Positions 1 through 64,000 of a stretch of 64,000 bases of DNA are shown one piece after another (the first letter of the stretch is position 1; the number at the start of each line of letters is the position of its first letter). Position numbers and translations under genes: made by a program. Source of the stretch: Draconibacterium orientale (GTDB lineage Bacteria > Bacteroidota > Bacteroidia > Bacteroidales > Prolixibacteraceae); contig NZ_CP007451.1 of NCBI RefSeq assembly GCF_000626635.1, positions 496,001 to 560,000 of the forward strand, written 5' to 3'. Under the pieces are notes generated by a model, which did not search any database, was not told the origin of the DNA, and worked only from the letters and a program-made list of their open reading frames with translations.

Positions 1-1501
1 CAGTAGTTCCAATGTAGAGTTTATTTCCTTGTCGGCAGTAAAGATCCGTAATCCCATTCGACTGTATATCACTATTTTGAATACTATATTTAGAGAAACT
101 ACCATTGTTTGAATAACAAAACAATCCTTTCGCAACTGTACCTATCCAGATATTCCCTTCAGCATCCTCTTCAATTGCTCTAATATACCGAAGAGGATTC
201 TCCTCTCCTGCTTCAGTCTTATAAGCTACAACATTAAACTTTTCATTTTCATAGTAACAAACTCCTCCTCCATACGTTCCAACCCAAATCCGACCTTTAG
301 AATCAATGAATGAACAAACAACTAAATCTTCAGGTAGAGTTCCTTGTTCGAGGTTGAAAATAGTAGATTTATCAGTGATGACATCAATTTTTGAAATTCC
401 TTCCCCATCAAAGCCGAACCATAAATTACCCTTATAATCTTCAAGGATACAACTAATATCATCTTCATTACTTACATTACATCTTTCAAAGAAAGACTGG
501 TCAATGGCTGTATAACCAATTCCTCTTTTACTGGTTCCAACCCACATAATATTTTGACTGTCGTAATAAAAACATTTTATATGGTTGGAAGGTAATGAGA
601 ACGAATTTTCTTGATCATACTTGATATTTCTATATGATTTTTCATGCAAATTGTAAACCGTTATTCCATCACTATCCGTACCAATCCAAATATTACCATG
701 ACCATCATCCATTATGGATGTTATAAAGCTGAAATCTTTATTATCCTTATTACGAAAGGCTTTTAGCTCTTTTGTTTCAGGATTATAATACTGTAAAATA
801 TCTTCAGGAGAATGCGATGTATAAAACCACAAATTAAGGGAATGGTCCAGATACATCCTATGATGAGGGTAAACCGACAACGATAATCTTGAACGCTCTA
901 CTATTTTATTGTATTCATGGTTCAATTCTCCAATCATGCCATCTTCAAAAAGAAAGAAAGCATGACCTTCCCTGCACTCAATCCATTCTAGTTTATTCCC
1001 ATAAGGTAAAATAATACAAGACTGCCAATTATTATTTAAATCACAAAATACTAATGTATCTTCCGTTTGGCACCAAAGGTTTCCATCATGGTCTATAACA
1101 AGAAGATCTATATTATTCGAAGGAATGGATAAAGATTGAAGTGCAGAAGTAATATCCTCCTCAAGTATATCTTTTTCCCGATTGTACCGGTAATATTTAT
1201 TTCCCGCCTGTACCCATATATTTTTATTTGCATCCTCATTAATTGAATACACGTCGGGACCTTCCGGAATCAGCGGATAATTTTTAAAATTATACCCATC
1301 AAAACGACTAAGTTTATTTGCCGTGACAATCCACATAAATCCATAGCTGTCCTGCACTATGTCATGAATATAGTTATCTGGCAATCCATCTTTAACACTT
1401 AATGAATTGAAATTAAAATTGGCTGCCTGAACATTTCCAAGACACAGAAGACTACACAGTATGAAAAATAATACCCTTCTCACAGTTAAAATTATTTTCA
1501 A
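1..1501 (-). CDS. HTCS-type sensor regulator, N-terminal part (runs off window)
   Basis: The reading frame is open from position 1501 to the window edge, about 500 codons. A TGA lies two codons upstream of the TTG at 1501, so TTG is the likely start; it gives a typical signal peptide beginning MKIILTVRRVLFFILC and ending near NVQA. The mature part starts with SLSVKDGLPDNYIHDIVQDS and then FMWIVTANKLSRFDG, the usual opening of the two-component regulator propeller repeats of Bacteroidota hybrid sensors. Further repeats ending in IWVGT/LYIGTT-like strands continue to the edge. Histidine kinase, receiver and HTH parts would lie outside the window. In such proteins the periplasmic propeller binds an oligosaccharide and switches on a nearby utilization locus; the ligand cannot be read here. 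An inverted repeat sits 140 bp upstream. Confidence 0.8.
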   Translation of the reverse strand, partial: MKIILTVRRVLFFILCSLLCLGNVQAANFNFNSLSVKDGLPDNYIHDIVQDSYGFMWIVTANKLSRFDGYNFKNYPLIPEGPDVYSINEDANKNIWVQAGNKYYRYNREKDILEEDITSALQSLSIPSNNIDLLVIDHDGNLWCQTEDTLVFCDLNNNWQSCIILPYGNKLEWIECREGHAFFLFEDGMIGELNHEYNKIVERSRLSLSVYPHHRMYLDHSLNLWFYTSHSPEDILQYYNPETKELKAFRNKDNKDFSFITSIMDDGHGNIWIGTDSDGITVYNLHEKSYRNIKYDQENSFSLPSNHIKCFYYDSQNIMWVGTSKRGIGYTAIDQSFFERCNVSNEDDISCILEDYKGNLWFGFDGEGISKIDVITDKSTIFNLEQGTLPEDLVVCSFIDSKGRIWVGTYGGGVCYYENEKFNVVAYKTEAGEENPLRYIRAIEEDAEGNIWIGTVAKGLFCYSNNGSFSKYSIQNSDIQSNGITDLYCRQGNKLYIGTT

Positions 1502-2321
1502 TTTTCATTTAAATGTAGCGCAATACATTTAATCACGAAAATTGAATTTTATAACAGTGTAAAAATCCGTAACTTTTGACAAAGAGGGATTCCCATTTGT
1601 ATCTGACTTGTTCCCGAATGTATGATACAACATATGGGGATGTAAGAATACATTTCTATTCTTACCTTATTTTCATATCTTTGACAAAGAAATAACATCA
1701 TTGAAATTTAAGAGAGACTTTACCGAGAACAAAAATCTACAACCTTTATAAGAAGCTGATTTTAAGCACATAAGAAAATACAAAATCGTCTTGTTCTGGG
1801 CACTGAGGAGCTTCGATATCTTATTCAATTAGAATTAGTTATCGAAGTTTTTCTTTTTACTACTGTAACATTACTGAAACTTTACATTTTTTTAGTTAGC
1901 TGTGGTGAAACATGACGGAGTGATTATTCTTCCACACACCTTATTAAAGCAGTACCTTAAAAAACTTACAAAAGTGTAATAAGGAATAAACCATCATCGT
2001 GATAATTGACCGTTAGAATTAGCGTAAAATTTGAAGATACTTCTTCCTGTTTTACTTTCAGAAAGTCCTGAATTTCAAATCCATAAAAAAACACAAAACT
2101 CCCAAAGAATCAGAAAAACCAGCAGCCGCATAACCTGTCGTTCTGCTTACTGTCGTTAAAATGGTTATGTGCCCGTTGCCTTAGCTCTTCACCTCCATTA
2201 AAAGAGATGACCTCGCTCATTCCAACAGATAAAACCGGAACGTTTTCACATTTCGGCTCCCATTGATTTTAGCAACTATAACATTGTCTAACTGACACAT
2301 AGGTCAATCAAAAACAAAAAT
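1502..2321. other. Intergenic region between HTCS and IS element
   Basis: 820 bp without a convincing gene. It contains the promoter side of the HTCS, the inverted repeat at 1642-1666, and a second inverted repeat with 8-bp arms CTTCGATA/TATCGAAG at about 1814-1848 followed by a T-rich run, possibly a terminator. A minus-strand frame of about 50 codons ending at 2110 has coding-like composition but no clear start, and may be a gene remnant. Confidence 0.5.
1642..1666. promoter_or_regulatory. Inverted repeat upstream of HTCS (candidate operator)
   Basis: Arms GTAAGAAT and ATTCTTAC are separated by 8 nt. Read on the minus strand the site begins GGTAAGAAT, the same 9-mer as in the site at 56506-56518 upstream of the xylan-locus GH43. 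It may be an operator of an HTCS-type regulator; this is inference from position and sequence similarity only. Confidence 0.35.
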
Positions 2322-2323
2322 GA

Positions 2324-2360
2324 GGCTGTCCAAAAAGTAAAATTGGACAGCCTTTGTTTT
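2324..2360 (+). terminator. IS left-end hairpin, transcription stop for incoming transcripts
   Basis: GGCTGTCCAA (2324-2333) and TTGGACAGCC (2343-2352) form a perfect 10-bp stem with a 9-nt loop, followed by tttgttttt. The terminal repeat is one arm of the hairpin. It would stop transcription entering from outside before it reaches the transposase gene. Confidence 0.6.
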
Positions 2361-2367
2361 TATTGTC

Positions 2368-2391
2368 CCTTTAAGATTTGTATCTTAAAGG
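2368..2391 (+). promoter_or_regulatory. Hairpin over transposase translation start
   Basis: CCTTTAAGAT (2368-2377) pairs perfectly with ATCTTAAAGG (2382-2391) across a 4-nt loop. It ends 5 nt before the ATG at 2397, so it would hide the ribosome landing site in transcripts that contain the whole stem. This resembles the protective structures that limit transposase translation from external promoters in other IS elements. Confidence 0.5.
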
Positions 2392-2396
2392 TGGAT

Positions 2397-4067
2397 ATGA
2401 CAATAAGATCAAACGTACGATTTAAAAGCGTTACTTCCCAGCAATCGATGCTGTTTCCAAGTAATTTAAGCGATAAAATAGCGGCTAATCACCCTGTTCG
2501 TCTTGTTAACCAGATAGTTGATGGTTTAAACATCGACGATATTTTATCGACCTACAAAGGTGGTGGCACCAGTTCTTATCACCCTCGGATCATGCTTAAG
2601 ATCCTGTTCTACAGCTATCTGAACAATGTTTATTCATGCCGGAAGATTGCACGCCAGTTGGAAGAAAACATCCATTACATGTGGCTTTCAGGCGAGGCAA
2701 CGCCTAATTTCCGAACGATCAACAACTTTCGCAGTCAGAAACTGAAACACCAGATCCAAACCTTGTTTGCCCAAATGGTACAGCTAATGGCAGAGATGGG
2801 CTATGTGAGCCTCGATGTTCAGTACATAGATGGGACGAAAATCGAGGCAGCATCTAACCGCTATACTTTTGTTTGGCGTGGGTCGGTTGAAAAATACAAG
2901 GAGAAACTTGAACATAAAATCCAGACTGTTTTAAAAGATATTGAGGCAAGTATTGATGTCGATTCTGCTGAACAAACAGAAGACGATCAGCCGCAACCAG
3001 TTAATGCAGTGTTGCTTAAGAAGAAAATCGGTCAACTAAACGAGCAACGGTCGAAACTGGATAAGAAACAGCAAAAACAGGTAAAACAACTGGAAGAAGA
3101 TGCATTGCCACGACTTCAAAAGTATGAACAGCAATTGGAAACACTGGGCACCCGTAACAGTTACTCGAAAACCGATACCGATGCCACTTTCATGCGCATG
3201 AAAGAAGACCATATGAAAAACGGCCAGTTAAAGCCGGCTTACAACACGCAAATCAGTACCGAAAACCAGTTTATTACAGGCTTTTCACTTCACCAGCGCC
3301 CCGGCGATACAGCTACACTAATTCCGCATCTCGACCAGTTTGAAGCACTCTACAACAAACAATCATCTACCGTTGTGGCCGACTCAGGCTATGGAAGCGA
3401 AGAAAATTACCAGCACCTGGAAAATAAAGATATCCAGGCTTTTGTCAAGTATAACTACTTTCATAAAGAACAAAAAAGAAGCTACAGGAACAATGTTTTT
3501 CTGCAGGCAAACCTGTACTACAACCAGGAGCAGGACTATTATGTATGCCCCATGGGACAACACCTGCATAACGCAGGTAAAGGAAAACGGAAATCAGAGC
3601 TGGGATTCGATTACCAGGTGAGTATTTACCAGGCACAAAACTGCACGGGCTGTCCGCTACGGGGGCAATGCCACAAAGCCAAAGGAGATCGGAAAATCGA
3701 AGTTAACCACAACCTGAATCGTTTACGACAAATTGCACGCGATAAACTGTTGAGCGATGAAGGACTTTACCATCGGAGCAAACGCCCCATTGAGCCCGAA
3801 GCTGTATTCGGACAGCTGAAATCGAACAACAAATTTAACCGGTTTACCCTCCGGGGATTGAGCAAAGTTGAAATCGAGTTTGGTTTAATGGCAATCGGGC
3901 ATAACCTGAGGAAGATAATAGCTATAATTATGTCCTCAAAACGGGAAAAAACAGTCTTTTGGGCCATTATTGTTGTTTTTGAAGTAGTAAGCACAAAAAA
4001 CAACAACTTGAAAAAGCAACAATCTAAAATCTGGATGAAAAACTACTATTCTGAAATTGCAGCATAA
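2397..4067 (+). CDS. IS1182-family transposase
   Basis: A DDE transposase of about 556 residues. The frame extends 18 codons further 5' to a TTG at 2343, but that extension runs through the IS-end hairpins; the ATG at 2397 ([10 protein letters not shown]) is the better start. Family hallmarks are the N-terminal block with [12 protein letters not shown] and [11 protein letters not shown], the first catalytic Asp in YIDGTKIEA, the second in [10 protein letters not shown], a cysteine-containing [10 protein letters not shown] segment, and the catalytic Glu in [15 protein letters not shown] charged coiled-coil region (about residues 170-270) separates the first two Asp residues, as in other IS1182 members. 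The gene is intact and alone in the element. Confidence 0.9.
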
Positions 4068-4106
4068 AAAAAGAGACCGCCTTTTTGGACAGCCTCTTTT
4101 TTATTT
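4066..4106. terminator. Right-end hairpin of IS, likely bidirectional terminator
   Basis: An A-rich arm ending AAAAAAGAG and the matching CTCTTTTTT enclose the right terminal repeat. The structure could end the transposase transcript on the plus strand and also the trxB transcript arriving on the minus strand. Confidence 0.4.
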
Positions 4107-4123
4107 CGATTTTTATTCCTTGT

Positions 4124-5128
4124 TTAACTATGTTTTTCCGAAAGGTATCGCTCAGCATCTATTGCAGCCATACATCCCGATCCGGCAGCAGTAACCGCCT
4201 GACGATATTGCGAGTCTTGCACATCACCGCAGGCAAATACTCCGGGAACTTTTGTTTTTGATGTTCCGGGCTTAGTCAAAATATAACCTACATCGTCGGT
4301 ATCAAGGTATTCGGCAAAAATATCAGAGTTTGGCTTGTGTCCGATAGCCAAAAAGAAACCGTCAATTTTAATCGTAATTTCCTCTTCCCGTTCTTCTCCA
4401 AGGTTTTTAACCAAAGTTGCGCCTTCAACCACACCATTGTCGCCAATCAAACCTTTTGTTTGGTGTTTCCAAAGTATTTCTACGTTTGGTATTTTTTTCA
4501 CCCGCTCGGCCATTACTCGCGACGCACGAAGTACATCACGACGTACAATCATGTAAACTTTGTTACACAAACCGGCCAGGTACATGGCTTCCTCGGCAGC
4601 AGTATCGCCACCTCCGACAACAGCGACATCTTTTCCTCTGTAGAAAAATCCGTCGCAGGTTGCACAGGCCGAAACTCCACCGCCTGCATATTTCTTTTCG
4701 TCTTCCAATCCGAGGTATTTTGCAGTTGCTCCGGTTGCAATAATCACGGTTTCAGCTTCGATTACCTTTGCGTCATCGATCCAAACTTTATGAACATCGC
4801 CCGAGAAATCAACTTTTGTAGCCATTCCCCAACGCACATCGGTACCAAAACGCTCTGCCTGTTTTTTCAGGTCTTCCATCATTACCGGGCCGGTAACACC
4901 TTCCGGGTAACCCGGATAGTTCTCAACTTCGGTAGTGGTTGTTAACTGGCCACCCGGCTGAAGTCCTTCGTACATTACCGGACTCAGATTAGCACGTGCG
5001 GCATAAATTGCGGCAGTATAACCAGCAGGGCCCGATCCTACGATCAAACATTTTACCTTTTCTACATCGGTTGGTTCAACGTTTTTATTTTCGTTGTTAT
5101 CGTTAATATCAAGTGGTTTAAACATCAT
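4124..5128 (-). CDS. trxB: Thioredoxin-disulfide reductase
   Basis: A flavoprotein of 334 residues that uses NADPH to reduce thioredoxin in the cytoplasm. The FAD-binding GSGPAGYTAA motif is at about residue 31, the redox-active Cys-Ala-Thr-Cys (C155, C158) in SACATCDGFF, the NADPH-binding VVGGGDTAAEEA at about 170, and the C-terminal FAD motif GVFACGDVQD near residue 293. Length and order match the low-molecular-weight bacterial family. A 20-residue Asn/Glu-rich N-terminal extension precedes the first beta strand; ATG codons at 5128 and 5125 are both possible starts. The gene stands alone, convergent with the IS and divergent from the GIY-YIG gene, and is unrelated to the polysaccharide loci. 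Confidence 0.96.
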   Translation of the reverse strand: MMFKPLDINDNNENKNVEPTDVEKVKCLIVGSGPAGYTAAIYAARANLSPVMYEGLQPGGQLTTTTEVENYPGYPEGVTGPVMMEDLKKQAERFGTDVRWGMATKVDFSGDVHKVWIDDAKVIEAETVIIATGATAKYLGLEDEKKYAGGGVSACATCDGFFYRGKDVAVVGGGDTAAEEAMYLAGLCNKVYMIVRRDVLRASRVMAERVKKIPNVEILWKHQTKGLIGDNGVVEGATLVKNLGEEREEEITIKIDGFFLAIGHKPNSDIFAEYLDTDDVGYILTKPGTSKTKVPGVFACGDVQDSQYRQAVTAAGSGCMAAIDAERYLSEKHS

Positions 5129-5364
5129 TTAAATTTTTAGTTGCACAAAAATACAAAACATACTCCATTGATTATTATAAATTCAATCGATAATTATGAA
5201 GTAATCATAGCTGAATTCTATAACATGAATAAAATAGTTGATTAAAGAAAGAAAAAGTTTTGTAATAATAATTTCTAAGCTTACTTTTGCAATCCTGATT
5301 CGGTTCCGGTTTCACCGAGAATCCACGATGCTAAGGCATCGGGAAAAATCAAAGATTTTAGAAA

Positions 5365-5385
5365 ATCGGGATTAGCGTACTGGTC
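5365..5385 (+). repeat. Truncated tRNA-Pro copy
   Basis: The segment is ATCGGGAT joined directly to TAGCGTACTGGTC. Both parts match the intact tRNA-Pro gene 280 bp downstream (5649-5656 and 5672-5684), with 15 bp missing between them. It lies 5 bp before the upstream start codon of the GIY-YIG gene, so that gene is flanked by a relic and an intact copy of the same tRNA. Confidence 0.7.
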
Positions 5386-5404
5386 GTGAATGACCTTTAA
5401 CAAG

Positions 5405-5674
5405 ATGAAGTTCTTTGTTTACATATTGGAATCGGAAATTGACAATAGTTTTTACATTGGTCAAACAGCAGATTTAGAAGCACGGTTGAAAAAACACAAT
5501 AAAGGTTACAATCGCTCTACCTCTGCAAAAAGACCTTGGAAACTGATATACTCTGAGATTTGCAACTCTCGATCTGAAGCAATGAAACTTGAAAAACAGT
5601 TAAAAGGCTGGAAAAAAAGAGATGCAATTCTTAATTATATAAATAATCATCGGGATGTGGCGCAGTCCGGTTAG
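5405..5674 (+). CDS. Small GIY-YIG (URI) endonuclease-like protein
   Basis: A stand-alone GIY-YIG domain of about 89 residues. The core is FVYILES then SFYIGQTADLEARLKKHN (the Y-I-G strand), with the Arg-containing helix after it, KRPWKLIYSE, and the Glu in EAMKLEKQLKGWKK. ATG codons at 5390 and 5405 are in frame; 5405 puts the first beta strand at the N-terminus as in relatives. This family cuts DNA, but the role of single-domain members is not established. The last eight codons and the stop lie within the tRNA-Pro gene (5651-5725), so the protein C-terminus is encoded by the 5' half of the tRNA. With the tRNA relic at 5365-5385, this suggests the gene entered at a tRNA. Confidence 0.85.
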   Translation: MKFFVYILESEIDNSFYIGQTADLEARLKKHNKGYNRSTSAKRPWKLIYSEICNSRSEAMKLEKQLKGWKKRDAILNYINNHRDVAQSG

Positions 5675-5725
5675 CGTACTGGTCTGGGGGACCAGGGGTC
5701 GCAGGTTCAAATCCTGTCATCCCGA
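5651..5725 (+). tRNA. tRNA-Pro (anticodon GGG)
   Basis: A full cloverleaf can be drawn. The acceptor is CGGGATG/CATCCCG, the D stem GCGC/GCGT with GG in the loop, the anticodon stem CTGGT/ACCAG with loop CTGGGGG (anticodon GGG at 5686-5688), and the T arm GCAGG-TTCAAAT-CCTGT. The discriminator is A at 5725 and no CCA is encoded. The 5' 24 nt overlap the end of the GIY-YIG gene. Confidence 0.93.
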
Positions 5726-5735
5726 CGAAGCAGAA

Positions 5736-5765
5736 AGCCTTTCGCAATAGCGGAGGGCTTTTTTG
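5736..5765 (+). terminator. Terminator after tRNA-Pro
   Basis: AGCCTTTCGC (5736-5745) pairs with GCGGAGGGCT (5750-5759) using G-T wobbles across a 4-nt loop, followed by a run of six T. Confidence 0.75.
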
Positions 5766-5991
5766 TTTGAATGAAGCACAAAATGCACTCGAAAAATCTT
5801 TAACCCCTTATAATACTTCCCGTTAATCAGGTACAAAAGCATTTTTACGGTGTTCCTATGCATTATTGTCCACCTGTTATACCCAAAACTCCACCCTGTT
5901 TCTGTTTTTGTTTTCAATCTTTGATCCTAAGTTTTTATAGCTGACAAACGTCGGTAGTATTAAAATTAATCAAACTTTCAGAAGTAAATCA

Positions 5992-7332
5992 ATGAAGAAT
6001 CAAAAACTAAGCATACTCGAAAAAATCGGGTATGGATCAGGCGATGCCGCCGTAAACGTGGTTATTTCATCCATGTTTCTTATTATCACTTATTTTTACA
6101 CCGATATTTTTGGGCTGAAACCCAAAGACGTGGCGCTAATGTTCTTACTCGTTCGGCTGATCGATGCAATAAGCGATCCGTTGATGGGATTAATAACCGA
6201 CAAGTATAAATTTAAAGGTGGCCGCTTTCGTCCTTACTTTTTATTTCTGTCGGTTCCTTTCGGAATCTCGGTGTTTCTAACCTTTACCACGCCCGGTTTC
6301 GATTATGCCGGCAAACTTATTTACGCCTACATTACCTACATTTTTGTAACGCTGATGTTTACATCGGTTACCATTCCATATATTTCACTAATCGGGGTAT
6401 TAACCAACGACCCGCAGGAACGTTTGTCGGCCAACGGCTACCGACTGTTCTTTGCGAAGGTTGCCGCATTTATGGTGTCGATCGTGGTTCCTATTCTGGC
6501 CGAAAAATTAGGTCGCGACGATATGGGAAGAGGTTATCAACTGGCCATGGGATTAATGGCGCTTATGGGAACTTTGTTGTTTTTATTCAGCTATTTTACT
6601 ACCCGCGAGCGTATCGAACATGTGGTTGACAAAACACCGTTTTTTCAGCAACTAAAATACCTGGTAAAAAACCACCAGTGGCTTATTCTTTGGGGATCAT
6701 GCCTTTCGGGTACGGTTGGTTATGTTATCCGCAGTTCGGTGGCTATTTTTTATGCCAAATATTACCTGGGCGGCGATGCCGGAATGCAATCAACGTTCAT
6801 GGGAACCGGCGTAGCAGCAGCCATTTTGGCCATGCCCTTATCCACGCTTATTACCAAACGTTTTTGTAAGGTAAAACTGTTCTGGATGTCGCAGTTTGGC
6901 GTGGGCATACTAAGTGTTTTGATGTTTGTTTTGGTAAAACCACAACCCGACAGTGTGCTGATGGCTTACGTGCTTTATTTTATCCTGTCGCTGGTGGTTG
7001 ATGTGCATGCCCCGGTATTTTGGTCGGCCATTGCCGAAGCAGTTGACTACGGCCATGCTGAGACCGGAAAACGCATTTCAGGACTGGCATTCGGAGGTAT
7101 TTCCTTCGCACAAAAAGCAGGAATGGGAATTGCCGGAGCAGTGGTTGGTTTATTGCTTGATGCTTTTGGATACATTCCTGATGCGGTTCAAACAAAAACA
7201 GCGCTTACCGGACTGGCAATTATGCTAACTTTAATTCCGGGTGTTTTTCATGTCATCAACGGAATGTTGATCTACCGCTACAAAATCACCGATAAATATT
7301 ACGAAACCATAAAAGCAAAAATTCATATTTAA
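5992..7332 (+). CDS. GPH-family oligosaccharide:cation symporter
   Basis: An inner-membrane carrier of 446 residues with about 12 hydrophobic segments. The start MKNQKLSILEKIGYGSGDAA, the loop motif DAISDPLMGLITDK followed by GGRFRPYFLF, and the central charged loop match glycoside-pentoside-hexuronide symporters (XynB/MelB-like). The next gene starts one base after the stop and encodes a cytoplasmic GH43, so the pair probably imports and then cleaves short arabino-oligosaccharides. The preceding 225 bp hold the promoter region; a strong terminator follows the second gene, making this a two-gene unit. A second GPH carrier at 33687-35141 serves the xylan locus. Confidence 0.88.
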   Translation: MKNQKLSILEKIGYGSGDAAVNVVISSMFLIITYFYTDIFGLKPKDVALMFLLVRLIDAISDPLMGLITDKYKFKGGRFRPYFLFLSVPFGISVFLTFTTPGFDYAGKLIYAYITYIFVTLMFTSVTIPYISLIGVLTNDPQERLSANGYRLFFAKVAAFMVSIVVPILAEKLGRDDMGRGYQLAMGLMALMGTLLFLFSYFTTRERIEHVVDKTPFFQQLKYLVKNHQWLILWGSCLSGTVGYVIRSSVAIFYAKYYLGGDAGMQSTFMGTGVAAAILAMPLSTLITKRFCKVKLFWMSQFGVGILSVLMFVLVKPQPDSVLMAYVLYFILSLVVDVHAPVFWSAIAEAVDYGHAETGKRISGLAFGGISFAQKAGMGIAGAVVGLLLDAFGYIPDAVQTKTALTGLAIMLTLIPGVFHVINGMLIYRYKITDKYYETIKAKIHI

Positions 7333-7333
7333 A

Positions 7334-8335
7334 ATGGATACTACAGGAAAAAATGCGCCATTGATTGAGCAGCGAGCCGATCCGTTTGTGTATAAACATA
7401 CCGATGGGTATTACTATTTCACCGGCTCGGTACCAACATACGATCGCATCGAACTACGGAAAGCAAAAACTATTGAAGGCTTAAAAAACGCCGAAACCTA
7501 CGATGTTTGGTTCAAGCACGAATCAGGCCCAATGAGTCGCCATATCTGGGCACCTGAAATTCATTACCTCGATGGCAAATGGTATGTTTATTTTGCCGCC
7601 AGCCAGGAAGAAGACATTTGGGCATTAAGACCATATGTACTGGAATGCTCCGGACAGGATCCTTTAAAAGATGAATGGATTGAGCTGGGAATGATGCAGG
7701 CTGCCGATGGCGATGAGAAATCGTTCATTGACTTTTCGTTGGATGGAACGGTATTCGAAAATAACGGCAAACGCTATTTTTGCTGGGCCGAAAAAACCGG
7801 CGGGCAGTTTGCTGCTTCCAATTTATACCTGGCCGAAATGGAATCGCCAATAAAACTGAAAACTGTACAGTTTATGCTTACTACTCCCGATTACGATTGG
7901 GAACGCATTGATTTCTGGGTAAACGAAGGACCGGCAGTAATAAAAAATAAAGGCAAAATTTATATTACTTTCTCGGCAAGTGCCACAGGTGCATGTTATT
8001 GTATGGGATTGATGGAAGCCAATGAAGATGCCGATCTGCTGGATCGTGATTCATGGAAAAAATCGAGATACCCGGTGCTGGAAACCGACTACGAAAAAAA
8101 AATATATGGCCCGGGACACAACTGTTTTACGGTAGCCGAAGACGATGTTACGCCCTTGTGCATTTATCATGCAAGAGATTATGAAAATGCTATTGGCGAT
8201 CCGTCGGTTGTTCCGGCCAGCGACACCCGTCCACTCGAAGAAATTGTTAAAGACCCGCTCTACGATCCGAATCGCCACGCAAGGGTTATGAAAGTAACAT
8301 TTGATGCTGACGGCAGACCGGTATTCCGATTTTAG
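7334..8335 (+). CDS. GH43 arabinofuranosidase-like enzyme, cytoplasmic
   Basis: A five-bladed GH43 of 333 residues without a signal peptide. The catalytic Asp base is in RADPFVYKHTDGYYYF, the pKa-modulating Asp in SFIDFSLDGTVF, and the acid Glu in WVNEGPAVIKNKGKIYITF. The sequence resembles the exo-acting alpha-1,5-arabinofuranosidase branch (GH43_26-like), though I cannot fix the subfamily without a search. Because it lacks an export signal and is translationally adjacent to a GPH symporter, it probably releases arabinose from imported oligosaccharides in the cytoplasm. Beta-xylosidase activity is an alternative. Confidence 0.85.
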   Translation: MDTTGKNAPLIEQRADPFVYKHTDGYYYFTGSVPTYDRIELRKAKTIEGLKNAETYDVWFKHESGPMSRHIWAPEIHYLDGKWYVYFAASQEEDIWALRPYVLECSGQDPLKDEWIELGMMQAADGDEKSFIDFSLDGTVFENNGKRYFCWAEKTGGQFAASNLYLAEMESPIKLKTVQFMLTTPDYDWERIDFWVNEGPAVIKNKGKIYITFSASATGACYCMGLMEANEDADLLDRDSWKKSRYPVLETDYEKKIYGPGHNCFTVAEDDVTPLCIYHARDYENAIGDPSVVPASDTRPLEEIVKDPLYDPNRHARVMKVTFDADGRPVFRF

Positions 8336-8366
8336 TTGAACGATAATAAGCCGAAAAGGCAAACCC

Positions 8367-8412
8367 AAAGTCAGGGGGCTGTATCGAATAATACAATACA
8401 GCCCCCGACTTT
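8367..8412 (+). terminator. Strong terminator after symporter-GH43 unit
   Basis: AAAGTCAGGGGGCTGTAT pairs with ATACAGCCCCCGACTTT, leaving one bulged A. This is a 17-bp GC-rich stem separating the transport unit from the HTCS gene. Confidence 0.8.
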
Positions 8413-8584
8413 CTATTCTGCTCCATATTCAAAAGCTACATGCCCAATGGCGCTGCAACAATACTGCACATTTTGTATTCCCAAAACTGCAAAACACATA
8501 TCATCCCCGAATTAAATACATACTTGTTGCTCAGTCTTGTCAGAATGGGTATTTTTACGCCCATATTTGTAATTGAGCATACTT

Positions 8585-11500
8585 ATGGTAAAACTGTCGG
8601 GTAAATACGTTGTCGCTTTCCTGATTATCATTTTGGGTATTACAACGGATGCTGTATTTGCAAAATCTACCGGGCAAATCAGGCTAAATGTGCTTACCAC
8701 AAACGACGGACTTCCACAAAATACCGTTGATGTTATTACAAAAGACAGCAAGGGATTTATGTGGTTTGGAACCTGGAATGGCCTGTGTCGTTTTGATGGC
8801 TATACTTTTAAAACCTTTCATACGCAAGAGCATGAATGGCTGAAAGGAAATATGATTCAGGCTTTATGCGAAGACGATAACGGTAATCTTTGGGTTGGAA
8901 CCGAAAAAGGCCTCTCGTTTTTCGACTACCAGTTATTTCGTTTTTTACCCCTTAACGGGTTAAGCAGCGAGATACTAAACTCCTCGGTTACAACGATTGT
9001 AAAAGACGAAATCGGTGCAATTTGGGTTGGAACCGAGAATAACGGATTGTGGCAAATAACTGAAAGCAACGAAGGCACATTATCGTGTCAAAAACGTTTT
9101 AGCGATAAACTTCCAACAGAAAATATCAACCATATTTTTATCTCCCCCGAGAAAAACCTGTTTGTGGGTACCGACATTGGCCTTGCTGTGCTTTCGCTGA
9201 ACACAACGGAAATAATCGACCAATATTCTTCTGTAACCAATGAAATTGGCCCCATTAGTATTCAGTCTGTTTATCAGGATTCGAGAAGCAACCTGTGGAT
9301 TGGTACCTCCGATTTGGGTTTATACTATTTTAACAGCAGTTCAGAAAGTTTGGAGTATTTTTTTACAACAAGCACGAGCGAAGGAAACCTCGACCATTTG
9401 ACGGTTCGCGACATTATTGAAGATCAGAACGGGACAATTATAATTGGAACACTTGGCGGACTGAATTATTTCAACCAAAACAGTAAAACGTTTTCGCACC
9501 TTTCCAACGATTCGAAACTCAGCAGCCCATTTGTAAACTCATTATATGCCGACGATTTTGGAAACATTTGGATAGGTACTGAAATTGGCGGGGTAAATTA
9601 TTACAACTCGTACCAAAAACCCTTTAATGCCATCCAACACAAGCCCGGTAACGCAAATTCGATTAGCCACAACACCATTAATTCTATTTTGGTTGAAGAT
9701 GATATTATATGGATTGGTACCGCCGGTGGTGGGTTGAATAGGGTTAACGGAGACAAAATCACCCGGTTAAAAAACGATTCTGAAAACCCCATAAGCATTA
9801 CCAGCGATTTTGTATCATCAATCTTTCGCGATAAGCAGAACCGGCTGTGGATAGGAACCTGGGGCGGCGGATTAAACCGTTTGCTTGCAGAAAATGAAAA
9901 TCGCTTCGCAGTCTGGATCAACCAGCCCAACGATGATAAAACAATATGCAGCAGTTTTGTTTCCTGTATCGAACAACTCGACAACAATCGGCTTTTGATT
10001 GGAACCCGGGGAGGGCTCGATATTTTTAATCCTTCCAACAATAGCTTTTCTCATGTTCACAACGCAATGGAACCGGGCTACAGCCTTGAAGTTGGCTGTA
10101 TGCTAACCGACAAAAAAAACAGAATATGGGTGGGCACCGAAAACGGACTATACCGGTTTAATAAAAACGATTTGCTGAATTCCGACCTGAACAATAGCAA
10201 ACTTCCTTTTGAAAAGTTTCTGCACAATCCGCAGGATAAACAATCCTTGCCGGGCAATTATATCATCTCCCTGTTCGAAGCCGCCGATGGTACCATTTGG
10301 ATGGGAACATACGGTAACGGAATTTGCCAATACAACGAAAACGGAAGTTTTACCAACTACACCTCCCAAAACGGGCTGTGCAACAACTTTGCATACGGAA
10401 TTGAAGAAGATTTGGATGGAAATTTATGGATAAGCACCGACAATGGGCTCTCGAAGTTTAACCCCGACAGAAAAACCTTTTTGAATTATTATGCGAGCGA
10501 TGGCTTACTCAGCAATCAGTTTTACTGGACTGCTTCGTACTCCGACAAAAAAGGCACCTTGTATTTTGGAGGTGTAAACGGATTAAACTATTTCTCACCA
10601 CAACAGATTGAAACTTATCCGAATACACTAAAACCAGTTTTTACCGAGTTTTCAATATTCAGCAACCCGGTTACCATAGGTAAAAAATATCATGGGCAGG
10701 TTATTTTGAACAAACCGGTAAGCCAAACCGCCGAAATAAATTTGTCGTATAAAGATGCCGTATTCTCCATCGAATTTTCAGCACTCGATTATTTTCTCCC
10801 CGATAAAGTAAGATACGCCTATAAAATGGAAGGTGTTGACCAGGATTGGGTGGAAGTGCCCGCATCGAGGCGTTTTGCCAACTACACCAACCTCTCCGGA
10901 GGACAATACGTTTTTAAGGTAAAAGCGGCCAACAGCGATGGAATCTGGTCGGAAAACTACACCGCACTTATCCTAACCATTGTTCCTCCGTTTTGGGAAA
11001 CAGCCTGGTTTCAATTACTGGCAGTGCTGTTTATTATTGCAATGGTTTTAGCTTACATTCGCTACCGTACGCAATTCCTGAAAGAACAAAAACGCAAGCT
11101 GGAACAGCAGGTGCGCGAACGTACTTTTAAAATTGAGGAGCAAAAAGAAGAACTTGAAAAACAAAACCAGCAAATTGCCAAACAGCGCGACGAAGTAATT
11201 GAACTAAACGAAAAAGTGAAACTGGTTAACCAGTTGCGCCTCCGGTTTTTTACAAATATTTCGCACGAATTCCGCACACCGTTAACGCTTATTATCGACC
11301 CGCTTGAGCAGTTAATGAAAAATATGAAAGCCGACCCCAATACACAAAATACACTGAGCATTATTAACCGTAACGCGCAGCGTTTACTGCACCTTATTAA
11401 CCAGTTGCTGTATTTCCGCCGTATTGAAACCGGAAAACTAAAATTAAATGTAAGCAAAGGCAACCTGCAGGAATTTTTACACGGTATTTTCGAGTCGTTT

Positions 11501-12835
11501 AAAGACCTGGCCGAGCACCAGCAAATTAACTACCGCTTTATTAAAACCGAAATAAACGATGAAACCTGGTTTGATGCCGAGAAAGTGGAAAACGTATTCT
11601 ACAACCTGCTTTCAAACGCCTTTAAAAACACTCCGGCCTCAGGCTCCATCACCCTAAAAGTTGAGAACATAACTGAAAACCAAAAAGATTACATTGCTGC
11701 ACCTTTTGTGGCCATCAGCGTTATCGATACTGGGCGTGGAATTTCGGAAGAACACATGCCACACATTTTTAACCGCTTTTACAAGGATGCAGAATCGGGA
11801 AAACAAACCGATTTTACCAGCTCGGGTATTGGTTTGGCACTGAGCTACGAAATCGTTCAGGCACTAAATGGCAAAATTAAAGTACAAAGCGAACCCCAAA
11901 AAGGCAGCACTTTTACCGTGTGCATGCCCTATTCGAAAGACCGTTTTGAAAGCGACCAAATTAACGAAACAAGCATACCAACCGAAATAAATCTCGAAGG
12001 GCGGGTAAATGTACTTACCGAGCATATTGTAGCACGTAACACCAACTACGAACTGGATGAAGTAACATCCGACAACAAGAAAAAACCTACAATTTTAATT
12101 GTGGAGGACAATTTCGATCTGCGCAGCTTCCTGCTTCAAACACTACGATCAGACTTCCGGGTTTTAGGCGCCGAAAACGGAAAAATCGGGCTGGAAATGG
12201 CCAAAAAGTACTCGCCCGAGCTAATTATCAGCGATGTTATGATGCCGGTTATGGACGGCATTGAACTGTGCAGCCGTCTGAAAAAAAACATCCAAACCAG
12301 CCACATTCCTATTATTCTGCTAACAGCAAAAAATATGGTAGAAAGCTGGATTGAAGGACTGGAAACCGGTGCCGACGATTACATTCCGAAACCGTTCAAC
12401 CTGCAAATTCTGGAAATAAAAATGCGCAACATCATCGAGTCGCGCCGAAAGATTAAAAACACATTCAGCAGCCCTGAACCGATAGCTCCCGAAAAATTAG
12501 CATCGAACAAATTAGACGAGGAGTTTATTACAAAAGCCTACCAGATATTGGAAAAAAATTACAACGAACCCAACTTTTCGGTGGAACAATTTGCACGCGA
12601 AATGTTTGTTAGCCGAAGTTTGCTGTACAAAAAAATTAAAGCATTAACCAACCTAAATATTACCGATTTTATTAATTCATACAAGTTGAAAAAATCGGTT
12701 GAGTTGATTAAATCAACCGAACTGTCGATTTCCGAAATTGCCTTTAAAACAGGCTTTAACGACCCAAAATATTTCAGCCGTATCTTCAAAAAATTCTACG
12801 GAACCAGCCCCAGCGACTACCTGAAAAAAACCTGA
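8585..12835 (+). CDS. Hybrid two-component system regulator (HTCS) of the arabinan locus
   Basis: A one-protein sensor-regulator of about 1416 residues. A TTG at 8573 is in frame, but the ATG at 8585 gives a clean signal peptide (MVKLSGKYVVAFLIIILG). About 14 propeller repeats with IWVGT/LWIGT strands fill residues 30-730. A Y_Y_Y beta-sandwich follows, then a membrane helix near 810-830, a Gln/Glu-rich coiled coil, HisKA with the phospho-acceptor His in FFTNISHEFRTPL (about 894), HATPase (DTGRGISEEH, SGIGLALSYE), a receiver with the phospho-Asp in IISDVMMP (about 1217), and a C-terminal AraC HTH ending near the stop. It lies directly upstream of the arabinan operon and most likely senses arabino-oligosaccharides and activates it. 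Two matching 17-bp sites at 12931 and 23882 are candidate targets. Confidence 0.95.
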   Translation: MVKLSGKYVVAFLIIILGITTDAVFAKSTGQIRLNVLTTNDGLPQNTVDVITKDSKGFMWFGTWNGLCRFDGYTFKTFHTQEHEWLKGNMIQALCEDDNGNLWVGTEKGLSFFDYQLFRFLPLNGLSSEILNSSVTTIVKDEIGAIWVGTENNGLWQITESNEGTLSCQKRFSDKLPTENINHIFISPEKNLFVGTDIGLAVLSLNTTEIIDQYSSVTNEIGPISIQSVYQDSRSNLWIGTSDLGLYYFNSSSESLEYFFTTSTSEGNLDHLTVRDIIEDQNGTIIIGTLGGLNYFNQNSKTFSHLSNDSKLSSPFVNSLYADDFGNIWIGTEIGGVNYYNSYQKPFNAIQHKPGNANSISHNTINSILVEDDIIWIGTAGGGLNRVNGDKITRLKNDSENPISITSDFVSSIFRDKQNRLWIGTWGGGLNRLLAENENRFAVWINQPNDDKTICSSFVSCIEQLDNNRLLIGTRGGLDIFNPSNNSFSHVHNAMEPGYSLEVGCMLTDKKNRIWVGTENGLYRFNKNDLLNSDLNNSKLPFEKFLHNPQDKQSLPGNYIISLFEAADGTIWMGTYGNGICQYNENGSFTNYTSQNGLCNNFAYGIEEDLDGNLWISTDNGLSKFNPDRKTFLNYYASDGLLSNQFYWTASYSDKKGTLYFGGVNGLNYFSPQQIETYPNTLKPVFTEFSIFSNPVTIGKKYHGQVILNKPVSQTAEINLSYKDAVFSIEFSALDYFLPDKVRYAYKMEGVDQDWVEVPASRRFANYTNLSGGQYVFKVKAANSDGIWSENYTALILTIVPPFWETAWFQLLAVLFIIAMVLAYIRYRTQFLKEQKRKLEQQVRERTFKIEEQKEELEKQNQQIAKQRDEVIELNEKVKLVNQLRLRFFTNISHEFRTPLTLIIDPLEQLMKNMKADPNTQNTLSIINRNAQRLLHLINQLLYFRRIETGKLKLNVSKGNLQEFLHGIFESFKDLAEHQQINYRFIKTEINDETWFDAEKVENVFYNLLSNAFKNTPASGSITLKVENITENQKDYIAAPFVAISVIDTGRGISEEHMPHIFNRFYKDAESGKQTDFTSSGIGLALSYEIVQALNGKIKVQSEPQKGSTFTVCMPYSKDRFESDQINETSIPTEINLEGRVNVLTEHIVARNTNYELDEVTSDNKKKPTILIVEDNFDLRSFLLQTLRSDFRVLGAENGKIGLEMAKKYSPELIISDVMMPVMDGIELCSRLKKNIQTSHIPIILLTAKNMVESWIEGLETGADDYIPKPFNLQILEIKMRNIIESRRKIKNTFSSPEPIAPEKLASNKLDEEFITKAYQILEKNYNEPNFSVEQFAREMFVSRSLLYKKIKALTNLNITDFINSYKLKKSVELIKSTELSISEIAFKTGFNDPKYFSRIFKKFYGTSPSDYLKKT

Positions 12836-13167
12836 ATTCCTGCTGAAAACACCGGAAACACCCGCTAAAAACAGATTTCCACAATCGTCCACTTTCAATA
12901 TTAAATAATCCACCCATTAACAAACTCCCCTCCGTAATTTTACCATTCAAAATTACAAGTAAACCAATTTATTAATCATGAAAAAACTTGACTTATGCAA
13001 CAAGGCTATTTCATCTACCAAAATCCATTGAAACAGTACAAACAATCTGTCAGGCGATTTTAGAAACAGGGCGATCGCCCTTATCTGGAAATTAATTCTG
13101 GATCTTATTTAAAGTATTCGAATCAGATATAACAAAAATTAGAATGAACTTAATCAAATTAAATTTT
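12836..13167 (+). promoter_or_regulatory. Leader/promoter region of arabinan operon
   Basis: 332 bp between the HTCS and the first operon gene. It holds the candidate operator at 12931-12947 and the perfect 12-bp palindrome GGGCGATCGCCC at 13069-13080, with an extra GGCGAT at 13053. A possible mini-ORF at 12978-13031 would encode MKKLDLCNKAISSTKIH. No terminator was seen after the HTCS, so read-through is possible. Confidence 0.5.
12931..12947 (+). promoter_or_regulatory. Candidate HTCS operator, arabinan promoter 1
   Basis: TCCGTAATTTTACCATT matches TCCGTAATTTGTCCATT at 23882-23898 in 15 of 17 positions. Both lie in the only two sizeable promoter gaps of the arabinan cluster, before the lipoprotein and before GH51. 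A shared binding site for the HTCS is the simplest reading, but it is inference. Confidence 0.45.
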
Positions 13168-14868
13168 ATGAAATTATCTAAACTATTAAAGTACGCATTG
13201 GGCGTAGCTGTTTTGGCAGCATTTAGCTTAGTTGGTTGCGAAGAAATGGATATTTATTCTATTGATTCACCTTCTGATCTGCAAAGCAAAATCGACTCAA
13301 TTGCCGCTGCAAAAGCCAGTATTGATACGGGTGATACCACCTACATCAACATTGCAACAGCCATCGTGGGAGCAGAAGATTACACTTCCGCATGGTGGAC
13401 CGCATTCTCTGATTATTTTACTATCCCAACCAACCAGTTATTGGTTTTGGAATTTATTAACCACAACGGAGGAAGCAGTAATAACTGGAATAACTGGAAC
13501 CTGGGCGTAGCCAATGTAGCCGATCGCGATGCCGATAATTATTCGGAATATTTCGTTCTGCGGTCGGATGCTTACGGCTGGGGAAACGATGATTACGACG
13601 GAGCCATGATTACGCAAAACTATCCGGATACCGACGGAGATGACGACATTTGGAACGATTTCCGGGCAACTATGGACGGTGCTCACGTTACAATGGAAAT
13701 CGATCACTCAGTTTCGGGCAATGTATTTGTAACCGCCACTGCCGTTGGAACAAATGGTACCGAGTTGGTACAAACCTATCAGCAACCGGTTTCGGCAACC
13801 GAAGACATTGTGGCGTTCTTAATTTCAGATGCCAGTTATTTCGAAATGAAAAATGCCTACCTGTTACCATCGAAAATAACAGTTGTTGAAGACGTTAATC
13901 CGGTTTCAATTTCGGTTTCAGGAGCTCCTGAATTTGTTGAAATCGGAAACGAAGATTTCTGGGGTAATGCTGTTGCCACGGTAACCTACGCCGACGGATC
14001 GTCAGCCGAAGTTGACACAGCAGACATTTCATTTTCGGTAATTCCGGATATGACAACTTTGGGCGAAAAAACAGTTATTCTTGCCTACAACAAATCGAAG
14101 CAAGGCGAATTAACAGCTCCGGTTACAACGTTCTACACGCTTGAGGTTACCAACTCGGTAGCAAGCTTAGAAATTACCAATTTGCCGGTTATAAGCACTT
14201 ATTATTTTTATAACGACACCAGTGACATTATTTTCAACACCCGTGGTTTACAAGTAACAGCCACTTATTCCGACGGAACAACCGGAGTACTGTCAAACGA
14301 CGCGTTACAGTTTGGAATGGTTCCGGCAGCCGAAGGTGATCAAAGTGTTGAAATAGCTTATGTTGGCGCAACAAGTACAGTAACTACAACCTGCCCCGTA
14401 ACGCTTGTAAAAGGCATTGGCCAGGTAGGTGCTTACGATTTCTCTACCGGTTGGTGGTCGCAATTCTCTGATGATTACCCGGTGGCTTCAGGCGAAAGTA
14501 AAACACTAACCATGTATGCTTACTCAAATGGTATTAACAACTGGAACAGTCCGAGTACAATCCTGCGTAAAGCCGACATGACAGAGTACGGTGTAGTTCG
14601 TATGGACAACTTTGGATGGGGCGACGGCTATGCCACTGCAACGCTTAGCAACGACTGGAACTTCGACATTTTTGGAGCAAACATCAGCGGGTCGAGAATT
14701 GAGATAACAGTAACCAATAATGGCGACAATACGGCCGATATTCGTTACGATGTTACTTATGCAACCGGCGAAACACATTTCCAGGAATATGCAGGAATTA
14801 CAGTTGACAGCTCTGATTTGAACTATGCAATTGTACTGGAAGGTTCTTATATCGTAATTGTTGAATAA
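13168..14868 (+). CDS. Surface lipoprotein with duplicated beta-sandwich module (putative glycan-binding)
   Basis: About 566 residues from the ATG at 13168; an ATG at 13144 is also in frame, but 13168 gives a clean lipoprotein signal MKLSKLLKYALGVAVLAAF ending in the lipobox LVGC. Two related modules occupy roughly residues 60-240 and 430-565. The first has SAWWTAFSDYF, NNWNNWNLGV and SDAYGWGND; the second has TGWWSQFSDDYP, NNWNSPSTIL and MDNFGWGDGY. Between them are two Ig-like (Big_3-type) segments with VTYADGSSAEVD and ATYSDGTTGVLS. The Trp-rich duplicated modules and the position directly before SusC suggest a surface glycan-binding protein for arabinan. I do not recognise a named family for the module, so binding is inferred. 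Confidence 0.8.
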   Translation: MKLSKLLKYALGVAVLAAFSLVGCEEMDIYSIDSPSDLQSKIDSIAAAKASIDTGDTTYINIATAIVGAEDYTSAWWTAFSDYFTIPTNQLLVLEFINHNGGSSNNWNNWNLGVANVADRDADNYSEYFVLRSDAYGWGNDDYDGAMITQNYPDTDGDDDIWNDFRATMDGAHVTMEIDHSVSGNVFVTATAVGTNGTELVQTYQQPVSATEDIVAFLISDASYFEMKNAYLLPSKITVVEDVNPVSISVSGAPEFVEIGNEDFWGNAVATVTYADGSSAEVDTADISFSVIPDMTTLGEKTVILAYNKSKQGELTAPVTTFYTLEVTNSVASLEITNLPVISTYYFYNDTSDIIFNTRGLQVTATYSDGTTGVLSNDALQFGMVPAAEGDQSVEIAYVGATSTVTTTCPVTLVKGIGQVGAYDFSTGWWSQFSDDYPVASGESKTLTMYAYSNGINNWNSPSTILRKADMTEYGVVRMDNFGWGDGYATATLSNDWNFDIFGANISGSRIEITVTNNGDNTADIRYDVTYATGETHFQEYAGITVDSSDLNYAIVLEGSYIVIVE

Positions 14869-14894
14869 TCATTAAGATAAAACATAATTAAACT

Positions 14895-14984
14895 ATGAAA
14901 CGAGCACAAATAATCTTCACATTACTGAAAATGATTACGGTGCGAGTTCCATACGATACCATAATAAATAAAAAATTTAATCGT
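14895..14984 (+). ncRNA. Structured leader RNA, copy A (before SusC)
   Basis: Strand 1 (14895-14907, ATGAAACGAGCAC) pairs with strand 2 (14940-14952, GTGCGAGTTCCAT). There are Watson-Crick pairs on both sides of a tandem G-A/A-G mismatch and one A-C mismatch. The helix ends 32 nt before the SusC start at 14985. Related elements are at 18210-18313 and 49192-49286. In this copy no stop interrupts the frame from the upstream ATG to SusC, so the leader could be translated as a 30-residue extension. Confidence 0.6.
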
Positions 14985-17900
14985 ATGAAATATCTATATT
15001 TAATCCTGTTGGGACTGCTGACATTTACAACGGCAACATACGCAAAAGGCAACCACAATGCCGACCAGGTGTCTATGGCTCAACAAGACAACATAACAGT
15101 AAAAGGTACAATTGTTGACGAAAGCGGAGAACCGCTTCCGGGAGCAACTATACAACAACAAGGAACTACAAACGGAACAATTACTGATATTGATGGTAAC
15201 TTCTCGCTTTCTGTTCCTGCTGACGCGACTCTTTCAATTTCGTTTATCGGATACAAAAGTATTGAAGTAGCCATTGACGGAAAAACGACACTGGGCAATA
15301 TTGCATTGTTGCCTGATATGATTGGACTTGACCAGGTGGTGGTAGTAGGTTACGGTACACAACGTAAAGTTGACCTTACCGGTTCGGTAGCTGTTGTTGA
15401 CGCTGAAGAGATGAAAAAAGTATCGAACTCAAACATCTCAACAATGCTTCAGGGAAAAGTTTCGGGTGTGCAAATTACATCCGACGGACAACCGGGTGCC
15501 GACCCAACAGTGCGTATTCGTGGTATTGGTTCGTTTGGAAGCACCGCACCTCTTTACGTTGTTGATGGTGTGCCAATGGGAACAACAATCCGCGATTTCT
15601 CGCCAAACGATATCGAAACACTTCAGGTTCTTAAAGATGCATCGGCAGCTGCAATTTACGGTTCGCGTGCTGCAAACGGTGTAGTAATCATCACCACTAA
15701 GCAGGGAAAAAAGAACCAGCCAATGAAAATTGATTACAAAGGTTACGTTGGTATCGACCAGGTTGAAGAAGGCGTTTACAATGTAATGGATGCCTACCAA
15801 TATAGCGAATATATTAACATGGCCTTTGGTAACAGCGATATGGATGTTCCTGCCGGTTATAATACAACAAGCAGTAAATATGTTGATCCGGCACAGGTTA
15901 ACACCGACTGGTTTGAAGAGGCATTTAAAACAGGTATTCGCCAAAACCACAACGTAAACATCTCTGGCGGTGGCGAAAACAATACCTACAACATTGCGCT
16001 CGACTACTACAAACAGGAAGGAACCATGGAGGGTGCAGGCCCTAACTTCGAACGTTATACTGCACGTGTTAATAACACCATGGATGTTAAATTTGTAAAA
16101 ATCAAAACCAACCTGGTTTACAGCCACAGCGACCAGGATAATATGGCGCTGAGTAATGCCAACGAGTATGTACAGGGTTTATACGGGGCACAATATCCGG
16201 TAATGGCATCGGCACTGCTTACTCCACCGAGTATTAAAGCCTACGATGAATCGACCTGGGTGCTCGACGACAAAATTTCTTCAGCATCAGAATATAGTTA
16301 CGACTCATACGGTTATGGTACGTATTACGACGATGTGCACGGCGACTTACGTGTAACCAACCTGTTACTTACCAATAACCTTTTGGAAAGAAACACAGTG
16401 GTTGACCGTGTTGTAGCATCGGGTTCAGCAAATGTTGATCTTATTGACATGGTTGGTGAGGTAAACGAAAACCACAAGTTGAGTTACAACCTTAACTTGT
16501 CGTACAGCAAAACCACTGCAAAAGACTTTACATTTGTTCCGGCTTTTATTCAGAGTACAACCAACTACTTATCAAAAAGCAACGAAAAACTTACACAAGG
16601 CTACCGTAGTTTTAGCGATGCATTGATTGAAAACACCTTAACTTACGATGGTACATTTGGTCGTCATCATGTTAATATGCTTGCCGGTCAAACTTTCCAG
16701 CGCGAGCTTTTCCACACACTTACAGGTACAGGTGTTAACATGCCCGAGCCTTACTTCCTGCAAGTAGGTAACGCTCAGGAAACTTCGGGATACACCCAGG
16801 AAACGGAACACGTACTGGCATCGTACATCGGTCGCGTAAACTACAATTACGACGATAAATACCTGCTTTCGGCAACCGTACGTCGCGATGGTTCAAGTCG
16901 TCTTTCTTCTGACGACCGCTGGGACTGGTTCCCATCGGTGTCGGCAGGTTGGCGTATCGAACGCGAAAACTTCTTCCCGGTTGACGAATCAATCATTAAC
17001 CTGTTAAAAGTGCGCGGTAGTTATGGCGAACTGGGTAACGAAAACATTGGCGAATACCAGTATATGGATATTATGGCAAGAGGCGACTATACTTATAGTT
17101 TCAACAACGACAAGGTAACCGGTTCTGCCATTTCAAACTATGTAAACACTGCAATCCGCTGGGAGAAAAAGAAAACGGTTGACGTTGGTCTAGACCTCGG
17201 CATGTTCAACAACCAGCTGGAATTTACTTTCGACTGGTATAAATCAACATCAGAAGACCTGTTGTACAGTGTAGCTGTACCGGCCAATGCGGGCGCTACA
17301 AACGCAACAGTAACAATGAATGCGGCCACAATGGAAAACTCAGGTTTAGAGTTTCTGGCGGCCTATCACAATCGTCAACACGCGGTTAAGTTCGATCTTT
17401 CTGCCAACTTATCTACCCTCAGCAACAAGGTTACTAAACTGGGCGTTTCGGGCGAACCACGTACCGATGGCTACAGCAGAACAGAAGTTGGCCGCGAAGT
17501 GGGTTCATTTTATGGTTACGTTTACGAGGGCATTTTCCAATCGCAGGAAGAAATTGACACCCGCGTGAATTCAGAAGGCGGATACATTAACCAACCCGGT
17601 GCACAACCTGGTGATGTGGCATACGCCGACCTGAACAACGATGGCGAAATTACCAACGAAGACCAAACGTACCTGGGCAGCGGTTTACCTGATATAAACT
17701 TCGGTTTTAATGCACGTGCCGAGTGGAATGGTTTTGATTTGAGTATTTCAACACATGGTGCTGCAGGATTTAAAGCAGTAGACTTTGTTGGTGTTACTTT
17801 AAGCAGCTCGTATGGCATGCTGAATAAAACAACCGACCTGCTGAATGCCTGGACACCGGAGAATACAAATACCAATGTTCCTCGCGTGGCTTACAAATCA

Positions 17901-18182
17901 ACAGGTTCAATTACCAACGATATGTTTAGTCAGCGTTTTATTCAAGATGCATCGTACCTGAAAATTGCAAATATCGAATTGGGTTACAACTTCCCCGACC
18001 AATGGTTTGGTGGTTATATTCAGAATGTGCGTATGTACGTTTCGGCACAGAATATTGCAACAATTACGAAATACGAAGGTTACAACGTAGATTTTGCCGG
18101 TGGTACATTTACTCCGGGTTACAACTACGCATCGTATCCAACACCACAAACTGTAATGTTTGGAGTACACTTGTCATTCTAA
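14985..18182 (+). CDS. SusC-like TonB-dependent transporter (arabinan)
   Basis: An outer-membrane transporter of about 1065 residues. The ATG at 14985 is chosen because it begins a canonical signal peptide (MKYLYLILLGLLTFTTATYA). An in-frame ATG at 14895 would add 30 residues that belong to the conserved leader RNA. A carboxypeptidase-D-like domain follows (VKGTIVDESGEPLPGATI), then the TonB-box region with VVVVGYGTQRKVDLTG, the plug (VRIRGIGSFGSTAPLYVVDG, DASAAAIYGSRAANGVV) and a long beta barrel ending in VMFGVHLSF with the terminal Phe. With the SusD lipoprotein downstream it would import arabinan oligosaccharides into the periplasm using TonB energy. Confidence 0.96.
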   Translation: MKYLYLILLGLLTFTTATYAKGNHNADQVSMAQQDNITVKGTIVDESGEPLPGATIQQQGTTNGTITDIDGNFSLSVPADATLSISFIGYKSIEVAIDGKTTLGNIALLPDMIGLDQVVVVGYGTQRKVDLTGSVAVVDAEEMKKVSNSNISTMLQGKVSGVQITSDGQPGADPTVRIRGIGSFGSTAPLYVVDGVPMGTTIRDFSPNDIETLQVLKDASAAAIYGSRAANGVVIITTKQGKKNQPMKIDYKGYVGIDQVEEGVYNVMDAYQYSEYINMAFGNSDMDVPAGYNTTSSKYVDPAQVNTDWFEEAFKTGIRQNHNVNISGGGENNTYNIALDYYKQEGTMEGAGPNFERYTARVNNTMDVKFVKIKTNLVYSHSDQDNMALSNANEYVQGLYGAQYPVMASALLTPPSIKAYDESTWVLDDKISSASEYSYDSYGYGTYYDDVHGDLRVTNLLLTNNLLERNTVVDRVVASGSANVDLIDMVGEVNENHKLSYNLNLSYSKTTAKDFTFVPAFIQSTTNYLSKSNEKLTQGYRSFSDALIENTLTYDGTFGRHHVNMLAGQTFQRELFHTLTGTGVNMPEPYFLQVGNAQETSGYTQETEHVLASYIGRVNYNYDDKYLLSATVRRDGSSRLSSDDRWDWFPSVSAGWRIERENFFPVDESIINLLKVRGSYGELGNENIGEYQYMDIMARGDYTYSFNNDKVTGSAISNYVNTAIRWEKKKTVDVGLDLGMFNNQLEFTFDWYKSTSEDLLYSVAVPANAGATNATVTMNAATMENSGLEFLAAYHNRQHAVKFDLSANLSTLSNKVTKLGVSGEPRTDGYSRTEVGREVGSFYGYVYEGIFQSQEEIDTRVNSEGGYINQPGAQPGDVAYADLNNDGEITNEDQTYLGSGLPDINFGFNARAEWNGFDLSISTHGAAGFKAVDFVGVTLSSSYGMLNKTTDLLNAWTPENTNTNVPRVAYKSTGSITNDMFSQRFIQDASYLKIANIELGYNFPDQWFGGYIQNVRMYVSAQNIATITKYEGYNVDFAGGTFTPGYNYASYPTPQTVMFGVHLSF

Positions 18183-18209
18183 TAATCAAATCAATAAAAG
18201 GATATCAAA

Positions 18210-18313
18210 ATGAAACGAGCATGAGTCTGCCAGCTGGCGGATCACACATAAGCGAATCAGTAAAATCATGCGAGTTTCGTCTTATACCTTAGAAAACGAA
18301 CAATTTTAATAAG
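18210..18313 (+). ncRNA. Structured leader RNA, copy B (between SusC and SusD)
   Basis: Strand 1 (18210-18224, ATGAAACGAGCATGA) pairs with strand 2 (18266-18280, TCATGCGAGTTTCGT). Every position pairs except a central tandem G-A/A-G mismatch, counting one T-G wobble. The 41-nt loop holds the palindrome GCCAGCTGGC (18229-18238). The helix ends 33 nt before the SusD ATG. Two mini-ORFs are present: MKRA-stop at 18210-18224 and MRVSSYTLENEQF-stop at 18268-18309, which ends 4 nt before SusD. Confidence 0.65.
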
Positions 18314-20068
18314 ATGAAAAACATATATAAAATTCTAATAGTATTGGCACTCGTTGGAGGCTTTGCTTCCTGTAACGATGAACTGGAGATTACAAATCCG
18401 AATAACCAAACTACTTTTGATTTTGGTGATTCAGAATCTGAACTTCAGGAAGCTATTATTGCGTGTTACAACCGCATACGCCTTGAAGGAACATTTGCCC
18501 GCGTTGGTTACACCATGGATGCCGTACGTGGCGACGAGGTATGGAACTCTTCCCAACAGTGGTATTTAGAAGCCGACAACCTGAATGGCCCGGCAACATT
18601 CTTTATGGCAGAATGGCCATGGCGCGATTTGTACCATGTGGTAAACCGCACCAACTTTGTATTATCGAAAGTTGACGATGTTGACCTATCGCAGGATGCG
18701 TATAACCAAATTGCCGGACAAGCTTTGTTCCTGCGCTCTTTGGCCTACTATCAACTGACTACCTATTACCAAACGGTTCCGTTGATTACTGATTATGCAT
18801 CGTATGCCGACATTAACACCATGTATGCATCAAATAATACGCAAGACGAAGTGTTGGATCAAATTGAAGCCGACCTCACTTCAGCCATGCAAATGTTGCC
18901 ATCGCGCGACGAAGGTGGCGAATGGGCCGGAGGTCGTGCAACATGCGGTGCTGCAGCCGGATATTTGGCGCGCACCTTAATGTTCCGTCATAAGTTTGAA
19001 GAAGCTTATTCGGTACTGAAAGACATTATTGCCGGTAAATACGGAACGTATGCGCTTACTGCCGATTTTGGCGACAACTTCAGAGAAGACACAGAAAACA
19101 ACTCGGAAAGTCTTTTCGAAGTTCAGTTTTTAGACTACGGAACAGGCGGCGTTGACGAAGAATGGACTCCGGTAAATATTAGCTCCGAAGCCACTCAGGG
19201 ACATGCCGTTGAAAGCAACTATGCTTCGCAGGAATTGGGTAGCTGGGGCGACCTTGCAGGTTCTCCATGGTTGTACAACCTGTATAAAAAAGAGAACAGT
19301 ACCGATGGTCGTTTAGATCCTCGACTGTATTGGACACTGGTAACCTTCGAACCTGAATATGGTACTTACACCGGACTGAAAACAGCAGCTTACCCTGATG
19401 GCGATCCACGCAGTAACACGATTTACCAGCAGGAGATTACAAAAACACCGTTATCGAACAATGCACAGGGAGGTATTTCAATCGCCAAATTCACCAACGC
19501 GCGAAACAATATTTATGAATCGATTACCAATGGATTGCATTGTGGGGTAAACATTCGGCTTATGCGTTACAGCGATGTGCTGCTGCGTGCAGCCGAGTGC
19601 GAAAACGAAATTAATGGCCCAACACAAACGGCTATCGATTACATAAACGAAGTACGTCGCCGTGTAGCGCTCGAAGATCTTAAGCTTTCTGATTTCCCGT
19701 CGGCTGATGCACTTTTCGAACAAATTGCAAATGTTGAACGTCCGAAAGAGTTTGGTTGCGAAAACGGACGTGGTATCGACCTGCTGCGCTGGGGATTCTT
19801 TTACGATGCTGATCGGTTAAACCAGATAACCGAACATGCGTATTATGTGCTCGACGGCACAGCCAATACCGATGAGCTTACTGCTGAAACTGCAAGCGCT
19901 TCATCGTTTCAGTACTTCTACAAGGGACATGAGTATTTCCCGATTTATCAGAACACGCTAAATGCCAACCCTAACCTTGTAGGAAACTCGGCAAACAAAA
20001 ACGAAGATAACGGACCTGCCTTCTTTGAAAAAGGTTACACGGTTCGTCCTGTGGTAGATCTCGACTAA
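18314..20068 (+). CDS. SusD-like glycan-binding lipoprotein (arabinan)
   Basis: 584 residues. The lipoprotein signal MKNIYKILIVLALVGGFASC puts it on the outer surface as the lid of the SusC at 14985. The N-terminal SusD/RagB TPR-type helices include ELQEAIIACYNRI and the motif FLRSLAYYQLTTYYQTVPL (about residues 137-155). The C-terminal region has IRLMRYSDVLLRAAECENEI, followed by INEVRRRV and the ERPKEFGCENGRGIDLLRWG segment typical of the family. The gene is separated from SusC by the structured leader and from the next GH43 by a hairpin at 20092-20124, either of which could set its dose relative to neighbours. Confidence 0.95.
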   Translation: MKNIYKILIVLALVGGFASCNDELEITNPNNQTTFDFGDSESELQEAIIACYNRIRLEGTFARVGYTMDAVRGDEVWNSSQQWYLEADNLNGPATFFMAEWPWRDLYHVVNRTNFVLSKVDDVDLSQDAYNQIAGQALFLRSLAYYQLTTYYQTVPLITDYASYADINTMYASNNTQDEVLDQIEADLTSAMQMLPSRDEGGEWAGGRATCGAAAGYLARTLMFRHKFEEAYSVLKDIIAGKYGTYALTADFGDNFREDTENNSESLFEVQFLDYGTGGVDEEWTPVNISSEATQGHAVESNYASQELGSWGDLAGSPWLYNLYKKENSTDGRLDPRLYWTLVTFEPEYGTYTGLKTAAYPDGDPRSNTIYQQEITKTPLSNNAQGGISIAKFTNARNNIYESITNGLHCGVNIRLMRYSDVLLRAAECENEINGPTQTAIDYINEVRRRVALEDLKLSDFPSADALFEQIANVERPKEFGCENGRGIDLLRWGFFYDADRLNQITEHAYYVLDGTANTDELTAETASASSFQYFYKGHEYFPIYQNTLNANPNLVGNSANKNEDNGPAFFEKGYTVRPVVDLD

Positions 20069-20091
20069 GAACTGATCTCAAAAACAGACTT

Positions 20092-20124
20092 CCTTGTCAA
20101 CGCATTTTTTGGATGTTGACGAGG
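20092..20124 (+). promoter_or_regulatory. Intercistronic hairpin between SusD and GH43
   Basis: CCTTGTCAAC (20092-20101) pairs with GTTGACGAGG (20115-20124), ten pairs including one T-G, across a 13-nt loop; aaatttttt follows. It may reduce transcription of the enzyme genes or protect the 3' end of the susCD message. Confidence 0.5.
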
Positions 20125-20153
20125 AAATTTTTTCAACTGAAAACATTTTATAT

Positions 20154-21845
20154 ATGAGACTAAAGTACATACTGATTATCATTATTAGCCTGTTTGCTCT
20201 CTCGTTTGCAGGATGTAGCGATGACGGCCTGGAACCAACCGGCATTACAACCAAACCCGATGAACCGGACGAGGAGCCGGATACCCATCCCGATTTCACT
20301 ATTCCAACATATCCCGACGATTATTCTGCAATAGCATCGTGGGATAAGCGCGACGAGTGGAACCTGGCGAACGTGCACGACCCGTCGGTTGCCTACTACA
20401 ACGGCTATTACTATATGTATGCCACCGATGCATCGTATGGTAATGCGCACGAAGGGCACGGACATTTTCAGGGAAAACGTTCAAGCGATTTGGTAAACTG
20501 GGACTGGGTAGGCGGACCTTTCTATGAAGCTCCTTCATGGGTTGCCGACTCGCTCAACGCCATCCGTTCGCGCATGAATCTCGCTCCTATTGCCAACGAT
20601 GACATCGTTTACGGTTACTGGGCACCGGTAGTGCGCCGCGTAAATGTTGGCGGACAAGAAAAATTGCGTATGTACTACAGCATCGTTATCCAGAACTATA
20701 TTAAAACAGGTAATCCCACATCTGATGCTTTCGACGGAAGCTGGACAGAACGCGCCTTTATTGGTATGTGCGAATCAACCGATCCGGCCGGGGCAGTGTG
20801 GGAAGACAAGGGTTTTGTTACAACATCATCATCCGACCGGGGACTCAACTACAGCCGTGCCAACACCAACGACTGGAGTGGCTACTTTTACTACAATGCC
20901 ATCGACCCAACGTACATTGTTTCGCCCGAAGGCGACCATTACCTCATACATGGTTCGTGGCACAGTGGTTTTGCACTTTTGCAAGTCGATCCAACAAGCG
21001 GTAAGCCGCTCAATACGCTGGGAAATCCCTGGGCCGATAATGCTGCAGAGCTTACAGCCCGTTATGGCGTAAGAATTGGAACACGTACAGCCGGATCGCG
21101 CTGGCAAGGTAGTGAAGCACCCGAAGTAATATACAAAGATGGTTACTACTACCTGTTTTTGGCCTACGACGGGCTTGATGTACCTTACAACACCCGAGTG
21201 GTTCGAAGTACAAATATCGAAGGTCCGTACCTCGATATTAACGGACGTAATTTTACAAACGGCGATGGAGACACCTACCCCATCGTTACACATCCGTATA
21301 AATTCAATTTAAGCTACGGATGGGTGGGAATTGCCCACTGCTGCGTTTTCCAAAAGGAAAATACCGATGAGTGGTTTTACATGTCGCAGGGACGATTGCC
21401 TGCAAACGTTGGTGGCAATGCCTACTCCAATGCCATAATGATGGGTCATGTGCGCCGAATTGTTTGGTGCCCGGCTTCGGCCAGCGAACCCGATAACTTG
21501 TGGCCCATTGCCTTGCCCGAACGATATGCCGGTGTTCCTGATGATTACGGTGCAATTACCGAAAACGAGCTGGTAGGAACCTGGGAGCACATAAACCTGA
21601 GCTACAGCTATGCCCAGCAAAATACAGCCACAGCATTAACCCTAAATGCCAACGGAACAATGGAAGGAGCCCTGACAGGAAACTGGAGCTACGACGAAAC
21701 GAAAAAGCAACTTACGCTGGGCAACGTAATTGTTTGCGTTGAACGCGAAGTGGACTGGGAAGCCTCACCGCGCCAGGTGACATTGGTTTATGCCGGAACC
21801 GAAAAAAATCTTAATGCCACCTATTGGGGAAAAAAGTCTGAATAA
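20154..21845 (+). CDS. GH43 endo-alpha-1,5-L-arabinanase, lipoprotein, with C-terminal beta domain
   Basis: About 563 residues from the ATG at 20154. The open frame starts at a TTG at 20094, but the lipoprotein signal MRLKYILIIIISLFALSF with lipobox FAGC fixes the later start. Catalytic features are the Asp base in NVHDPSVAYYNGYYYMYATD, the Asp in AIDPTYIVSPEGDHYLIHGS, and the acid Glu in SEAPEVIYKDGYYYLFLAY. The long insertion around NAIRSRMNLAPIANDD is typical of extracellular endo-arabinanases. The C-terminal about 95 residues (LVGTWEHINLSYSY to the end) match the small beta-barrel appended to such enzymes. It would cut arabinan at the cell surface before SusCD import. The stop overlaps the next start by one base. 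Confidence 0.9.
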   Translation: MRLKYILIIIISLFALSFAGCSDDGLEPTGITTKPDEPDEEPDTHPDFTIPTYPDDYSAIASWDKRDEWNLANVHDPSVAYYNGYYYMYATDASYGNAHEGHGHFQGKRSSDLVNWDWVGGPFYEAPSWVADSLNAIRSRMNLAPIANDDIVYGYWAPVVRRVNVGGQEKLRMYYSIVIQNYIKTGNPTSDAFDGSWTERAFIGMCESTDPAGAVWEDKGFVTTSSSDRGLNYSRANTNDWSGYFYYNAIDPTYIVSPEGDHYLIHGSWHSGFALLQVDPTSGKPLNTLGNPWADNAAELTARYGVRIGTRTAGSRWQGSEAPEVIYKDGYYYLFLAYDGLDVPYNTRVVRSTNIEGPYLDINGRNFTNGDGDTYPIVTHPYKFNLSYGWVGIAHCCVFQKENTDEWFYMSQGRLPANVGGNAYSNAIMMGHVRRIVWCPASASEPDNLWPIALPERYAGVPDDYGAITENELVGTWEHINLSYSYAQQNTATALTLNANGTMEGALTGNWSYDETKKQLTLGNVIVCVEREVDWEASPRQVTLVYAGTEKNLNATYWGKKSE

Positions 21846-22846
21846 TGAAATTATTAGCATACCTATTTACAGCTTGCCTTTTAGGTTCAGTTCTTTGGAA
21901 TTGCACTTCGGGAAAAAAGGATGAAAAAACACAAGTTGCGAGCCATACTTCCATAAAGGAAGTGAAAATAAATAATCCCATTATTACAGATAAATTCACG
22001 GCCGATCCGGCAGCACTGGTACATAACGATACCGTTTATCTTTATGCAGGTCACGACGAAGCACCTGACGATTTCAATTTTTACCGCATGAACGAATGGT
22101 TGGTGTATTCTTCTACCGACATGGTAAACTGGAAAGAACACCCGGTCCCACTGAAAACCACAGATTTTGAGTGGGCAAAAGGCGATGCGTGGGCAGCTCA
22201 GGTAATCGAGCGTAATGGAAAATTTTACTGGTATGTAACCGTTGAACACGGAAGTATTCCGGGGAAAGCAATTGGCGTTGCTGTAGCCGACAGTCCTGTT
22301 GGCCCGTTTAAAGATGCTTTGGGAAAAGCACTGATAACAAACGACATGACCACTGACAAAACAGCAATCACCTGGGACGACATTGACCCGACTGTTTATA
22401 TCGACGACGATGGCCAGGCCTACCTCTATTGGGGAAATACGGCTTGCTACTGGGCAAAAATTAAAGACAATATGATGGAGCTTGACGGAGAAATTCATAC
22501 GGTGGATTTACCGAATTTTACCGAAGCTCCATGGATTCATAAACGTGGCGACTGGTATTACCTGTCATACGCCTATCAATTTCCCGAGAAAACAGCCTAT
22601 GCCATGAGCAAGTCGATTACAGGCCCGTGGGAATACAAAGGCATTTTAAACGAATTGGCCGGCAATTCAAATACAAATCATCAGGCTATTATCGAATTTA
22701 ACGATCAGTGGTATTTTATTTATCACACCGGAGGTATTCAGCCCAACGGCGGAAGTTTTCGCCGGTCGGTTTGTATCGACGAACTCCACTATAACCCGGA
22801 TGGTACAATGAAACGGGTAATTATGACATCTGAAGGAATTCAATAA
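21845..22846 (+). CDS. GH43 arabinofuranosidase-type lipoprotein
   Basis: 333 residues. The ATG overlaps the preceding TAA (TAATG), so the two are translationally coupled. The signal MKLLAYLFTACLLGSVLW with lipobox-like LWNC suggests lipid anchoring. GH43 residues are the Asp in FTADPAALVHNDTVYLYAG, the Asp in DIDPTVYIDDDGQAYLYWG and the Glu in NFTEAPWIHKRGDWYYLSY. The sequence resembles the XynD-like arabinofuranosidase/xylosidase branch (GH43_29-like). With arabinanases on both sides, debranching or exo-cleavage of arabinan is most likely; action on arabinoxylan is possible. Confidence 0.87.
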   Translation: MKLLAYLFTACLLGSVLWNCTSGKKDEKTQVASHTSIKEVKINNPIITDKFTADPAALVHNDTVYLYAGHDEAPDDFNFYRMNEWLVYSSTDMVNWKEHPVPLKTTDFEWAKGDAWAAQVIERNGKFYWYVTVEHGSIPGKAIGVAVADSPVGPFKDALGKALITNDMTTDKTAITWDDIDPTVYIDDDGQAYLYWGNTACYWAKIKDNMMELDGEIHTVDLPNFTEAPWIHKRGDWYYLSYAYQFPEKTAYAMSKSITGPWEYKGILNELAGNSNTNHQAIIEFNDQWYFIYHTGGIQPNGGSFRRSVCIDELHYNPDGTMKRVIMTSEGIQ

Positions 22847-22855
22847 TCAAATAAA

Positions 22856-23833
22856 ATGAAGCAATCAATTCTCATCATAATAGTTCTGCTCCTTTTTTCA
22901 GGAAAGACATTTTCTCAAATATTCGTTCACGATCCGGTTATAACTCAACAGAACGATAACTACTATTTGTTTTGCACAGGATTGGGAATAACGATTTGGT
23001 CGTCGCCGGATATGAAAAACTGGACAAAGGAAGGCCGCGTTTTTCAGGAAACCCCACAATGGGTTTCGGAAACCCTCGACGACTTTGCCGGGCACATGTG
23101 GGCACCCGATATTATCTACAATAATGGCCGCTATTATTTATACTATTCAGTTTCGGCATTTGGTAAAAACACCTCGTGTATCGGTGTCGCTACCAACAGC
23201 ACACTCAACCCCCAGGATGCGGATTATGAGTGGATTGATCACGGAATAGTTGTTCAATCGGTACCGGGAAGAGATGACTGGAATGCCATCGATCCGGCCA
23301 TTGCTTTTGATGACGACGGGCAACCATGGATGTCGTTTGGTTCGTTCTGGGATGGACTAAAACTGGTAAAACTTAACGACGATCTGAAATCGATTGCCGA
23401 ACCACAGGAATGGCACACCATTGCCAAACGCGAAAGAAGCTTCGATATTGATGAAACAGACGCAGGTGATGGCGCTCTTGAAGCCCCGTTTATCTTCAAA
23501 AAGAATGGATATTATTACCTGTTTGTATCGTTTGATTATTGTTGCCGCGGGGCCGAGAGTACTTATAAAATTATGGTTGGCCGGGCTAAAAATATCAATG
23601 GCCCCTATTTCGACAAACAAGGAAAATCGATGCTTGCAGGTGGAGGCTCGCTGGTTTTGAAAGGCAATGAAAACTGGCATGCCATCGGGCACAATGCCGC
23701 TTATACTTTTAATGGAAAAGACTATCTGGTGTGCCATGGCTACGATGCGCACGACAATGCCCGACAAAAACTGATTATTAGGGAAATAAAGTGGAATGAA
23801 AACGACTGGCCTGTTGTTGATATAACGAAATAA
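22856..23833 (+). CDS. GH43 endo-arabinanase (GH43_5-like), exported
   Basis: 325 residues with a cleavable signal peptide MKQSILIIIVLLLFSGKTFS. The mature enzyme is a single five-bladed domain. The Asp base is in IFVHDPVITQQNDNYYLFCTG, the second Asp in AIDPAIAFDDDGQPWMSFGS, the acid Glu in ALEAPFIFKKNGYYYLFVS, with the FDYCCRGAESTYKIMVGR segment characteristic of endo-1,5-arabinanases related to Bacillus AbnA. No lipobox was seen, so periplasmic action on imported oligosaccharides is likely. It begins 9 bp after the previous gene, making the third GH43 in a row. Confidence 0.9.
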   Translation: MKQSILIIIVLLLFSGKTFSQIFVHDPVITQQNDNYYLFCTGLGITIWSSPDMKNWTKEGRVFQETPQWVSETLDDFAGHMWAPDIIYNNGRYYLYYSVSAFGKNTSCIGVATNSTLNPQDADYEWIDHGIVVQSVPGRDDWNAIDPAIAFDDDGQPWMSFGSFWDGLKLVKLNDDLKSIAEPQEWHTIAKRERSFDIDETDAGDGALEAPFIFKKNGYYYLFVSFDYCCRGAESTYKIMVGRAKNINGPYFDKQGKSMLAGGGSLVLKGNENWHAIGHNAAYTFNGKDYLVCHGYDAHDNARQKLIIREIKWNENDWPVVDITK

Positions 23834-23881
23834 CAATTTACAGGGAAGCGCCGGCTGCATTTACCCGCAGAAATTATCCGT

Positions 23882-23898
23882 TCCGTAATTTGTCCATT
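23882..23898 (+). promoter_or_regulatory. Candidate HTCS operator, arabinan promoter 2
   Basis: TCCGTAATTTGTCCATT, 15 of 17 identical to the site at 12931-12947, lies 135 bp before the GH51 start. It suggests that GH51 has its own HTCS-controlled promoter after the 200-bp gap. Confidence 0.45.
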
Positions 23899-24032
23899 AC
23901 TTCTGAAAAGCATCTTGAGTTCGTGGAAATCTTTACCGGAAAAGGCTAATTTAGCACTTTCGTTTTAAGGGCTTCTGCCCATCCGAAACAGAGTAAAAAT
24001 CACAGTAAAAACCTATTAAAAATAATTGAATC

Positions 24033-25565
24033 ATGTTAAAATTAAAACTTACGCTATCTGCTTTTCTGCTGTTGGCGGTTTCGGTGTCGTTTGCACAAAG
24101 CACACTGACGCTGCACACTGATCAGGCAGAAACAAAAATCAACAAAGAAATTTACGGACACTTTGCCGAGCACCTTGGCCGCTGTATTTACGGTGGTATT
24201 TACGTTGGAGAGAATTCCGACATCTCCAACACCCGTGGTTTCCGCGACGATGTAATTGTTGCACTTCAGGAAATGGATATTCCGGTGCTGCGCTGGCCCG
24301 GAGGATGTTTTGGAGATACCTACCACTGGAAAGATGGAATTGGCCCAAAAGACGAACGCCCATCGATGGTAAATATTCACTGGGGCGGAGTTACCGAAGA
24401 CAACAGCTTTGGAACACACGAATTCCTCGATTTTTGTGAAATTATAGGTGCCGAACCTTACATCAATATCAATGTGGGATCGGGAACTGTTCGGGAAGCT
24501 TCGGAGTGGGTTGAGTACGTTACTTCATCAAACGTTAGCCCAATGACCGACTTGCGTAAAAAGAACGGCCGCGAAGAGCCCTGGGATGTAAAATACTGGG
24601 GAATTGGCAACGAAAACTGGGGATGTGGAGGAAACATGACCCCGGAATATTATGCTGATCTATACAACCGTTTTGCCAGCTACTGTGGTGGTGCCCAATA
24701 TAAAATTGCCGGTGGTCCGAACGTTGCCGATTATAACTGGATGGAAGTACTGATGCAAAAAACCATGCGCCACCCGCACCTGGTTCAGGGAGTTTCGTTA
24801 CACGCCTACACCTTTACAACTGCCTGGGAAGATAAAGGACATGCGACCGATTTTGGCGAAAAAGAGTGGATTTCGGTGCTGAATAACACGCTGAATATGG
24901 AAACGCTGGTTAACCGTCATTCAACCATTATGGACAAGTACGATCCGGCCAAACGTGTTGGTTTAATCGTTGACGAGTGGGGTAACTGGTTTAATGTGGA
25001 AGAAGGTACGAACCCGGGATTCCTGTACCAGCAAAATACCTTGCGCGATGCATTGGTAGCCGGTATCAACCTGAATATTTTTAACAACCATGCCGACCGT
25101 GTGAAGATGAGTAACATTGCACAAACGGTTAACGTTTTGCAATCGGTTATTCTTACCAAAGAAGATGAAATGGTGCTGACACCAACTTACTACGTATTTA
25201 AAATGTACAGCGTTCACCAGGATGCAACACTGATTCCTGCGAACCTGAAAACCGACAAATATGAACTCGACGGAAAATCAGTTCCTACGGTTCACGCTTC
25301 GGCTTCAACAAAAAACGGTGTGGTTTCAATTACCATGTGTAACCTCAATCCAAACAAAAGCGAAACAATTGAAATTGAAATAACCGGAAATGATTTTGCT
25401 TCGGCAAACGGACAGATCATCACTTCAGACAAAATGAATAACTACAATGATTTTGGAAAGCAGGAAACAGTAAGCTTAAAAGACTTTGAGGTTGCCAAAC
25501 CCAAAAACGGCAAATTAACCGTTGAGCTACCATCAAAATCAGTTGTTTTGGTACAATTGCAATAA
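24033..25565 (+). CDS. GH51 alpha-L-arabinofuranosidase, exported
   Basis: 510 residues with a signal peptide [22 protein letters not shown]. The (beta/alpha)8 domain carries the general acid/base Glu in [13 protein letters not shown] (about E194) and the nucleophile Glu in [10 protein letters not shown] (about E315); [13 protein letters not shown] and the C-terminal beta domain are also present. It removes terminal arabinofuranose from arabinan or arabinoxylan, probably in the periplasm. It is the last gene of the arabinan cluster and precedes a clear terminator. A close paralogue is at 60813-62348 in the xylan cluster; the two differ mainly around residues 225-300, near the active-site cleft. 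Confidence 0.95.
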
Positions 25566-25590
25566 GCCATTATCGTTTTACAAAATAGAA

Positions 25591-25619
25591 AAGGAAGCCG
25601 TTTGGGTTCCTTTTTTTTT
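25591..25619 (+). terminator. Terminator of arabinan cluster
   Basis: AAGGAAGCC pairs with GGGTTCCTT across gttt (one mismatch), followed by nine T. Confidence 0.8.
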
Positions 25620-25633
25620 GTGCATTTCAGAAC

Positions 25634-25646
25634 GCGATTGAATCGC
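25634..25646. repeat. REP-like palindrome, left of RAYT
   Basis: GCGATTGAATCGC, part of the larger CGCGATT-g-AATCGCG palindrome. It matches GCGACAGAATCGC at 26351-26363 on the other side of the transposase gene in 11 of 13 positions. Flanking palindromes are the expected targets of this transposase type. Confidence 0.4.
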
Positions 25647-25667
25647 GCACCAGCAGTGAATCGGTTA

Positions 25668-25707
25668 AAAATTGTAGAAATGCCCTACTGGAGGTTTCTA
25701 CAATTTT
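25668..25707. terminator. Long hairpin over RAYT stop codon
   Basis: AAAATTGTAGAAA (25668-25680) and TTTCTACAATTTT (25695-25707) form a perfect 13-bp stem with a 14-nt loop. It includes the stop codon of the RAYT gene and could be a terminator or a transposase recognition hairpin. Confidence 0.55.
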
Positions 25708-26324
25708 CGATATCTGTCTTCCTTCCATTTTTCAGGATTTGATCGTATATAATTGCAAATGCGTTTAAACGATTCATTGTTTCGGATAATGAGTTCGTGA
25801 TACCGCGATTGCCAGGCAAATTCCGGGTTTATTTTTCGGGCACGGGTTGTTATCCCAATTTTGAAACCACGTATTATTGATGCCAGATTTTTACGTTGCG
25901 GCCCAAATTGATTGGTCGGTGGCGGTGGCGTTGGTGGTGGTGGTAGAGACGCAATGTATTGCGTCTCTGCGTGGCGATCACCGGCATCCCTGCCGTCCAC
26001 ATCGTTTTTATTGCCGCCATCATCGCCATCAATATTATATTGGTTTTTACCAATTATAATTATGGCATGAAAATGATTGGGCATAATAATATATTCCCCC
26101 ATGGTTAAATTCATATCAGGGCGCAAATCAAATGTTTTTAACCATTCGGTTTCGGCAATTTCCCCAATTGCCGATAATTGCATTTTCCCATCCACAACAT
26201 CGCCAAAATAATGTTCCCTACCCTGCGTGCAAATGGTAACAAAATAGGCCGCGTTGCGCCCATAATCCCAATTATGCAAACGGGCCGACGAAATGCGGTA
26301 TTTATTTCTGAATTTGTTGGGCAT
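25698..26324 (-). CDS. REP-associated tyrosine transposase (RAYT, IS200-like)
   Basis: 208 residues, Y1-transposase fold. The HUH-type metal site is in MPNHFHAII (His84 and His86). The conserved C-terminal block is RYHELIIRNNESFKRICNYI followed by RSNPEKW, which contains the candidate catalytic Tyr (about 192). These enzymes nick single-stranded DNA at REP palindromes and are thought to spread them. Between the two halves (about residues 97-138) is an unusual low-complexity insert ending in a proline run. Part of it (AETQYIASL) is encoded by a perfect palindrome at 25945-25968, so a palindrome appears to have become part of the coding sequence. REP-like sites flank the gene. Confidence 0.87.
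   Translation of the reverse strand: MPNKFRNKYRISSARLHNWDYGRNAAYFVTICTQGREHYFGDVVDGKMQLSAIGEIAETEWLKTFDLRPDMNLTMGEYIIMPNHFHAIIIIGKNQYNIDGDDGGNKNDVDGRDAGDRHAETQYIASLPPPPTPPPPTNQFGPQRKNLASIIRGFKIGITTRARKINPEFAWQSRYHELIIRNNESFKRICNYIRSNPEKWKEDRYRKL
25945..25968. repeat. Palindrome embedded in RAYT coding sequence
   Basis: Arms AGAGACGCAAT and ATTGCGTCTCT form an 11-bp perfect stem around GT, inside the RAYT gene and in frame with it. Similar AGACGCAAT palindromes are, to my knowledge, common dispersed repeats in Bacteroidota, but copy number here needs the genome. Confidence 0.7.
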
Positions 26325-26350
26325 GGTGTTTTGAATATCAGAATGAAATG

Positions 26351-26363
26351 CGACAGAATCGCT
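26351..26363. repeat. REP-like palindrome, right of RAYT
   Basis: GCGACAGAATCGC, partner of 25634-25646. It is followed closely by another small palindrome ATAGCGT-t-ACGCTAT at about 26367-26381. Confidence 0.4.
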
Positions 26364-26409
26364 TAATAGCGTTACGCTATCTTTGCAAGATAAGCATATA
26401 CAAACGAAA

Positions 26410-26432
26410 AAACCCGGGGCGAACCCGGGTTT
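26410..26432. terminator. Terminator after Abi-like gene
   Basis: AAACCCGGG and CCCGGGTTT form a perfect 9-bp stem with the loop GCGAA. It lies downstream of the minus-strand Abi gene and can work in both directions. Confidence 0.7.
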
Positions 26433-26518
26433 ATTAGAATATTTTTAAGTGCAGAAACTAAAGCGATAATCGAATAGCAGTGCACTGCGGTACAAAGTTA
26501 AAAATTTTACCATCAAAA

Positions 26519-27400
26519 TCAAATATTGTCTTCATAATTGTAATTGATCTTCTCGCTAATAATTGATTGAAGTGCAGGATTATCAGCATAGTCTCCAAAC
26601 AGTTGTTTGATCGAGTTCTTAAGGTCTAGCTGCCTGTTCTTCGAAATATTTCCTAGAAAATAGGAGATTACGCGAATACAAGAATCAAGTGAACTTCTGT
26701 CTCTATTATTAAAAGGAATAGAAGGAATAACAGCCATACCTCGTGGTCTCCGGTAATCATACAAAACATCACCATGCGCACAGCTATTTCGAATATCGAT
26801 TATGACCTTAAACAAATTATAAAATTTATCCAAGCTCACCACTCCAAATTCATTTGCAATTTGTTCTTTAAGTTCCTGGTTTCGTATGTTACGGTAAATA
26901 TTAAATACGATACCAAACGTAAGAAATTCCAAAGTTTTCCATGCAGGCGCATATTTATCATTAATATGATTCAAATGATGCTCTTTAATTGGCTTGTTAT
27001 TTTTTATAAACTGTTGGTTATAATTCCGGTCTACAAAGTCTATAACCTCTTTATTAACTATTGCCGGATCGGCAAACCAGGTTGGCGATTCTTTATAATA
27101 ATTCGAAACATAGTATATCACTTTTGTTCGAAAATTTATTTCAATCCTATTGGTATATTTAATCAGTAAAATCCGTAAATCGGTGTCCAAATAATAAAGT
27201 TTTATGACGTCTGAAAACTTTGTTCCTTCAACAAATTCATGGTCTGAGTTTTTTTGAAACGGATACCAGTAGAATCCTAAACGGTAATACCCAATATCCA
27301 GCAAGTGCTCAGTTATCTTTGCTTCAGGCAAATCCAGGGTCATTCCGCGCTCCTGTAAAAGAGCTATTTGTGTAGCTGTGTCGGTGGCAATGTTTCCCAT
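26519..27400 (-). CDS. Abi_2/AbiF-like HEPN protein (abortive infection)
   Basis: 293 residues. The overall pattern matches the Abi_2 (AbiD/AbiF) family: the N-terminal helix-turn region with LQERGMTLDLPEAKITEHL, LLDIGYYRLGFYWYPF, the RIEINFRTKVIYYVSN helix, and PAWKTLEFLTFG. The HEPN RNase motif R-N-S-C-A-H is at about residues 204-209, with HGDVLYDYR after it. Such proteins are HEPN ribonuclease-like toxins that stop growth after phage infection, and AbiF relatives are discussed as ancestors of Cas13. Some are paired with a structured non-coding RNA. The gene is isolated, with its own terminator and a 400-bp structured and repeat-rich upstream region, consistent with a stand-alone RNA-linked defence module. 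Confidence 0.85.
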   Translation of the reverse strand: MGNIATDTATQIALLQERGMTLDLPEAKITEHLLDIGYYRLGFYWYPFQKNSDHEFVEGTKFSDVIKLYYLDTDLRILLIKYTNRIEINFRTKVIYYVSNYYKESPTWFADPAIVNKEVIDFVDRNYNQQFIKNNKPIKEHHLNHINDKYAPAWKTLEFLTFGIVFNIYRNIRNQELKEQIANEFGVVSLDKFYNLFKVIIDIRNSCAHGDVLYDYRRPRGMAVIPSIPFNNRDRSSLDSCIRVISYFLGNISKNRQLDLKNSIKQLFGDYADNPALQSIISEKINYNYEDNI

Positions 27401-27419
27401 ATGTCAATCATTTAGTTCT

Positions 27420-27600
27420 TATTTTCTCTTTTTCTTCCCTTTCTTTAGCAGCAGCGCAGTGTATTCGTTATATAATTCAAAAAGGAATTCGACACAACTA
27501 CTGAAGAGACAGTTTTAGTGCCCGGTCTTTCACGTCGTTCTGGCTTAGAGCCATTGGGTAATCGTTCTGTTTTTTACGAAGCCCTAATGTAGCAAAAAAT
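27420..27600 (-). ncRNA. Possible AbiF-type leader RNA upstream of Abi gene
   Basis: The 200 bp before the Abi start contain no gene but several small helices on the minus strand. These are TGGCT-ctaa-GCCA near 27541-27554, CAC..AACTG-tctctt-CAGT..GTG near 27493-27521, and AATTC-cttttt-GAATT near 27474-27489. AbiF genes in many bacteria have a conserved RNA beside them, but I cannot confirm a match by eye. Treat as a candidate only. Confidence 0.25.
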
Positions 27601-27699
27601 GAGGAAATATTTTATTGTTAATAGAATGTGGTGGTGGCAGCCCCTGTGCCTTGCTGCCGGCGGCTTTCCGAAAACCAAACAACCTCCACACCCTTGTAA

Positions 27700-27970
27700 C
27701 TCACTGATTACAGGCTTCCTGCAGCCGTGTAATTGGCCAGCAAACTTGTTGGCTGGCTTGTTGCAGCGCTGCGGCAGGCAAAAAATTTTGCTGAGACCCT
27801 TCCTGCAGCCGTGTAACATGCCTCCAATTTTTTTTAGACCCCTGCCGCAGCCATGTAACTGCAAATAATTTTTGTGGCACTCCCCTCGCAGTTTTGTAAC
27901 AGGCAAGAAATTTTTCTGAGACCCCCCTCGCAGTTTTGTAACAGGCTAAAAATTTTTCTGAGATCGGTGT
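27700..27970. repeat. 42-bp degenerate tandem repeat array, about six units
   Basis: Units begin near (T/G/A)TGTAAC, have an AATTTTT core and end in a C-rich segment before CAG(T/C). The two right-hand units are nearly identical (both with TTGTAACAGGC and AATTTTTCTGAGA); the left ones have diverged. Because 42 is divisible by three, frames stay open on both strands and would encode 14-residue repeats such as SEKFLACYKTARGV on the minus strand. Nothing indicates that these are translated. The array ends 300 bp upstream of the Abi gene. Confidence 0.75.
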
Positions 27971-28238
27971 AACACAGCTGCAGCAAGCCAGCCATTTTTT
28001 TTGCTTGCACACCGGAATAGTATTAAGTGGTAAATTCCGGGATCAATCAGATGCGATTAAAATGCGGCATCGGTAAGAATGCTGAATAACATAATTACCG
28101 GCATTGACTTTGGTAAACATTTGCTCTAATTTTATTAAACAAAAAATAAAACGCTCGATCAGCCAAACGCTTATCACAAAAACAAAAAAATTAAATAACC
28201 TTTCAAAAACAACTTTTGTAATCCTTAAAAAAACTATC

Positions 28239-28991
28239 ATGAAAAAAATTCTAAATCTTTTCTTGTATAAACTCCGTAACGGAGAATACTTCCAGTTTAT
28301 GAGCGACTTTAAAGGTTTGCTCGTAGCGCTTACACCGGCAGCCATACATTCGGAGGCCGAATTTGCCGAATTCGATGCCCGGCTAACGAAGCTCGACGAT
28401 GAGTTGCGCGTAGATCAGGGCAGCGTACTAACCGAACAACTACAAAGTATAGATCAGGCCAGAGATAATATTTGGCGCGCTATAGATATGCGCATTAATG
28501 CTACCATGTTGTGCGGCATTTACCAAGAAGTTGAGGCCGCCAAACTCCTGCGACGCTTGTTCGATTTATATGGCGATGTTCGCAGGGTAACCTACAACGA
28601 AGAAACAGCAGGTCTTACCAATTTAATTGGCGATTTAACAAAGCCGGAAAATACCGACATTGTTACCGCCTGCCAACTCGATACCTGGGTTAACCACTTA
28701 AAACAAGCAAACATTGCTTTTAAAGCTAAACAAAACGAGCGCGACACCGTATTGGCCAACAAAAACAGCGGCAATGCCAAGGCTGTTCGTCTTGAAATTG
28801 ATCCGTTGTACGAACTATTGGTTGAGCGGGTAAATGCTTTGGTGAGTTTGAATATGCAAACTCCCGAAATTGAGAATTTCATAAAAGAGCTAAACCAGAA
28901 AATTAAAACTTTCGAGAATACGATTGCTATTCGCGAAGGCCGAAGAGACAGTGGCGAGGAAAATGAAACTCCTGCTCCCAACGACGAATAA
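28239..28991 (+). CDS. DUF6261-like hypothetical protein
   Basis: About 250 residues from the ATG at 28239. The frame extends to 28104, but that part is Lys/Asn-rich and AT-rich like untranslated DNA, whereas MKKILNLFLYKLRNGEYFQFM is a typical family start. The protein is predicted to be almost entirely helical with no signal peptide or membrane segment. Repeated heptad-like stretches (EFAEFDARLTKLDDELRV, MQTPEIENFIKELNQKIKTF) and an acidic tail EENETPAPNDE are visible. Proteins of this type are common in Bacteroidota and have no known function. The gene stands alone with a terminator at 29031. Confidence 0.7.
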   Translation: MKKILNLFLYKLRNGEYFQFMSDFKGLLVALTPAAIHSEAEFAEFDARLTKLDDELRVDQGSVLTEQLQSIDQARDNIWRAIDMRINATMLCGIYQEVEAAKLLRRLFDLYGDVRRVTYNEETAGLTNLIGDLTKPENTDIVTACQLDTWVNHLKQANIAFKAKQNERDTVLANKNSGNAKAVRLEIDPLYELLVERVNALVSLNMQTPEIENFIKELNQKIKTFENTIAIREGRRDSGEENETPAPNDE

Positions 28992-29030
28992 TTAATAATA
29001 TTTACAAATTTTGTTTTAAAGGTTCACAAA

Positions 29031-29062
29031 AGCATCCATCCTGCGGGTTGGGTGCTTTTTTA
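29031..29062. terminator. Terminator between DUF6261 and uxuA
   Basis: AGCATCCA (29031-29038) pairs with TGGGTGCT (29049-29056), then six T. It ends the DUF6261 transcript and may also stop the convergent uxuA transcript. Confidence 0.7.
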
Positions 29063-29068
29063 TTCCGA

Positions 29069-30319
29069 TTACCTGCTTATTGTTTGGGCAGAAATATAAT
29101 TGGGTTCCCCTTCATCCACCAGCATAAATTCAATTCCGTGCATTAGGCCGTCAAGCTCGGCAAGCCCTTTTAAACGGCCAATTAGCGGGTATCCGGGATT
29201 GTAATCGTATTTATAATCGTCCATAATACGTATGCCGTGGTCGGGGCGTACCGGCATTTTCACATCGCTTCTGCCTGCTTGTATCCGGCGTTTCTGTTCT
29301 TTTAGCAGGGCATACATTATTTTCATCATATTCTGCGAACCGCTTAAATGCCCCGATTCGTAAAAACTGCCATCATCAAGCAGCAGGGTATTTCGCAAGT
29401 GCACAAAATGAATGCGTTCGCGGGTTTTCTCAATCACTTCCAGCAAGTCGTTTTCTTTTCGTGCCGAGAGCGATCCGGCGCAAAAAGTTACCCCATTGTT
29501 GGGCGAAGCATTGGCTTTAAAAAGCCATTCGTAGTCATCCAGTTGGCCAATAATTCGCGGCAATCCCAATACCGGAAACGGTGGATCGTCGGGGTGAATG
29601 GCCAGTTTCACACCGGCTTCTTCGGCCACCGGAATTACATCGTCGAGAAAAGCTTTTAAATAATTACGCAGCTGTTCTTTCCCAATGTTTTTGTAACGGT
29701 CGATAAACTCCAGGAAAAGGCTTTTTGGATCGGCCACCGAACCATCAATCACACCATCGATAAATCCCTGTGTAACCACGATAATATTGTAGGCCAGCTC
29801 ATCGGCTTGCTGTTCCGTCATTTTTTCGAAAACCGCTTTGGCCTTTTCAACAATTTCGGCAGGATAATCCGTTTCGGCACCCGGGCGTTTCAGAATAAAA
29901 ACATCGAAGGCTACAAAAGTGGGAAAATCAAAGTACATTGATTCGCCGCCATTTTTTAGTTTGAAATGCAAATCGGTACGTGCCCAATCCAAAACCGGCA
30001 TAAAATTGTAGCAAATGGTATCGATACCACACTGCCCAAGGTTGCGCACCGATTGCTGGTAGTTGGCAATCAGACGTTCGCGGTCGTTCGAGCAGATTTT
30101 TATGCCCTCCGAAACCGGAAGGCTCTCCACAACACTCCAACGCATGCCTCGTTTTTCAATGGCTGTTTTTACCTTTAAAATTTCTTCAACCGGCCAAACT
30201 TCTCCATTTGGAATATGATGCAGGGCGGTAACCACTCCTTCCACACCCATTTGCTGCAAATCATCAAGTGTCACCAAATCTTTCTCACCAAACCAACGCC
30301 ACGTTTTTTCTAAAGCCAT
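29069..30319 (-). CDS. uxuA: Mannonate dehydratase
   Basis: About 416 residues from the ATG at 30319 (MALEKTWRWFGEKDLVTLDD); a start at 30349 would add ten residues. The enzyme dehydrates D-mannonate to 2-keto-3-deoxygluconate in hexuronate catabolism in the cytoplasm. Family features are the N-terminal RWFGEKDLVTLDDLQQMGVE, GVVTALHHIPNGEVW, the Mg-binding AIHPDDPPFPVLGLPRI, FCAGSLSA, IHFVHLRNTLL, and MPVRPDHGIRIMDD near the C-terminus. It is the last gene of the xylan-side operon and fits glucuronate released by GH115. A strong hairpin separates it from the upstream SDR gene, so it may also have its own promoter. Confidence 0.95.
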   Translation of the reverse strand: MALEKTWRWFGEKDLVTLDDLQQMGVEGVVTALHHIPNGEVWPVEEILKVKTAIEKRGMRWSVVESLPVSEGIKICSNDRERLIANYQQSVRNLGQCGIDTICYNFMPVLDWARTDLHFKLKNGGESMYFDFPTFVAFDVFILKRPGAETDYPAEIVEKAKAVFEKMTEQQADELAYNIIVVTQGFIDGVIDGSVADPKSLFLEFIDRYKNIGKEQLRNYLKAFLDDVIPVAEEAGVKLAIHPDDPPFPVLGLPRIIGQLDDYEWLFKANASPNNGVTFCAGSLSARKENDLLEVIEKTRERIHFVHLRNTLLLDDGSFYESGHLSGSQNMMKIMYALLKEQKRRIQAGRSDVKMPVRPDHGIRIMDDYKYDYNPGYPLIGRLKGLAELDGLMHGIEFMLVDEGEPNYISAQTISR

Positions 30320-30458
30320 TATTCTTCTATTTACTTTTTGTATTACCACCGAGACTGAAAAAATAGTTCTCGCAAATTACACTGATTTACGCCGATAGTT
30401 AGCTTAATGTTTAATTGCATCGACGAAATCTGCGCGTAACGTTCAACACCTCAAAAAT

Positions 30459-30500
30459 AACGAAAGTGGCTATACCTAAAACAGGTACACCACTTTCGTT
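30459..30500. terminator. Strong hairpin between SDR and uxuA
   Basis: AACGAAAGTGG (30459-30469) pairs perfectly with CCACTTTCGTT (30490-30500), with an inner TACCT/AGGTA stem. On the minus strand it is followed by attttt. It probably attenuates transcription from SDR into uxuA. Confidence 0.65.
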
Positions 30501-30543
30501 TTATTGATTACTTAAACAAATTAAATTGGATCGGGTTCAATTT

Positions 30544-31350
30544 TTACACACCGCTAAACGAGCTAAAACCACCATCAACAGGGAGAATTACACCTGTTAT
30601 GAACGATGCTGCATCGGAGCATAAAAACTGCACTGCGCCATTCAGTTCTTTTATGTCGCCGAAGCGCCCCATTGGTGTACGGGCCAGTACTTTTTTACTG
30701 CGCTCGGTGTACGATCCGTCGGGGTTGATCAGCACATTCCGGTTCTGATCGCCAATAAAGAAGCCCGGAGCAATAGCATTCACACGAATCTTTTCGCTGA
30801 ATTTAGTGGCCATTTCCATAGCCATCCACTGGGTAAAAATGTTAATCGCCGTTTTGGCGGTTGAATAACCCAAAACCCTGGTTATGGCCGAGTAAGTAGC
30901 CATCGACGAAATGGTAATAATACTTCCTTCGCCGCGTTTTGCCATGGCTTCGCCAAACACCAGACTTGGATAAACTGTTCCATTCATATTCAAATCGTTT
31001 ACTCGCTCAAAGTCCTCGATTTTCATATCAAAAACAGTTTGTTCCTCGGTTAGTGTAGCGCCTGGAAGATTTCCTCCGGCCGCATTGATCAGAATGTCAA
31101 TCTGCCCCCATTTTTCAAGAATTGTATCGCGGGTTTGTTTCAGTTCATTCATTTCCAAAACACTCGATACAAAACCAATGGCCTCGCCACCAATTTGTTT
31201 CAGTTCTTCAACCCGGTTATTTACATTCTCTTCGCGAATATCGAGAACGGCCACTTTAACACCAGCCTCAATTAAACTGCGGGCGATACTTCCTCCCAAA
31301 ACGCCACCACCTCCGGTTACTATGGCAACCTTATCTTTTAAACTAAACAT
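30544..31350 (-). CDS. SDR oxidoreductase, probable D-fructuronate reductase
   Basis: 268 residues of the short-chain dehydrogenase fold. The nucleotide-binding glycines are in IVTGGGGVLGGSIA (about residues 10-23), with INAAGGNLPG, the catalytic Ser in ISSMATYSA, and the Tyr-x3-Lys in GYSTAK; the C-terminal LPVDGGFSSFSGV is also typical. The Asp in VAVLDIRE after the second strand suggests NAD preference. Beside uxuA in Bacteroidota such SDRs usually reduce fructuronate to mannonate, the step before UxuA, replacing the unrelated classical UxuB. Gluconate-5-dehydrogenase-like activity is the main alternative. Confidence 0.85.
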   Translation of the reverse strand: MFSLKDKVAIVTGGGGVLGGSIARSLIEAGVKVAVLDIREENVNNRVEELKQIGGEAIGFVSSVLEMNELKQTRDTILEKWGQIDILINAAGGNLPGATLTEEQTVFDMKIEDFERVNDLNMNGTVYPSLVFGEAMAKRGEGSIITISSMATYSAITRVLGYSTAKTAINIFTQWMAMEMATKFSEKIRVNAIAPGFFIGDQNRNVLINPDGSYTERSKKVLARTPMGRFGDIKELNGAVQFLCSDAASFITGVILPVDGGFSSFSGV

Positions 31351-31367
31351 TTGTATTCTTATAAAAT

Positions 31368-32345
31368 TTATTCTGCTGTGCCTTCAATTGTAATAATTTT
31401 TCCATCGGCATCGTACTCCAGCTCCACAACTTTCATACTGCGCAGCCAGGTTTTGCCATTTGAAGGTACACAATCGTGATGGAAAAGGTACCATTTGCCC
31501 TTAAATTCAACAATTGAATGGTGTGTTGTCCAGCCCACAACCGGTGTTAAAATTACGCCCTGGTAAGTAAACGGGCCATAAGGATTGTCGCCAACAGCGT
31601 AGCACAGTTTGTGCGTGTTTCCGGTTGAATACGAGAAGTAATATTTGCCGTTGTATTTGTGCATCCACGAAGCTTCGAAAAAACGTCGGTCGTGATCGCC
31701 GGCTTTTATTGGCTCACCCTTTTCATCCAGGATAACCAAAGCTTTTGGCTCTTCGCCAAACTCCAGCATATCGTCGCTTAGTTTAGCCACACGAGCCGGT
31801 ATTGCCTGCTCATCGTCGGCAGGTTCGTGGCCACATTCAATGGCTTTGTTATCGCGGTAACGTTGCAGCTGGCCGCCCCACAAACCACCAAAGTACATGT
31901 AATGGCTGCCATCTTCGTCCTCAAAAACACAAGGATCGATAGAGTAACTTCCTTTCATTGGCGCCTCCTGCGGCACAAATGGTCCTTCGGGTTTATCGCT
32001 GATAGCTACACCAATACGGAAAATATCGGTTTGGTCTTTCAACGGGAAGTAGAGGTAGTATTTTCCGTTTTTAAAGGCACAGTCGCTGTCCCACAACTGG
32101 CGTCCGGCCCAGGGAATATCTTTTACATCCAACACATTTCCGTGGTCGGTTACCTCTCCGTCAATATCGTCCATTGAAAAAACGTGGTAGTCACGCATAT
32201 CAAAATGATCGCCGTTGTCATTTTCCGGAATGCCCGATTCTACATCGTGCGAGGGATAAATGTAAATTTTTCCGTTAAAAACATGTGCTGCCGGATCGGC
32301 CGTATAAAGGTCGTCAACAAGGTATCGTGCTTTTTTCATTTTCAA
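31368..32345 (-). CDS. GH43_1-like beta-xylosidase, cytoplasmic
   Basis: 325 residues, no signal peptide. Catalytic Asp in LYTADPAAHVFNGKIYIYPS, second Asp in YSIDPCVFEDEDGSHYMYFG, acid Glu in FFEASWMHKYNGKYYFSYS. The insertions WAGRQLWDSDCAFKNGKYYLYF and the C-terminal GWTTHHSIVEFKGKWYLFHH are characteristic of the GH43_1 group, which cleaves xylo-oligosaccharides and arabinose side chains. It probably hydrolyses fragments brought in by the GPH symporter at 33687. ATG codons at 32345 and 32339 are both possible. It follows GH10 after a 137-bp gap with a hairpin and an AACT repeat. Confidence 0.9.
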   Translation of the reverse strand: MKMKKARYLVDDLYTADPAAHVFNGKIYIYPSHDVESGIPENDNGDHFDMRDYHVFSMDDIDGEVTDHGNVLDVKDIPWAGRQLWDSDCAFKNGKYYLYFPLKDQTDIFRIGVAISDKPEGPFVPQEAPMKGSYSIDPCVFEDEDGSHYMYFGGLWGGQLQRYRDNKAIECGHEPADDEQAIPARVAKLSDDMLEFGEEPKALVILDEKGEPIKAGDHDRRFFEASWMHKYNGKYYFSYSTGNTHKLCYAVGDNPYGPFTYQGVILTPVVGWTTHHSIVEFKGKWYLFHHDCVPSNGKTWLRSMKVVELEYDADGKIITIEGTAE

Positions 32346-32399
32346 TAAATTTTTCTTACTGGTTCTTCCGTTTTCTTCGTCTTAATTTAAGCAAATTTT

Positions 32400-32429
32400 C
32401 CGGGAGCTGCACAAATGTGCATCTCCCGG
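32400..32429. terminator. GC-rich hairpin between GH10 and GH43
   Basis: CCGGGAG (32400-32406) pairs with CTCCCGG (32423-32429) and, inside, GCAC pairs with GTGC around aaat. There is no clear T run on the minus strand, so it may be an mRNA-stabilising or attenuating hairpin rather than a full stop. Confidence 0.5.
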
Positions 32430-32478
<49 letters not shown>

Positions 32479-32482
32479 TATT

Positions 32483-33628
32483 TTATTTACCAGCTTTGTT
32501 TGCTTCTTCAATTAACTTTGCGACAATGCTTTTTGGCTCGTAGTTTCTGTCGAACAACAGAGGATAATCTACACGTCCGCGAATTGGGAAATTATTTTTC
32601 CAAGAGGTAGCATCAGAAACCCCCCACAAGGTTACGCGGGTAACTGCATCGGAATGTTTCAAAAACAGGCGGAAGAAATCGAGCATACGTTCGTCCCACT
32701 CGTTCATTTTTTCTACCGGAACACCGTCGGTATAAGGATTCAGGCTTTGCTGATATTCGAAGCTGGTAGCAATATCTGCGCCAACATCCCTGCTACGGTT
32801 TGGCAAAATCGACATATCCAATTCGGTAATCATCACTTTCATTCCTTCGTTGGCATAGGCTACAATTGCTGCCTCATAGTCCTCCAGCGAAGGGCTGTCC
32901 ATTCCGATGTGCCCCTGCATACCAATGCCGTCGATACGAATTCCATCGGCTTTTAAATCGCGCACCATCTGAACGATTGCATCGCGTTTTCCGGGATACC
33001 ATTCGTTGTAGTCGTTATAGTACAATTCGGCATCAGGATCGGCTTCGTGAGCAAACTGGAAAGCCAGCTTAATAAAGTCGTCGCCAACAATTTGAAGGAA
33101 TTTGCTGTTACGCATGCTACCATCTTCCATAATAGCCTCGTTAACAACATCCCAGCCTTTAATTTTACCTTTGTAACGGCCAACAACGGTGTAAATGTGT
33201 TCTTTCATGCGCTCGATCATCACTTCACGCGAAACATCATTTCCTTCATTGTCGGTAAAAAACCAGCGTGGTGCCTGCGAATGCCAGATTAAACAATGGC
33301 CGGTTATAAATTTATCGTTTTCAACACCAAATTCTACAAACTGATCGGGCAATTCAAAGTTGTATTCGCCTTCGCTTGGATGAATTGGTCCGCTTTTCAT
33401 ACAGTTTTCGGCAACAATTGCCTGAAACTGATTTTTTATTACCTCAACTCCGGCTGAATCTCTACCGGTAATTTGCCATTCGTTTAAAGCTGTTCCAATA
33501 TGAAATTTACCGGCAAAAGCTTCTTTTAATGTTGGTGTTTTCTGCGACCGTGTTGTTGTTCCGCTGTTACACGACATTAAAATGCCAGCAAGTAGCATAA
33601 TCAAAACAAATCGATTCCTGTTTCTCAT
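32483..33628 (-). CDS. GH10 endo-1,4-beta-xylanase, lipoprotein
   Basis: 381 residues. The signal MRNRNRFVLIMLLAGIL with lipobox LMSC (Cys20) predicts lipid anchoring. The GH10 barrel starts at FHIGTALNEWQI. Signature residues are HCLIWHSQAPRW, the acid/base Glu164 in GWDVVNEAI, GIGMQGHIGM, the nucleophile Glu269 in MITELDMSI, and WGVSDATSWKN. It is a compact single-domain enzyme, unlike the CBM-containing GH10 at 41290, so it probably cleaves shorter or periplasmic xylo-oligosaccharides. It lies in the operon between the GPH symporter and GH43_1. Confidence 0.95.
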   Translation of the reverse strand: MRNRNRFVLIMLLAGILMSCNSGTTTRSQKTPTLKEAFAGKFHIGTALNEWQITGRDSAGVEVIKNQFQAIVAENCMKSGPIHPSEGEYNFELPDQFVEFGVENDKFITGHCLIWHSQAPRWFFTDNEGNDVSREVMIERMKEHIYTVVGRYKGKIKGWDVVNEAIMEDGSMRNSKFLQIVGDDFIKLAFQFAHEADPDAELYYNDYNEWYPGKRDAIVQMVRDLKADGIRIDGIGMQGHIGMDSPSLEDYEAAIVAYANEGMKVMITELDMSILPNRSRDVGADIATSFEYQQSLNPYTDGVPVEKMNEWDERMLDFFRLFLKHSDAVTRVTLWGVSDATSWKNNFPIRGRVDYPLLFDRNYEPKSIVAKLIEEANKAGK

Positions 33629-33686
33629 TTTTATGGTATTTATGGTTTAAAATATTCTTTTCATCCGAAGACTTCGGCGTACATTA

Positions 33687-35141
33687 TTATTGTCTTCTTT
33701 CAATTAAATCTTTCTGAATCAGTACTTCTTTACTTTTATTGATTTCGTAGAAGAACAGCAAAGCAACTCCAATTAAAAACGGAATTGACGGGTAAATACT
33801 AACCAGCATTTTTGCTCCCTGAGCTACACTTTCGGGCTGAATCAGTTCCTGGCCGGCTGCCACAGCATCTTTCGATACGTAGCCGTACAAACCCAAAATC
33901 CATGTAACAATTGCGCCACCAATAGCCAATCCGGCCTTTAGGCCCACCATCATTGCCGAAAAGATTATTGCTGTTGCACGGCGGTTGTTAACCCACTCCG
34001 AGAAATCGGCAACATCGGCAATCATTGCCCAAAGAATTGGCGTTGTTACACCGTAGAAAAACATATGCAATGCCTGCGCTAAAAACATCAGGCGAACATC
34101 TTCGGGATTGTAAAAAATGAAGGATATAATAAACAGGGTAGCGATAAACAATGTTGTTCCGAACACATCGCGTTTTCCGAATTTGTTGGCCAGCTTACTG
34201 GAAACGGCGATACCAATCATCGAACAAATGATTCCTCCGGCATTGAATAATCCAAAGCCTGCTGATGCTACATCCGACTCAAAAAAGTTCATGCCTACAG
34301 CAGCAAGCGAATCTAAAATTGGCTGAATAAAACTTTTCAGCGTGGCTTCATCAACGTAATTATTAAAATAGTAAACGTACGATCCGCCTTTCATAGCCAG
34401 TGTAACAAATACCAGAATTGTTAGCGTTAACATGATGATCCATGGACGGTTTTTGAATAAATCGCTTAAATCGTCTTTTAAACTCGATTCCTGTTCCGGG
34501 CGAGGAATTACACGTTCTTTGGTGGTAAGAAAAGTGATCAGCAACAGAACGGTACCGATAATAGCCATCCAGGTCATTACCGATTCAATGCCGGCAGCTT
34601 TATCGCCTTTTCCCACATGCAAAATGATGGGCAGCATAAACACCTGCACAAAAAACTGCGCAAACATTACTGCCGCAAAACGGTACGACGACAGGCTGTT
34701 TCGCTCCGACATATCGGCGGTTAGCACGCCACTCAGTGCCGAATAAGGCAGGTTACTTGCCGCATAAGCCAGCAGTAATAGCGTGTAAGTTCCGGCGGCA
34801 TAAATCAGTTTTCCCTTGTACGAAAAATCGGGTGTTGTAAAAGCCAGCAAGGCAATTACGCCCAGCGGAATAGCGGTAAACAAAATCCAGGGGCGAAATT
34901 TTCCCCATCGTGAGCGTGTTCGGTCGGCCAAAGCGCCAATAATCGGGTTAAAAGCAAAGGCTGCCACCAGTCCTACCACCAGCATAATTACTGATGCGTG
35001 TTCGTTTTGCAGTCCATAAATATCGGTATAGAAAAAAGCAAGGAAAGTAACCAGGGTTTGAAACACGAGGTTGGCAGCGAGGTCGCCAAGGCTGTATCCT
35101 ATTTTTTCCAGTACAGAAACTTTCTGTGAAGTAGTTTTCAT
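33687..35141 (-). CDS. GPH-family symporter for xylo-oligosaccharides
   Basis: About 484 residues from the ATG at 35141 (MKTTSQKVSVLEKIGYSLGD). The frame reaches a TTG at 35171, which would add ten residues. About 12 membrane segments and the GPH motifs AFNPIIGALADRTRSRWGKF then RPWILF and DFSEWVNNRRATA are present. It differs from the carrier at 5992 by a longer loop before the last third. Context (GH10, GH43_1, GH115, uronate genes) points to import of xylose- or aldouronic-acid-containing oligosaccharides across the inner membrane. Confidence 0.87.
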   Translation of the reverse strand: MKTTSQKVSVLEKIGYSLGDLAANLVFQTLVTFLAFFYTDIYGLQNEHASVIMLVVGLVAAFAFNPIIGALADRTRSRWGKFRPWILFTAIPLGVIALLAFTTPDFSYKGKLIYAAGTYTLLLLAYAASNLPYSALSGVLTADMSERNSLSSYRFAAVMFAQFFVQVFMLPIILHVGKGDKAAGIESVMTWMAIIGTVLLLITFLTTKERVIPRPEQESSLKDDLSDLFKNRPWIIMLTLTILVFVTLAMKGGSYVYYFNNYVDEATLKSFIQPILDSLAAVGMNFFESDVASAGFGLFNAGGIICSMIGIAVSSKLANKFGKRDVFGTTLFIATLFIISFIFYNPEDVRLMFLAQALHMFFYGVTTPILWAMIADVADFSEWVNNRRATAIIFSAMMVGLKAGLAIGGAIVTWILGLYGYVSKDAVAAGQELIQPESVAQGAKMLVSIYPSIPFLIGVALLFFYEINKSKEVLIQKDLIERRQ

Positions 35142-35172
35142 TTGATTTTTTGTATTATTTGATTTTTTCAAT

Positions 35173-37097
35173 TTAGTCTTCGGTTGTAAAGGGCGATGCG
35201 GGCAGGTTTTCTTTATTTTTCAGGTTCGCCCCGGCCGGATTATCATCCCAGGCATAACGCACGGCCACCGGTTCTTTTACCTTTCTGCTCCAAACCTTAA
35301 CCGTGTTTTTACTCATCACCACGGCATTTGCCCAAACAAATTTGCCATCCTCTCCTGCTATCTGAAATCCTTCGAGTAAGCTATTCGCGTAGAGCCCCGA
35401 CCCTACCGACGAGAAAGTGAGCAAAATACTACCGTCTTCCACTTTCATCGATTCGTAAAGCGGACCGGCACTAACCAGCTCATCATTTCCGTAGGCCACT
35501 CTTTCGGCTTCCAAAGCTAAACGACGAGCGACTTCTTTTTTATTGAGCGGATGAATATCGTTCCATTCGCCAATATCAAAAGCTACTGCCATCCCGGTAT
35601 TTGGAAGTTCCAGCGCACGACGTTGTGCATCGCGGGTTTCGGCCCAGCCACTTTTAACGGGTTGTTTATTCGGAATTCCCAGGTTGGCCAATTGTACAAA
35701 CAAGAATGGCAAAGCGGGTTTTTCCAACTGATCACGCCAATCCACAATCAGGTCTTTAAACAACTGACGATACTGAAAGCCACGTCCGGCATTTGTTTCT
35801 CCCTGGTACCAAATCACGCCTTTAACAGTGTATTGTTTCATCGGATTAATCAATGAATTATACAACCCTCCCGGACGAAATCCCAGTCCGCCAAAATTTG
35901 TTTTCGGAGGATTTAACTCGGCTCCTATATGGTATTGCCAGTCGCCGGTAATATCGATGACTTCGTTTCCAACACGCACTTCGTAAGGTTTTTCTTCCAC
36001 AAAACCACCGCGTCCGCCCTGGCTAAATACACGCACCATTACTTTGTTTGTTCCGGCTTTTAAAACGCCCTCGGGAATGGTATAAATTCGTGGAGGATAC
36101 TGATAAGTAATGTTGCCCACAAAGGTTCCGTTTACAAAGGCCGAGTCGCTGTCGATAATGCGGCCCAGGCGTAAAATGGCTTCTTCGCCTGCCAACGATT
36201 CATCCAATTCAAATTCCTTGTAAAACCAGATGGAACCGTTCCAGAAGTTAACACCTTTATCTGTCCAGTACCCCGGCAAAGAAATCTGAGGCCAGTTGGA
36301 AACATCAACACCTTTTTTCGACCATTTTCCTGCACCCGGATCGTTTTTGTTTACTTCGGCAAACCAGTTGAATGGTTTTATCTCGCCATGCTCTTCAACG
36401 TAGGCTGCACGCATCGAGTCCATCTTCTCGCCTTGCGCTAACCATTCATCGAGAAATGGCCTTACTTTATTTTACTTAACCAGGCTTCGGCCGGCGAACC
36501 GCCAATTGCGGTACTGATTATGCCTACCGGAACATCCTGAGATTCATGAATTTTATCAGCAAAAAGCCAGGCTACAGCCGAAAATTCCATAATATTTTCA
36601 GGTGTTGATGACAGCCATTTTCCATCGGGATAATCGGCTTTTTTGCTCTCCGCATTTTCGCGTGTTGACGAACGGAAAAGACGAATCTGGTCGGTATTTA
36701 TTTTCAAAATCTCGTCGGCATACAAATCCATTACGCGGCGCAATTGCAGCTCCATGTTCGATTGCCCTGAAGCCAGCCAAACATCGCCAACCAAAATATC
36801 GGTCAGTTCTATCTCATTTATGGTCATGGAATACGGACCACCGGCAGCCATTGCCTCAAGCTCAAGCTGCCAGTTGCCGTTCCTGTCTGCCTTGGTTTTA
36901 TATATTTCTCCTAAAAACTCAATTTGAATCATTTCTCCGGCATCAGCCCAGCCCCAAACCGTAACCGGCTCGTTACGCTGAAGCACCATTCCATTACTTA
37001 CCAAACGGGGTAATTTTACAGCTGCGTTTAGATTTCCGCCAAAGACAAAAAGGAGTAGTAACGCTAAAAAACTGTACTGTATTCTATATTTGTTCAT
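35173..37097 (-). pseudogene. SGNH acetylesterase (sialate O-acetylesterase-like), frameshifted
   Basis: Two adjacent frames make one protein of about 640 residues. The N-terminal part (37097-36462) has a signal peptide, an Ig-like segment, the nucleophile Ser in ASGQSNMELQL and IGGSPAEAW, and stops at SKIK-TAA. The C-terminal part (from about 36470 in the -1 frame) continues VRPFLDEWLAQGEK, then carries a jelly-roll insert, KGVIWYQGETNAGR, and the catalytic Asp-x-x-His region EWNDIHPLNKKE. One extra A in the AAA at 36466-36468 would restore a continuous protein. Such esterases remove acetyl groups from xylan. The break is either real inactivation or a sequencing error at a homopolymer; both halves otherwise look intact. 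Confidence 0.85.
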
Positions 37098-37101
37098 CTA
37101 A

Positions 37102-39651
37102 TTAAAATTTTACTCGTTCACTTTCGGGTGCTCCCAGGTAGCTCGGTTTCAGGCTTCCGGTGTCGATCAGTATTTTTTGCAAAACAATTCCAGGCTCCAG
37201 CACGCGAATACGCAAACGGTGCAGGCCGGCTTTATCTATTTTGTGATTTGTAGAAGTTTTAATGATACGGTTGGCTTGCCAGGGGCCTAATTCGCCCCGG
37301 TAATTTCCGTTAATATTTACCACCTGCTCCGGTCCGCCATCGAACGAAACCGCGTAACGTAATCCTTTGTTAGCGTTGAAATTCAGCGTTGGCGATACCA
37401 GTACCTGAACTTCAAAATCGCCGGTTGATGTAAAATCAACAGCATATTCCAGATATACCTCGTCGTTTTCGCCGGGATAAGCATTTTGCGGGAAGGTGCT
37501 TACTGCCGAAACTGTTTTCCCGAGATCGGGAATTACTTGCCAATTTATTGTTTCAGTACCTTTTGCTTTCTGATAGTTTTCGGCTTCAATAGAAACATAA
37601 CCATCGGCTTCTTTAAATGCCAGTTCTTCATTCAACACTTCAGGAGTATTCAGTCGTTCAACAGCTGGCATCGTTGCTTGTCGGGGTTCCTGCCAATAGG
37701 TGTAACCAATGCGCACCTGGTCCATCATGTGGTTCCATTTACCTCCGGCAATTTGCTGATTGTAATGAACCGTTAACGCCGAATCGCGCTTAAAACAGGT
37801 TTCCACAACATCGGCCCAATAATTGGCTTCAGTATCCTTGTTCGCTATCAATTGCTGGTTTTTGGCCACTGCATAATACATTTCGTATAAATTGGCGGTG
37901 GCATTCGTTGGAAACAATACCAGTTGATCGAATGCATCTTTGTAAGCATTTGGAAGGAGGTTGTAAAGGCGGAGTGCATCAAATGCCAGGTCGCGATATT
38001 CGTTCCGAACCCGCTCAAATTCATTATAATTTTCCAGACTGTAGGTTTTGGCATTCAGCAATTCGGGCGTAACCCGATGGTTAAATTTCGTGTATTGATT
38101 CAGGATACGCGCTGCTTCGGCGGCATATTTTTCGCCAAATTGTTCGGCACACCAGTTTTCAATATAATCCATTAAATTATTCGGATTAAATTGTTCCGGA
38201 TCCCAGGCCATATCAAGGAAAAAGCTAATGGGATACTCCATCGGTTTCAGGTCGCCCACGTTCACCACCCAAAGGCGATCTACTCCGTGACTGTAGGTCA
38301 GGTTCATTTGCTCCCAAACCCGCTGAATTTGCGTAACATTAATCCACTTATAATTTCGGGGTCCACCTACATAATCGAAATGATAATACATGCCGAAACC
38401 ACCTTCGTGTTTTGGTGCATTTACATCAGGCAGTTTGCGCACATCGCCCCAGTTATCGTCGCACAACAAAAGCGTAACGTCATCGGGCACACGCATACCT
38501 TTGTCGTAATAATCCTGTACCTCTTTGTACAAAGCCCACACCTGTGGTGTTTCTTCCGGTTTTTTACCGGTAACATCGCTGATGATTTTTCGTTGATCTT
38601 TTACAATATTTTCCAGCAGGGCAATGTTGGTTCCTTCTTCCATGGCTTCATCGCCATCGCCTCGCATACCAACCGTTACAAGCGTTTCATAGTTTTTATT
38701 TCGCTCCATTCCTTTTTTCCAGAAATCGGATAGAACATCTTTATTTTTTGTGTAATCCCAAGCGCCTGAACCGTATTTGTGCCATTCGGCCTGTGCCCGG
38801 CCCAAAGGTTCGTGATGCGAAGTTCCCATAACAATACCCAGCTTATCGGCCAAAATGCCATTCTCAGGATCGTCATCGTAAAAAGCTTTTCCCCACATGG
38901 CCGGCCACATAAAGTTTCCCCGCAGCCGAAGAACAAGCTCGAAAACATGCGCATAAAACTGGTGATTTATTCCGCCAAATTTTTCACGTGCCCAATTTCC
39001 AAGCGCCGGTTCTTCATCGTTTAAGAAAATTCCGCGGTATTTTACTTTTGGCGATTCGCTTACCCAACGTCCGGCTTTTACGTGCACCACCTCCTTTTTT
39101 TCAACCGGAACATCGGCCCACCAGTACCAGGGCGAAACGCCCATTTCGCGCGAAAGGTTGAGCATGGCATAAATGGTTCCGCGTTTATCGCTTCCGGCTA
39201 AAACCAGGGCCTTTTTTACGCCCGGAAACGGATTTTCAACCACCTGGGTTAAACTACGTTCCCACTCGCTTTCAATATCGGCAACGTTAATTTTTTCGGA
39301 GCGAATCAATTGGTCGATTAATTCGTTTTTACCCAATGTTCCTACCAAGATTATTTCTTCAGGCAATGATGTATTTGCAGCTATAATTTCCGGAGTATGA
39401 CCGCTTACCCTGTTTATATCGTTTACCAACCATTCGGCTACAGTTTTTACTCCCGCAAAGTCATTCGGACCAAGTACTACCGGAGTTGGTTGATTATTTT
39501 CGATTAGCGCAAAAGATCCCTCTTCCTGTGCAAACGCGACATAATCCATCCTGTCCTGAGCTGTTGTTAAAAATGGTGCGAAAAATGCAAACAGAACAAG
39601 GCCTAAACAAACGCCTGCATCGCTAAATCGCTCAACTAATTTTTTATTCAT
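37102..39651 (-). CDS. GH115 alpha-glucuronidase
   Basis: 849 residues with an N-terminal signal peptide (hydrophobic VCLGLVLFAFFAPFL). The sequence matches xylan alpha-1,2-(4-O-methyl)-glucuronidases of GH115. The N-terminal domain includes VLAGSDKRGTIYAMLNLS and SPWYWWADVPVEKK; the barrel has KYRGIFLNDEEPALGNWARE, LRLRGNFMWPAMWGKAF, GIVMGTSHHEPLGRAQAEW and VTLLLCDDNWGDVRKLP; a helical bundle and a C-terminal beta domain (about residues 690-849) follow. It removes methyl-glucuronic acid from internal xylan positions and is the first gene of the minus-strand operon ending at uxuA. The 250 bp upstream hold its promoter. Confidence 0.94.
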   Translation of the reverse strand: MNKKLVERFSDAGVCLGLVLFAFFAPFLTTAQDRMDYVAFAQEEGSFALIENNQPTPVVLGPNDFAGVKTVAEWLVNDINRVSGHTPEIIAANTSLPEEIILVGTLGKNELIDQLIRSEKINVADIESEWERSLTQVVENPFPGVKKALVLAGSDKRGTIYAMLNLSREMGVSPWYWWADVPVEKKEVVHVKAGRWVSESPKVKYRGIFLNDEEPALGNWAREKFGGINHQFYAHVFELVLRLRGNFMWPAMWGKAFYDDDPENGILADKLGIVMGTSHHEPLGRAQAEWHKYGSGAWDYTKNKDVLSDFWKKGMERNKNYETLVTVGMRGDGDEAMEEGTNIALLENIVKDQRKIISDVTGKKPEETPQVWALYKEVQDYYDKGMRVPDDVTLLLCDDNWGDVRKLPDVNAPKHEGGFGMYYHFDYVGGPRNYKWINVTQIQRVWEQMNLTYSHGVDRLWVVNVGDLKPMEYPISFFLDMAWDPEQFNPNNLMDYIENWCAEQFGEKYAAEAARILNQYTKFNHRVTPELLNAKTYSLENYNEFERVRNEYRDLAFDALRLYNLLPNAYKDAFDQLVLFPTNATANLYEMYYAVAKNQQLIANKDTEANYWADVVETCFKRDSALTVHYNQQIAGGKWNHMMDQVRIGYTYWQEPRQATMPAVERLNTPEVLNEELAFKEADGYVSIEAENYQKAKGTETINWQVIPDLGKTVSAVSTFPQNAYPGENDEVYLEYAVDFTSTGDFEVQVLVSPTLNFNANKGLRYAVSFDGGPEQVVNINGNYRGELGPWQANRIIKTSTNHKIDKAGLHRLRIRVLEPGIVLQKILIDTGSLKPSYLGAPESERVKF

Positions 39652-39899
39652 TTTTATTGGTTTAATTCAGTATTCGGACTGATTTGTCATTTACTTGTTT
39701 TGATAAATCAATAGCACGAATAGTCAAAATTTTATTCCTTCACTTTTTCAGGTAGTGAAATCCTATAACTTTTTCTTCAAAAATAAGCCGATGTGCTTTT
39801 TGCGATTTTAGTTTTTGAATATTTGATTTCTACTTTTACACATATTTCATCATTTTAGAGAAGAAAATGCTACTACTACAGGTCTTTTTGAATAACTGA

Positions 39900-41108
39900 T
39901 TACTGCCAGTCGATCCATTTGTTATAATCCACCTCGGGGAAAGGATGAATGGCCACATGGGTATTTACGGTATCGTTATCCAGCAAAAATTTATCGAGAA
40001 AGGCTTCAACTTCGGGTCGTTGTACGTCGGGCAACTGGCAATGCGGATGACCGGCAACAATTGAAAATCCAAACCGGTCGGCAATACCAAACGTTTCCCA
40101 AACGCGTTTTGCGGCCTGGCACGAAACGTATCCCGACTCATCGGCCAGCCACTCGTAATCCGGATTTCCGAGTACAAGTAAGGCACGCGGAGCTATCATG
40201 GCCATTAATTCATGATGATCGAAAGGCAGTTTCTGCACGTGGTTGGCAAATTGCGACATACTTTCCATAAACCAAACATAATTGGTTCGACCAAGGGTTT
40301 CCACTTCGCCCAGGGTTTCGGAAACGCGCCAGGCGGCGGCTCCTCCTCCACCCGATTCCTGTGCAATGGTAAGGGCAATGCGTTCGTCGAAAGCGCCCGA
40401 AAAAAGCGCCATTTTCCCGGCAAAAGAGCAGCCGGTTATCGCCAGGTGTTCCAAATCGATGGGCAGTTCATCGGCCACCAGTTCCAGTCCGTCAATCAGG
40501 CGGCTAACGCCCCAGGGCCATGCGGCATACGATCCTATGTAAGCCAAATCGGGGTATAATTTATTTATGGGCTCGCTACCGCGTTTCTGTTGCCAGGCCA
40601 CCACCTGGCTGAAATCGTAGGTAATTTGAGCAATATTTCGTTCCGAGAATAAATCGGCAGGCAAACTTCCCGAGCCTCTTCCAATACCAATTACTGCCGG
40701 GAACGGGCCTTCTCCATCAGGTAAAATAATACCTGATTTTAATGTTAATGTTTTTCCGTTTACGGTGATATTAACCGTAAGTGTATCGTTTTTAAAATTG
40801 GCTGAGATCGAATCGGGGCGACCGGGTTTGGGCCCTGTTTCGTAGTGTTGAATTTCGGCAGCTATTTCGTTGCGACGTTTACTCCAGTCGCTGAATTTTG
40901 TAGAACGCCCGCTACCGTCCGACCAGGCAAAAGGGTCGGTTAAGCCTTCTACAACCGGCAATTCGTCCAGATCGGGCAACACCGGTTTTTCAAAATCTTT
41001 TCCTCTGTTTTCTACACTGTACACTTTGGGGATTGATTGTTGCCGACTGCACGATAGAAATGCAATACAGCAACACAAAACAAGCATTAGATGGTTTATG
41101 GTTTTCAT
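39900..41108 (-). CDS. CE15 glucuronoyl esterase
   Basis: 402 residues with a lipoprotein-type signal (MKTINHLMLVLCCCIAFLSC). The alpha/beta hydrolase core has the CE15 nucleophile motif GCSFAGK (Ser228), the QESGGGGAAAWR loop (Glu251, Arg261), and the catalytic His in VAGHPHCQLP (about 354-356). These enzymes split ester bonds between xylan glucuronic acid and lignin. The gene is bracketed by the GH10 terminator upstream and a 250-bp gap downstream, so it is probably monocistronic. It fits decorated hardwood- or grass-type xylan as substrate. Confidence 0.92.
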   Translation of the reverse strand: MKTINHLMLVLCCCIAFLSCSRQQSIPKVYSVENRGKDFEKPVLPDLDELPVVEGLTDPFAWSDGSGRSTKFSDWSKRRNEIAAEIQHYETGPKPGRPDSISANFKNDTLTVNITVNGKTLTLKSGIILPDGEGPFPAVIGIGRGSGSLPADLFSERNIAQITYDFSQVVAWQQKRGSEPINKLYPDLAYIGSYAAWPWGVSRLIDGLELVADELPIDLEHLAITGCSFAGKMALFSGAFDERIALTIAQESGGGGAAAWRVSETLGEVETLGRTNYVWFMESMSQFANHVQKLPFDHHELMAMIAPRALLVLGNPDYEWLADESGYVSCQAAKRVWETFGIADRFGFSIVAGHPHCQLPDVQRPEVEAFLDKFLLDNDTVNTHVAIHPFPEVDYNKWIDWQ

Positions 41109-41231
41109 TTCTTTTCAGGTTTTATTGGATTCGTTTTAGTTGAATTTAGCTTAGAAAGCTATAGTTTTTTTATTGAACTGTTTTTTATTGAGATTGCTTA
41201 ACTGGCATCAAATCCGGAGTTTATAAAAACG

Positions 41232-41263
41232 AGAAAAAGAGACTGCCTAAAAAAGACAGTCCC
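41232..41263 (-). terminator. Terminator of Xus-like operon
   Basis: On the minus strand GGGACTG pairs with CAGTCTC around an 11-nt loop, followed by five T. It lies just after the GH10 stop and marks the end of the SusCD-GH10 operon. Confidence 0.8.
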
Positions 41264-41289
41264 TTTACCTAAACTAAACCTATATGATA

Positions 41290-43464
41290 CTAGTTACCAG
41301 ATAAGCCATCAGCGAATCCGGCATAAGCCGGTTTTCTGTAGTAATTCAGATTCCACAGACCAATTGGCTGGTCGGCCCTCCATGAAGACTCTTTCGGACT
41401 ATCAAGCGGGCTCCAGACAGTAATACCGTATTGTTGAGAGGCCGGGATCAATTCCAGGTACTTTTCAACAACAAACTGATACAAATCGGCCTGCGCCTGC
41501 AGGTCAGCCTCGGTTGCATTTGCTGTTATTACTCCGTCGGCAATACCCATATCAAGTTCTGATATTTTTATCAGTTTTCCGGTAGCCGCCAACAGGTTAA
41601 ACATTTCCACAATTTTATCCTTATCCGAGTTGGTGTTAATGTGCATCTGTGTTCCGATTCCATCAACACGAGCCCCCTGCTCTTCGATGTACTCAACATA
41701 TTTTATAAGCCCTTTACATTTATCAATGTTGTATTCCAGGTTATAATCGTTGATGAATAATTTATCTTCAGGGCTACCGTATTGCGCTGCCAGGTTGAAA
41801 GCCATAACGGCATAGTCTTTACCCAGGTAGTCTTGCCAGTAGAAATGATCGGCCGCCAAATTATTGTTGCCAATACCGGTCTTTAATTCATATGGGTTAC
41901 CATCATCCATTGGTTCATTCACTACATCCCAGGCATGTACATAATCTTTCGATACTTCCATCATTCCGGCAATCCAGCGATCGAGTTCAGCAGTAATGGT
42001 GTCTTTCTTTTCTTCGGGTGTCATTTCAATGATTTGTTCGCCACCACCATCAGGATTTAAACGACGTAGCGTAACATCATCAATATATACCGTTCCAACA
42101 TAATCTCCAAAACTGATAATAAAGCGGTTACGATCATCTCTGCCCGCTACTGTTTCCAGGGTATATTCTGTCCATTCATTTGATACATCGAAAGAACCAA
42201 AACCATCGCTTGAATAATCAGACGATGACTGAATTTCTGCGCGAATTGCTCCGGGAGCAGTAGCTTTCACCTGAAAATTAAGAACATAATTTGATCCTTC
42301 AACAAGTGGTGCCAAATCGTAGGCCACTTGTGCCTCCCAGAAATTACCGGCTGATGGATTGGTAAACGTATAAGCAAAACCACTGCCGCCATAACCTTCA
42401 CCATCGGCCGACAGACTTCTTGTTGAGGCACCGCCCCAGCCGCCCCAGCCGCCGTCGCCGTTTTCAAAATCAGTATTGGTAATAACACTTGCCTCGAGAA
42501 CCGGGCCTCCGCCACCACTCTCGTTGTATTTTTTTACTGAAATATTATCGAAATAGAAAACGTTGGCATTTACTCCCAGGTTAAAAGCGATTGCACCGGC
42601 ACCACCATTTTTAGCCATATCGGCACTAACGGTTACTTGTTTTGTGTAAGTGATCCACTCAGAAGATGCAGGAATAGCACCAAAGAAATCATAAAAGCTG
42701 TAAGCGTAAGGTACACTATGCGCCTGAGTAGGGATACTAAAATCCACATCAGCCTTAACATCCATGGTAAGTTCATACTGTTCGCCTTCCTGTGCGGCCG
42801 GATCGATAAGTACGAAAAACTGTGAATCCCAGTCATTAGCATGACCTCCTGAGTTGGTAATTTTCAATGCTCGTCCTTCACCGTCTTTACCTCCACCATC
42901 GGCAGTAAACTCCATAGCTGCACCAGCATTACCCAGGTACTTCGAAGCATCGTCAGTTTCGAAATCGATTTCGGTTACCGGATCCCAGGTTGGACCGGCA
43001 GTTCCGGGAATTATCGTTGGTGCAATTGTGCTGTTCAGGTATTCCGCATTTTGGTTGGCATGCCACGCAAGCGTATGCCCGTATATAGTAACACCTGCTT
43101 CCTGTGCGGTGGCAATAAAATTCTTCACTCCTGCAAAGTTCATGCTTCCATTATTCTGCACAATGGCACCGTGTTTCATTGCATATCCTGCTGTTACCTC
43201 ATCGAAGTTCGACATGATATGGCTATAAACCACCCCTCTTTCGTTGAAAGCGTTCAGCGAAACTCCTGCCCCCAATTTAAAATCGGGGCTGGCGCTTCTG
43301 TCAACGTATGATTTCAACACATCGTAATCGTTCAAATATTCCTGTTGAACAACACTTTCGGGTTTATCGACTCTATAGTCGAGTAAACTATCTTCAACGC
43401 AGGATGCCATAAAAAGAACTGAAACGGCACCCAGCAAAAGTTTATTTATGTATTTCATCTTCAA
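41290..43464 (-). CDS. GH10 xylanase with two CBM4-type modules inserted in the catalytic domain
   Basis: 724 residues, lipoprotein signal with lipobox FMASC. The GH10 barrel is split. The first part has FKLGAGVSLNAFNERG and GHTLAWHANQNAEY (to about 150); then come two beta-sandwich modules (about 155-325 and 330-480) with WDSQFFVLID, FYFDNISVKKY and VYIDDVTLRRL; the barrel resumes with the acid/base Glu in AWDVVNEPMDD (about 515) and the nucleophile Glu in KISELDMGI (about 636). This split architecture is that of Prevotella Xyn10C and the Bacteroides surface GH10. It would bind and cut xylan at the cell surface. It is last in the operon after the surface lipoprotein. Confidence 0.95.
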   Translation of the reverse strand: MKMKYINKLLLGAVSVLFMASCVEDSLLDYRVDKPESVVQQEYLNDYDVLKSYVDRSASPDFKLGAGVSLNAFNERGVVYSHIMSNFDEVTAGYAMKHGAIVQNNGSMNFAGVKNFIATAQEAGVTIYGHTLAWHANQNAEYLNSTIAPTIIPGTAGPTWDPVTEIDFETDDASKYLGNAGAAMEFTADGGGKDGEGRALKITNSGGHANDWDSQFFVLIDPAAQEGEQYELTMDVKADVDFSIPTQAHSVPYAYSFYDFFGAIPASSEWITYTKQVTVSADMAKNGGAGAIAFNLGVNANVFYFDNISVKKYNESGGGGPVLEASVITNTDFENGDGGWGGWGGASTRSLSADGEGYGGSGFAYTFTNPSAGNFWEAQVAYDLAPLVEGSNYVLNFQVKATAPGAIRAEIQSSSDYSSDGFGSFDVSNEWTEYTLETVAGRDDRNRFIISFGDYVGTVYIDDVTLRRLNPDGGGEQIIEMTPEEKKDTITAELDRWIAGMMEVSKDYVHAWDVVNEPMDDGNPYELKTGIGNNNLAADHFYWQDYLGKDYAVMAFNLAAQYGSPEDKLFINDYNLEYNIDKCKGLIKYVEYIEEQGARVDGIGTQMHINTNSDKDKIVEMFNLLAATGKLIKISELDMGIADGVITANATEADLQAQADLYQFVVEKYLELIPASQQYGITVWSPLDSPKESSWRADQPIGLWNLNYYRKPAYAGFADGLSGN

Positions 43465-43478
43465 TTTGATTTAAGCGA

Positions 43479-44522
43479 TTAGTTTACATTATATGCTGGT
43501 GCAAATGTTTCCATTGTTACACCACGGTCGCGAACAACCAGTACATCATTTGTAGCGTAACTTTTGCTCCCCATATCAATGGTATAATCCAGGTAAAGCG
43601 CGTTACGATCTTTGTTTCCCCAGCTGTTTTTCTCGCCATCGATTACGAACGAACCACTACCCGATGCTGTAAATCCTTCAGTTGCAGAAGAAATAGTGCA
43701 GGCATTCTGGTCGTCGAAGGTAAGTAACAAGGTACAGGTTACGTTTTCACCGTTTTCGTCAACAAGCGAAACCGGGAATTCAACCGAACTTAACGAGGCA
43801 GTATTTAATGCCACCACTTCGTCGTCTTCAACATATTCGGCCTCGCGGGTAACGGTAGTGGTTGCTCCGTCTTCGGTAATTACATCTTCACCACGGCGCA
43901 GGTAGTTACCGTGCCATGGATTGATGAATTTTACGCAGTACAATACAAAGTCTTTTGGTAAAACTTCCCAGTCGGTATCGTTTCCTCTAAGTGCTCCGTC
44001 AAATTTTGGAACGCCTGAAAGAATAGAATCGGCATTTACCACATTTGTCATTCGCAAAGGAATAACATAGGTATTTTTGATTGCATCCGGATCGGCAAAA
44101 AATGCATCCGAAAGTTGAACTTCAACGCCATCTTGTAAGGTTTTATCCAAATAAATTTTATCGGCAGCCAACGAATAGTAGTTGGTTGGCATAGCCTGAA
44201 CCGGCGTTGTAAACTCAGTATCGAAATACAGATTGCTGCACAAATTATTGTCAACAGTTACATCGATACCAATGCTTAGATCGTTGGCGTAAACACCCCC
44301 CATTGTAGCATAAATTTCGCATTTATGTTCGTTATCGAGCGTATTATCGATAATATCTTCGCCCAGCACAATAGTCCTTACCGGGTATTGATAGGCAAAA
44401 TATACGGTGCTGTAGTCAAAATCCGGAAACTCTACATCCTGGTTCTCGCACGACGTGAATAGCATTGCAAAAATTCCGGCTGCCACTATCATTAAAAATT
44501 TAATCTGTTTCATCTCTTTCAA
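43479..44522 (-). CDS. XusE-like surface lipoprotein (DUF1735-type glycan-binding)
   Basis: 347 residues. Lipoprotein signal with lipobox FTSC (MKQIKFLMIVAAGIFAML before it). The N-terminal half resembles the BT_3987/DUF1735 beta-sandwich (VYFAYQYPVRTIVLGED, then a repeat-like strand pattern with YIPLRM-like TYVIPLRMTNV); the C-terminal half is another beta-rich domain. In xylan loci this position, between the second SusD and the GH10, is occupied by a surface glycan-binding protein (XusE in Prevotella). Binding of xylan is inferred from position and fold type. Confidence 0.85.
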   Translation of the reverse strand: MKEMKQIKFLMIVAAGIFAMLFTSCENQDVEFPDFDYSTVYFAYQYPVRTIVLGEDIIDNTLDNEHKCEIYATMGGVYANDLSIGIDVTVDNNLCSNLYFDTEFTTPVQAMPTNYYSLAADKIYLDKTLQDGVEVQLSDAFFADPDAIKNTYVIPLRMTNVVNADSILSGVPKFDGALRGNDTDWEVLPKDFVLYCVKFINPWHGNYLRRGEDVITEDGATTTVTREAEYVEDDEVVALNTASLSSVEFPVSLVDENGENVTCTLLLTFDDQNACTISSATEGFTASGSGSFVIDGEKNSWGNKDRNALYLDYTIDMGSKSYATNDVLVVRDRGVTMETFAPAYNVN

Positions 44523-44546
44523 TATTTTGAATTAATATTCAGAAAA

Positions 44547-46319
44547 TTACCAACCTGCATTTTGTTCCAGGTTACTCCATTTCTGTATTTCACCGTAAGG
44601 TATTGGTCCGTAATACATGTAATCGGCATAATTTCTCGATTCCACATCAATTAATGTATAGGTACCATTCGCATCTTCTATTTGTATTCCGCGAGCCGTT
44701 TCGTTCAGGTTTGCTACCTCCCAGCGACGTAAATCCCAGAAGCGGTGATTTTCGAAACAAAGCTCAATACGACGTTCGTTACGGATTAACTCGCGCATTG
44801 CATCCTGGTCGCCTTTAACCGATTCGAGGTAAGCATCGCCGTTTTCGAGGCCAATACCAGCTCTTTCGCGGATGGCTTTAATAACATCGTATGCAGAGTA
44901 AGCGTTTCCGCCATTTCCCGTTGGGCCCCAGGCTTCGTTAGCCGCCTCGGCATAGGCCAGGAATATTTCGGTGTAGCGAATTCGTGCAGCATAGTGCTTT
45001 TGGTCGGTATCGAACTCAGGATTTGGGTTACAATCGTAACGCAACAGTTTACGCAGGTAATAACCGGTACGTGTCGATTTTCCGTTTTCCTGGTTGATTC
45101 CGTCTTTGTCGTCGGCGTATGTACCGGTAATAATTACATCGCTGTTTGGTCCTTGCGTACTTTCGTTTACCACAATGTAATCGTTTAATCGTGGGTCGCG
45201 GTTGGCGTAAGGGTTTTCAGCATCGTAGCTACTTGCCGCATCGGTAATTGGGTAACCATCAACAGTTGGGAATGCATTAACTAAATTCTGTGTAGGATTT
45301 ACACGTCCGTTGCCGTATAACGACGGAGGGAAATTGTCGGTTTCCAGGTCGTTGTTCTGGCCGATATCGCCTCTCCAGATAATTTCGGGAGGTGTTACAC
45401 CTGATGCCAAAGCTTCAATTTCGCTGATATTGGCATACCAGGTATGTCCGTTGGCAGCCAAACCGTTTGGTCCGCCAATACGGTCCAACACATCAGCCGC
45501 AAAGTTTGCAGCATCTTCCCACGATACTGTTGTTCCGGCGTTGTATGCCGGGCTGGCAGCTAACAAAGCAGCCTGTGCACGAACGGCTTCAACAATACGC
45601 CCGGTAATACGGCCACGCATGTGATTACCGTTTACGCGGTTGTAATCGCCGGCGTTGGTAACGCCCAGCGACTGGTATTTTGATGGAATTTCGCCATCAG
45701 AAATATCGCCGAAATCCAATGGTAACAGATCCATTGCCGTATTTGCATCGGCAATAATCTGATCGATGCATTGCTGGAATGTATTACGTGGTGCGTTAAA
45801 GTCCGACTCAGCAGTTTCAGGCTCGGTAACAATAGGTACACCTAGCAGTTCACCACCTGCGGTCCAACCGCCGTGAGCCTTTAAAAGTGCCAACATTTGA
45901 ACGGCTCTCAGCGCGTAAGCTTCGCCTTTCAAACGGTCGTTATACATGGTGTTTATCACTTCGTCTTTACTCCAAACCACCTCATCGGTATTGGCTAAAA
46001 ACAGGTTGATATACTGAATAGCATTTCTTCGGCCTTGCCATTGCGACATTGGATTAGTATTGGCAGTCCACGATCCGGTGGCCATTGCCAGGTAATCGTT
46101 TTCGTTATCGTTGCTTACTGCATCATCTGTTGCCACATCGCTTTGCGGAGCCGACGAATAAGGCAATAATATGTATGCGTTGGCCAAAATACCTTGTGCA
46201 TATGTAGGTTCGTTGTACATCGCTTCAAGTCCCCTGTTGTTCTCCAAAGCCGGCTCGAACATGTCTTCGCAGGCGGTGAACAGAAATACAAGAACCACTA
46301 ATTTTATTATATTCTTCAT
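44547..46319 (-). CDS. SusD-like lipoprotein, second pair (XusD-like)
   Basis: 590 residues. Lipobox FTAC after MKNIIKLVVLVFLF. SusD features include LKGEAYALRAVQMLALLKAH, the middle binding domain, YTEIFLAYAEAANEAWG, IKAIRERAGIG, and RNERRIELCFENHRFWDLRR near the C-terminus. It begins 25 bp after the SusC at 46345 and is followed at 24 bp by the XusE-like gene, so the segment is one transcript. It caps the short SusC paralogue. Confidence 0.95.
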   Translation of the reverse strand: MKNIIKLVVLVFLFTACEDMFEPALENNRGLEAMYNEPTYAQGILANAYILLPYSSAPQSDVATDDAVSNDNENDYLAMATGSWTANTNPMSQWQGRRNAIQYINLFLANTDEVVWSKDEVINTMYNDRLKGEAYALRAVQMLALLKAHGGWTAGGELLGVPIVTEPETAESDFNAPRNTFQQCIDQIIADANTAMDLLPLDFGDISDGEIPSKYQSLGVTNAGDYNRVNGNHMRGRITGRIVEAVRAQAALLAASPAYNAGTTVSWEDAANFAADVLDRIGGPNGLAANGHTWYANISEIEALASGVTPPEIIWRGDIGQNNDLETDNFPPSLYGNGRVNPTQNLVNAFPTVDGYPITDAASSYDAENPYANRDPRLNDYIVVNESTQGPNSDVIITGTYADDKDGINQENGKSTRTGYYLRKLLRYDCNPNPEFDTDQKHYAARIRYTEIFLAYAEAANEAWGPTGNGGNAYSAYDVIKAIRERAGIGLENGDAYLESVKGDQDAMRELIRNERRIELCFENHRFWDLRRWEVANLNETARGIQIEDANGTYTLIDVESRNYADYMYYGPIPYGEIQKWSNLEQNAGW

Positions 46320-46344
46320 CGTTAAAATTCTTTAGTGTTACTTA

Positions 46345-49191
46345 TTAGAATGTGGCCTTTAAACCAATGTTAAAGAATCGCGTTTGCGGAGCACTGTCGA
46401 ATTCCAGTTCCAGGATATCTTTTTCCTTTGAAATGGTTAACAGGTCGGCTCCACTTACGTATGTCGAGATGCTTTCGAACACACTGTTTTGAATCAGGCT
46501 TTGTGGCAAATCATAAGTGATTTGTACTTTCGCCAGGTTAAAACGATCGGTTTTGTACATCCAGAAATCAGAGTTACGGAAATTATTACTTCCGTTCGTT
46601 GTTGTTAATCGCGGATAAGTAGCTGTAGCTTTTGTTCCTTCTGTCCAACGATCGAGCACTACTTCCGAGTATTTTCTTTCGCCGTAAACCCAGTGGTACG
46701 CGTCGTTTTTAAAGGCATAAGCGCCATAATTTCCGGTACCTAAAGCAAAGAAGGTAAAGCCTTTGTATTTAGCTGTAAAGTTTACACCCAAAGTAAGCGG
46801 AGCTCCACTCCATCCGGCGCGGCCAAGGTATACTTCATCTTTTTCATCGATTTGACCGTCATTGTTTTGATCCACATATTTAATGTCGCCGGGTTTAACC
46901 TCACCACCAAATTTTTGCTCAGGAGAACTGGCTACTTCTTCGGCACTCTGGAATAAGCCTGCGCTTTCCAGACCCCAAAGTCCGTCGATGGCAGTTCCTT
47001 CGCGGTACAGGTAATCGTACTCGTAATTTTCATCACGTTGAGTAGCTTCGGTGGTATAATAAATACCAGAAACACCCAAGCTAAGATCTACTTCGCCAAC
47101 CTGCTTGTTTACGTTCGCGCTAAAGTCGAATCCTACGCGTTTATCGTTGTTGAAGTTAACAGTTGGAATAAATGAAGCCTCAGGCCACCAGGTAAAGAAA
47201 TAATTCGGGTAAATGGTTGACGGTTCGATAGGCAATCCTTCGGTAGAATTGATAAAGAACGAGGCATTAACTGTTAAAAGTTTTTCCCAAAGCGAGGCAT
47301 TTAAAGTAGCCGAAATTTCTTTGCGTTTTACAAAGTCGAGTTCCTCATTTCCGCCTCGTTTCGAGTTGGTTGAACGTTCCGATGCACCATCGTACCATCC
47401 CCACCATGCACCATCAGCCTGATCGTAAGTGGCTTCGTACATGTAAAAGTCTTCAATGTCGAGGTCTGAATTCAGGATACTTCCCGATAGGTTCAGGCTT
47501 AATTCATCAACTACCGATGAGTTGGCCATAAAATCCTCTTCACTGATTTTCCATCCTAAACTCACTGTTGGCGACAGTGCCTGACGGTTTCCTTTGGGCA
47601 GTTTTGCCGAATGAATTACCGATGCACTAAAATCGGCATAGTACTTATTCTTGTAGTTGTAAGCCAGTTGCAAACCGGCATTTGCACTACTGGTGCGGTG
47701 ATACTGACCAGAGTTTGTAATTTGATAACCCGAGGCAATTAACATCGCATTCAGGTTATGGTCGGCATTTATCGTTTTGTCGTAGGTAAAGTATCCCGAG
47801 AACGCAATTGTTTGATTATTGGTACTTCCCCCTACATTTTGCACACCCGGATTTTCATCGTTACCTTCCTTCGCCAGTGAGGCAATTACATCGGCACCGT
47901 TGTAATCGTACCAGCTTGGTATATATACCGCATACGTATTATTATACGATGTGCTGTACGAAGTAGCATAATCAACAGCGAACTGTGTGTGAAATTTTAA
48001 ACCTTCAGTAATACCTTTCAGATCGAAATCCAAACCGGTATCAAACTGAAACTGTCGGCTTGTCCATTTGCTGTAACCACCTGCATAATAATCTGCAAAT
48101 ACATTGGTACGGTCTAACTGAGAACCACCCAGGAAATAACGGCCACCGATAATGTTTGCACTTCCGTTTACCAAATTCAACGATTGCTGATCGTTTGGAT
48201 CAATAAAGTCGAGAGGAATTAACGGAGCAATACGGTTAGGACGTAGTGTAGAAGCAGCAGTCCAGTAATTGCCGTCTTCTTCGCTCGAATTTGCACTTCT
48301 TGCATTGTAGAAGGTTGCATTGGTATTGATGTAGGCACTGATAAAATCATTCAGATTCAAATCGATGTTACCGCGGATATTCAGGCGGTCGGTAAAATTA
48401 TCAGCAGCTTCGCCAAAGTCGAAAACATCGCCCTGACGGTAGTAGCCAATATTGGTGTAAAACTTAGCTCGTTCGTTACCACCTAAAATTTCGGTAGAAA
48501 CGTCGGTACGGTTGTAGTACGACTTTAAATAATCTGATGAATAGAAATCCACATTCGGGTAACGGTATGGATTGCTTCCCGATGCGTGGTGGTAAATATC
48601 TTCATCGCTGTACAAAGCCGTCTGTCCATCATTTACACGTGCTTCGTTATACAAGCTCATGTACTGTGCCGATCCTAAATAAGAAGGATTGCTTTTTGAT
48701 ACATGAAAACCCGTGTTGGCGCGCACATTAATTTCAAGCGGTGTGTTTTTACCACGTTTGGTAGTAATTAAAATGGCACCTTTTGCTGCACGGCTACCAT
48801 AAAGTACCACTGCTGCCGCCGATTTCAGGAATGTAATCTGCTCAATTTCAGTAGGCAGCACATTGTTGGCCGCACGCGGCACTCCGTCAACCAGCACCAG
48901 GTAGTCGCCCATGCCCCACAGTGCATTACCGGTGAAACCACCAATGTAGCCCTGCATATTGTCTAAACTATAGGTATTATAGTTCTTTTTGGTTAATTCT
49001 TCGAGATCGACCACCGAAACACCACCCAGAATGTCGCTTTGAGCTACCTTACGATAAGGAACCTGCACTAATGGATCGTCGGTTATAATGATCGTATCCG
49101 TTTCATTTCCTGCCGGAGTTTGCGCGTTCATCAAAAACGGAACAACTGCAAACAGGGCAAATAAAATGAATCTCTTTTGTATATGTTTCAT
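46345..49191 (-). CDS. SusC-like transporter without carboxypeptidase-like N-domain (XusC-like)
   Basis: About 948 residues from the ATG at 49191, which starts a canonical signal peptide (MKHIQKRFILFALFAVVPFL). The open frame starts at 49275, but those 28 codons are the conserved leader RNA. Unlike the other two SusC proteins it has no carboxypeptidase-D-like repeat. After NAQTPAGNETDTIIITDD it goes directly to the plug (GGVSVVDLEELTKKNY, YLVLVDGVPRAANNV, SAAAVVLYGSRAAKGAILIT). The barrel ends FNIGLKATF. It is the second transporter of a tandem pair, as in Prevotella Xus loci. Preceded by leader copy C. Confidence 0.93.
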   Translation of the reverse strand: MKHIQKRFILFALFAVVPFLMNAQTPAGNETDTIIITDDPLVQVPYRKVAQSDILGGVSVVDLEELTKKNYNTYSLDNMQGYIGGFTGNALWGMGDYLVLVDGVPRAANNVLPTEIEQITFLKSAAAVVLYGSRAAKGAILITTKRGKNTPLEINVRANTGFHVSKSNPSYLGSAQYMSLYNEARVNDGQTALYSDEDIYHHASGSNPYRYPNVDFYSSDYLKSYYNRTDVSTEILGGNERAKFYTNIGYYRQGDVFDFGEAADNFTDRLNIRGNIDLNLNDFISAYINTNATFYNARSANSSEEDGNYWTAASTLRPNRIAPLIPLDFIDPNDQQSLNLVNGSANIIGGRYFLGGSQLDRTNVFADYYAGGYSKWTSRQFQFDTGLDFDLKGITEGLKFHTQFAVDYATSYSTSYNNTYAVYIPSWYDYNGADVIASLAKEGNDENPGVQNVGGSTNNQTIAFSGYFTYDKTINADHNLNAMLIASGYQITNSGQYHRTSSANAGLQLAYNYKNKYYADFSASVIHSAKLPKGNRQALSPTVSLGWKISEEDFMANSSVVDELSLNLSGSILNSDLDIEDFYMYEATYDQADGAWWGWYDGASERSTNSKRGGNEELDFVKRKEISATLNASLWEKLLTVNASFFINSTEGLPIEPSTIYPNYFFTWWPEASFIPTVNFNNDKRVGFDFSANVNKQVGEVDLSLGVSGIYYTTEATQRDENYEYDYLYREGTAIDGLWGLESAGLFQSAEEVASSPEQKFGGEVKPGDIKYVDQNNDGQIDEKDEVYLGRAGWSGAPLTLGVNFTAKYKGFTFFALGTGNYGAYAFKNDAYHWVYGERKYSEVVLDRWTEGTKATATYPRLTTTNGSNNFRNSDFWMYKTDRFNLAKVQITYDLPQSLIQNSVFESISTYVSGADLLTISKEKDILELEFDSAPQTRFFNIGLKATF

Positions 49192-49286
49192 CTTATTAAT
49201 ATTGTTAATTCTTAACTGTATAAGATGTAACTCCCATGATTTTAATCGTATGTCAACGTGGCCGGATTTTGTCATGGTCGTTTCAT
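49192..49286 (-). ncRNA. Structured leader RNA, copy C (before second SusC)
   Basis: Strand 1 (49286-49272, ATGAAACGACCATGA on the minus strand) pairs with strand 2 (49239-49225, TCATGGGAGTTACAT). It has the same tandem G-A/A-G mismatch and one A-A mismatch. Relative to copy B one pair has changed from G-C to C-G on both strands. The helix ends 33 nt before the SusC start. Mini-ORFs are MKRP-stop (49286-49272) and MGVTSYTVKN-stop (49237-49205). From strand 2 to the start codon it is about 75% identical to copy B. Confidence 0.65.
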
Positions 49287-49329
49287 TGCTTATTCGATTA
49301 TAATTACATAAAACTTTAACTCAATCTGG

Positions 49330-51273
49330 CTACCAACCCGGGTTCTGCCCAAACTCCGGATACATTGATACATCCTCGATTTTAAGCGGGAACCAGTAGT
49401 GTTTAACACCAAACTGACGTGTTAAAATAACTTCTTCTCTAAAGTTGGCCACCCTTGCATCTCTTGGATCGTTGTTCTCGAAGAATTCAAGGTTTTCTAC
49501 CCGGTCAAACTCTTGAGAAGTTTTTACATTGTAAGGATACTCGGTAAGCAACAACCAACGTTGTAAGTCGTTAAAGCGGAAACCTTCGAAAGAAAGCTCT
49601 ACGGCACGTTCTCTTCTCACCTCGTCGATGAATTTTTCGCGGCTTGCAGTATATGAAGCAGCAACATGTCCGGCTCCGCAACGATCGCGAAGTGTGTTGA
49701 TGGCTTCTTCTGCCGTTTTCGAGAAATTTGAGGCTTTTCCTGATGCGCCACCAAAAGCGGCACATGCTTCGGCATACATGGTGTAAATATCTCCTAAACG
49801 CATGTATGGCAGGTAAGTATGCAGGTTATAACTCCAGTTATAAGCTCCATCGTATTTATTTGCGGTATGTGGTACCAGTTTCTGAATCAGATAACCGGTT
49901 CGGCTACCATCGGCAGGGTTGCGCATTGTTCCGTTTGTTGCCAAACCGGTGTAACGCAGGTACTCCATATCGGCAGGCATTGTGGCATTCACGTATTTAA
50001 ATCCATCGAAAACAATGTCATGATAGAAACGTGGGTCACGGTCTTTAAACGGATATTCAGGATCGAAACCCGATTCCGGATCATCCAAAGGCAAACCGTT
50101 GGCCATACCGTAATTTTTCACGTAATTGGCCGTAGGATGGTGAATGATGTTATCGTGCTCTACCAAACCTTTTACTTTTGGGCCGAAAGTTTTTGTGGTG
50201 TTCCAGTTACTACCGTTGTAATCGGTTGAAGGACCACGGAAAATAGCTTCGGTTGAACCCGGCATTAACCAGTTTTGTCCGGTAGTATAGAACATATCGC
50301 TGTACTTGCTCTCAACACCGCTCGCTTTCTTATGATTATAAATATCATCGTAATCGAAATCGACCAGCGAGTATTGTGTTTGTCCGCTTTCAACCAGACT
50401 TAACAACTCGCCAAAAGCTTCGGCAGCTTTGCGTGCATAATCCTCGTCGTAGTTATAAGTATTGGCACCACCGGTTTCTGCACCGTTTTTCATTAACGGA
50501 CTTGCAGCCCACAGGTAGTTTTTACCCAGGTAACCCAATGCCATAATTTTATTGGCGCGTAACTGGTTTTTACCCAGTGTGTTTTTACCCACAGTTGTTT
50601 CGTCCCAGTCGATTGGCAGCAAGTTAGCGGCTTTTCTTAAATCGGCTCCGGCTTTGTCGGCACATTCCTGGTAGCTCAGTCGAGGTAAAGTAAGTTTTTC
50701 GCCTGAAGGCAATACCTGATCAATGTATGGCAGGCCACCAAAATATTGCATCATTTCGAAGTGCCACCAGGCTCTGAAAAAGTAAAGCTGACCTTCAATA
50801 AAATCTCTTTCCTCTTGTGTTGCCACAGTTAATAAGTCGAGATTTTCGAGCCCCATATTGGCTTTACGGATACAATACCATGCATGAGCCCATAAACCAT
50901 GATCGAATTTATTGGTTGAAGTGGGATTTGCATTATCGTCGTCAAGCCAGGTACCGGCGTTGTTTTGCCATGCCCAGAAGTTACCAATATCAACCTGGTT
51001 GGTCATGTGCCAGCTACCTTCAAGGTTAAACAGCTCATCATCTCCCCAGTTCCACGAAGTGGTCCAGTATTTCTTTTCTTTATCAGGGATACAATTGTAG
51101 ATCTCTTCAATATAACCCTGGAAATTGGTGAAATTACTAAACGCTACCTCCTCCGATACGATCGATTCGGGTGCTTTGTCCAGGTATTCTTCGCAGGAAA
51201 AGAGCCCCAATAACATGATGAACAGTACACCACTCTTCAAAAGCGTCTTATGTATATTTTTCATTGTACTCAT
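49330..51273 (-). CDS. SusD-like lipoprotein, first pair (XusB-like)
   Basis: 647 residues. The lipobox LFSC follows MKNIHKTLLKSGVLFIMLLG; the start may be 51273 or the ATG three codons later. SusD hallmarks are the TPR-like FIEGQLYFFRAWWHFEMMQY, FGGLPYIDQVL, the large substrate-binding segment with many Trp residues (TTSWNWGDDELFNLEGSW), MRLGDIYTMYAEACAAFG and RRERAVELSFEGFRFNDLQR. It begins 2 bp after the SusC stop at 51276, so the pair is translationally close. It is expected to be the primary xylan-capturing lid. Confidence 0.95.
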   Translation of the reverse strand: MSTMKNIHKTLLKSGVLFIMLLGLFSCEEYLDKAPESIVSEEVAFSNFTNFQGYIEEIYNCIPDKEKKYWTTSWNWGDDELFNLEGSWHMTNQVDIGNFWAWQNNAGTWLDDDNANPTSTNKFDHGLWAHAWYCIRKANMGLENLDLLTVATQEERDFIEGQLYFFRAWWHFEMMQYFGGLPYIDQVLPSGEKLTLPRLSYQECADKAGADLRKAANLLPIDWDETTVGKNTLGKNQLRANKIMALGYLGKNYLWAASPLMKNGAETGGANTYNYDEDYARKAAEAFGELLSLVESGQTQYSLVDFDYDDIYNHKKASGVESKYSDMFYTTGQNWLMPGSTEAIFRGPSTDYNGSNWNTTKTFGPKVKGLVEHDNIIHHPTANYVKNYGMANGLPLDDPESGFDPEYPFKDRDPRFYHDIVFDGFKYVNATMPADMEYLRYTGLATNGTMRNPADGSRTGYLIQKLVPHTANKYDGAYNWSYNLHTYLPYMRLGDIYTMYAEACAAFGGASGKASNFSKTAEEAINTLRDRCGAGHVAASYTASREKFIDEVRRERAVELSFEGFRFNDLQRWLLLTEYPYNVKTSQEFDRVENLEFFENNDPRDARVANFREEVILTRQFGVKHYWFPLKIEDVSMYPEFGQNPGW

Positions 51274-51275
51274 AA

Positions 51276-54200
51276 TTATAGTGTAAATCTTATTCCTAAA
51301 TTATATCGTTTCATAGTTGGGTAAGCTCCCTGTCCACCTGATCCGGCGAAGTTCGATTCGCGGTCATCCGGCATTTTCGACCATACCCACAAGTTGTTAC
51401 CGTTAACAAATATTTTCAGGGTGCGGAAACCAATCGAATTGATCCAACCGCCATTAACGGTATAAGCTAATTCAGCATTTTTCAATCGAACATACGAACC
51501 ATCGAACAAGTACTGAGTTCCTGAGTTATAGCTAGGTTCCGACAACCAGCGCGGAACAGTTACATCGGCATTTGGCGTTTCTTGCGACCACCACGTTCCG
51601 AAATCGTAAACCGTATTCAGCTTGCTTCCGAAACTGGTTAATGGTACGTTACGGGTTACATTGTTTACACCGTAAAACTGAACGAATGCGCTAAAGCCTT
51701 TCCATTCAACACCAACTGTGGCATTGTAAGTATTTTGTGGCGAACCTGAGTAACCATAAGGAATCTGGTCTTTACTATCGATAATACCATCGGCATTAAA
51801 ATCGAGGACATAATAGTCGCCCGGAACTTTATACGGATCGTTGGTATCGTGCATTGGGCTACCGTATAATGCATCGTAGGTGTTAAAATAACCGGCATCA
51901 ACATAAGCTCTTGTTTGCCCAAGGCTGTAACCGGCTTGCTTACGGTAATCTTCGTACAATGCAGGGTCATCTCTTTCGATAATTTCATTTACAGCATGCG
52001 TCATACTCATATCGCCCCACAAGCGAACACCGTTATTCAGTACTTTATTTACACGCACCTGTATTTCGTAACCGTTGGTTTCTACCTCTCCGAGGTTAGC
52101 TGTTGGAGGCGTTGGACCAAAGTAAGAAGGTACAGCGCGGTCGCCGCCGCCAACAAGAATATCAACACGGTTATCGCGGAAATACTCAACACTACCGGCT
52201 AATAAACCATCAAAGAAAGCATAGTCGATACCGGCATTGAACTTTTTAACCGTTTCCCAACGTACATCGGGGTTACCAACTGCCGATTCGCGGTACCAGT
52301 CGTAAGGGCTGGTTCCATGGTTTAAGTCGAGCGATGAGTTACCCCCGTAGGCCCATTGGGTAAGGTACAACCAACGACCACTGATATAGTCGTCACCGAT
52401 TTCACCATACGAAGCCCTCAGTTTTAACATGTCGAGGAAGCCGAGGCTTTCCATAAATGATTCCTCAGAGATCATCCAGCCAATTGCGCCTGAGCTAAAG
52501 AAGGCAAAACGATAATCTTTCGAAAATGTTTCTGAGCCGTTATATGCACCATTATACTCTAAGAAATAGCGCGATTTATAGTCGTATGTAGTACGGAATG
52601 CCCAGTCTTCGCGGAAATTAGGAATAATGCTACCACGAGCGCGTTCTTTGCGGCTAAACATACCCATTGCGGTAATGTTATGGTTACCAAACTGGCGATC
52701 CCAGTTTAAACGCAATTGGTATTCCAGGTTACGCTGCGTAAAATTGTTATCCACCGAGCCATCTGAGGTATTCCACAATACGCCCTGCTGGAAATCAAAT
52801 TTATTGTTATTCTCATATTCCTTTTTATAGGTAGCGATACCGGTTGCCGGATCGATCCATTTTTGCTGTGCATCGTTGTAAAGGTCGTTAATACCTCTGT
52901 TACGTTCAAGGAAAGTATTATCCCATGAAACGGCACCGCGGAACTTCAAGCCTTTAGTGATAAAATCCAACTCCTGCTCCAGAATGAAGTCGGTGTTGAT
53001 TTGTGTTGTTGTTGAAAGCATGGTTCCTGAAAGCGACAGGTTTTGAGCCGAGTTCGACACGTTCGAGATGTTTGGATAGAATCCCCACGATCCGTCGGAA
53101 TATTGTGGCAAAAACACGTCGGGAGCAATATTATAGGCACCGGCCCACTGTTGTGCAACAGCCCAGTCGCCCGAATTGGTTTGTCCCCAGGGAGTTTTCT
53201 TTTGTCCGTTCGATCCGGCCAGGTTCAACCGGAACACGGTAGATTTTGTAAGTTGGAAATCGAGGTTGCTTCGCACGTTAATACGGTTGTAAGCATAACC
53301 CGAGTCGTAGTTACGTCCGTTATCAAAAACATAAAAAAGGTCGCCTTCGTGTGCAAAATCTGCCGAGGCAAAATATTTAACAAACTTAGTACCTCCCGAT
53401 ACGTTTAAGTTGGCGTTGTACGACATGGCATAATCTTTAAACAGTACATCCTGCCAGTCAACATTCGGATAACGCTCAGCCTCAGCTAAATCAGCCGGGT
53501 AACGGTATTTTTCAATAATATTCTGCGGCGTCATATATCCCCACGAATCAGGAGAAACACCCAGTTCGTGCTCAATAGCGTAGTTACGAGCCATTAAAGC
53601 ATCGTACGAATCGAGTTTGTTCGGCAATTTCGACGGTACTTTCATGGTCATGTTGGCCGAAACATCGATACGTGCCGAACCTTCTTTACCACGTTTAGTG
53701 GTAATCAGGATTACACCGTTTGCACCTTTCACACCAAAAACCGCTGTTGCCGAAGCATCTTTCAGTACCGAAACCGACTCAACCGAGTTCATATCTACTC
53801 CGCTCATCGGGCGTTCAACACCATCAACCAACACCAGTGGGTCGCTGTTGTTCCACGAACTTGCCGAACGAATAATAATTTGCGGATCTTCCTCGCCCGG
53901 CATCCCCGAACTGTTAATGGTAATTACACCCGGCAGGTTACCGGTTAATGCCATTCCAATATCGGTAACACCGGCGGTACGTTGTAGTACTTCGCCCGTT
54001 GTTTGGGTGATTGCCCCAACAACACTCTCCTTTTTTTGCTGGCCGTAACCAACAACAATAGTCTCTTCCAGTTGTACGCTCGATGGCGCCAATACAACCT
54101 CCAGTTTAGTTTGGTTAGTAATGTCGATTTCCTGTGGCTCCATTCCAATAAACGAGATCAGCAGGATCTCCTTATCGGTTGGAACTTGCAGCTCAAATTT

Positions 54201-54431
54201 TCCGTCAAAATCGGTAGGCACACCAATTTGCGTACCTTTTACGATTACTGTAGCACCAATTACCGGATTGTCTTGCTCATCAACAACCGTACCCGTTATG
54301 GTTTTGGTATCCTGAGCAAACAACGATAAATTGATAAAAATCCCAAGTACAACTACCAGTGTTTTTAACAAGTAGTTCTTCATCAAAGCTGACAAAGCTT
54401 TTTGAGATGATAAATTAATTCTGTGTTTCAT
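51276..54431 (-). CDS. SusC-like TonB-dependent transporter, first pair (XusA-like)
   Basis: 1051 residues. The frame starts at 54431 (MKHRINLSSQKALSALMKNY); an internal ATG at 54383 would start directly at the signal peptide MKNYLLKTLVVVLGIFINLS. A carboxypeptidase-D-like domain follows (ITGTVVDEQDNPVIGATVIV), then ETIVVGYGQQKKESVVGAIT, the plug (ISSVESVSVLKD-like NSVESVSVLKDASATAVFGV) and the barrel ending YNLGIRFTL. It is the first gene of the SusCDCD-XusE-GH10 operon. The 200-bp region upstream holds a 13-bp palindrome and a TTCTAAT/ATTAGAA hairpin, but not the conserved leader seen before the other SusC genes. Confidence 0.95.
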   Translation of the reverse strand: MKHRINLSSQKALSALMKNYLLKTLVVVLGIFINLSLFAQDTKTITGTVVDEQDNPVIGATVIVKGTQIGVPTDFDGKFELQVPTDKEILLISFIGMEPQEIDITNQTKLEVVLAPSSVQLEETIVVGYGQQKKESVVGAITQTTGEVLQRTAGVTDIGMALTGNLPGVITINSSGMPGEEDPQIIIRSASSWNNSDPLVLVDGVERPMSGVDMNSVESVSVLKDASATAVFGVKGANGVILITTKRGKEGSARIDVSANMTMKVPSKLPNKLDSYDALMARNYAIEHELGVSPDSWGYMTPQNIIEKYRYPADLAEAERYPNVDWQDVLFKDYAMSYNANLNVSGGTKFVKYFASADFAHEGDLFYVFDNGRNYDSGYAYNRINVRSNLDFQLTKSTVFRLNLAGSNGQKKTPWGQTNSGDWAVAQQWAGAYNIAPDVFLPQYSDGSWGFYPNISNVSNSAQNLSLSGTMLSTTTQINTDFILEQELDFITKGLKFRGAVSWDNTFLERNRGINDLYNDAQQKWIDPATGIATYKKEYENNNKFDFQQGVLWNTSDGSVDNNFTQRNLEYQLRLNWDRQFGNHNITAMGMFSRKERARGSIIPNFREDWAFRTTYDYKSRYFLEYNGAYNGSETFSKDYRFAFFSSGAIGWMISEESFMESLGFLDMLKLRASYGEIGDDYISGRWLYLTQWAYGGNSSLDLNHGTSPYDWYRESAVGNPDVRWETVKKFNAGIDYAFFDGLLAGSVEYFRDNRVDILVGGGDRAVPSYFGPTPPTANLGEVETNGYEIQVRVNKVLNNGVRLWGDMSMTHAVNEIIERDDPALYEDYRKQAGYSLGQTRAYVDAGYFNTYDALYGSPMHDTNDPYKVPGDYYVLDFNADGIIDSKDQIPYGYSGSPQNTYNATVGVEWKGFSAFVQFYGVNNVTRNVPLTSFGSKLNTVYDFGTWWSQETPNADVTVPRWLSEPSYNSGTQYLFDGSYVRLKNAELAYTVNGGWINSIGFRTLKIFVNGNNLWVWSKMPDDRESNFAGSGGQGAYPTMKRYNLGIRFTL

Positions 54432-54459
54432 TATATTCTCTATTAAATTGACAAAAGAG

Positions 54460-54477
54460 TTCTAATTTTCATTAGAA
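54460..54477 (-). promoter_or_regulatory. Leader hairpin before first SusC
   Basis: On the minus strand TTCTAAT-GAAA-ATTAGAA forms a perfect 7-bp stem closed by a GAAA tetraloop, about 30 nt before the SusC start codon at 54431. It could affect message stability or translation. Confidence 0.4.
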
Positions 54478-54551
54478 ATTGATTTTATTCACTCTGTTTT
54501 ACACCACGTTTACCTATGGCGAAGAATGAGTGGTTGAATAGAAATAATGAA

Positions 54552-54564
54552 GGACAGAATGTCC
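54552..54564. promoter_or_regulatory. Palindromic site GGACAGAATGTCC (candidate xylan HTCS operator)
   Basis: The arms GGACA and TGTCC flank GAA, 121 bp upstream of the first SusC gene. It shares 11 of 13 positions with GGTAAGAATGTCC (reverse strand of 56506-56518) upstream of the GH43. Position before both transcription units fits an HTCS target. Confidence 0.45.
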
Positions 54565-54634
54565 ATTAGTGTTTTTCCTCATAAGATCTAAGTTTTTCAT
54601 TTATAAATTTGACATTGAATTAAGTGCGAATTAT

Positions 54635-56380
54635 TTATTGTATAAATTCGATTTTCTTTCCTGAAGCATACATCCCAATGGTTGTTCCGGTAAATCCTCC
54701 GGCCCGGGCAGTCGATAAATACGAGGCATCCACTTTATCGGCCAGTAGTTTCCAGTCCTTATCGTCCACGGCATAATAGAAACTAAATTCTGTTCCATTC
54801 GATGTAATTTTCAATCGTACAGGTTCGTCTTCTGCGTTAATGGTTTCCGAACCAATAACTTCAATTGCTGTATCCGAAAGCATTTTTACACGAACTGCTT
54901 TCTGCCCGTTAACCTTCTCTACTACCAGTAAATACTGATGCTCTTCGTTCTTCATTAAAACCATTCCGGCCGACTCAGTTTCGGAACCAGGTGTGAAATA
55001 CATTTTAGTGGTACTTTCAAATTTGTGATGCTGTAAACGCCGCCCCACAAAAGCCGGTACCTTTAATTCGTTGGTAGTTACCTCTGCACATTTTAATGTT
55101 AGAAATCCGGGATTTTCGTTCAAATTGTATAAGCCGGCAGCATCTCCACGAATGGTTAGCCACTCCATTCCCAGTTCGGTGGTGTTAAAATCATCGTTCT
55201 TTTCGAAGTTTCCGAACGGAACCGACGAGTCTCTTTTTACACCTTCCATGCGAATAATACGCGGCACTACTTCATCATTTTTGGTCATGTACGGGAATCC
55301 GTCCCGGCTCCATCGAATAGGCATCATAAAGGTTTCGCGCCCAAGGTTTTCGAACTTATTATCGATGGGGCGGCAGGCCAAAAACACCGACCACCACTGT
55401 CCGTTGTCTTTCTGAATAATATCGGCATGTCCGGCACAGGTAACCGGCAACTCGCGGTTCGGGTTGAGATGCTTTTGGGTAAGTATCGGATTTTTATCCC
55501 ATGGTACGTAGTTTCCAAATGGCGCATCGCTTTTAAAAATTACTTCGCGATGATCAACCGAGGTTCCTCCTTCGGCACACATCAGGTAATAACTGCCATT
55601 AAATTTGTACAGGTGCGGCCCTTCAATCCATATTGGTTTTTCTGACAGGCGAACACCGCCATTCACCAACATTATACTTTCGCCAACGGTTTTATCGGTT
55701 TCCACATCGTATTCAATACCACGAATGGCACGATGCCCCTCGTAAGTTGAACCTCCATCGGGTTCATCGTTATTTACAATGTAGGCTTTGCCGTTCTCAT
55801 CAAAAAACAACGACGGATCGATACCGTGAACATCGGGTAACCAAATCGGATCCGACCAGTCGCCAAACGGATCTTGTGTCTTTACCAAAAAATTACCGCC
55901 TTGCATGTTGGTGGTAATCATGTAATACGTTTCGTTATGCGGATTATAACTAATTGCAGGAGCAAAAATTCCACGACTTATACCTTGACCATCCAGTGGT
56001 AATTGTTCGGGACGGTTCAGTACATTACCAATCTGTTTCCAGTTTAGCATGTCGGTACTATGAAAAATAGGAACGCCCGGAAAATAACTAAAAGTAGATG
56101 TTACCAGGAAATAATCCTTTCCGTTGGTACAAACACTCGGATCGGAGTACCAGCCCGGAAGGATGGGATTGTAATAATAATCGTCTCCCGGCAGTGGATT
56201 ATTGTTGTAGAAATCATCGTTGCCTTTGTAGGTGAAATAATCGAAATTTGCAACCATACTATCGTTTGCAAATTTTGGATTACCGGAACCGGATATGGAT
56301 TGACAGGAGTTAAAAATAAAAACTCCGGCCAACACAAGAGTTGTCATCAATAGCTGAATGAAATAGTTTAGTTTCATCAA
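54635..56380 (-). CDS. GH43 beta-xylosidase/arabinofuranosidase with C-terminal beta-sandwich
   Basis: 581 residues. Lipoprotein-type signal (LVLAGVFIFNSC). The N-terminal GH43 domain (about 60-375) has the Asp base in WYSDPSVCTNGKDYFLVTS, the Asp in GIDPSLFFDENGKAYIVNND and the acid Glu in WIEGPHLYKFNGSYYLMCAE. The C-terminal concanavalin-like domain (about 385-581; LKCAEVTTNELKVPAFVGRR, FTGTTIGMYASG) is the one that shapes the active site in GH43_11/12 enzymes. It lies between the HTCS and the SusC operon with its own upstream operator-like site, and probably trims xylo-oligosaccharides or arabinose branches. Confidence 0.9.
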   Translation of the reverse strand: MMKLNYFIQLLMTTLVLAGVFIFNSCQSISGSGNPKFANDSMVANFDYFTYKGNDDFYNNNPLPGDDYYYNPILPGWYSDPSVCTNGKDYFLVTSTFSYFPGVPIFHSTDMLNWKQIGNVLNRPEQLPLDGQGISRGIFAPAISYNPHNETYYMITTNMQGGNFLVKTQDPFGDWSDPIWLPDVHGIDPSLFFDENGKAYIVNNDEPDGGSTYEGHRAIRGIEYDVETDKTVGESIMLVNGGVRLSEKPIWIEGPHLYKFNGSYYLMCAEGGTSVDHREVIFKSDAPFGNYVPWDKNPILTQKHLNPNRELPVTCAGHADIIQKDNGQWWSVFLACRPIDNKFENLGRETFMMPIRWSRDGFPYMTKNDEVVPRIIRMEGVKRDSSVPFGNFEKNDDFNTTELGMEWLTIRGDAAGLYNLNENPGFLTLKCAEVTTNELKVPAFVGRRLQHHKFESTTKMYFTPGSETESAGMVLMKNEEHQYLLVVEKVNGQKAVRVKMLSDTAIEVIGSETINAEDEPVRLKITSNGTEFSFYYAVDDKDWKLLADKVDASYLSTARAGGFTGTTIGMYASGKKIEFIQ

Positions 56381-56505
56381 AGTTGTCCAATTAGGAATAA
56401 TAGTTTTATTTGTTCACGCAGGTATTTTTCACACCTTCACTTGCTCAAAAATAAACTCCATTATATGCAGGGCTTTCTAATTTTAGACATTTGATTTTTA
56501 AAATG

Positions 56506-56518
56506 GGACATTCTTACC
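56506..56518. promoter_or_regulatory. Candidate xylan HTCS operator upstream of GH43
   Basis: GGACATTCTTACC on the plus strand (GGTAAGAATGTCC on the minus strand), 126 bp before the GH43 start. It matches the palindrome at 54552-54564 in 11 of 13 positions, and its GGTAAGAAT half equals that at 1658-1666. Confidence 0.4.
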
Positions 56519-56677
56519 CTCAAGAGCACTAACACGCTGTACAACAACACCTAGAAATTACTCAACAAGCTGATTCCGCAGCGTATTATTAGAAACTACA
56601 CATCGGAATATCCAAAATTAAAAGGGATAGCTATCATAATATGAAACTAAAATGACAGAAAAATACGTCAGAAAATG

Positions 56678-59600
56678 TTATTCCAAGACCCGTGTTGGTG
56701 ATTTACCAAAATGTTTTCGAAAGACGGTACTGAAATAGCCAACACTACTAAATCCGCACAATTCACTAACTTCTGTAATCGAGTGTTTTTGAGAAGCTAG
56801 CAAATCATAAGCACGGTTCAGCCTGATTGTTCGTATAAATTCGATTGGTGATTGGTCGGTTAATGACTTTATTTTTTTATAGAGCAGCGAAGGACTAACA
56901 TTCATGATTGCAGCAAATTCATTTTTAGAAAATTGCGGATTACTAACATTGTCATTCACAACCTCTATCATACGTTTTAGGAACTTATCGTTCAGTTCGT
57001 TTTCCAAAATAACGGGCTCTTTGCACTCGCTGGTCATTTTCATGGCCTTGTCCCTGATAATTTCGCGGTTTTTAAGAATTGATTTAATTCGTTGCAGAAG
57101 TAAGGTAACGTCAAATGGTTTGGTTAAATAATCATCGGCTCCAAGTCCTAGTCCGCGCATTTGCTGGGCTTTACCGGCCAGTGCGGTTAAAAGAATAACC
57201 GGGATATGCGCAGTAAGGAAATTTGATTTTACTTTTTCGCACAATTCAAAGCCGTCCATTTTCGGCATCATTATATCAGAAACAATCAGATCAGGGTTGT
57301 GCTTTTGTACTATTTCCCAGGCCTCCTCTCCATCGCCGGCAAGGTAAATATGAAAGAAATCCTGCATGGCCGATTGAAGAAATTCTCTCAGGTAATCGTG
57401 ATCTTCAACAATTAAAACCGTCATTTTATTCCCACGCTTGTCGGCCACCTGCTTTTCGGTTAAAGGATTAACTATTGACGATTTCGGTATCTCTTTCTCG
57501 ATTGCTTTGGCCCCGCGCTCCTTTTTTATTTCCGAACTTTCCTTCGCAATAAACGGAATGGTTACCAGGAAAGTGGATCCAGCACCAGACTGGCTGTAAC
57601 AGGTAACTTTACCGCCATGCAAGGAGACATAATTTTTCACCAGTAGTAAACCGATACCCGAGCCAACTATTTTTGAATTGATGGCATTTTCGCCACGGTA
57701 ATATTCCCTGAACAACATTTTTTGAGCCTTTTTGGTAATTCCAATTCCAGTGTCCTGAACTTCAAGTATCCATTTTGTTGCCGCACACCGGAGCTCGATA
57801 TTTACATGCGAATCCGGATTTGAATACTTTATGGCATTGGAAATAAGATTATCGACTACTTTCTGTATCATTCGTTCATCAACGGAAGTTTCGAATTTAT
57901 CGCAATTAGCCCTAAAAACCAGATCAATACCTCTGCTTTTCGCATAGGCCTCAAACATCATCACCCGGTCTTTTATTGTTTTAACAATATCAACAAAACT
58001 ATAGGCCACTCTCTCCCTCCCGATGTCAACTTTCTGAAAATCGAGCAATTGGGTTACCACCGTCGATAGCCGATGAACCTGCTCGGTAGCCAGATGAAGA
58101 TAATTCGTACCTTTATCGCTTAATCCTGACTCCTTATTCAGTTCTTCGATAGGCCCGTTAACCAGGGTTAAAGATGTACGAATATCATGAGCAGTATTTG
58201 CAAAGAACCTGATCTTTTCTTCCGAGTGCTTTTTCTTTAACCAGTCGATGTAAAAGTAAACACCGAAAATACCCAGGCTAGCTACAAAGAGAATTACGAG
58301 CAGGATAAACCAGCTTGTTTTCCAAAACGGCGGAATGATTTTCACGTTAATCTCCCGCTCGGCAATTACACCTGTTATAGAATTATCGACCATACGAAGT
58401 TGTATGGTATAGCTTCCGTACGGAATATTTGAATAGGATAAAACCCGGTTATCAACAGGTTTACTCCATTCCTGATCCAAACCATTAATTTTCCACGAGA
58501 ATTTCGCTCCGGGAGAAGTAACTCCAAGTGGTATTAGTTCTAAACTTATTGTATTTTGAAAATATTTAAGGCGGATTTCCTTAAGTTCATTAAGAGGTGC
58601 TTCCGGTTTCAAATCTTCAATATCGCGTATTGATCGTCCAGAAACGGAAATATCCTGAACATAAATACGCCCTTCTTCCGTGGTAAGCTTTAAGTCGTTA
58701 GGGGCGAACATTAAAGCCCCTTTATTGGAGCCCATAACCAAATTCCCGTTTTTTAAAATACATTGTGCATCCTGGTTAAAAGAAACATTGCTAAGGTACA
58801 ACAAGGAGTTAAAAGTTAATATCGTTTGGTCGGCTTCATTCAAGCGGCACAAGCCCAGCTCGGTACCTATCCAGTAATAACCATTGGCGTAATCAATGCT
58901 ACTTACAAAATTACTTGGAAGTCCGTTATCCGCGGTATAAGACTGAGTTGACTTATTGGTTAAACTGTACCGTATTACGCCGTTACCATTGGTTCCAATC
59001 CAAACTATATCTTCCGAAATATACAGGTCGAAAACCACAAAACCTTCCACCAATACTTCATGGGTACCATCCGTCTTATCAAAAAGTAACAATCCGTACG
59101 TTGTTCCCATTAACAATTGATCGGGCCCGTATTCAGCAATATTGTAAATTGTATAATCGGGATACGAGGTATAGGTGTCGGTGTTGTAATTGTAACGGAT
59201 TAAATCTCCGCGCACTCCTCCTATCCAGATATCGCCCTGCTGGTCTTCAATGATATTAAACACAAAATCGCCTGCAAAATCGCCCGGCGTATTTTCCTGG
59301 CTTAAATGCCTTAGTTCGTTTCCGGTATTTCCATCCAGAATATAAATACCCGAAGAATAAGAACCGGCCCATATTCTTCCGTGCGAATCCTGGCACAGAG
59401 CCAGAAACACCTGGGCATGCTGTTCCTTATTATGGTAGAATGATTTCCATTTATTGGTTTTTGTGTTCCAATAGCTTACGCCATTATTGGTGGCAAACCA
59501 AAGATTCCCGTTCCGGTCTTCGAGAATACTGTTAACATCATTATTTACTAGCGAATTTGGGTTGTTTGCGATGTGTGCCACCTTGGTAACAACAGAACTA

Positions 59601-60596
59601 CTTGCCTGATCGAAAAAAGAAACTCCTCCACTATAAGTGCAAATCCATACCCTGTTGTTCCGGTCGCAAAAAATATCATAAACCCCATTGCCTTTTAATG
59701 AATTTGGATTATCTGCATCATCTTTATAAACGGCAAGTATTTCAAACGTGTGCTTATCCATTTCCCAAACACCCTGCCCATCAACACCTATCAGCAAGGT
59801 TGATTTTGAAATCGGACAAATTGCCTGTACCGGTTGATTGGGGATATTTGCCACAACAGTTAATTCAGCCCCGGCATTTCCTTTTTTAAGGCAATACAGG
59901 CCATCGTTTAAGGTTCCTAACCATAAGGTATTTTCCTTTTGGTCGAACTTGATGTAAGAAAAAAACATATTCTGGTGTTCAGGCAAAGTGTAATACTCCG
60001 CCGAACTTTTTGTAGTAATATCAAAAAATACCGATGTACTCTTCAGTTCCATAAAAAAAACGATGATCATCCAACCATTCCAAAAAATGAATATTTCGGT
60101 TATCAAAATAGGTGCTTAGTCCTTCATTTTTATGGTAGCGCAACAATCCGGAAGTACTTGCTTCCCAAATTGTTTCTTCAGCATCAACCAGCATTCTGTT
60201 CACCACAACATGAGGGTCTTCCACTTGTTTGGCCAGATTGGTTATCAACTCAAACCTATCCTGAATATTGTTGTATATGAACAACTGCCCGTTATTGGTA
60301 TATACATATAATTTCCCATTGGTATATTCCATACGAACAGTGATAATATCCTCCGTATCATAAGGTAGCTGGTAGGTTCTGATATCATCTCTGGAATACC
60401 GCACAATACCAATTTTTGAAGAAATCCAGATAAAACCATCATCATCTTCGCAAACCTCATTGGTTTCGCGAATTGACATTCCGTAGTCTTCGTTCAGGTT
60501 GTAAAACTGGTTTGAATTTTTAGCAATGGTAACACCCGATACACAATTAAGGAAAATGAAAACAAGCTGAAAAAAATAATATTTTCCGGTATTCAT
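56678..60596 (-). pseudogene. HTCS regulator of the xylan locus, frameshifted
   Basis: Two overlapping frames form one HTCS of about 1305 residues. The N-terminal part (60596-60021) has a signal-like start MNTGKYYFFQLVFIFLNC and first propeller repeats, then reads EYIGIF-TGA. The second frame continues FDITTKSSAEYYTL through the remaining repeats, Y_Y_Y, a membrane helix, HisKA (phospho-acceptor His in FFANTAHDIRTSL), HATPase, a receiver (Asp in IVSDIMMPKMDG) and a C-terminal AraC HTH. One T too many in the six-T run at 60023-60028 explains the break. Without this gene the xylan operon would lose its local activator, so a sequencing error is plausible; real inactivation is possible. Confidence 0.85.
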
Positions 60597-60755
60597 GATT
60601 TAGTTTTGATATGGAGAGGGAATATAGAAATTTAAGAAGAATAAACAAATACCTGCCGGGCTAATTCATTCTGAAATAACAAGGCAATTCTATTTTATGG
60701 CAACTGCCTTACGAATTGGAATTTGTGTTTATCACTTTTATGTATTTAAAAACAT

Positions 60756-60787
60756 AAAAAGAGGAAGCTCAACCGCTTCCTCTTTTT
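60756..60787 (-). terminator. Terminator after GH51
   Basis: AAAAAGAGGAAGC (60756-60768) pairs perfectly with GCTTCCTCTTTTT (60775-60787) across a 6-nt loop; A and T runs on both sides make it bidirectional. It ends the GH95-GH8-GH51 unit before the HTCS promoter. Confidence 0.88.
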
Positions 60788-60812
60788 ATCCATCCAATTA
60801 AATTATGTATTC

Positions 60813-62348
60813 TTATTTCAGTTGAACAAGCACAACTGATTTTGCAGGCAATTCAAAAGTAAGTTTTCCACTTTTTGGGTTTGGTACGTTAAACTCCTCA
60901 AGGCTAACGCTTTCGTTTTTGCCAAAGTCGTTAAAATCGTTCATATTCTTAGCTGTAATAATCTGTGCATTCGATGTTGACAATTCGCTTCCGTGTAACG
61001 ATAATTCAACATTTTCGCCCGCGTTAGGATTAAGGTTACACAGTGTTATTGAAATTACTCCATCTTTTGTAGATGCTGAGGCATTTACGGCCGGAACCGA
61101 CTGTCCGTCCAGTTCATACTTATCGGTTTTAAGGTTAGCAGGTATTAGTGTTGCATCCTGATGTACACTATACATTTTAAATACGTAATACGTTGGTGTT
61201 AACACCATTTCGTCGTCTTTGGTTAAAATAACCGATTGCAGCACGTTAATGGTTTGTGCAATGTTCGACATTTTAACACGATCGGCGTGATTATTAAAAA
61301 TATTTAGGTTTATACCGGCCACCAATGCATCGCGCATAGTATTTTGCTGATAAAGGAACCCTGGATTGGTTCCGGGCTCTACATCAAACCAGTTTCCCCA
61401 TTCGTCAACAATTAAGCCAACACGTTTCTCCGGGTCGTACTTATCCATAATAGTTGAATGTTTTTGGATCAGTTCATCCATAAACAGGGTTTTGCTAAGT
61501 GTGGTAAACCATTCTTTTTCATCAAAATCAGTTGCCGAACCTTTTACGGTCCAGTTGTGAGTGATGGTATAATAGTGCAATGATAATCCCTGCATCAGGT
61601 TTTCTTTACCTTGCATTTTTTTCATTAAAACATCGGTCCAGTTATAGTCTGAATCGCTGGCACCACAGGCAATTTTATAATCAGCTCCACGGCTGTAGGT
61701 CGCGTAATTTTTATAAACATCGGCATAATATTCAGGCGTCATATTACCGCCGCAGCCCCAGTTTTCGTTTCCAATTCCCCAGTACTTTACGTCCCATGGT
61801 TCTTCGCGTCCGTTTTTCTTTCTCAAATCCGTCATCGGGCTAATGTTCGACGATGTTACGTATTCAATCCATTCCGAAGCTTCGCGAACGGTACCCGAGC
61901 CAACGTTCACATTAATATAGGGTTCGGCATTTATCAAATCACAAAAATCAAGAAATTCGTGTGTTCCAAAGCTGTTGTCTTCAGTAACGCCGCCCCAGTG
62001 TACATTTACCATCGATGGGCGTTCTTCGCGTGGGCCAATGCCGTCTTTCCAGTTGTAGGTATCGGCAAAACAACCGCCCGGCCAACGTAACAACGGTATT
62101 TTCATATCGATTAAAGCGCCGGTAACATCATCTCTAAACCCGCGGGTATTGGGGATTTCTGAGTCTTCGCCAACAAATATACCGCCATAAATACAACGGC
62201 CCAGGTGTTCGGCAAAATGCCCGTATATTTCTTTATTGATTTTTGTCTCGGCCTGATCGGCATACAAGGTAAGTTTGGTTTGGCCAAAGAGTACATTCGT
62301 TGTAAGCACTAACAAAACGGCCACTGTTAATTTCATTTTAGTCATCAT
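60813..62348 (-). CDS. GH51 alpha-L-arabinofuranosidase, second copy
   Basis: 511 residues; a start four codons downstream (62336) gives the cleaner signal peptide [18 protein letters not shown]. It has the acid/base Glu in [13 protein letters not shown] and the nucleophile Glu in [10 protein letters not shown]. It is a close paralogue of the enzyme at 24033. The segment [19 protein letters not shown] and following about 70 residues are almost unchanged although codons differ, whereas residues about 225-300 differ clearly ([14 protein letters not shown] against [14 protein letters not shown]). In this xylan cluster it probably removes arabinose from arabinoxylan fragments in the periplasm. 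Confidence 0.95.
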
Positions 62349-62395
62349 TTTATATTAATTTTTAGTTGGAATTCAAATTAAATCATCGTCCATTA

Positions 62396-63697
62396 TTATT
62401 GCTGACCGGGTAAAATTGCCTGGTAGTTTCCGCTCAGGTGCATTAAACTGAACAGGTACAGCAAACCATCGTAATACGGATCGAAGTAGCCATCTCCGTA
62501 GGGTTCCAGTTTGGCGTTCCAAAGTTTATGTACAAAATCAAAATCCGGATCAACATCATCAACCATCGAAAGTGTTGCCGAGGTAGAAATTAATCCCAGC
62601 GAATGGCGCAGTTTCCTAAATCCGCCAGCCTGAAGTATCCATTCCGGCTCAGTACCATCGGGATTATACTGATCAACAAAGTCGTTCATACCCTGCGCAC
62701 GTAAAAATCCCTGAAAGCGGCCGGCATAATCCTCCTGCCAGTTTTTGTCTTTCCCAAACCAAATGTAGTCCATGGTAATATTCATGGGTACGCGCCACGA
62801 ATCGTAGCGAAACGCCTGGGGCATCCAGCGGGCATCGTGTTTCGAGCCGTCGAAATTGGCATAATCGTAATTTAATCCGGTTACCGGATGACAGGCGCGA
62901 TGCAGAAAAACCCGCGCCGTATCGGCACAGTCGCGGTAGAACTGCTCGTGGCCATCGTTGGCAAAATCGGCCCACACTTCCATAAATGCCGGAACATGAT
63001 ACGATGGGTCGGTCCAGTTGTACCCATCTCCTTCGGGAACAAAACTTATTTGCTTGTGCTCCACATTGATAATATGGTTTACTCTGTTGGAGCCGTCCTT
63101 TTCCCACATGGCATCTAAAATACGGCGTGCTTCGGCGTAATAATCAATTCCGGTATCGTTGCCCCAACGGTTCGATGCAAACAACAGTGAAGTTACAAAA
63201 TACAGCTCGCCATCCGAGGCTGAGCCTGGCGAGTTCAGTCGGTTGGTTTCCGGATTAACGCTCCACGCAAAATAAGCTTCGCGTTGCCCCGACTGATGTT
63301 GCATATACTTTTTGCTCCATCGCCAAAGTTTATCAAACACTTCTTTTTTATCCAGCTGAACTGCCACCATCAAACCATACGAAAGGCCTTCGGTGCGTGC
63401 GTCGTTATTTTTAATATCCGAAACGTAAGCCAACGAATCTTCCACCTCGAAATAAATACGATTGGGCCCCTCAAAAAGATCGTGATAGGCTTTTTCCAGT
63501 TTGGCATCAATATCTTTTTGCGCATACCCGGCTTCGGTAAAAAGGTTTGGGTACTCACCGGTGTAATAGGCGCCTTGTTTTTCGTCTGTTTGCTGACCAA
63601 ATATATTAGTTGCCGGCAACAGCAGGAATACTGTAATAAAGCAACAGAATGTTCTTACCATTTTCCTATTCATTGTAGTTTTCAAGTTATATTCCAT
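62396..63697 (-). CDS. GH8 reducing-end xylose-releasing exo-oligoxylanase
   Basis: 433 residues; the ATG at 63673 (MNRKMVRTFCCFITVFLLLP) may be the true start of the signal peptide. The (alpha/alpha)6 barrel has the acid Glu in NNDARTEGLSYG (about E103), the Asp in SASDGELYF (about D162), and DARWMPQAFRYDSWRVPMN with the base Asp, followed by IWFGKDKNW. These positions and the length match GH8 Rex enzymes, which release xylose from the reducing end of xylo-oligosaccharides. It lies 48 bp upstream of GH51 and 10 bp after the preceding GH95-like gene, forming one operon. Confidence 0.92.
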   Translation of the reverse strand: MEYNLKTTMNRKMVRTFCCFITVFLLLPATNIFGQQTDEKQGAYYTGEYPNLFTEAGYAQKDIDAKLEKAYHDLFEGPNRIYFEVEDSLAYVSDIKNNDARTEGLSYGLMVAVQLDKKEVFDKLWRWSKKYMQHQSGQREAYFAWSVNPETNRLNSPGSASDGELYFVTSLLFASNRWGNDTGIDYYAEARRILDAMWEKDGSNRVNHIINVEHKQISFVPEGDGYNWTDPSYHVPAFMEVWADFANDGHEQFYRDCADTARVFLHRACHPVTGLNYDYANFDGSKHDARWMPQAFRYDSWRVPMNITMDYIWFGKDKNWQEDYAGRFQGFLRAQGMNDFVDQYNPDGTEPEWILQAGGFRKLRHSLGLISTSATLSMVDDVDPDFDFVHKLWNAKLEPYGDGYFDPYYDGLLYLFSLMHLSGNYQAILPGQQ

Positions 63698-63706
63698 TTT
63701 CCCGTT

Positions 63707-64000
63707 TTATAATCTCAGAAGCAGTATTTCCTCTCCGGCAATTGTTTCCAAATCATACTCATATACCTTTCTCAACTCCGGCAATTTCACATCTTCCGTG
63801 TTTACTTTTGGTGATTTTATTTTAGGAATGGAATAAAACGGATTTGTATTTTCGCCGACAGCTTCTTTCAATCCGTCGCCTGTTAAAGGAACGTAAGAAC
63901 GAATACGGCAATTTCCGCCCAGTTTCGATCGAATAAGCGCTGTTTGCACTTCACCACTCTCCCACTTTATGTCCACTTCAAAACCTCCGCGAGCCACCAA
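63707..64000 (-). CDS. C-terminal end of a GH95-like enzyme (partial)
   Basis: 97 residues up to the stop; the gene continues beyond the window. The sequence ARGGFEVDIKWESGEVQTA followed by IRSKLGGNCRIRSY is the C-terminal beta-domain pattern of family 95 alpha-L-fucosidases/galactosidases. A TTG at the window edge is in frame but is not a start. In xylan loci GH95 enzymes can remove L-galactose from complex glucuronoarabinoxylan. The catalytic part is not visible, so the family call rests on this tail alone. Confidence 0.6.
   Translation of the reverse strand: MVARGGFEVDIKWESGEVQTALIRSKLGGNCRIRSYVPLTGDGLKEAVGENTNPFYSIPKIKSPKVNTEDVKLPELRKVYEYDLETIAGEEILLLRL

Follow-up and report, generated by a model that had tools for sequence, protein, structure and literature searches.

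A folded element inserted at ATGAA start codons in Draconibacterium orientale and other Bacteroidota, and its probable mobility

Three copies of the element in the window

The window, i.e., the whole stretch of 64,000 nucleotides of Draconibacterium orientale DNA that was analysed (contig NZ_CP007451.1, positions 496,001 to 560,000), carries three copies of an element of about 95 nt, which runs from ATGAAAC to a few variable bases (NNNNN) and lies directly before an ATGAA start codon. Copy B (18210..18313, + strand; 88.2 bits with our covariance model R1) lies directly before the susD start codon (18314), with the Pfam domain SusD_RagB downstream. Its first helix, P1, is formed by ATGAAAC-GA-GCATGA (18210..18224, +), whose ATG opens a four-codon uORF (MKRA*), and TCATGC-GA-GTT-T-CGT (18266..18280, +). 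The second helix, P2, consists of CGTCTTAT (18278..18285, +) and ATAAGATG (18309..18316, +), the latter including the susD start codon; the CGT is common to P1 and P2, and P2 is absent from the MFE fold of this copy. Within the P1 loop lies a palindrome, TCTGCCAG and CTGGCGGA (18226..18241, +), which is called REP-like for its resemblance. Copy A (14895..14984, +; 90 nt) directly precedes the ATG of susC (14985), in frame with this gene and open into it, and its P2 strands are CATACGAT (14950..14957, +) and ATCGTATG (14980..14987, +), the second including the start codon. Copy C (49192..49286, -) precedes the start codon at 49191-49189 of a second gene, which was termed susC-like in the preliminary description and gave no Pfam match at 1e-6. 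Its P2 pairs CATCTTAT (49220..49227, -) with ATAAGATG (49189..49196, -), again including the start codon.

The preliminary description had reported the P1 helix with a central 5'-GA/GA-5' tandem mismatch at 18210-18224/18266-18280 (+), 14895 (+) and 49286 (-), and all three were found as described. Likewise, the spacing from helix to start codon is 33 nt (18314), 32 nt (14985) and 33 nt (49191), and the G-C/C-G and T-A/C-G exchanges occur among the copies as it had stated. It had overlooked P2 with the start codon, the ATGAA at both ends and dozens more copies in the genome. Folding z-scores for the P1 stretches only were -3.5, -3.4 and -1.3, the third not being significant by itself, and -2.6, -3.25 and -2.25 with the start codon included. 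When eight copies including the start codon were folded freely, P1 as drawn was obtained in seven and P2 in seven; the exceptions are the copy at 18210, which gives P1 only, and L032, which gives P2 with a different left half.

The element misleads ORF calling, as calling by the longest ORF misplaces the starts of both susC genes of the window at or inside the element (ORFs 14895-18182 and 46345-49275). Once the element is recognised, these starts are 14985 and 49191. At the gathering score of Rfam 15 the window with its three copies matches only a tRNA gene (5651-5725, +, RF00005), and at E<=5 six loci with copies gave nothing on the element, which agrees with the initial view of an undescribed RNA. 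Matches elsewhere in these searches were a cobalamin riboswitch downstream of an element-bearing gene (L019:2910-3112, +, 96.8 bits) and a sub-threshold match to Acido-Lenti-1 RNA about 340 nt from a copy (L038:866-911, -, 30.1 bits, gathering score 37).

Architecture of the element and selection on its helices

The 5' part of the element has the layout ATGAAAC-GA-N-CATG, a loop of about 30-45 nt, CATG-N-GA-GTT and one base; the 3' part is composed of CAT with 3-5 variable bases, often ACC, an A/T-rich stretch (e.g., AAACAATTTTAA), the complement of the variable bases and ATGAA. P1 is AAC-GA-NCATG paired with CATGN-GA-GTT, and P2 is CATNNN(NN) paired with (NN)NNNATG, which places the start codon of the gene inside the helix in all but one young subfamily. 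The CAT that closes P1 therefore pairs also with the ATG of the gene. The variable bases of P2 covary, both within the D. orientale genome (ACGAT/ATCGT, ACTAT/ATAGT, CTTAT/ATAAG, CTGTT/AACAG) and in other genera (CTG/CAG, GTG/CAC, ATG/CAT, CCG/CGG).

For 25 copies of this genome, aligned with MAFFT, the covariation score was 0.294 against 0.131 after shuffling, a value reached in none of 500 shuffles, and 91.5% of the cells were paired, compared with a shuffled mean of 80.4% (again 0 of 500). Changes on both sides occurred at nine pairs, and sliding the partner by 1-3 columns destroyed the signal; the count of additional pair types, one of five measures used, showed no excess in this alignment (17 vs. 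18.1 in shuffles). In alignments fitted to the model, 70 copies from further genomes of the genus and the order scored 0.338 vs. 0.122 and 32 copies from the class 0.342 vs. 0.119, both above all 500 shuffles. The two inner pairs of P2 are unsupported in the class set and the innermost pairs of P1 fail often there, while the CAU:AUG pairs of P2 are broken in only one of 204 lettered cells of the genus and order set and one of 95 of the class set. The GA on the 5' side of the tandem mismatch is retained in 135 of 147 copies, and one-base insertions are matched across both sides of P1 (L264, L284). That the tandem G-A is conserved speaks for the sense strand as the one that folds. G-U and A-C cells in the helices number 10/2, 24/8 and 28/7 in alignments A1-A3 and 19/22 in the class-wide alignment A4, and the folded form is likely RNA.

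REP-like palindromes (e.g., CCTGCCTACCGCAGGCAGG, CCGTCAGCTGACGG) are inserted at differing points within copies, once between P1 and P2; they were noted at L023, L027, L036, L037, L039, L046 and L408, besides the one at 18226-18241 of the window.

The helices are also maintained where the element has remained in place. Same-locus copies of two species were compared in eleven disjoint pairs, with shared descent assumed and gaps set aside; they differ at 14 of 374 stem positions and 85 of 629 loop positions (Fisher p 1.5e-7), the two rates being similar in three of the eleven pairs (L011/L180, L171/L202, L179/L197). Over all 17 overlapping pairs the changes amount to 21/578 in stems, 164/954 in loops, 170/834 in the 5' flank and 244/2550 in coding sequence. 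Since stems are kept while loops drift, the fold matters after insertion. The conserved entity might instead be a leader peptide or uORF, either a short one such as MKRA* or one of about 29 codons ending just before the gene: the 5' ATG is retained in 144 of 150 copies and a uORF of 24-35 codons is present in 44 of 150. This reading is very improbable, as a stop follows within five codons in 78 of 150, and in several genera P1 either has T-A in place of C-G, so that the uORF reads MK*, or has gained a T on one side and an A facing it, which shifts the frame, with the stem intact each time. The reading frame is not kept while the stem is, which indicates that the fold and not a peptide is selected in place.

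Distribution, insertion sites and movement

In the genome of D. orientale (5.13 Mb) a pattern search recovered 34 more sites with at most one mismatch to the 5' strand, most of which represent one and the same element. A covariance-model search, of the kind suggested in the preliminary description, revealed many further copies: model R1 has 78 matches at E<=10 in this genome, 65 of them at E<=0.01, and 28 of 41 genomes were positive, the present one included (24 of 25 in the genus, with 3-86 copies each and none in one 2.2-Mb genome, and four of 16 in other families of the order). Within the class at least 38 of 395 genomes and at least 25 of 199 sampled genera carry the element (E<=0.001), and in a sample of the phylum at least 13 of 394 genomes do (E<=0.0001), at least three of them from other classes; these are lower bounds, since ten candidates were scored per genome. 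One exact pattern matched in 78 stretches of named genomes, including Draconibacterium, Sunxiuqinia, Mariniphaga, Proteiniphilum, Petrimonas and Paludibacter, and MAGs labelled Prevotella, Cytophagales, Melioribacteraceae and, in one case, Clostridium. As to a spread by plasmids or phages, a single query copy (L019) had no match at E<=0.01 in either collection; of two exact patterns searched in viral contigs, one matched a single contig of 4.6 kb and the other none.

Among 150 copies, a set that includes copies of the same locus from several species and is thus not one of independent insertions, 128 have an ORF of at least 60 codons immediately behind them, which starts with ATGAAA (113), ATGAAT (10), ATGAGA (3), GTGAAA (1) or ATGAAG (1). 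The remainder comprises six copies flagged as lying before another copy and two more found likewise on reading, one running off the contig, 11 with a short ORF only and two lacking ATGAA. By a slightly stricter criterion, 130 of the 957 other ATGAA sites outside longer ORFs in those loci are start-like, and the window contains 35 intergenic non-start ATGAA sites next to 12 annotated and 11 possible starts. Pfam assigned 16 of 20 downstream proteins, four having no family at 1e-6, and the families include fumarase, ABC transporter, cytidylate kinase, LpxD, aminomethyltransferase and DNA polymerase III beta; further downstream genes are presumably trpD, a glucosamine-6-phosphate deaminase-like gene and others. 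ATGAA flanks the element on both sides, and the left one may be its own and not a target duplication. Of 115 copies, 104 begin with ATGAAAC on the left and 114 show A there at position 6, and the right end reads ATGAAA in 94 and ATGAAT in seven, with A or T at position 6. The element thus seems to bring its own ATGAAAC. Head-to-tail tandem copies share one ATGAAA (L039, L179, L197, G024, G006, G310, G397). Two stacked copies occur at the same locus in three genomes (L177/L183/L188 in G002, G012 and G024), a case of repeated insertion on one start codon.

Comparison with orthologous loci revealed the corresponding empty sites. The SusC of genome G052 is 95% identical to that of the window, and its susC leader ends in acataattaaACT and continues directly with ATGAAATATTTA; its susD leader passes likewise from ggatatgaaa to ATGAAAAATATA. 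At both genes the window has G052-like leaders in which a few bases differ, then the element and then identical gene starts. Copy A is filled in three of eight orthologous operons (G046, G013, G012; empty in G052, G009, G005, G007, G008), copy B is missing in all eight examined, and copy C is missing in all nine orthologues whose start was read, with three others and L258 left out of this count. In front of the fumarase gene, D. orientale has ggaggagtt, the element and ATGAATTATCGC, and in G005 and G002 attaaaggaggagtt is joined to ATGAATTATCGC; G045 and G012 are empty too, which covers four of the six close orthologues. An element-bearing sugar-phosphate gene, which we take to be a relative of glucosamine-6-phosphate deaminase, is empty in the nine closest of 28 other genomes with a match. 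Eight of these nine start with ATGAC and only G012 with ATGAAA, so that an ATGAA before insertion is presumed at this gene. At the same locus, G003 (L147) may hold a decayed copy. For dnaN of another genus, which matched once per genome in 24 of 25 genomes, seven of the 24 genomes read are filled and 17 empty, a strongly diverged copy in G788 being scored as filled. The dnaN product behind a copy matches all three Pfam domains. P2 is CATATG/CATATG in G146 and CATGTG/CACATG in G801, and in G795 both helices remain with a palindrome between them.

The insertion of the element, its exact position, its spread and the selection on its two helices are established by these data. The element is very probably a mobile one which inserts exactly at ATGAA start codons and whose fold is kept after landing; as it ends directly before the ATGAA of the gene, the coding sequence is left intact. 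On the susC tree the copy must have been gained or lost no fewer than four times, and in the match lists of four susC copies the first two places after the copy itself are each time taken by other susC copies. It is therefore likely that copies are also lost exactly, through slippage at the ATGAA repeats or by action of the moving enzyme, or that they recombine with empty alleles.

The selection on RNA structure proposed in the preliminary description is supported as far as the helices are concerned, though they do not form a private leader of susC and susD. An ancestral cis-regulatory leader RNA, setting the ratio of SusC to SusD or sensing a signal, would account for the structure, the conservation at the same locus and those copies which do precede susC or susD genes; it is highly unlikely, given that most orthologous operons are empty with seamless junctions, that downstream genes are diverse and that near-identical copies lie at different loci. 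The element does not correspond to a riboswitch or other cis-regulator either, as its downstream genes are diverse and it is absent from most orthologues read. An effect on translation remains plausible from the position, and the suggested setting of the SusC:SusD ratio is not borne out, because the downstream genes are diverse and the susD copy is without counterpart in the orthologous operons.

The youngest subfamily comprises eight copies in the D. orientale genome, five of them 98-100% and three 80-92% identical, and the five lie before four different ORFs and one further copy. Taken together, the eight are found in front of seven different ORFs and, in one case, at the 5' ATG of a further copy. 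A fragment of the subfamily (L376, 37 nt) is not at a start. These copies carry GTTCCTGAATGT where others have GTTNCAT and lack the start-codon helix, their right-hand hairpin being CTGAATGT/ACATTCAG with the start codon outside. The helix with the start codon is consequently not needed for movement and perhaps also not for tolerance. A survival bias, by which only copies at start sites are retained, can account for part of the position pattern, while the young copies speak for targeting.

An enzyme acting in trans presumably moves the element. A larger copy with an internal ORF was sought and none was found, a right-half match (L379) being a truncated copy. IS200/IS605 transposases use a guide that pairs with two cleavage sites and leave no target duplication. 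Such a single-strand transposase might act on the other strand of the element, which sits 3' of TTCAT, ends in TTTCAT and has a central ATGGAAC able to pair with both. The A at position 6 on the left and A or T on the right is as expected if ATGAAAC is carried along, and the two subterminal hairpins and exact empty sites fit as well. We consider this route unlikely nonetheless: none of 30 Y1 (PF01797) transposase loci from 25 genomes, sampled from a longer list of matches, has the ends of the element, the numbers of Y1 genes and of copies do not track by eye, one IS200-like element in G007 is not at TTCAT as far as its ends are readable, and the conserved tandem G-A points to the sense strand as the folded one. 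The core repeat at both ends, the exact empty sites and the head-to-tail copies with a common core would also suit a tyrosine-type recombinase acting in trans on a small circle that recombines at the shared ATGAA. This is rather improbable, as no inverted binding sites were seen around the core on inspection and the P2 sequence is free to vary if paired, unlike a protein binding site. Equally doubtful is insertion at the RNA level, in which the element would enter translation starts by reverse splicing or in association with the ribosome and then be copied into DNA. In agreement with it, 128 of 150 copies lie at a start codon in sense orientation, seven of the eight full young ones among them, and G-U exceeds A-C in three of four alignments, but survival bias could yield the same position and the flanking leader is native.

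The start codon and comparison with known systems

Translation in Bacteroidetes is reported to rely on unstructured leaders, and a structured start should hinder it (PMC3155529); a start codon paired in P2 is surprising against this background. At the same time dnaN must be translated past its copy. As a tentative proposal, which we hold at somewhat less than even confidence, the folded element would connect the native leader with the start codon that it has displaced: its central CAU would pair either with the AUG of the element or with that of the gene, exposing one start at a time. Opposite A4, 94 of the 123 copies readable among 150 have C, 25 have A and four have T, so that full pairing of the first AUG:CAU is mostly weakened by one mismatch and the CAU is able to pair with either AUG. 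The bridging idea is weakened by the most recently mobile copies, which lack the start-codon helix. In its broadest form the proposal describes a phylum-wide mobile class that targets the translation start, in sense orientation on ATGAA, where two stacked hairpins might hand the ribosome to the displaced start with one CAU toggling two AUGs; we put this forward with similar reserve. If true, the element would behave as a kind of intron for translation initiation and survive even before an essential gene. An element at start codons that spares the genes would be a new lifestyle for selfish DNA in gene-dense genomes, and the natural pairs of filled and empty sites make start selection in Bacteroidota directly testable.

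No description of such an element was found in the literature covered, to which most subscription journals do not belong, and it lacks features by which MITEs (terminal inverted repeats), REPs (an end tag) and Rfam families (a match to the covariance model) are defined. With the MITE-like repeats RUP, CIR, RPE and YPAL/RU-2 the element shares a length below 200 bp, the non-coding, multicopy and non-autonomous character and an RNA able to fold. Most of these repeats are described as having inverted repeats at their termini, TA ends and target duplications (PMC2229807); the element differs in having neither inverted nor TA ends (by reading, ATGAAACGA on one side and ATCGT, ATAAG or AACAG on the other are not inverted) and in its start-codon position. 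REP elements with RAYT transposases are likewise short multicopy hairpin repeats, of 20-40 bp with a GTAG or CGTC tag at one end (PMC3733652). The ends of the element read without such a tag, and REP-like palindromes occur inside some copies instead.

Subterminal hairpins, a short target and exact empty sites characterise the PATE families. The element resembles these IS200/IS605-derived PATEs in its two subterminal hairpins, the specific short target, here the fixed ATGAA (TTCAT), and the exact empty sites. It differs from them in helices that accept any pairing sequence, in the start-codon position and in the 30 transposase loci lacking its ends.

Structured stretches of a message that the ribosome passes are a further parallel. 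In the mRNA of T4 gene 38 a hairpin bridges the ribosome site to its AUG, and mitochondrial byp elements are structured inserts of the message which are bypassed by the ribosome. The element could be likened to them and to translational bypassing in T4 gene 60, where the ribosome passes a structured insert with a matched codon on each side (PMC5009743). In the element the matched codon is the start codon itself, and a bypass there would be hypothetical.
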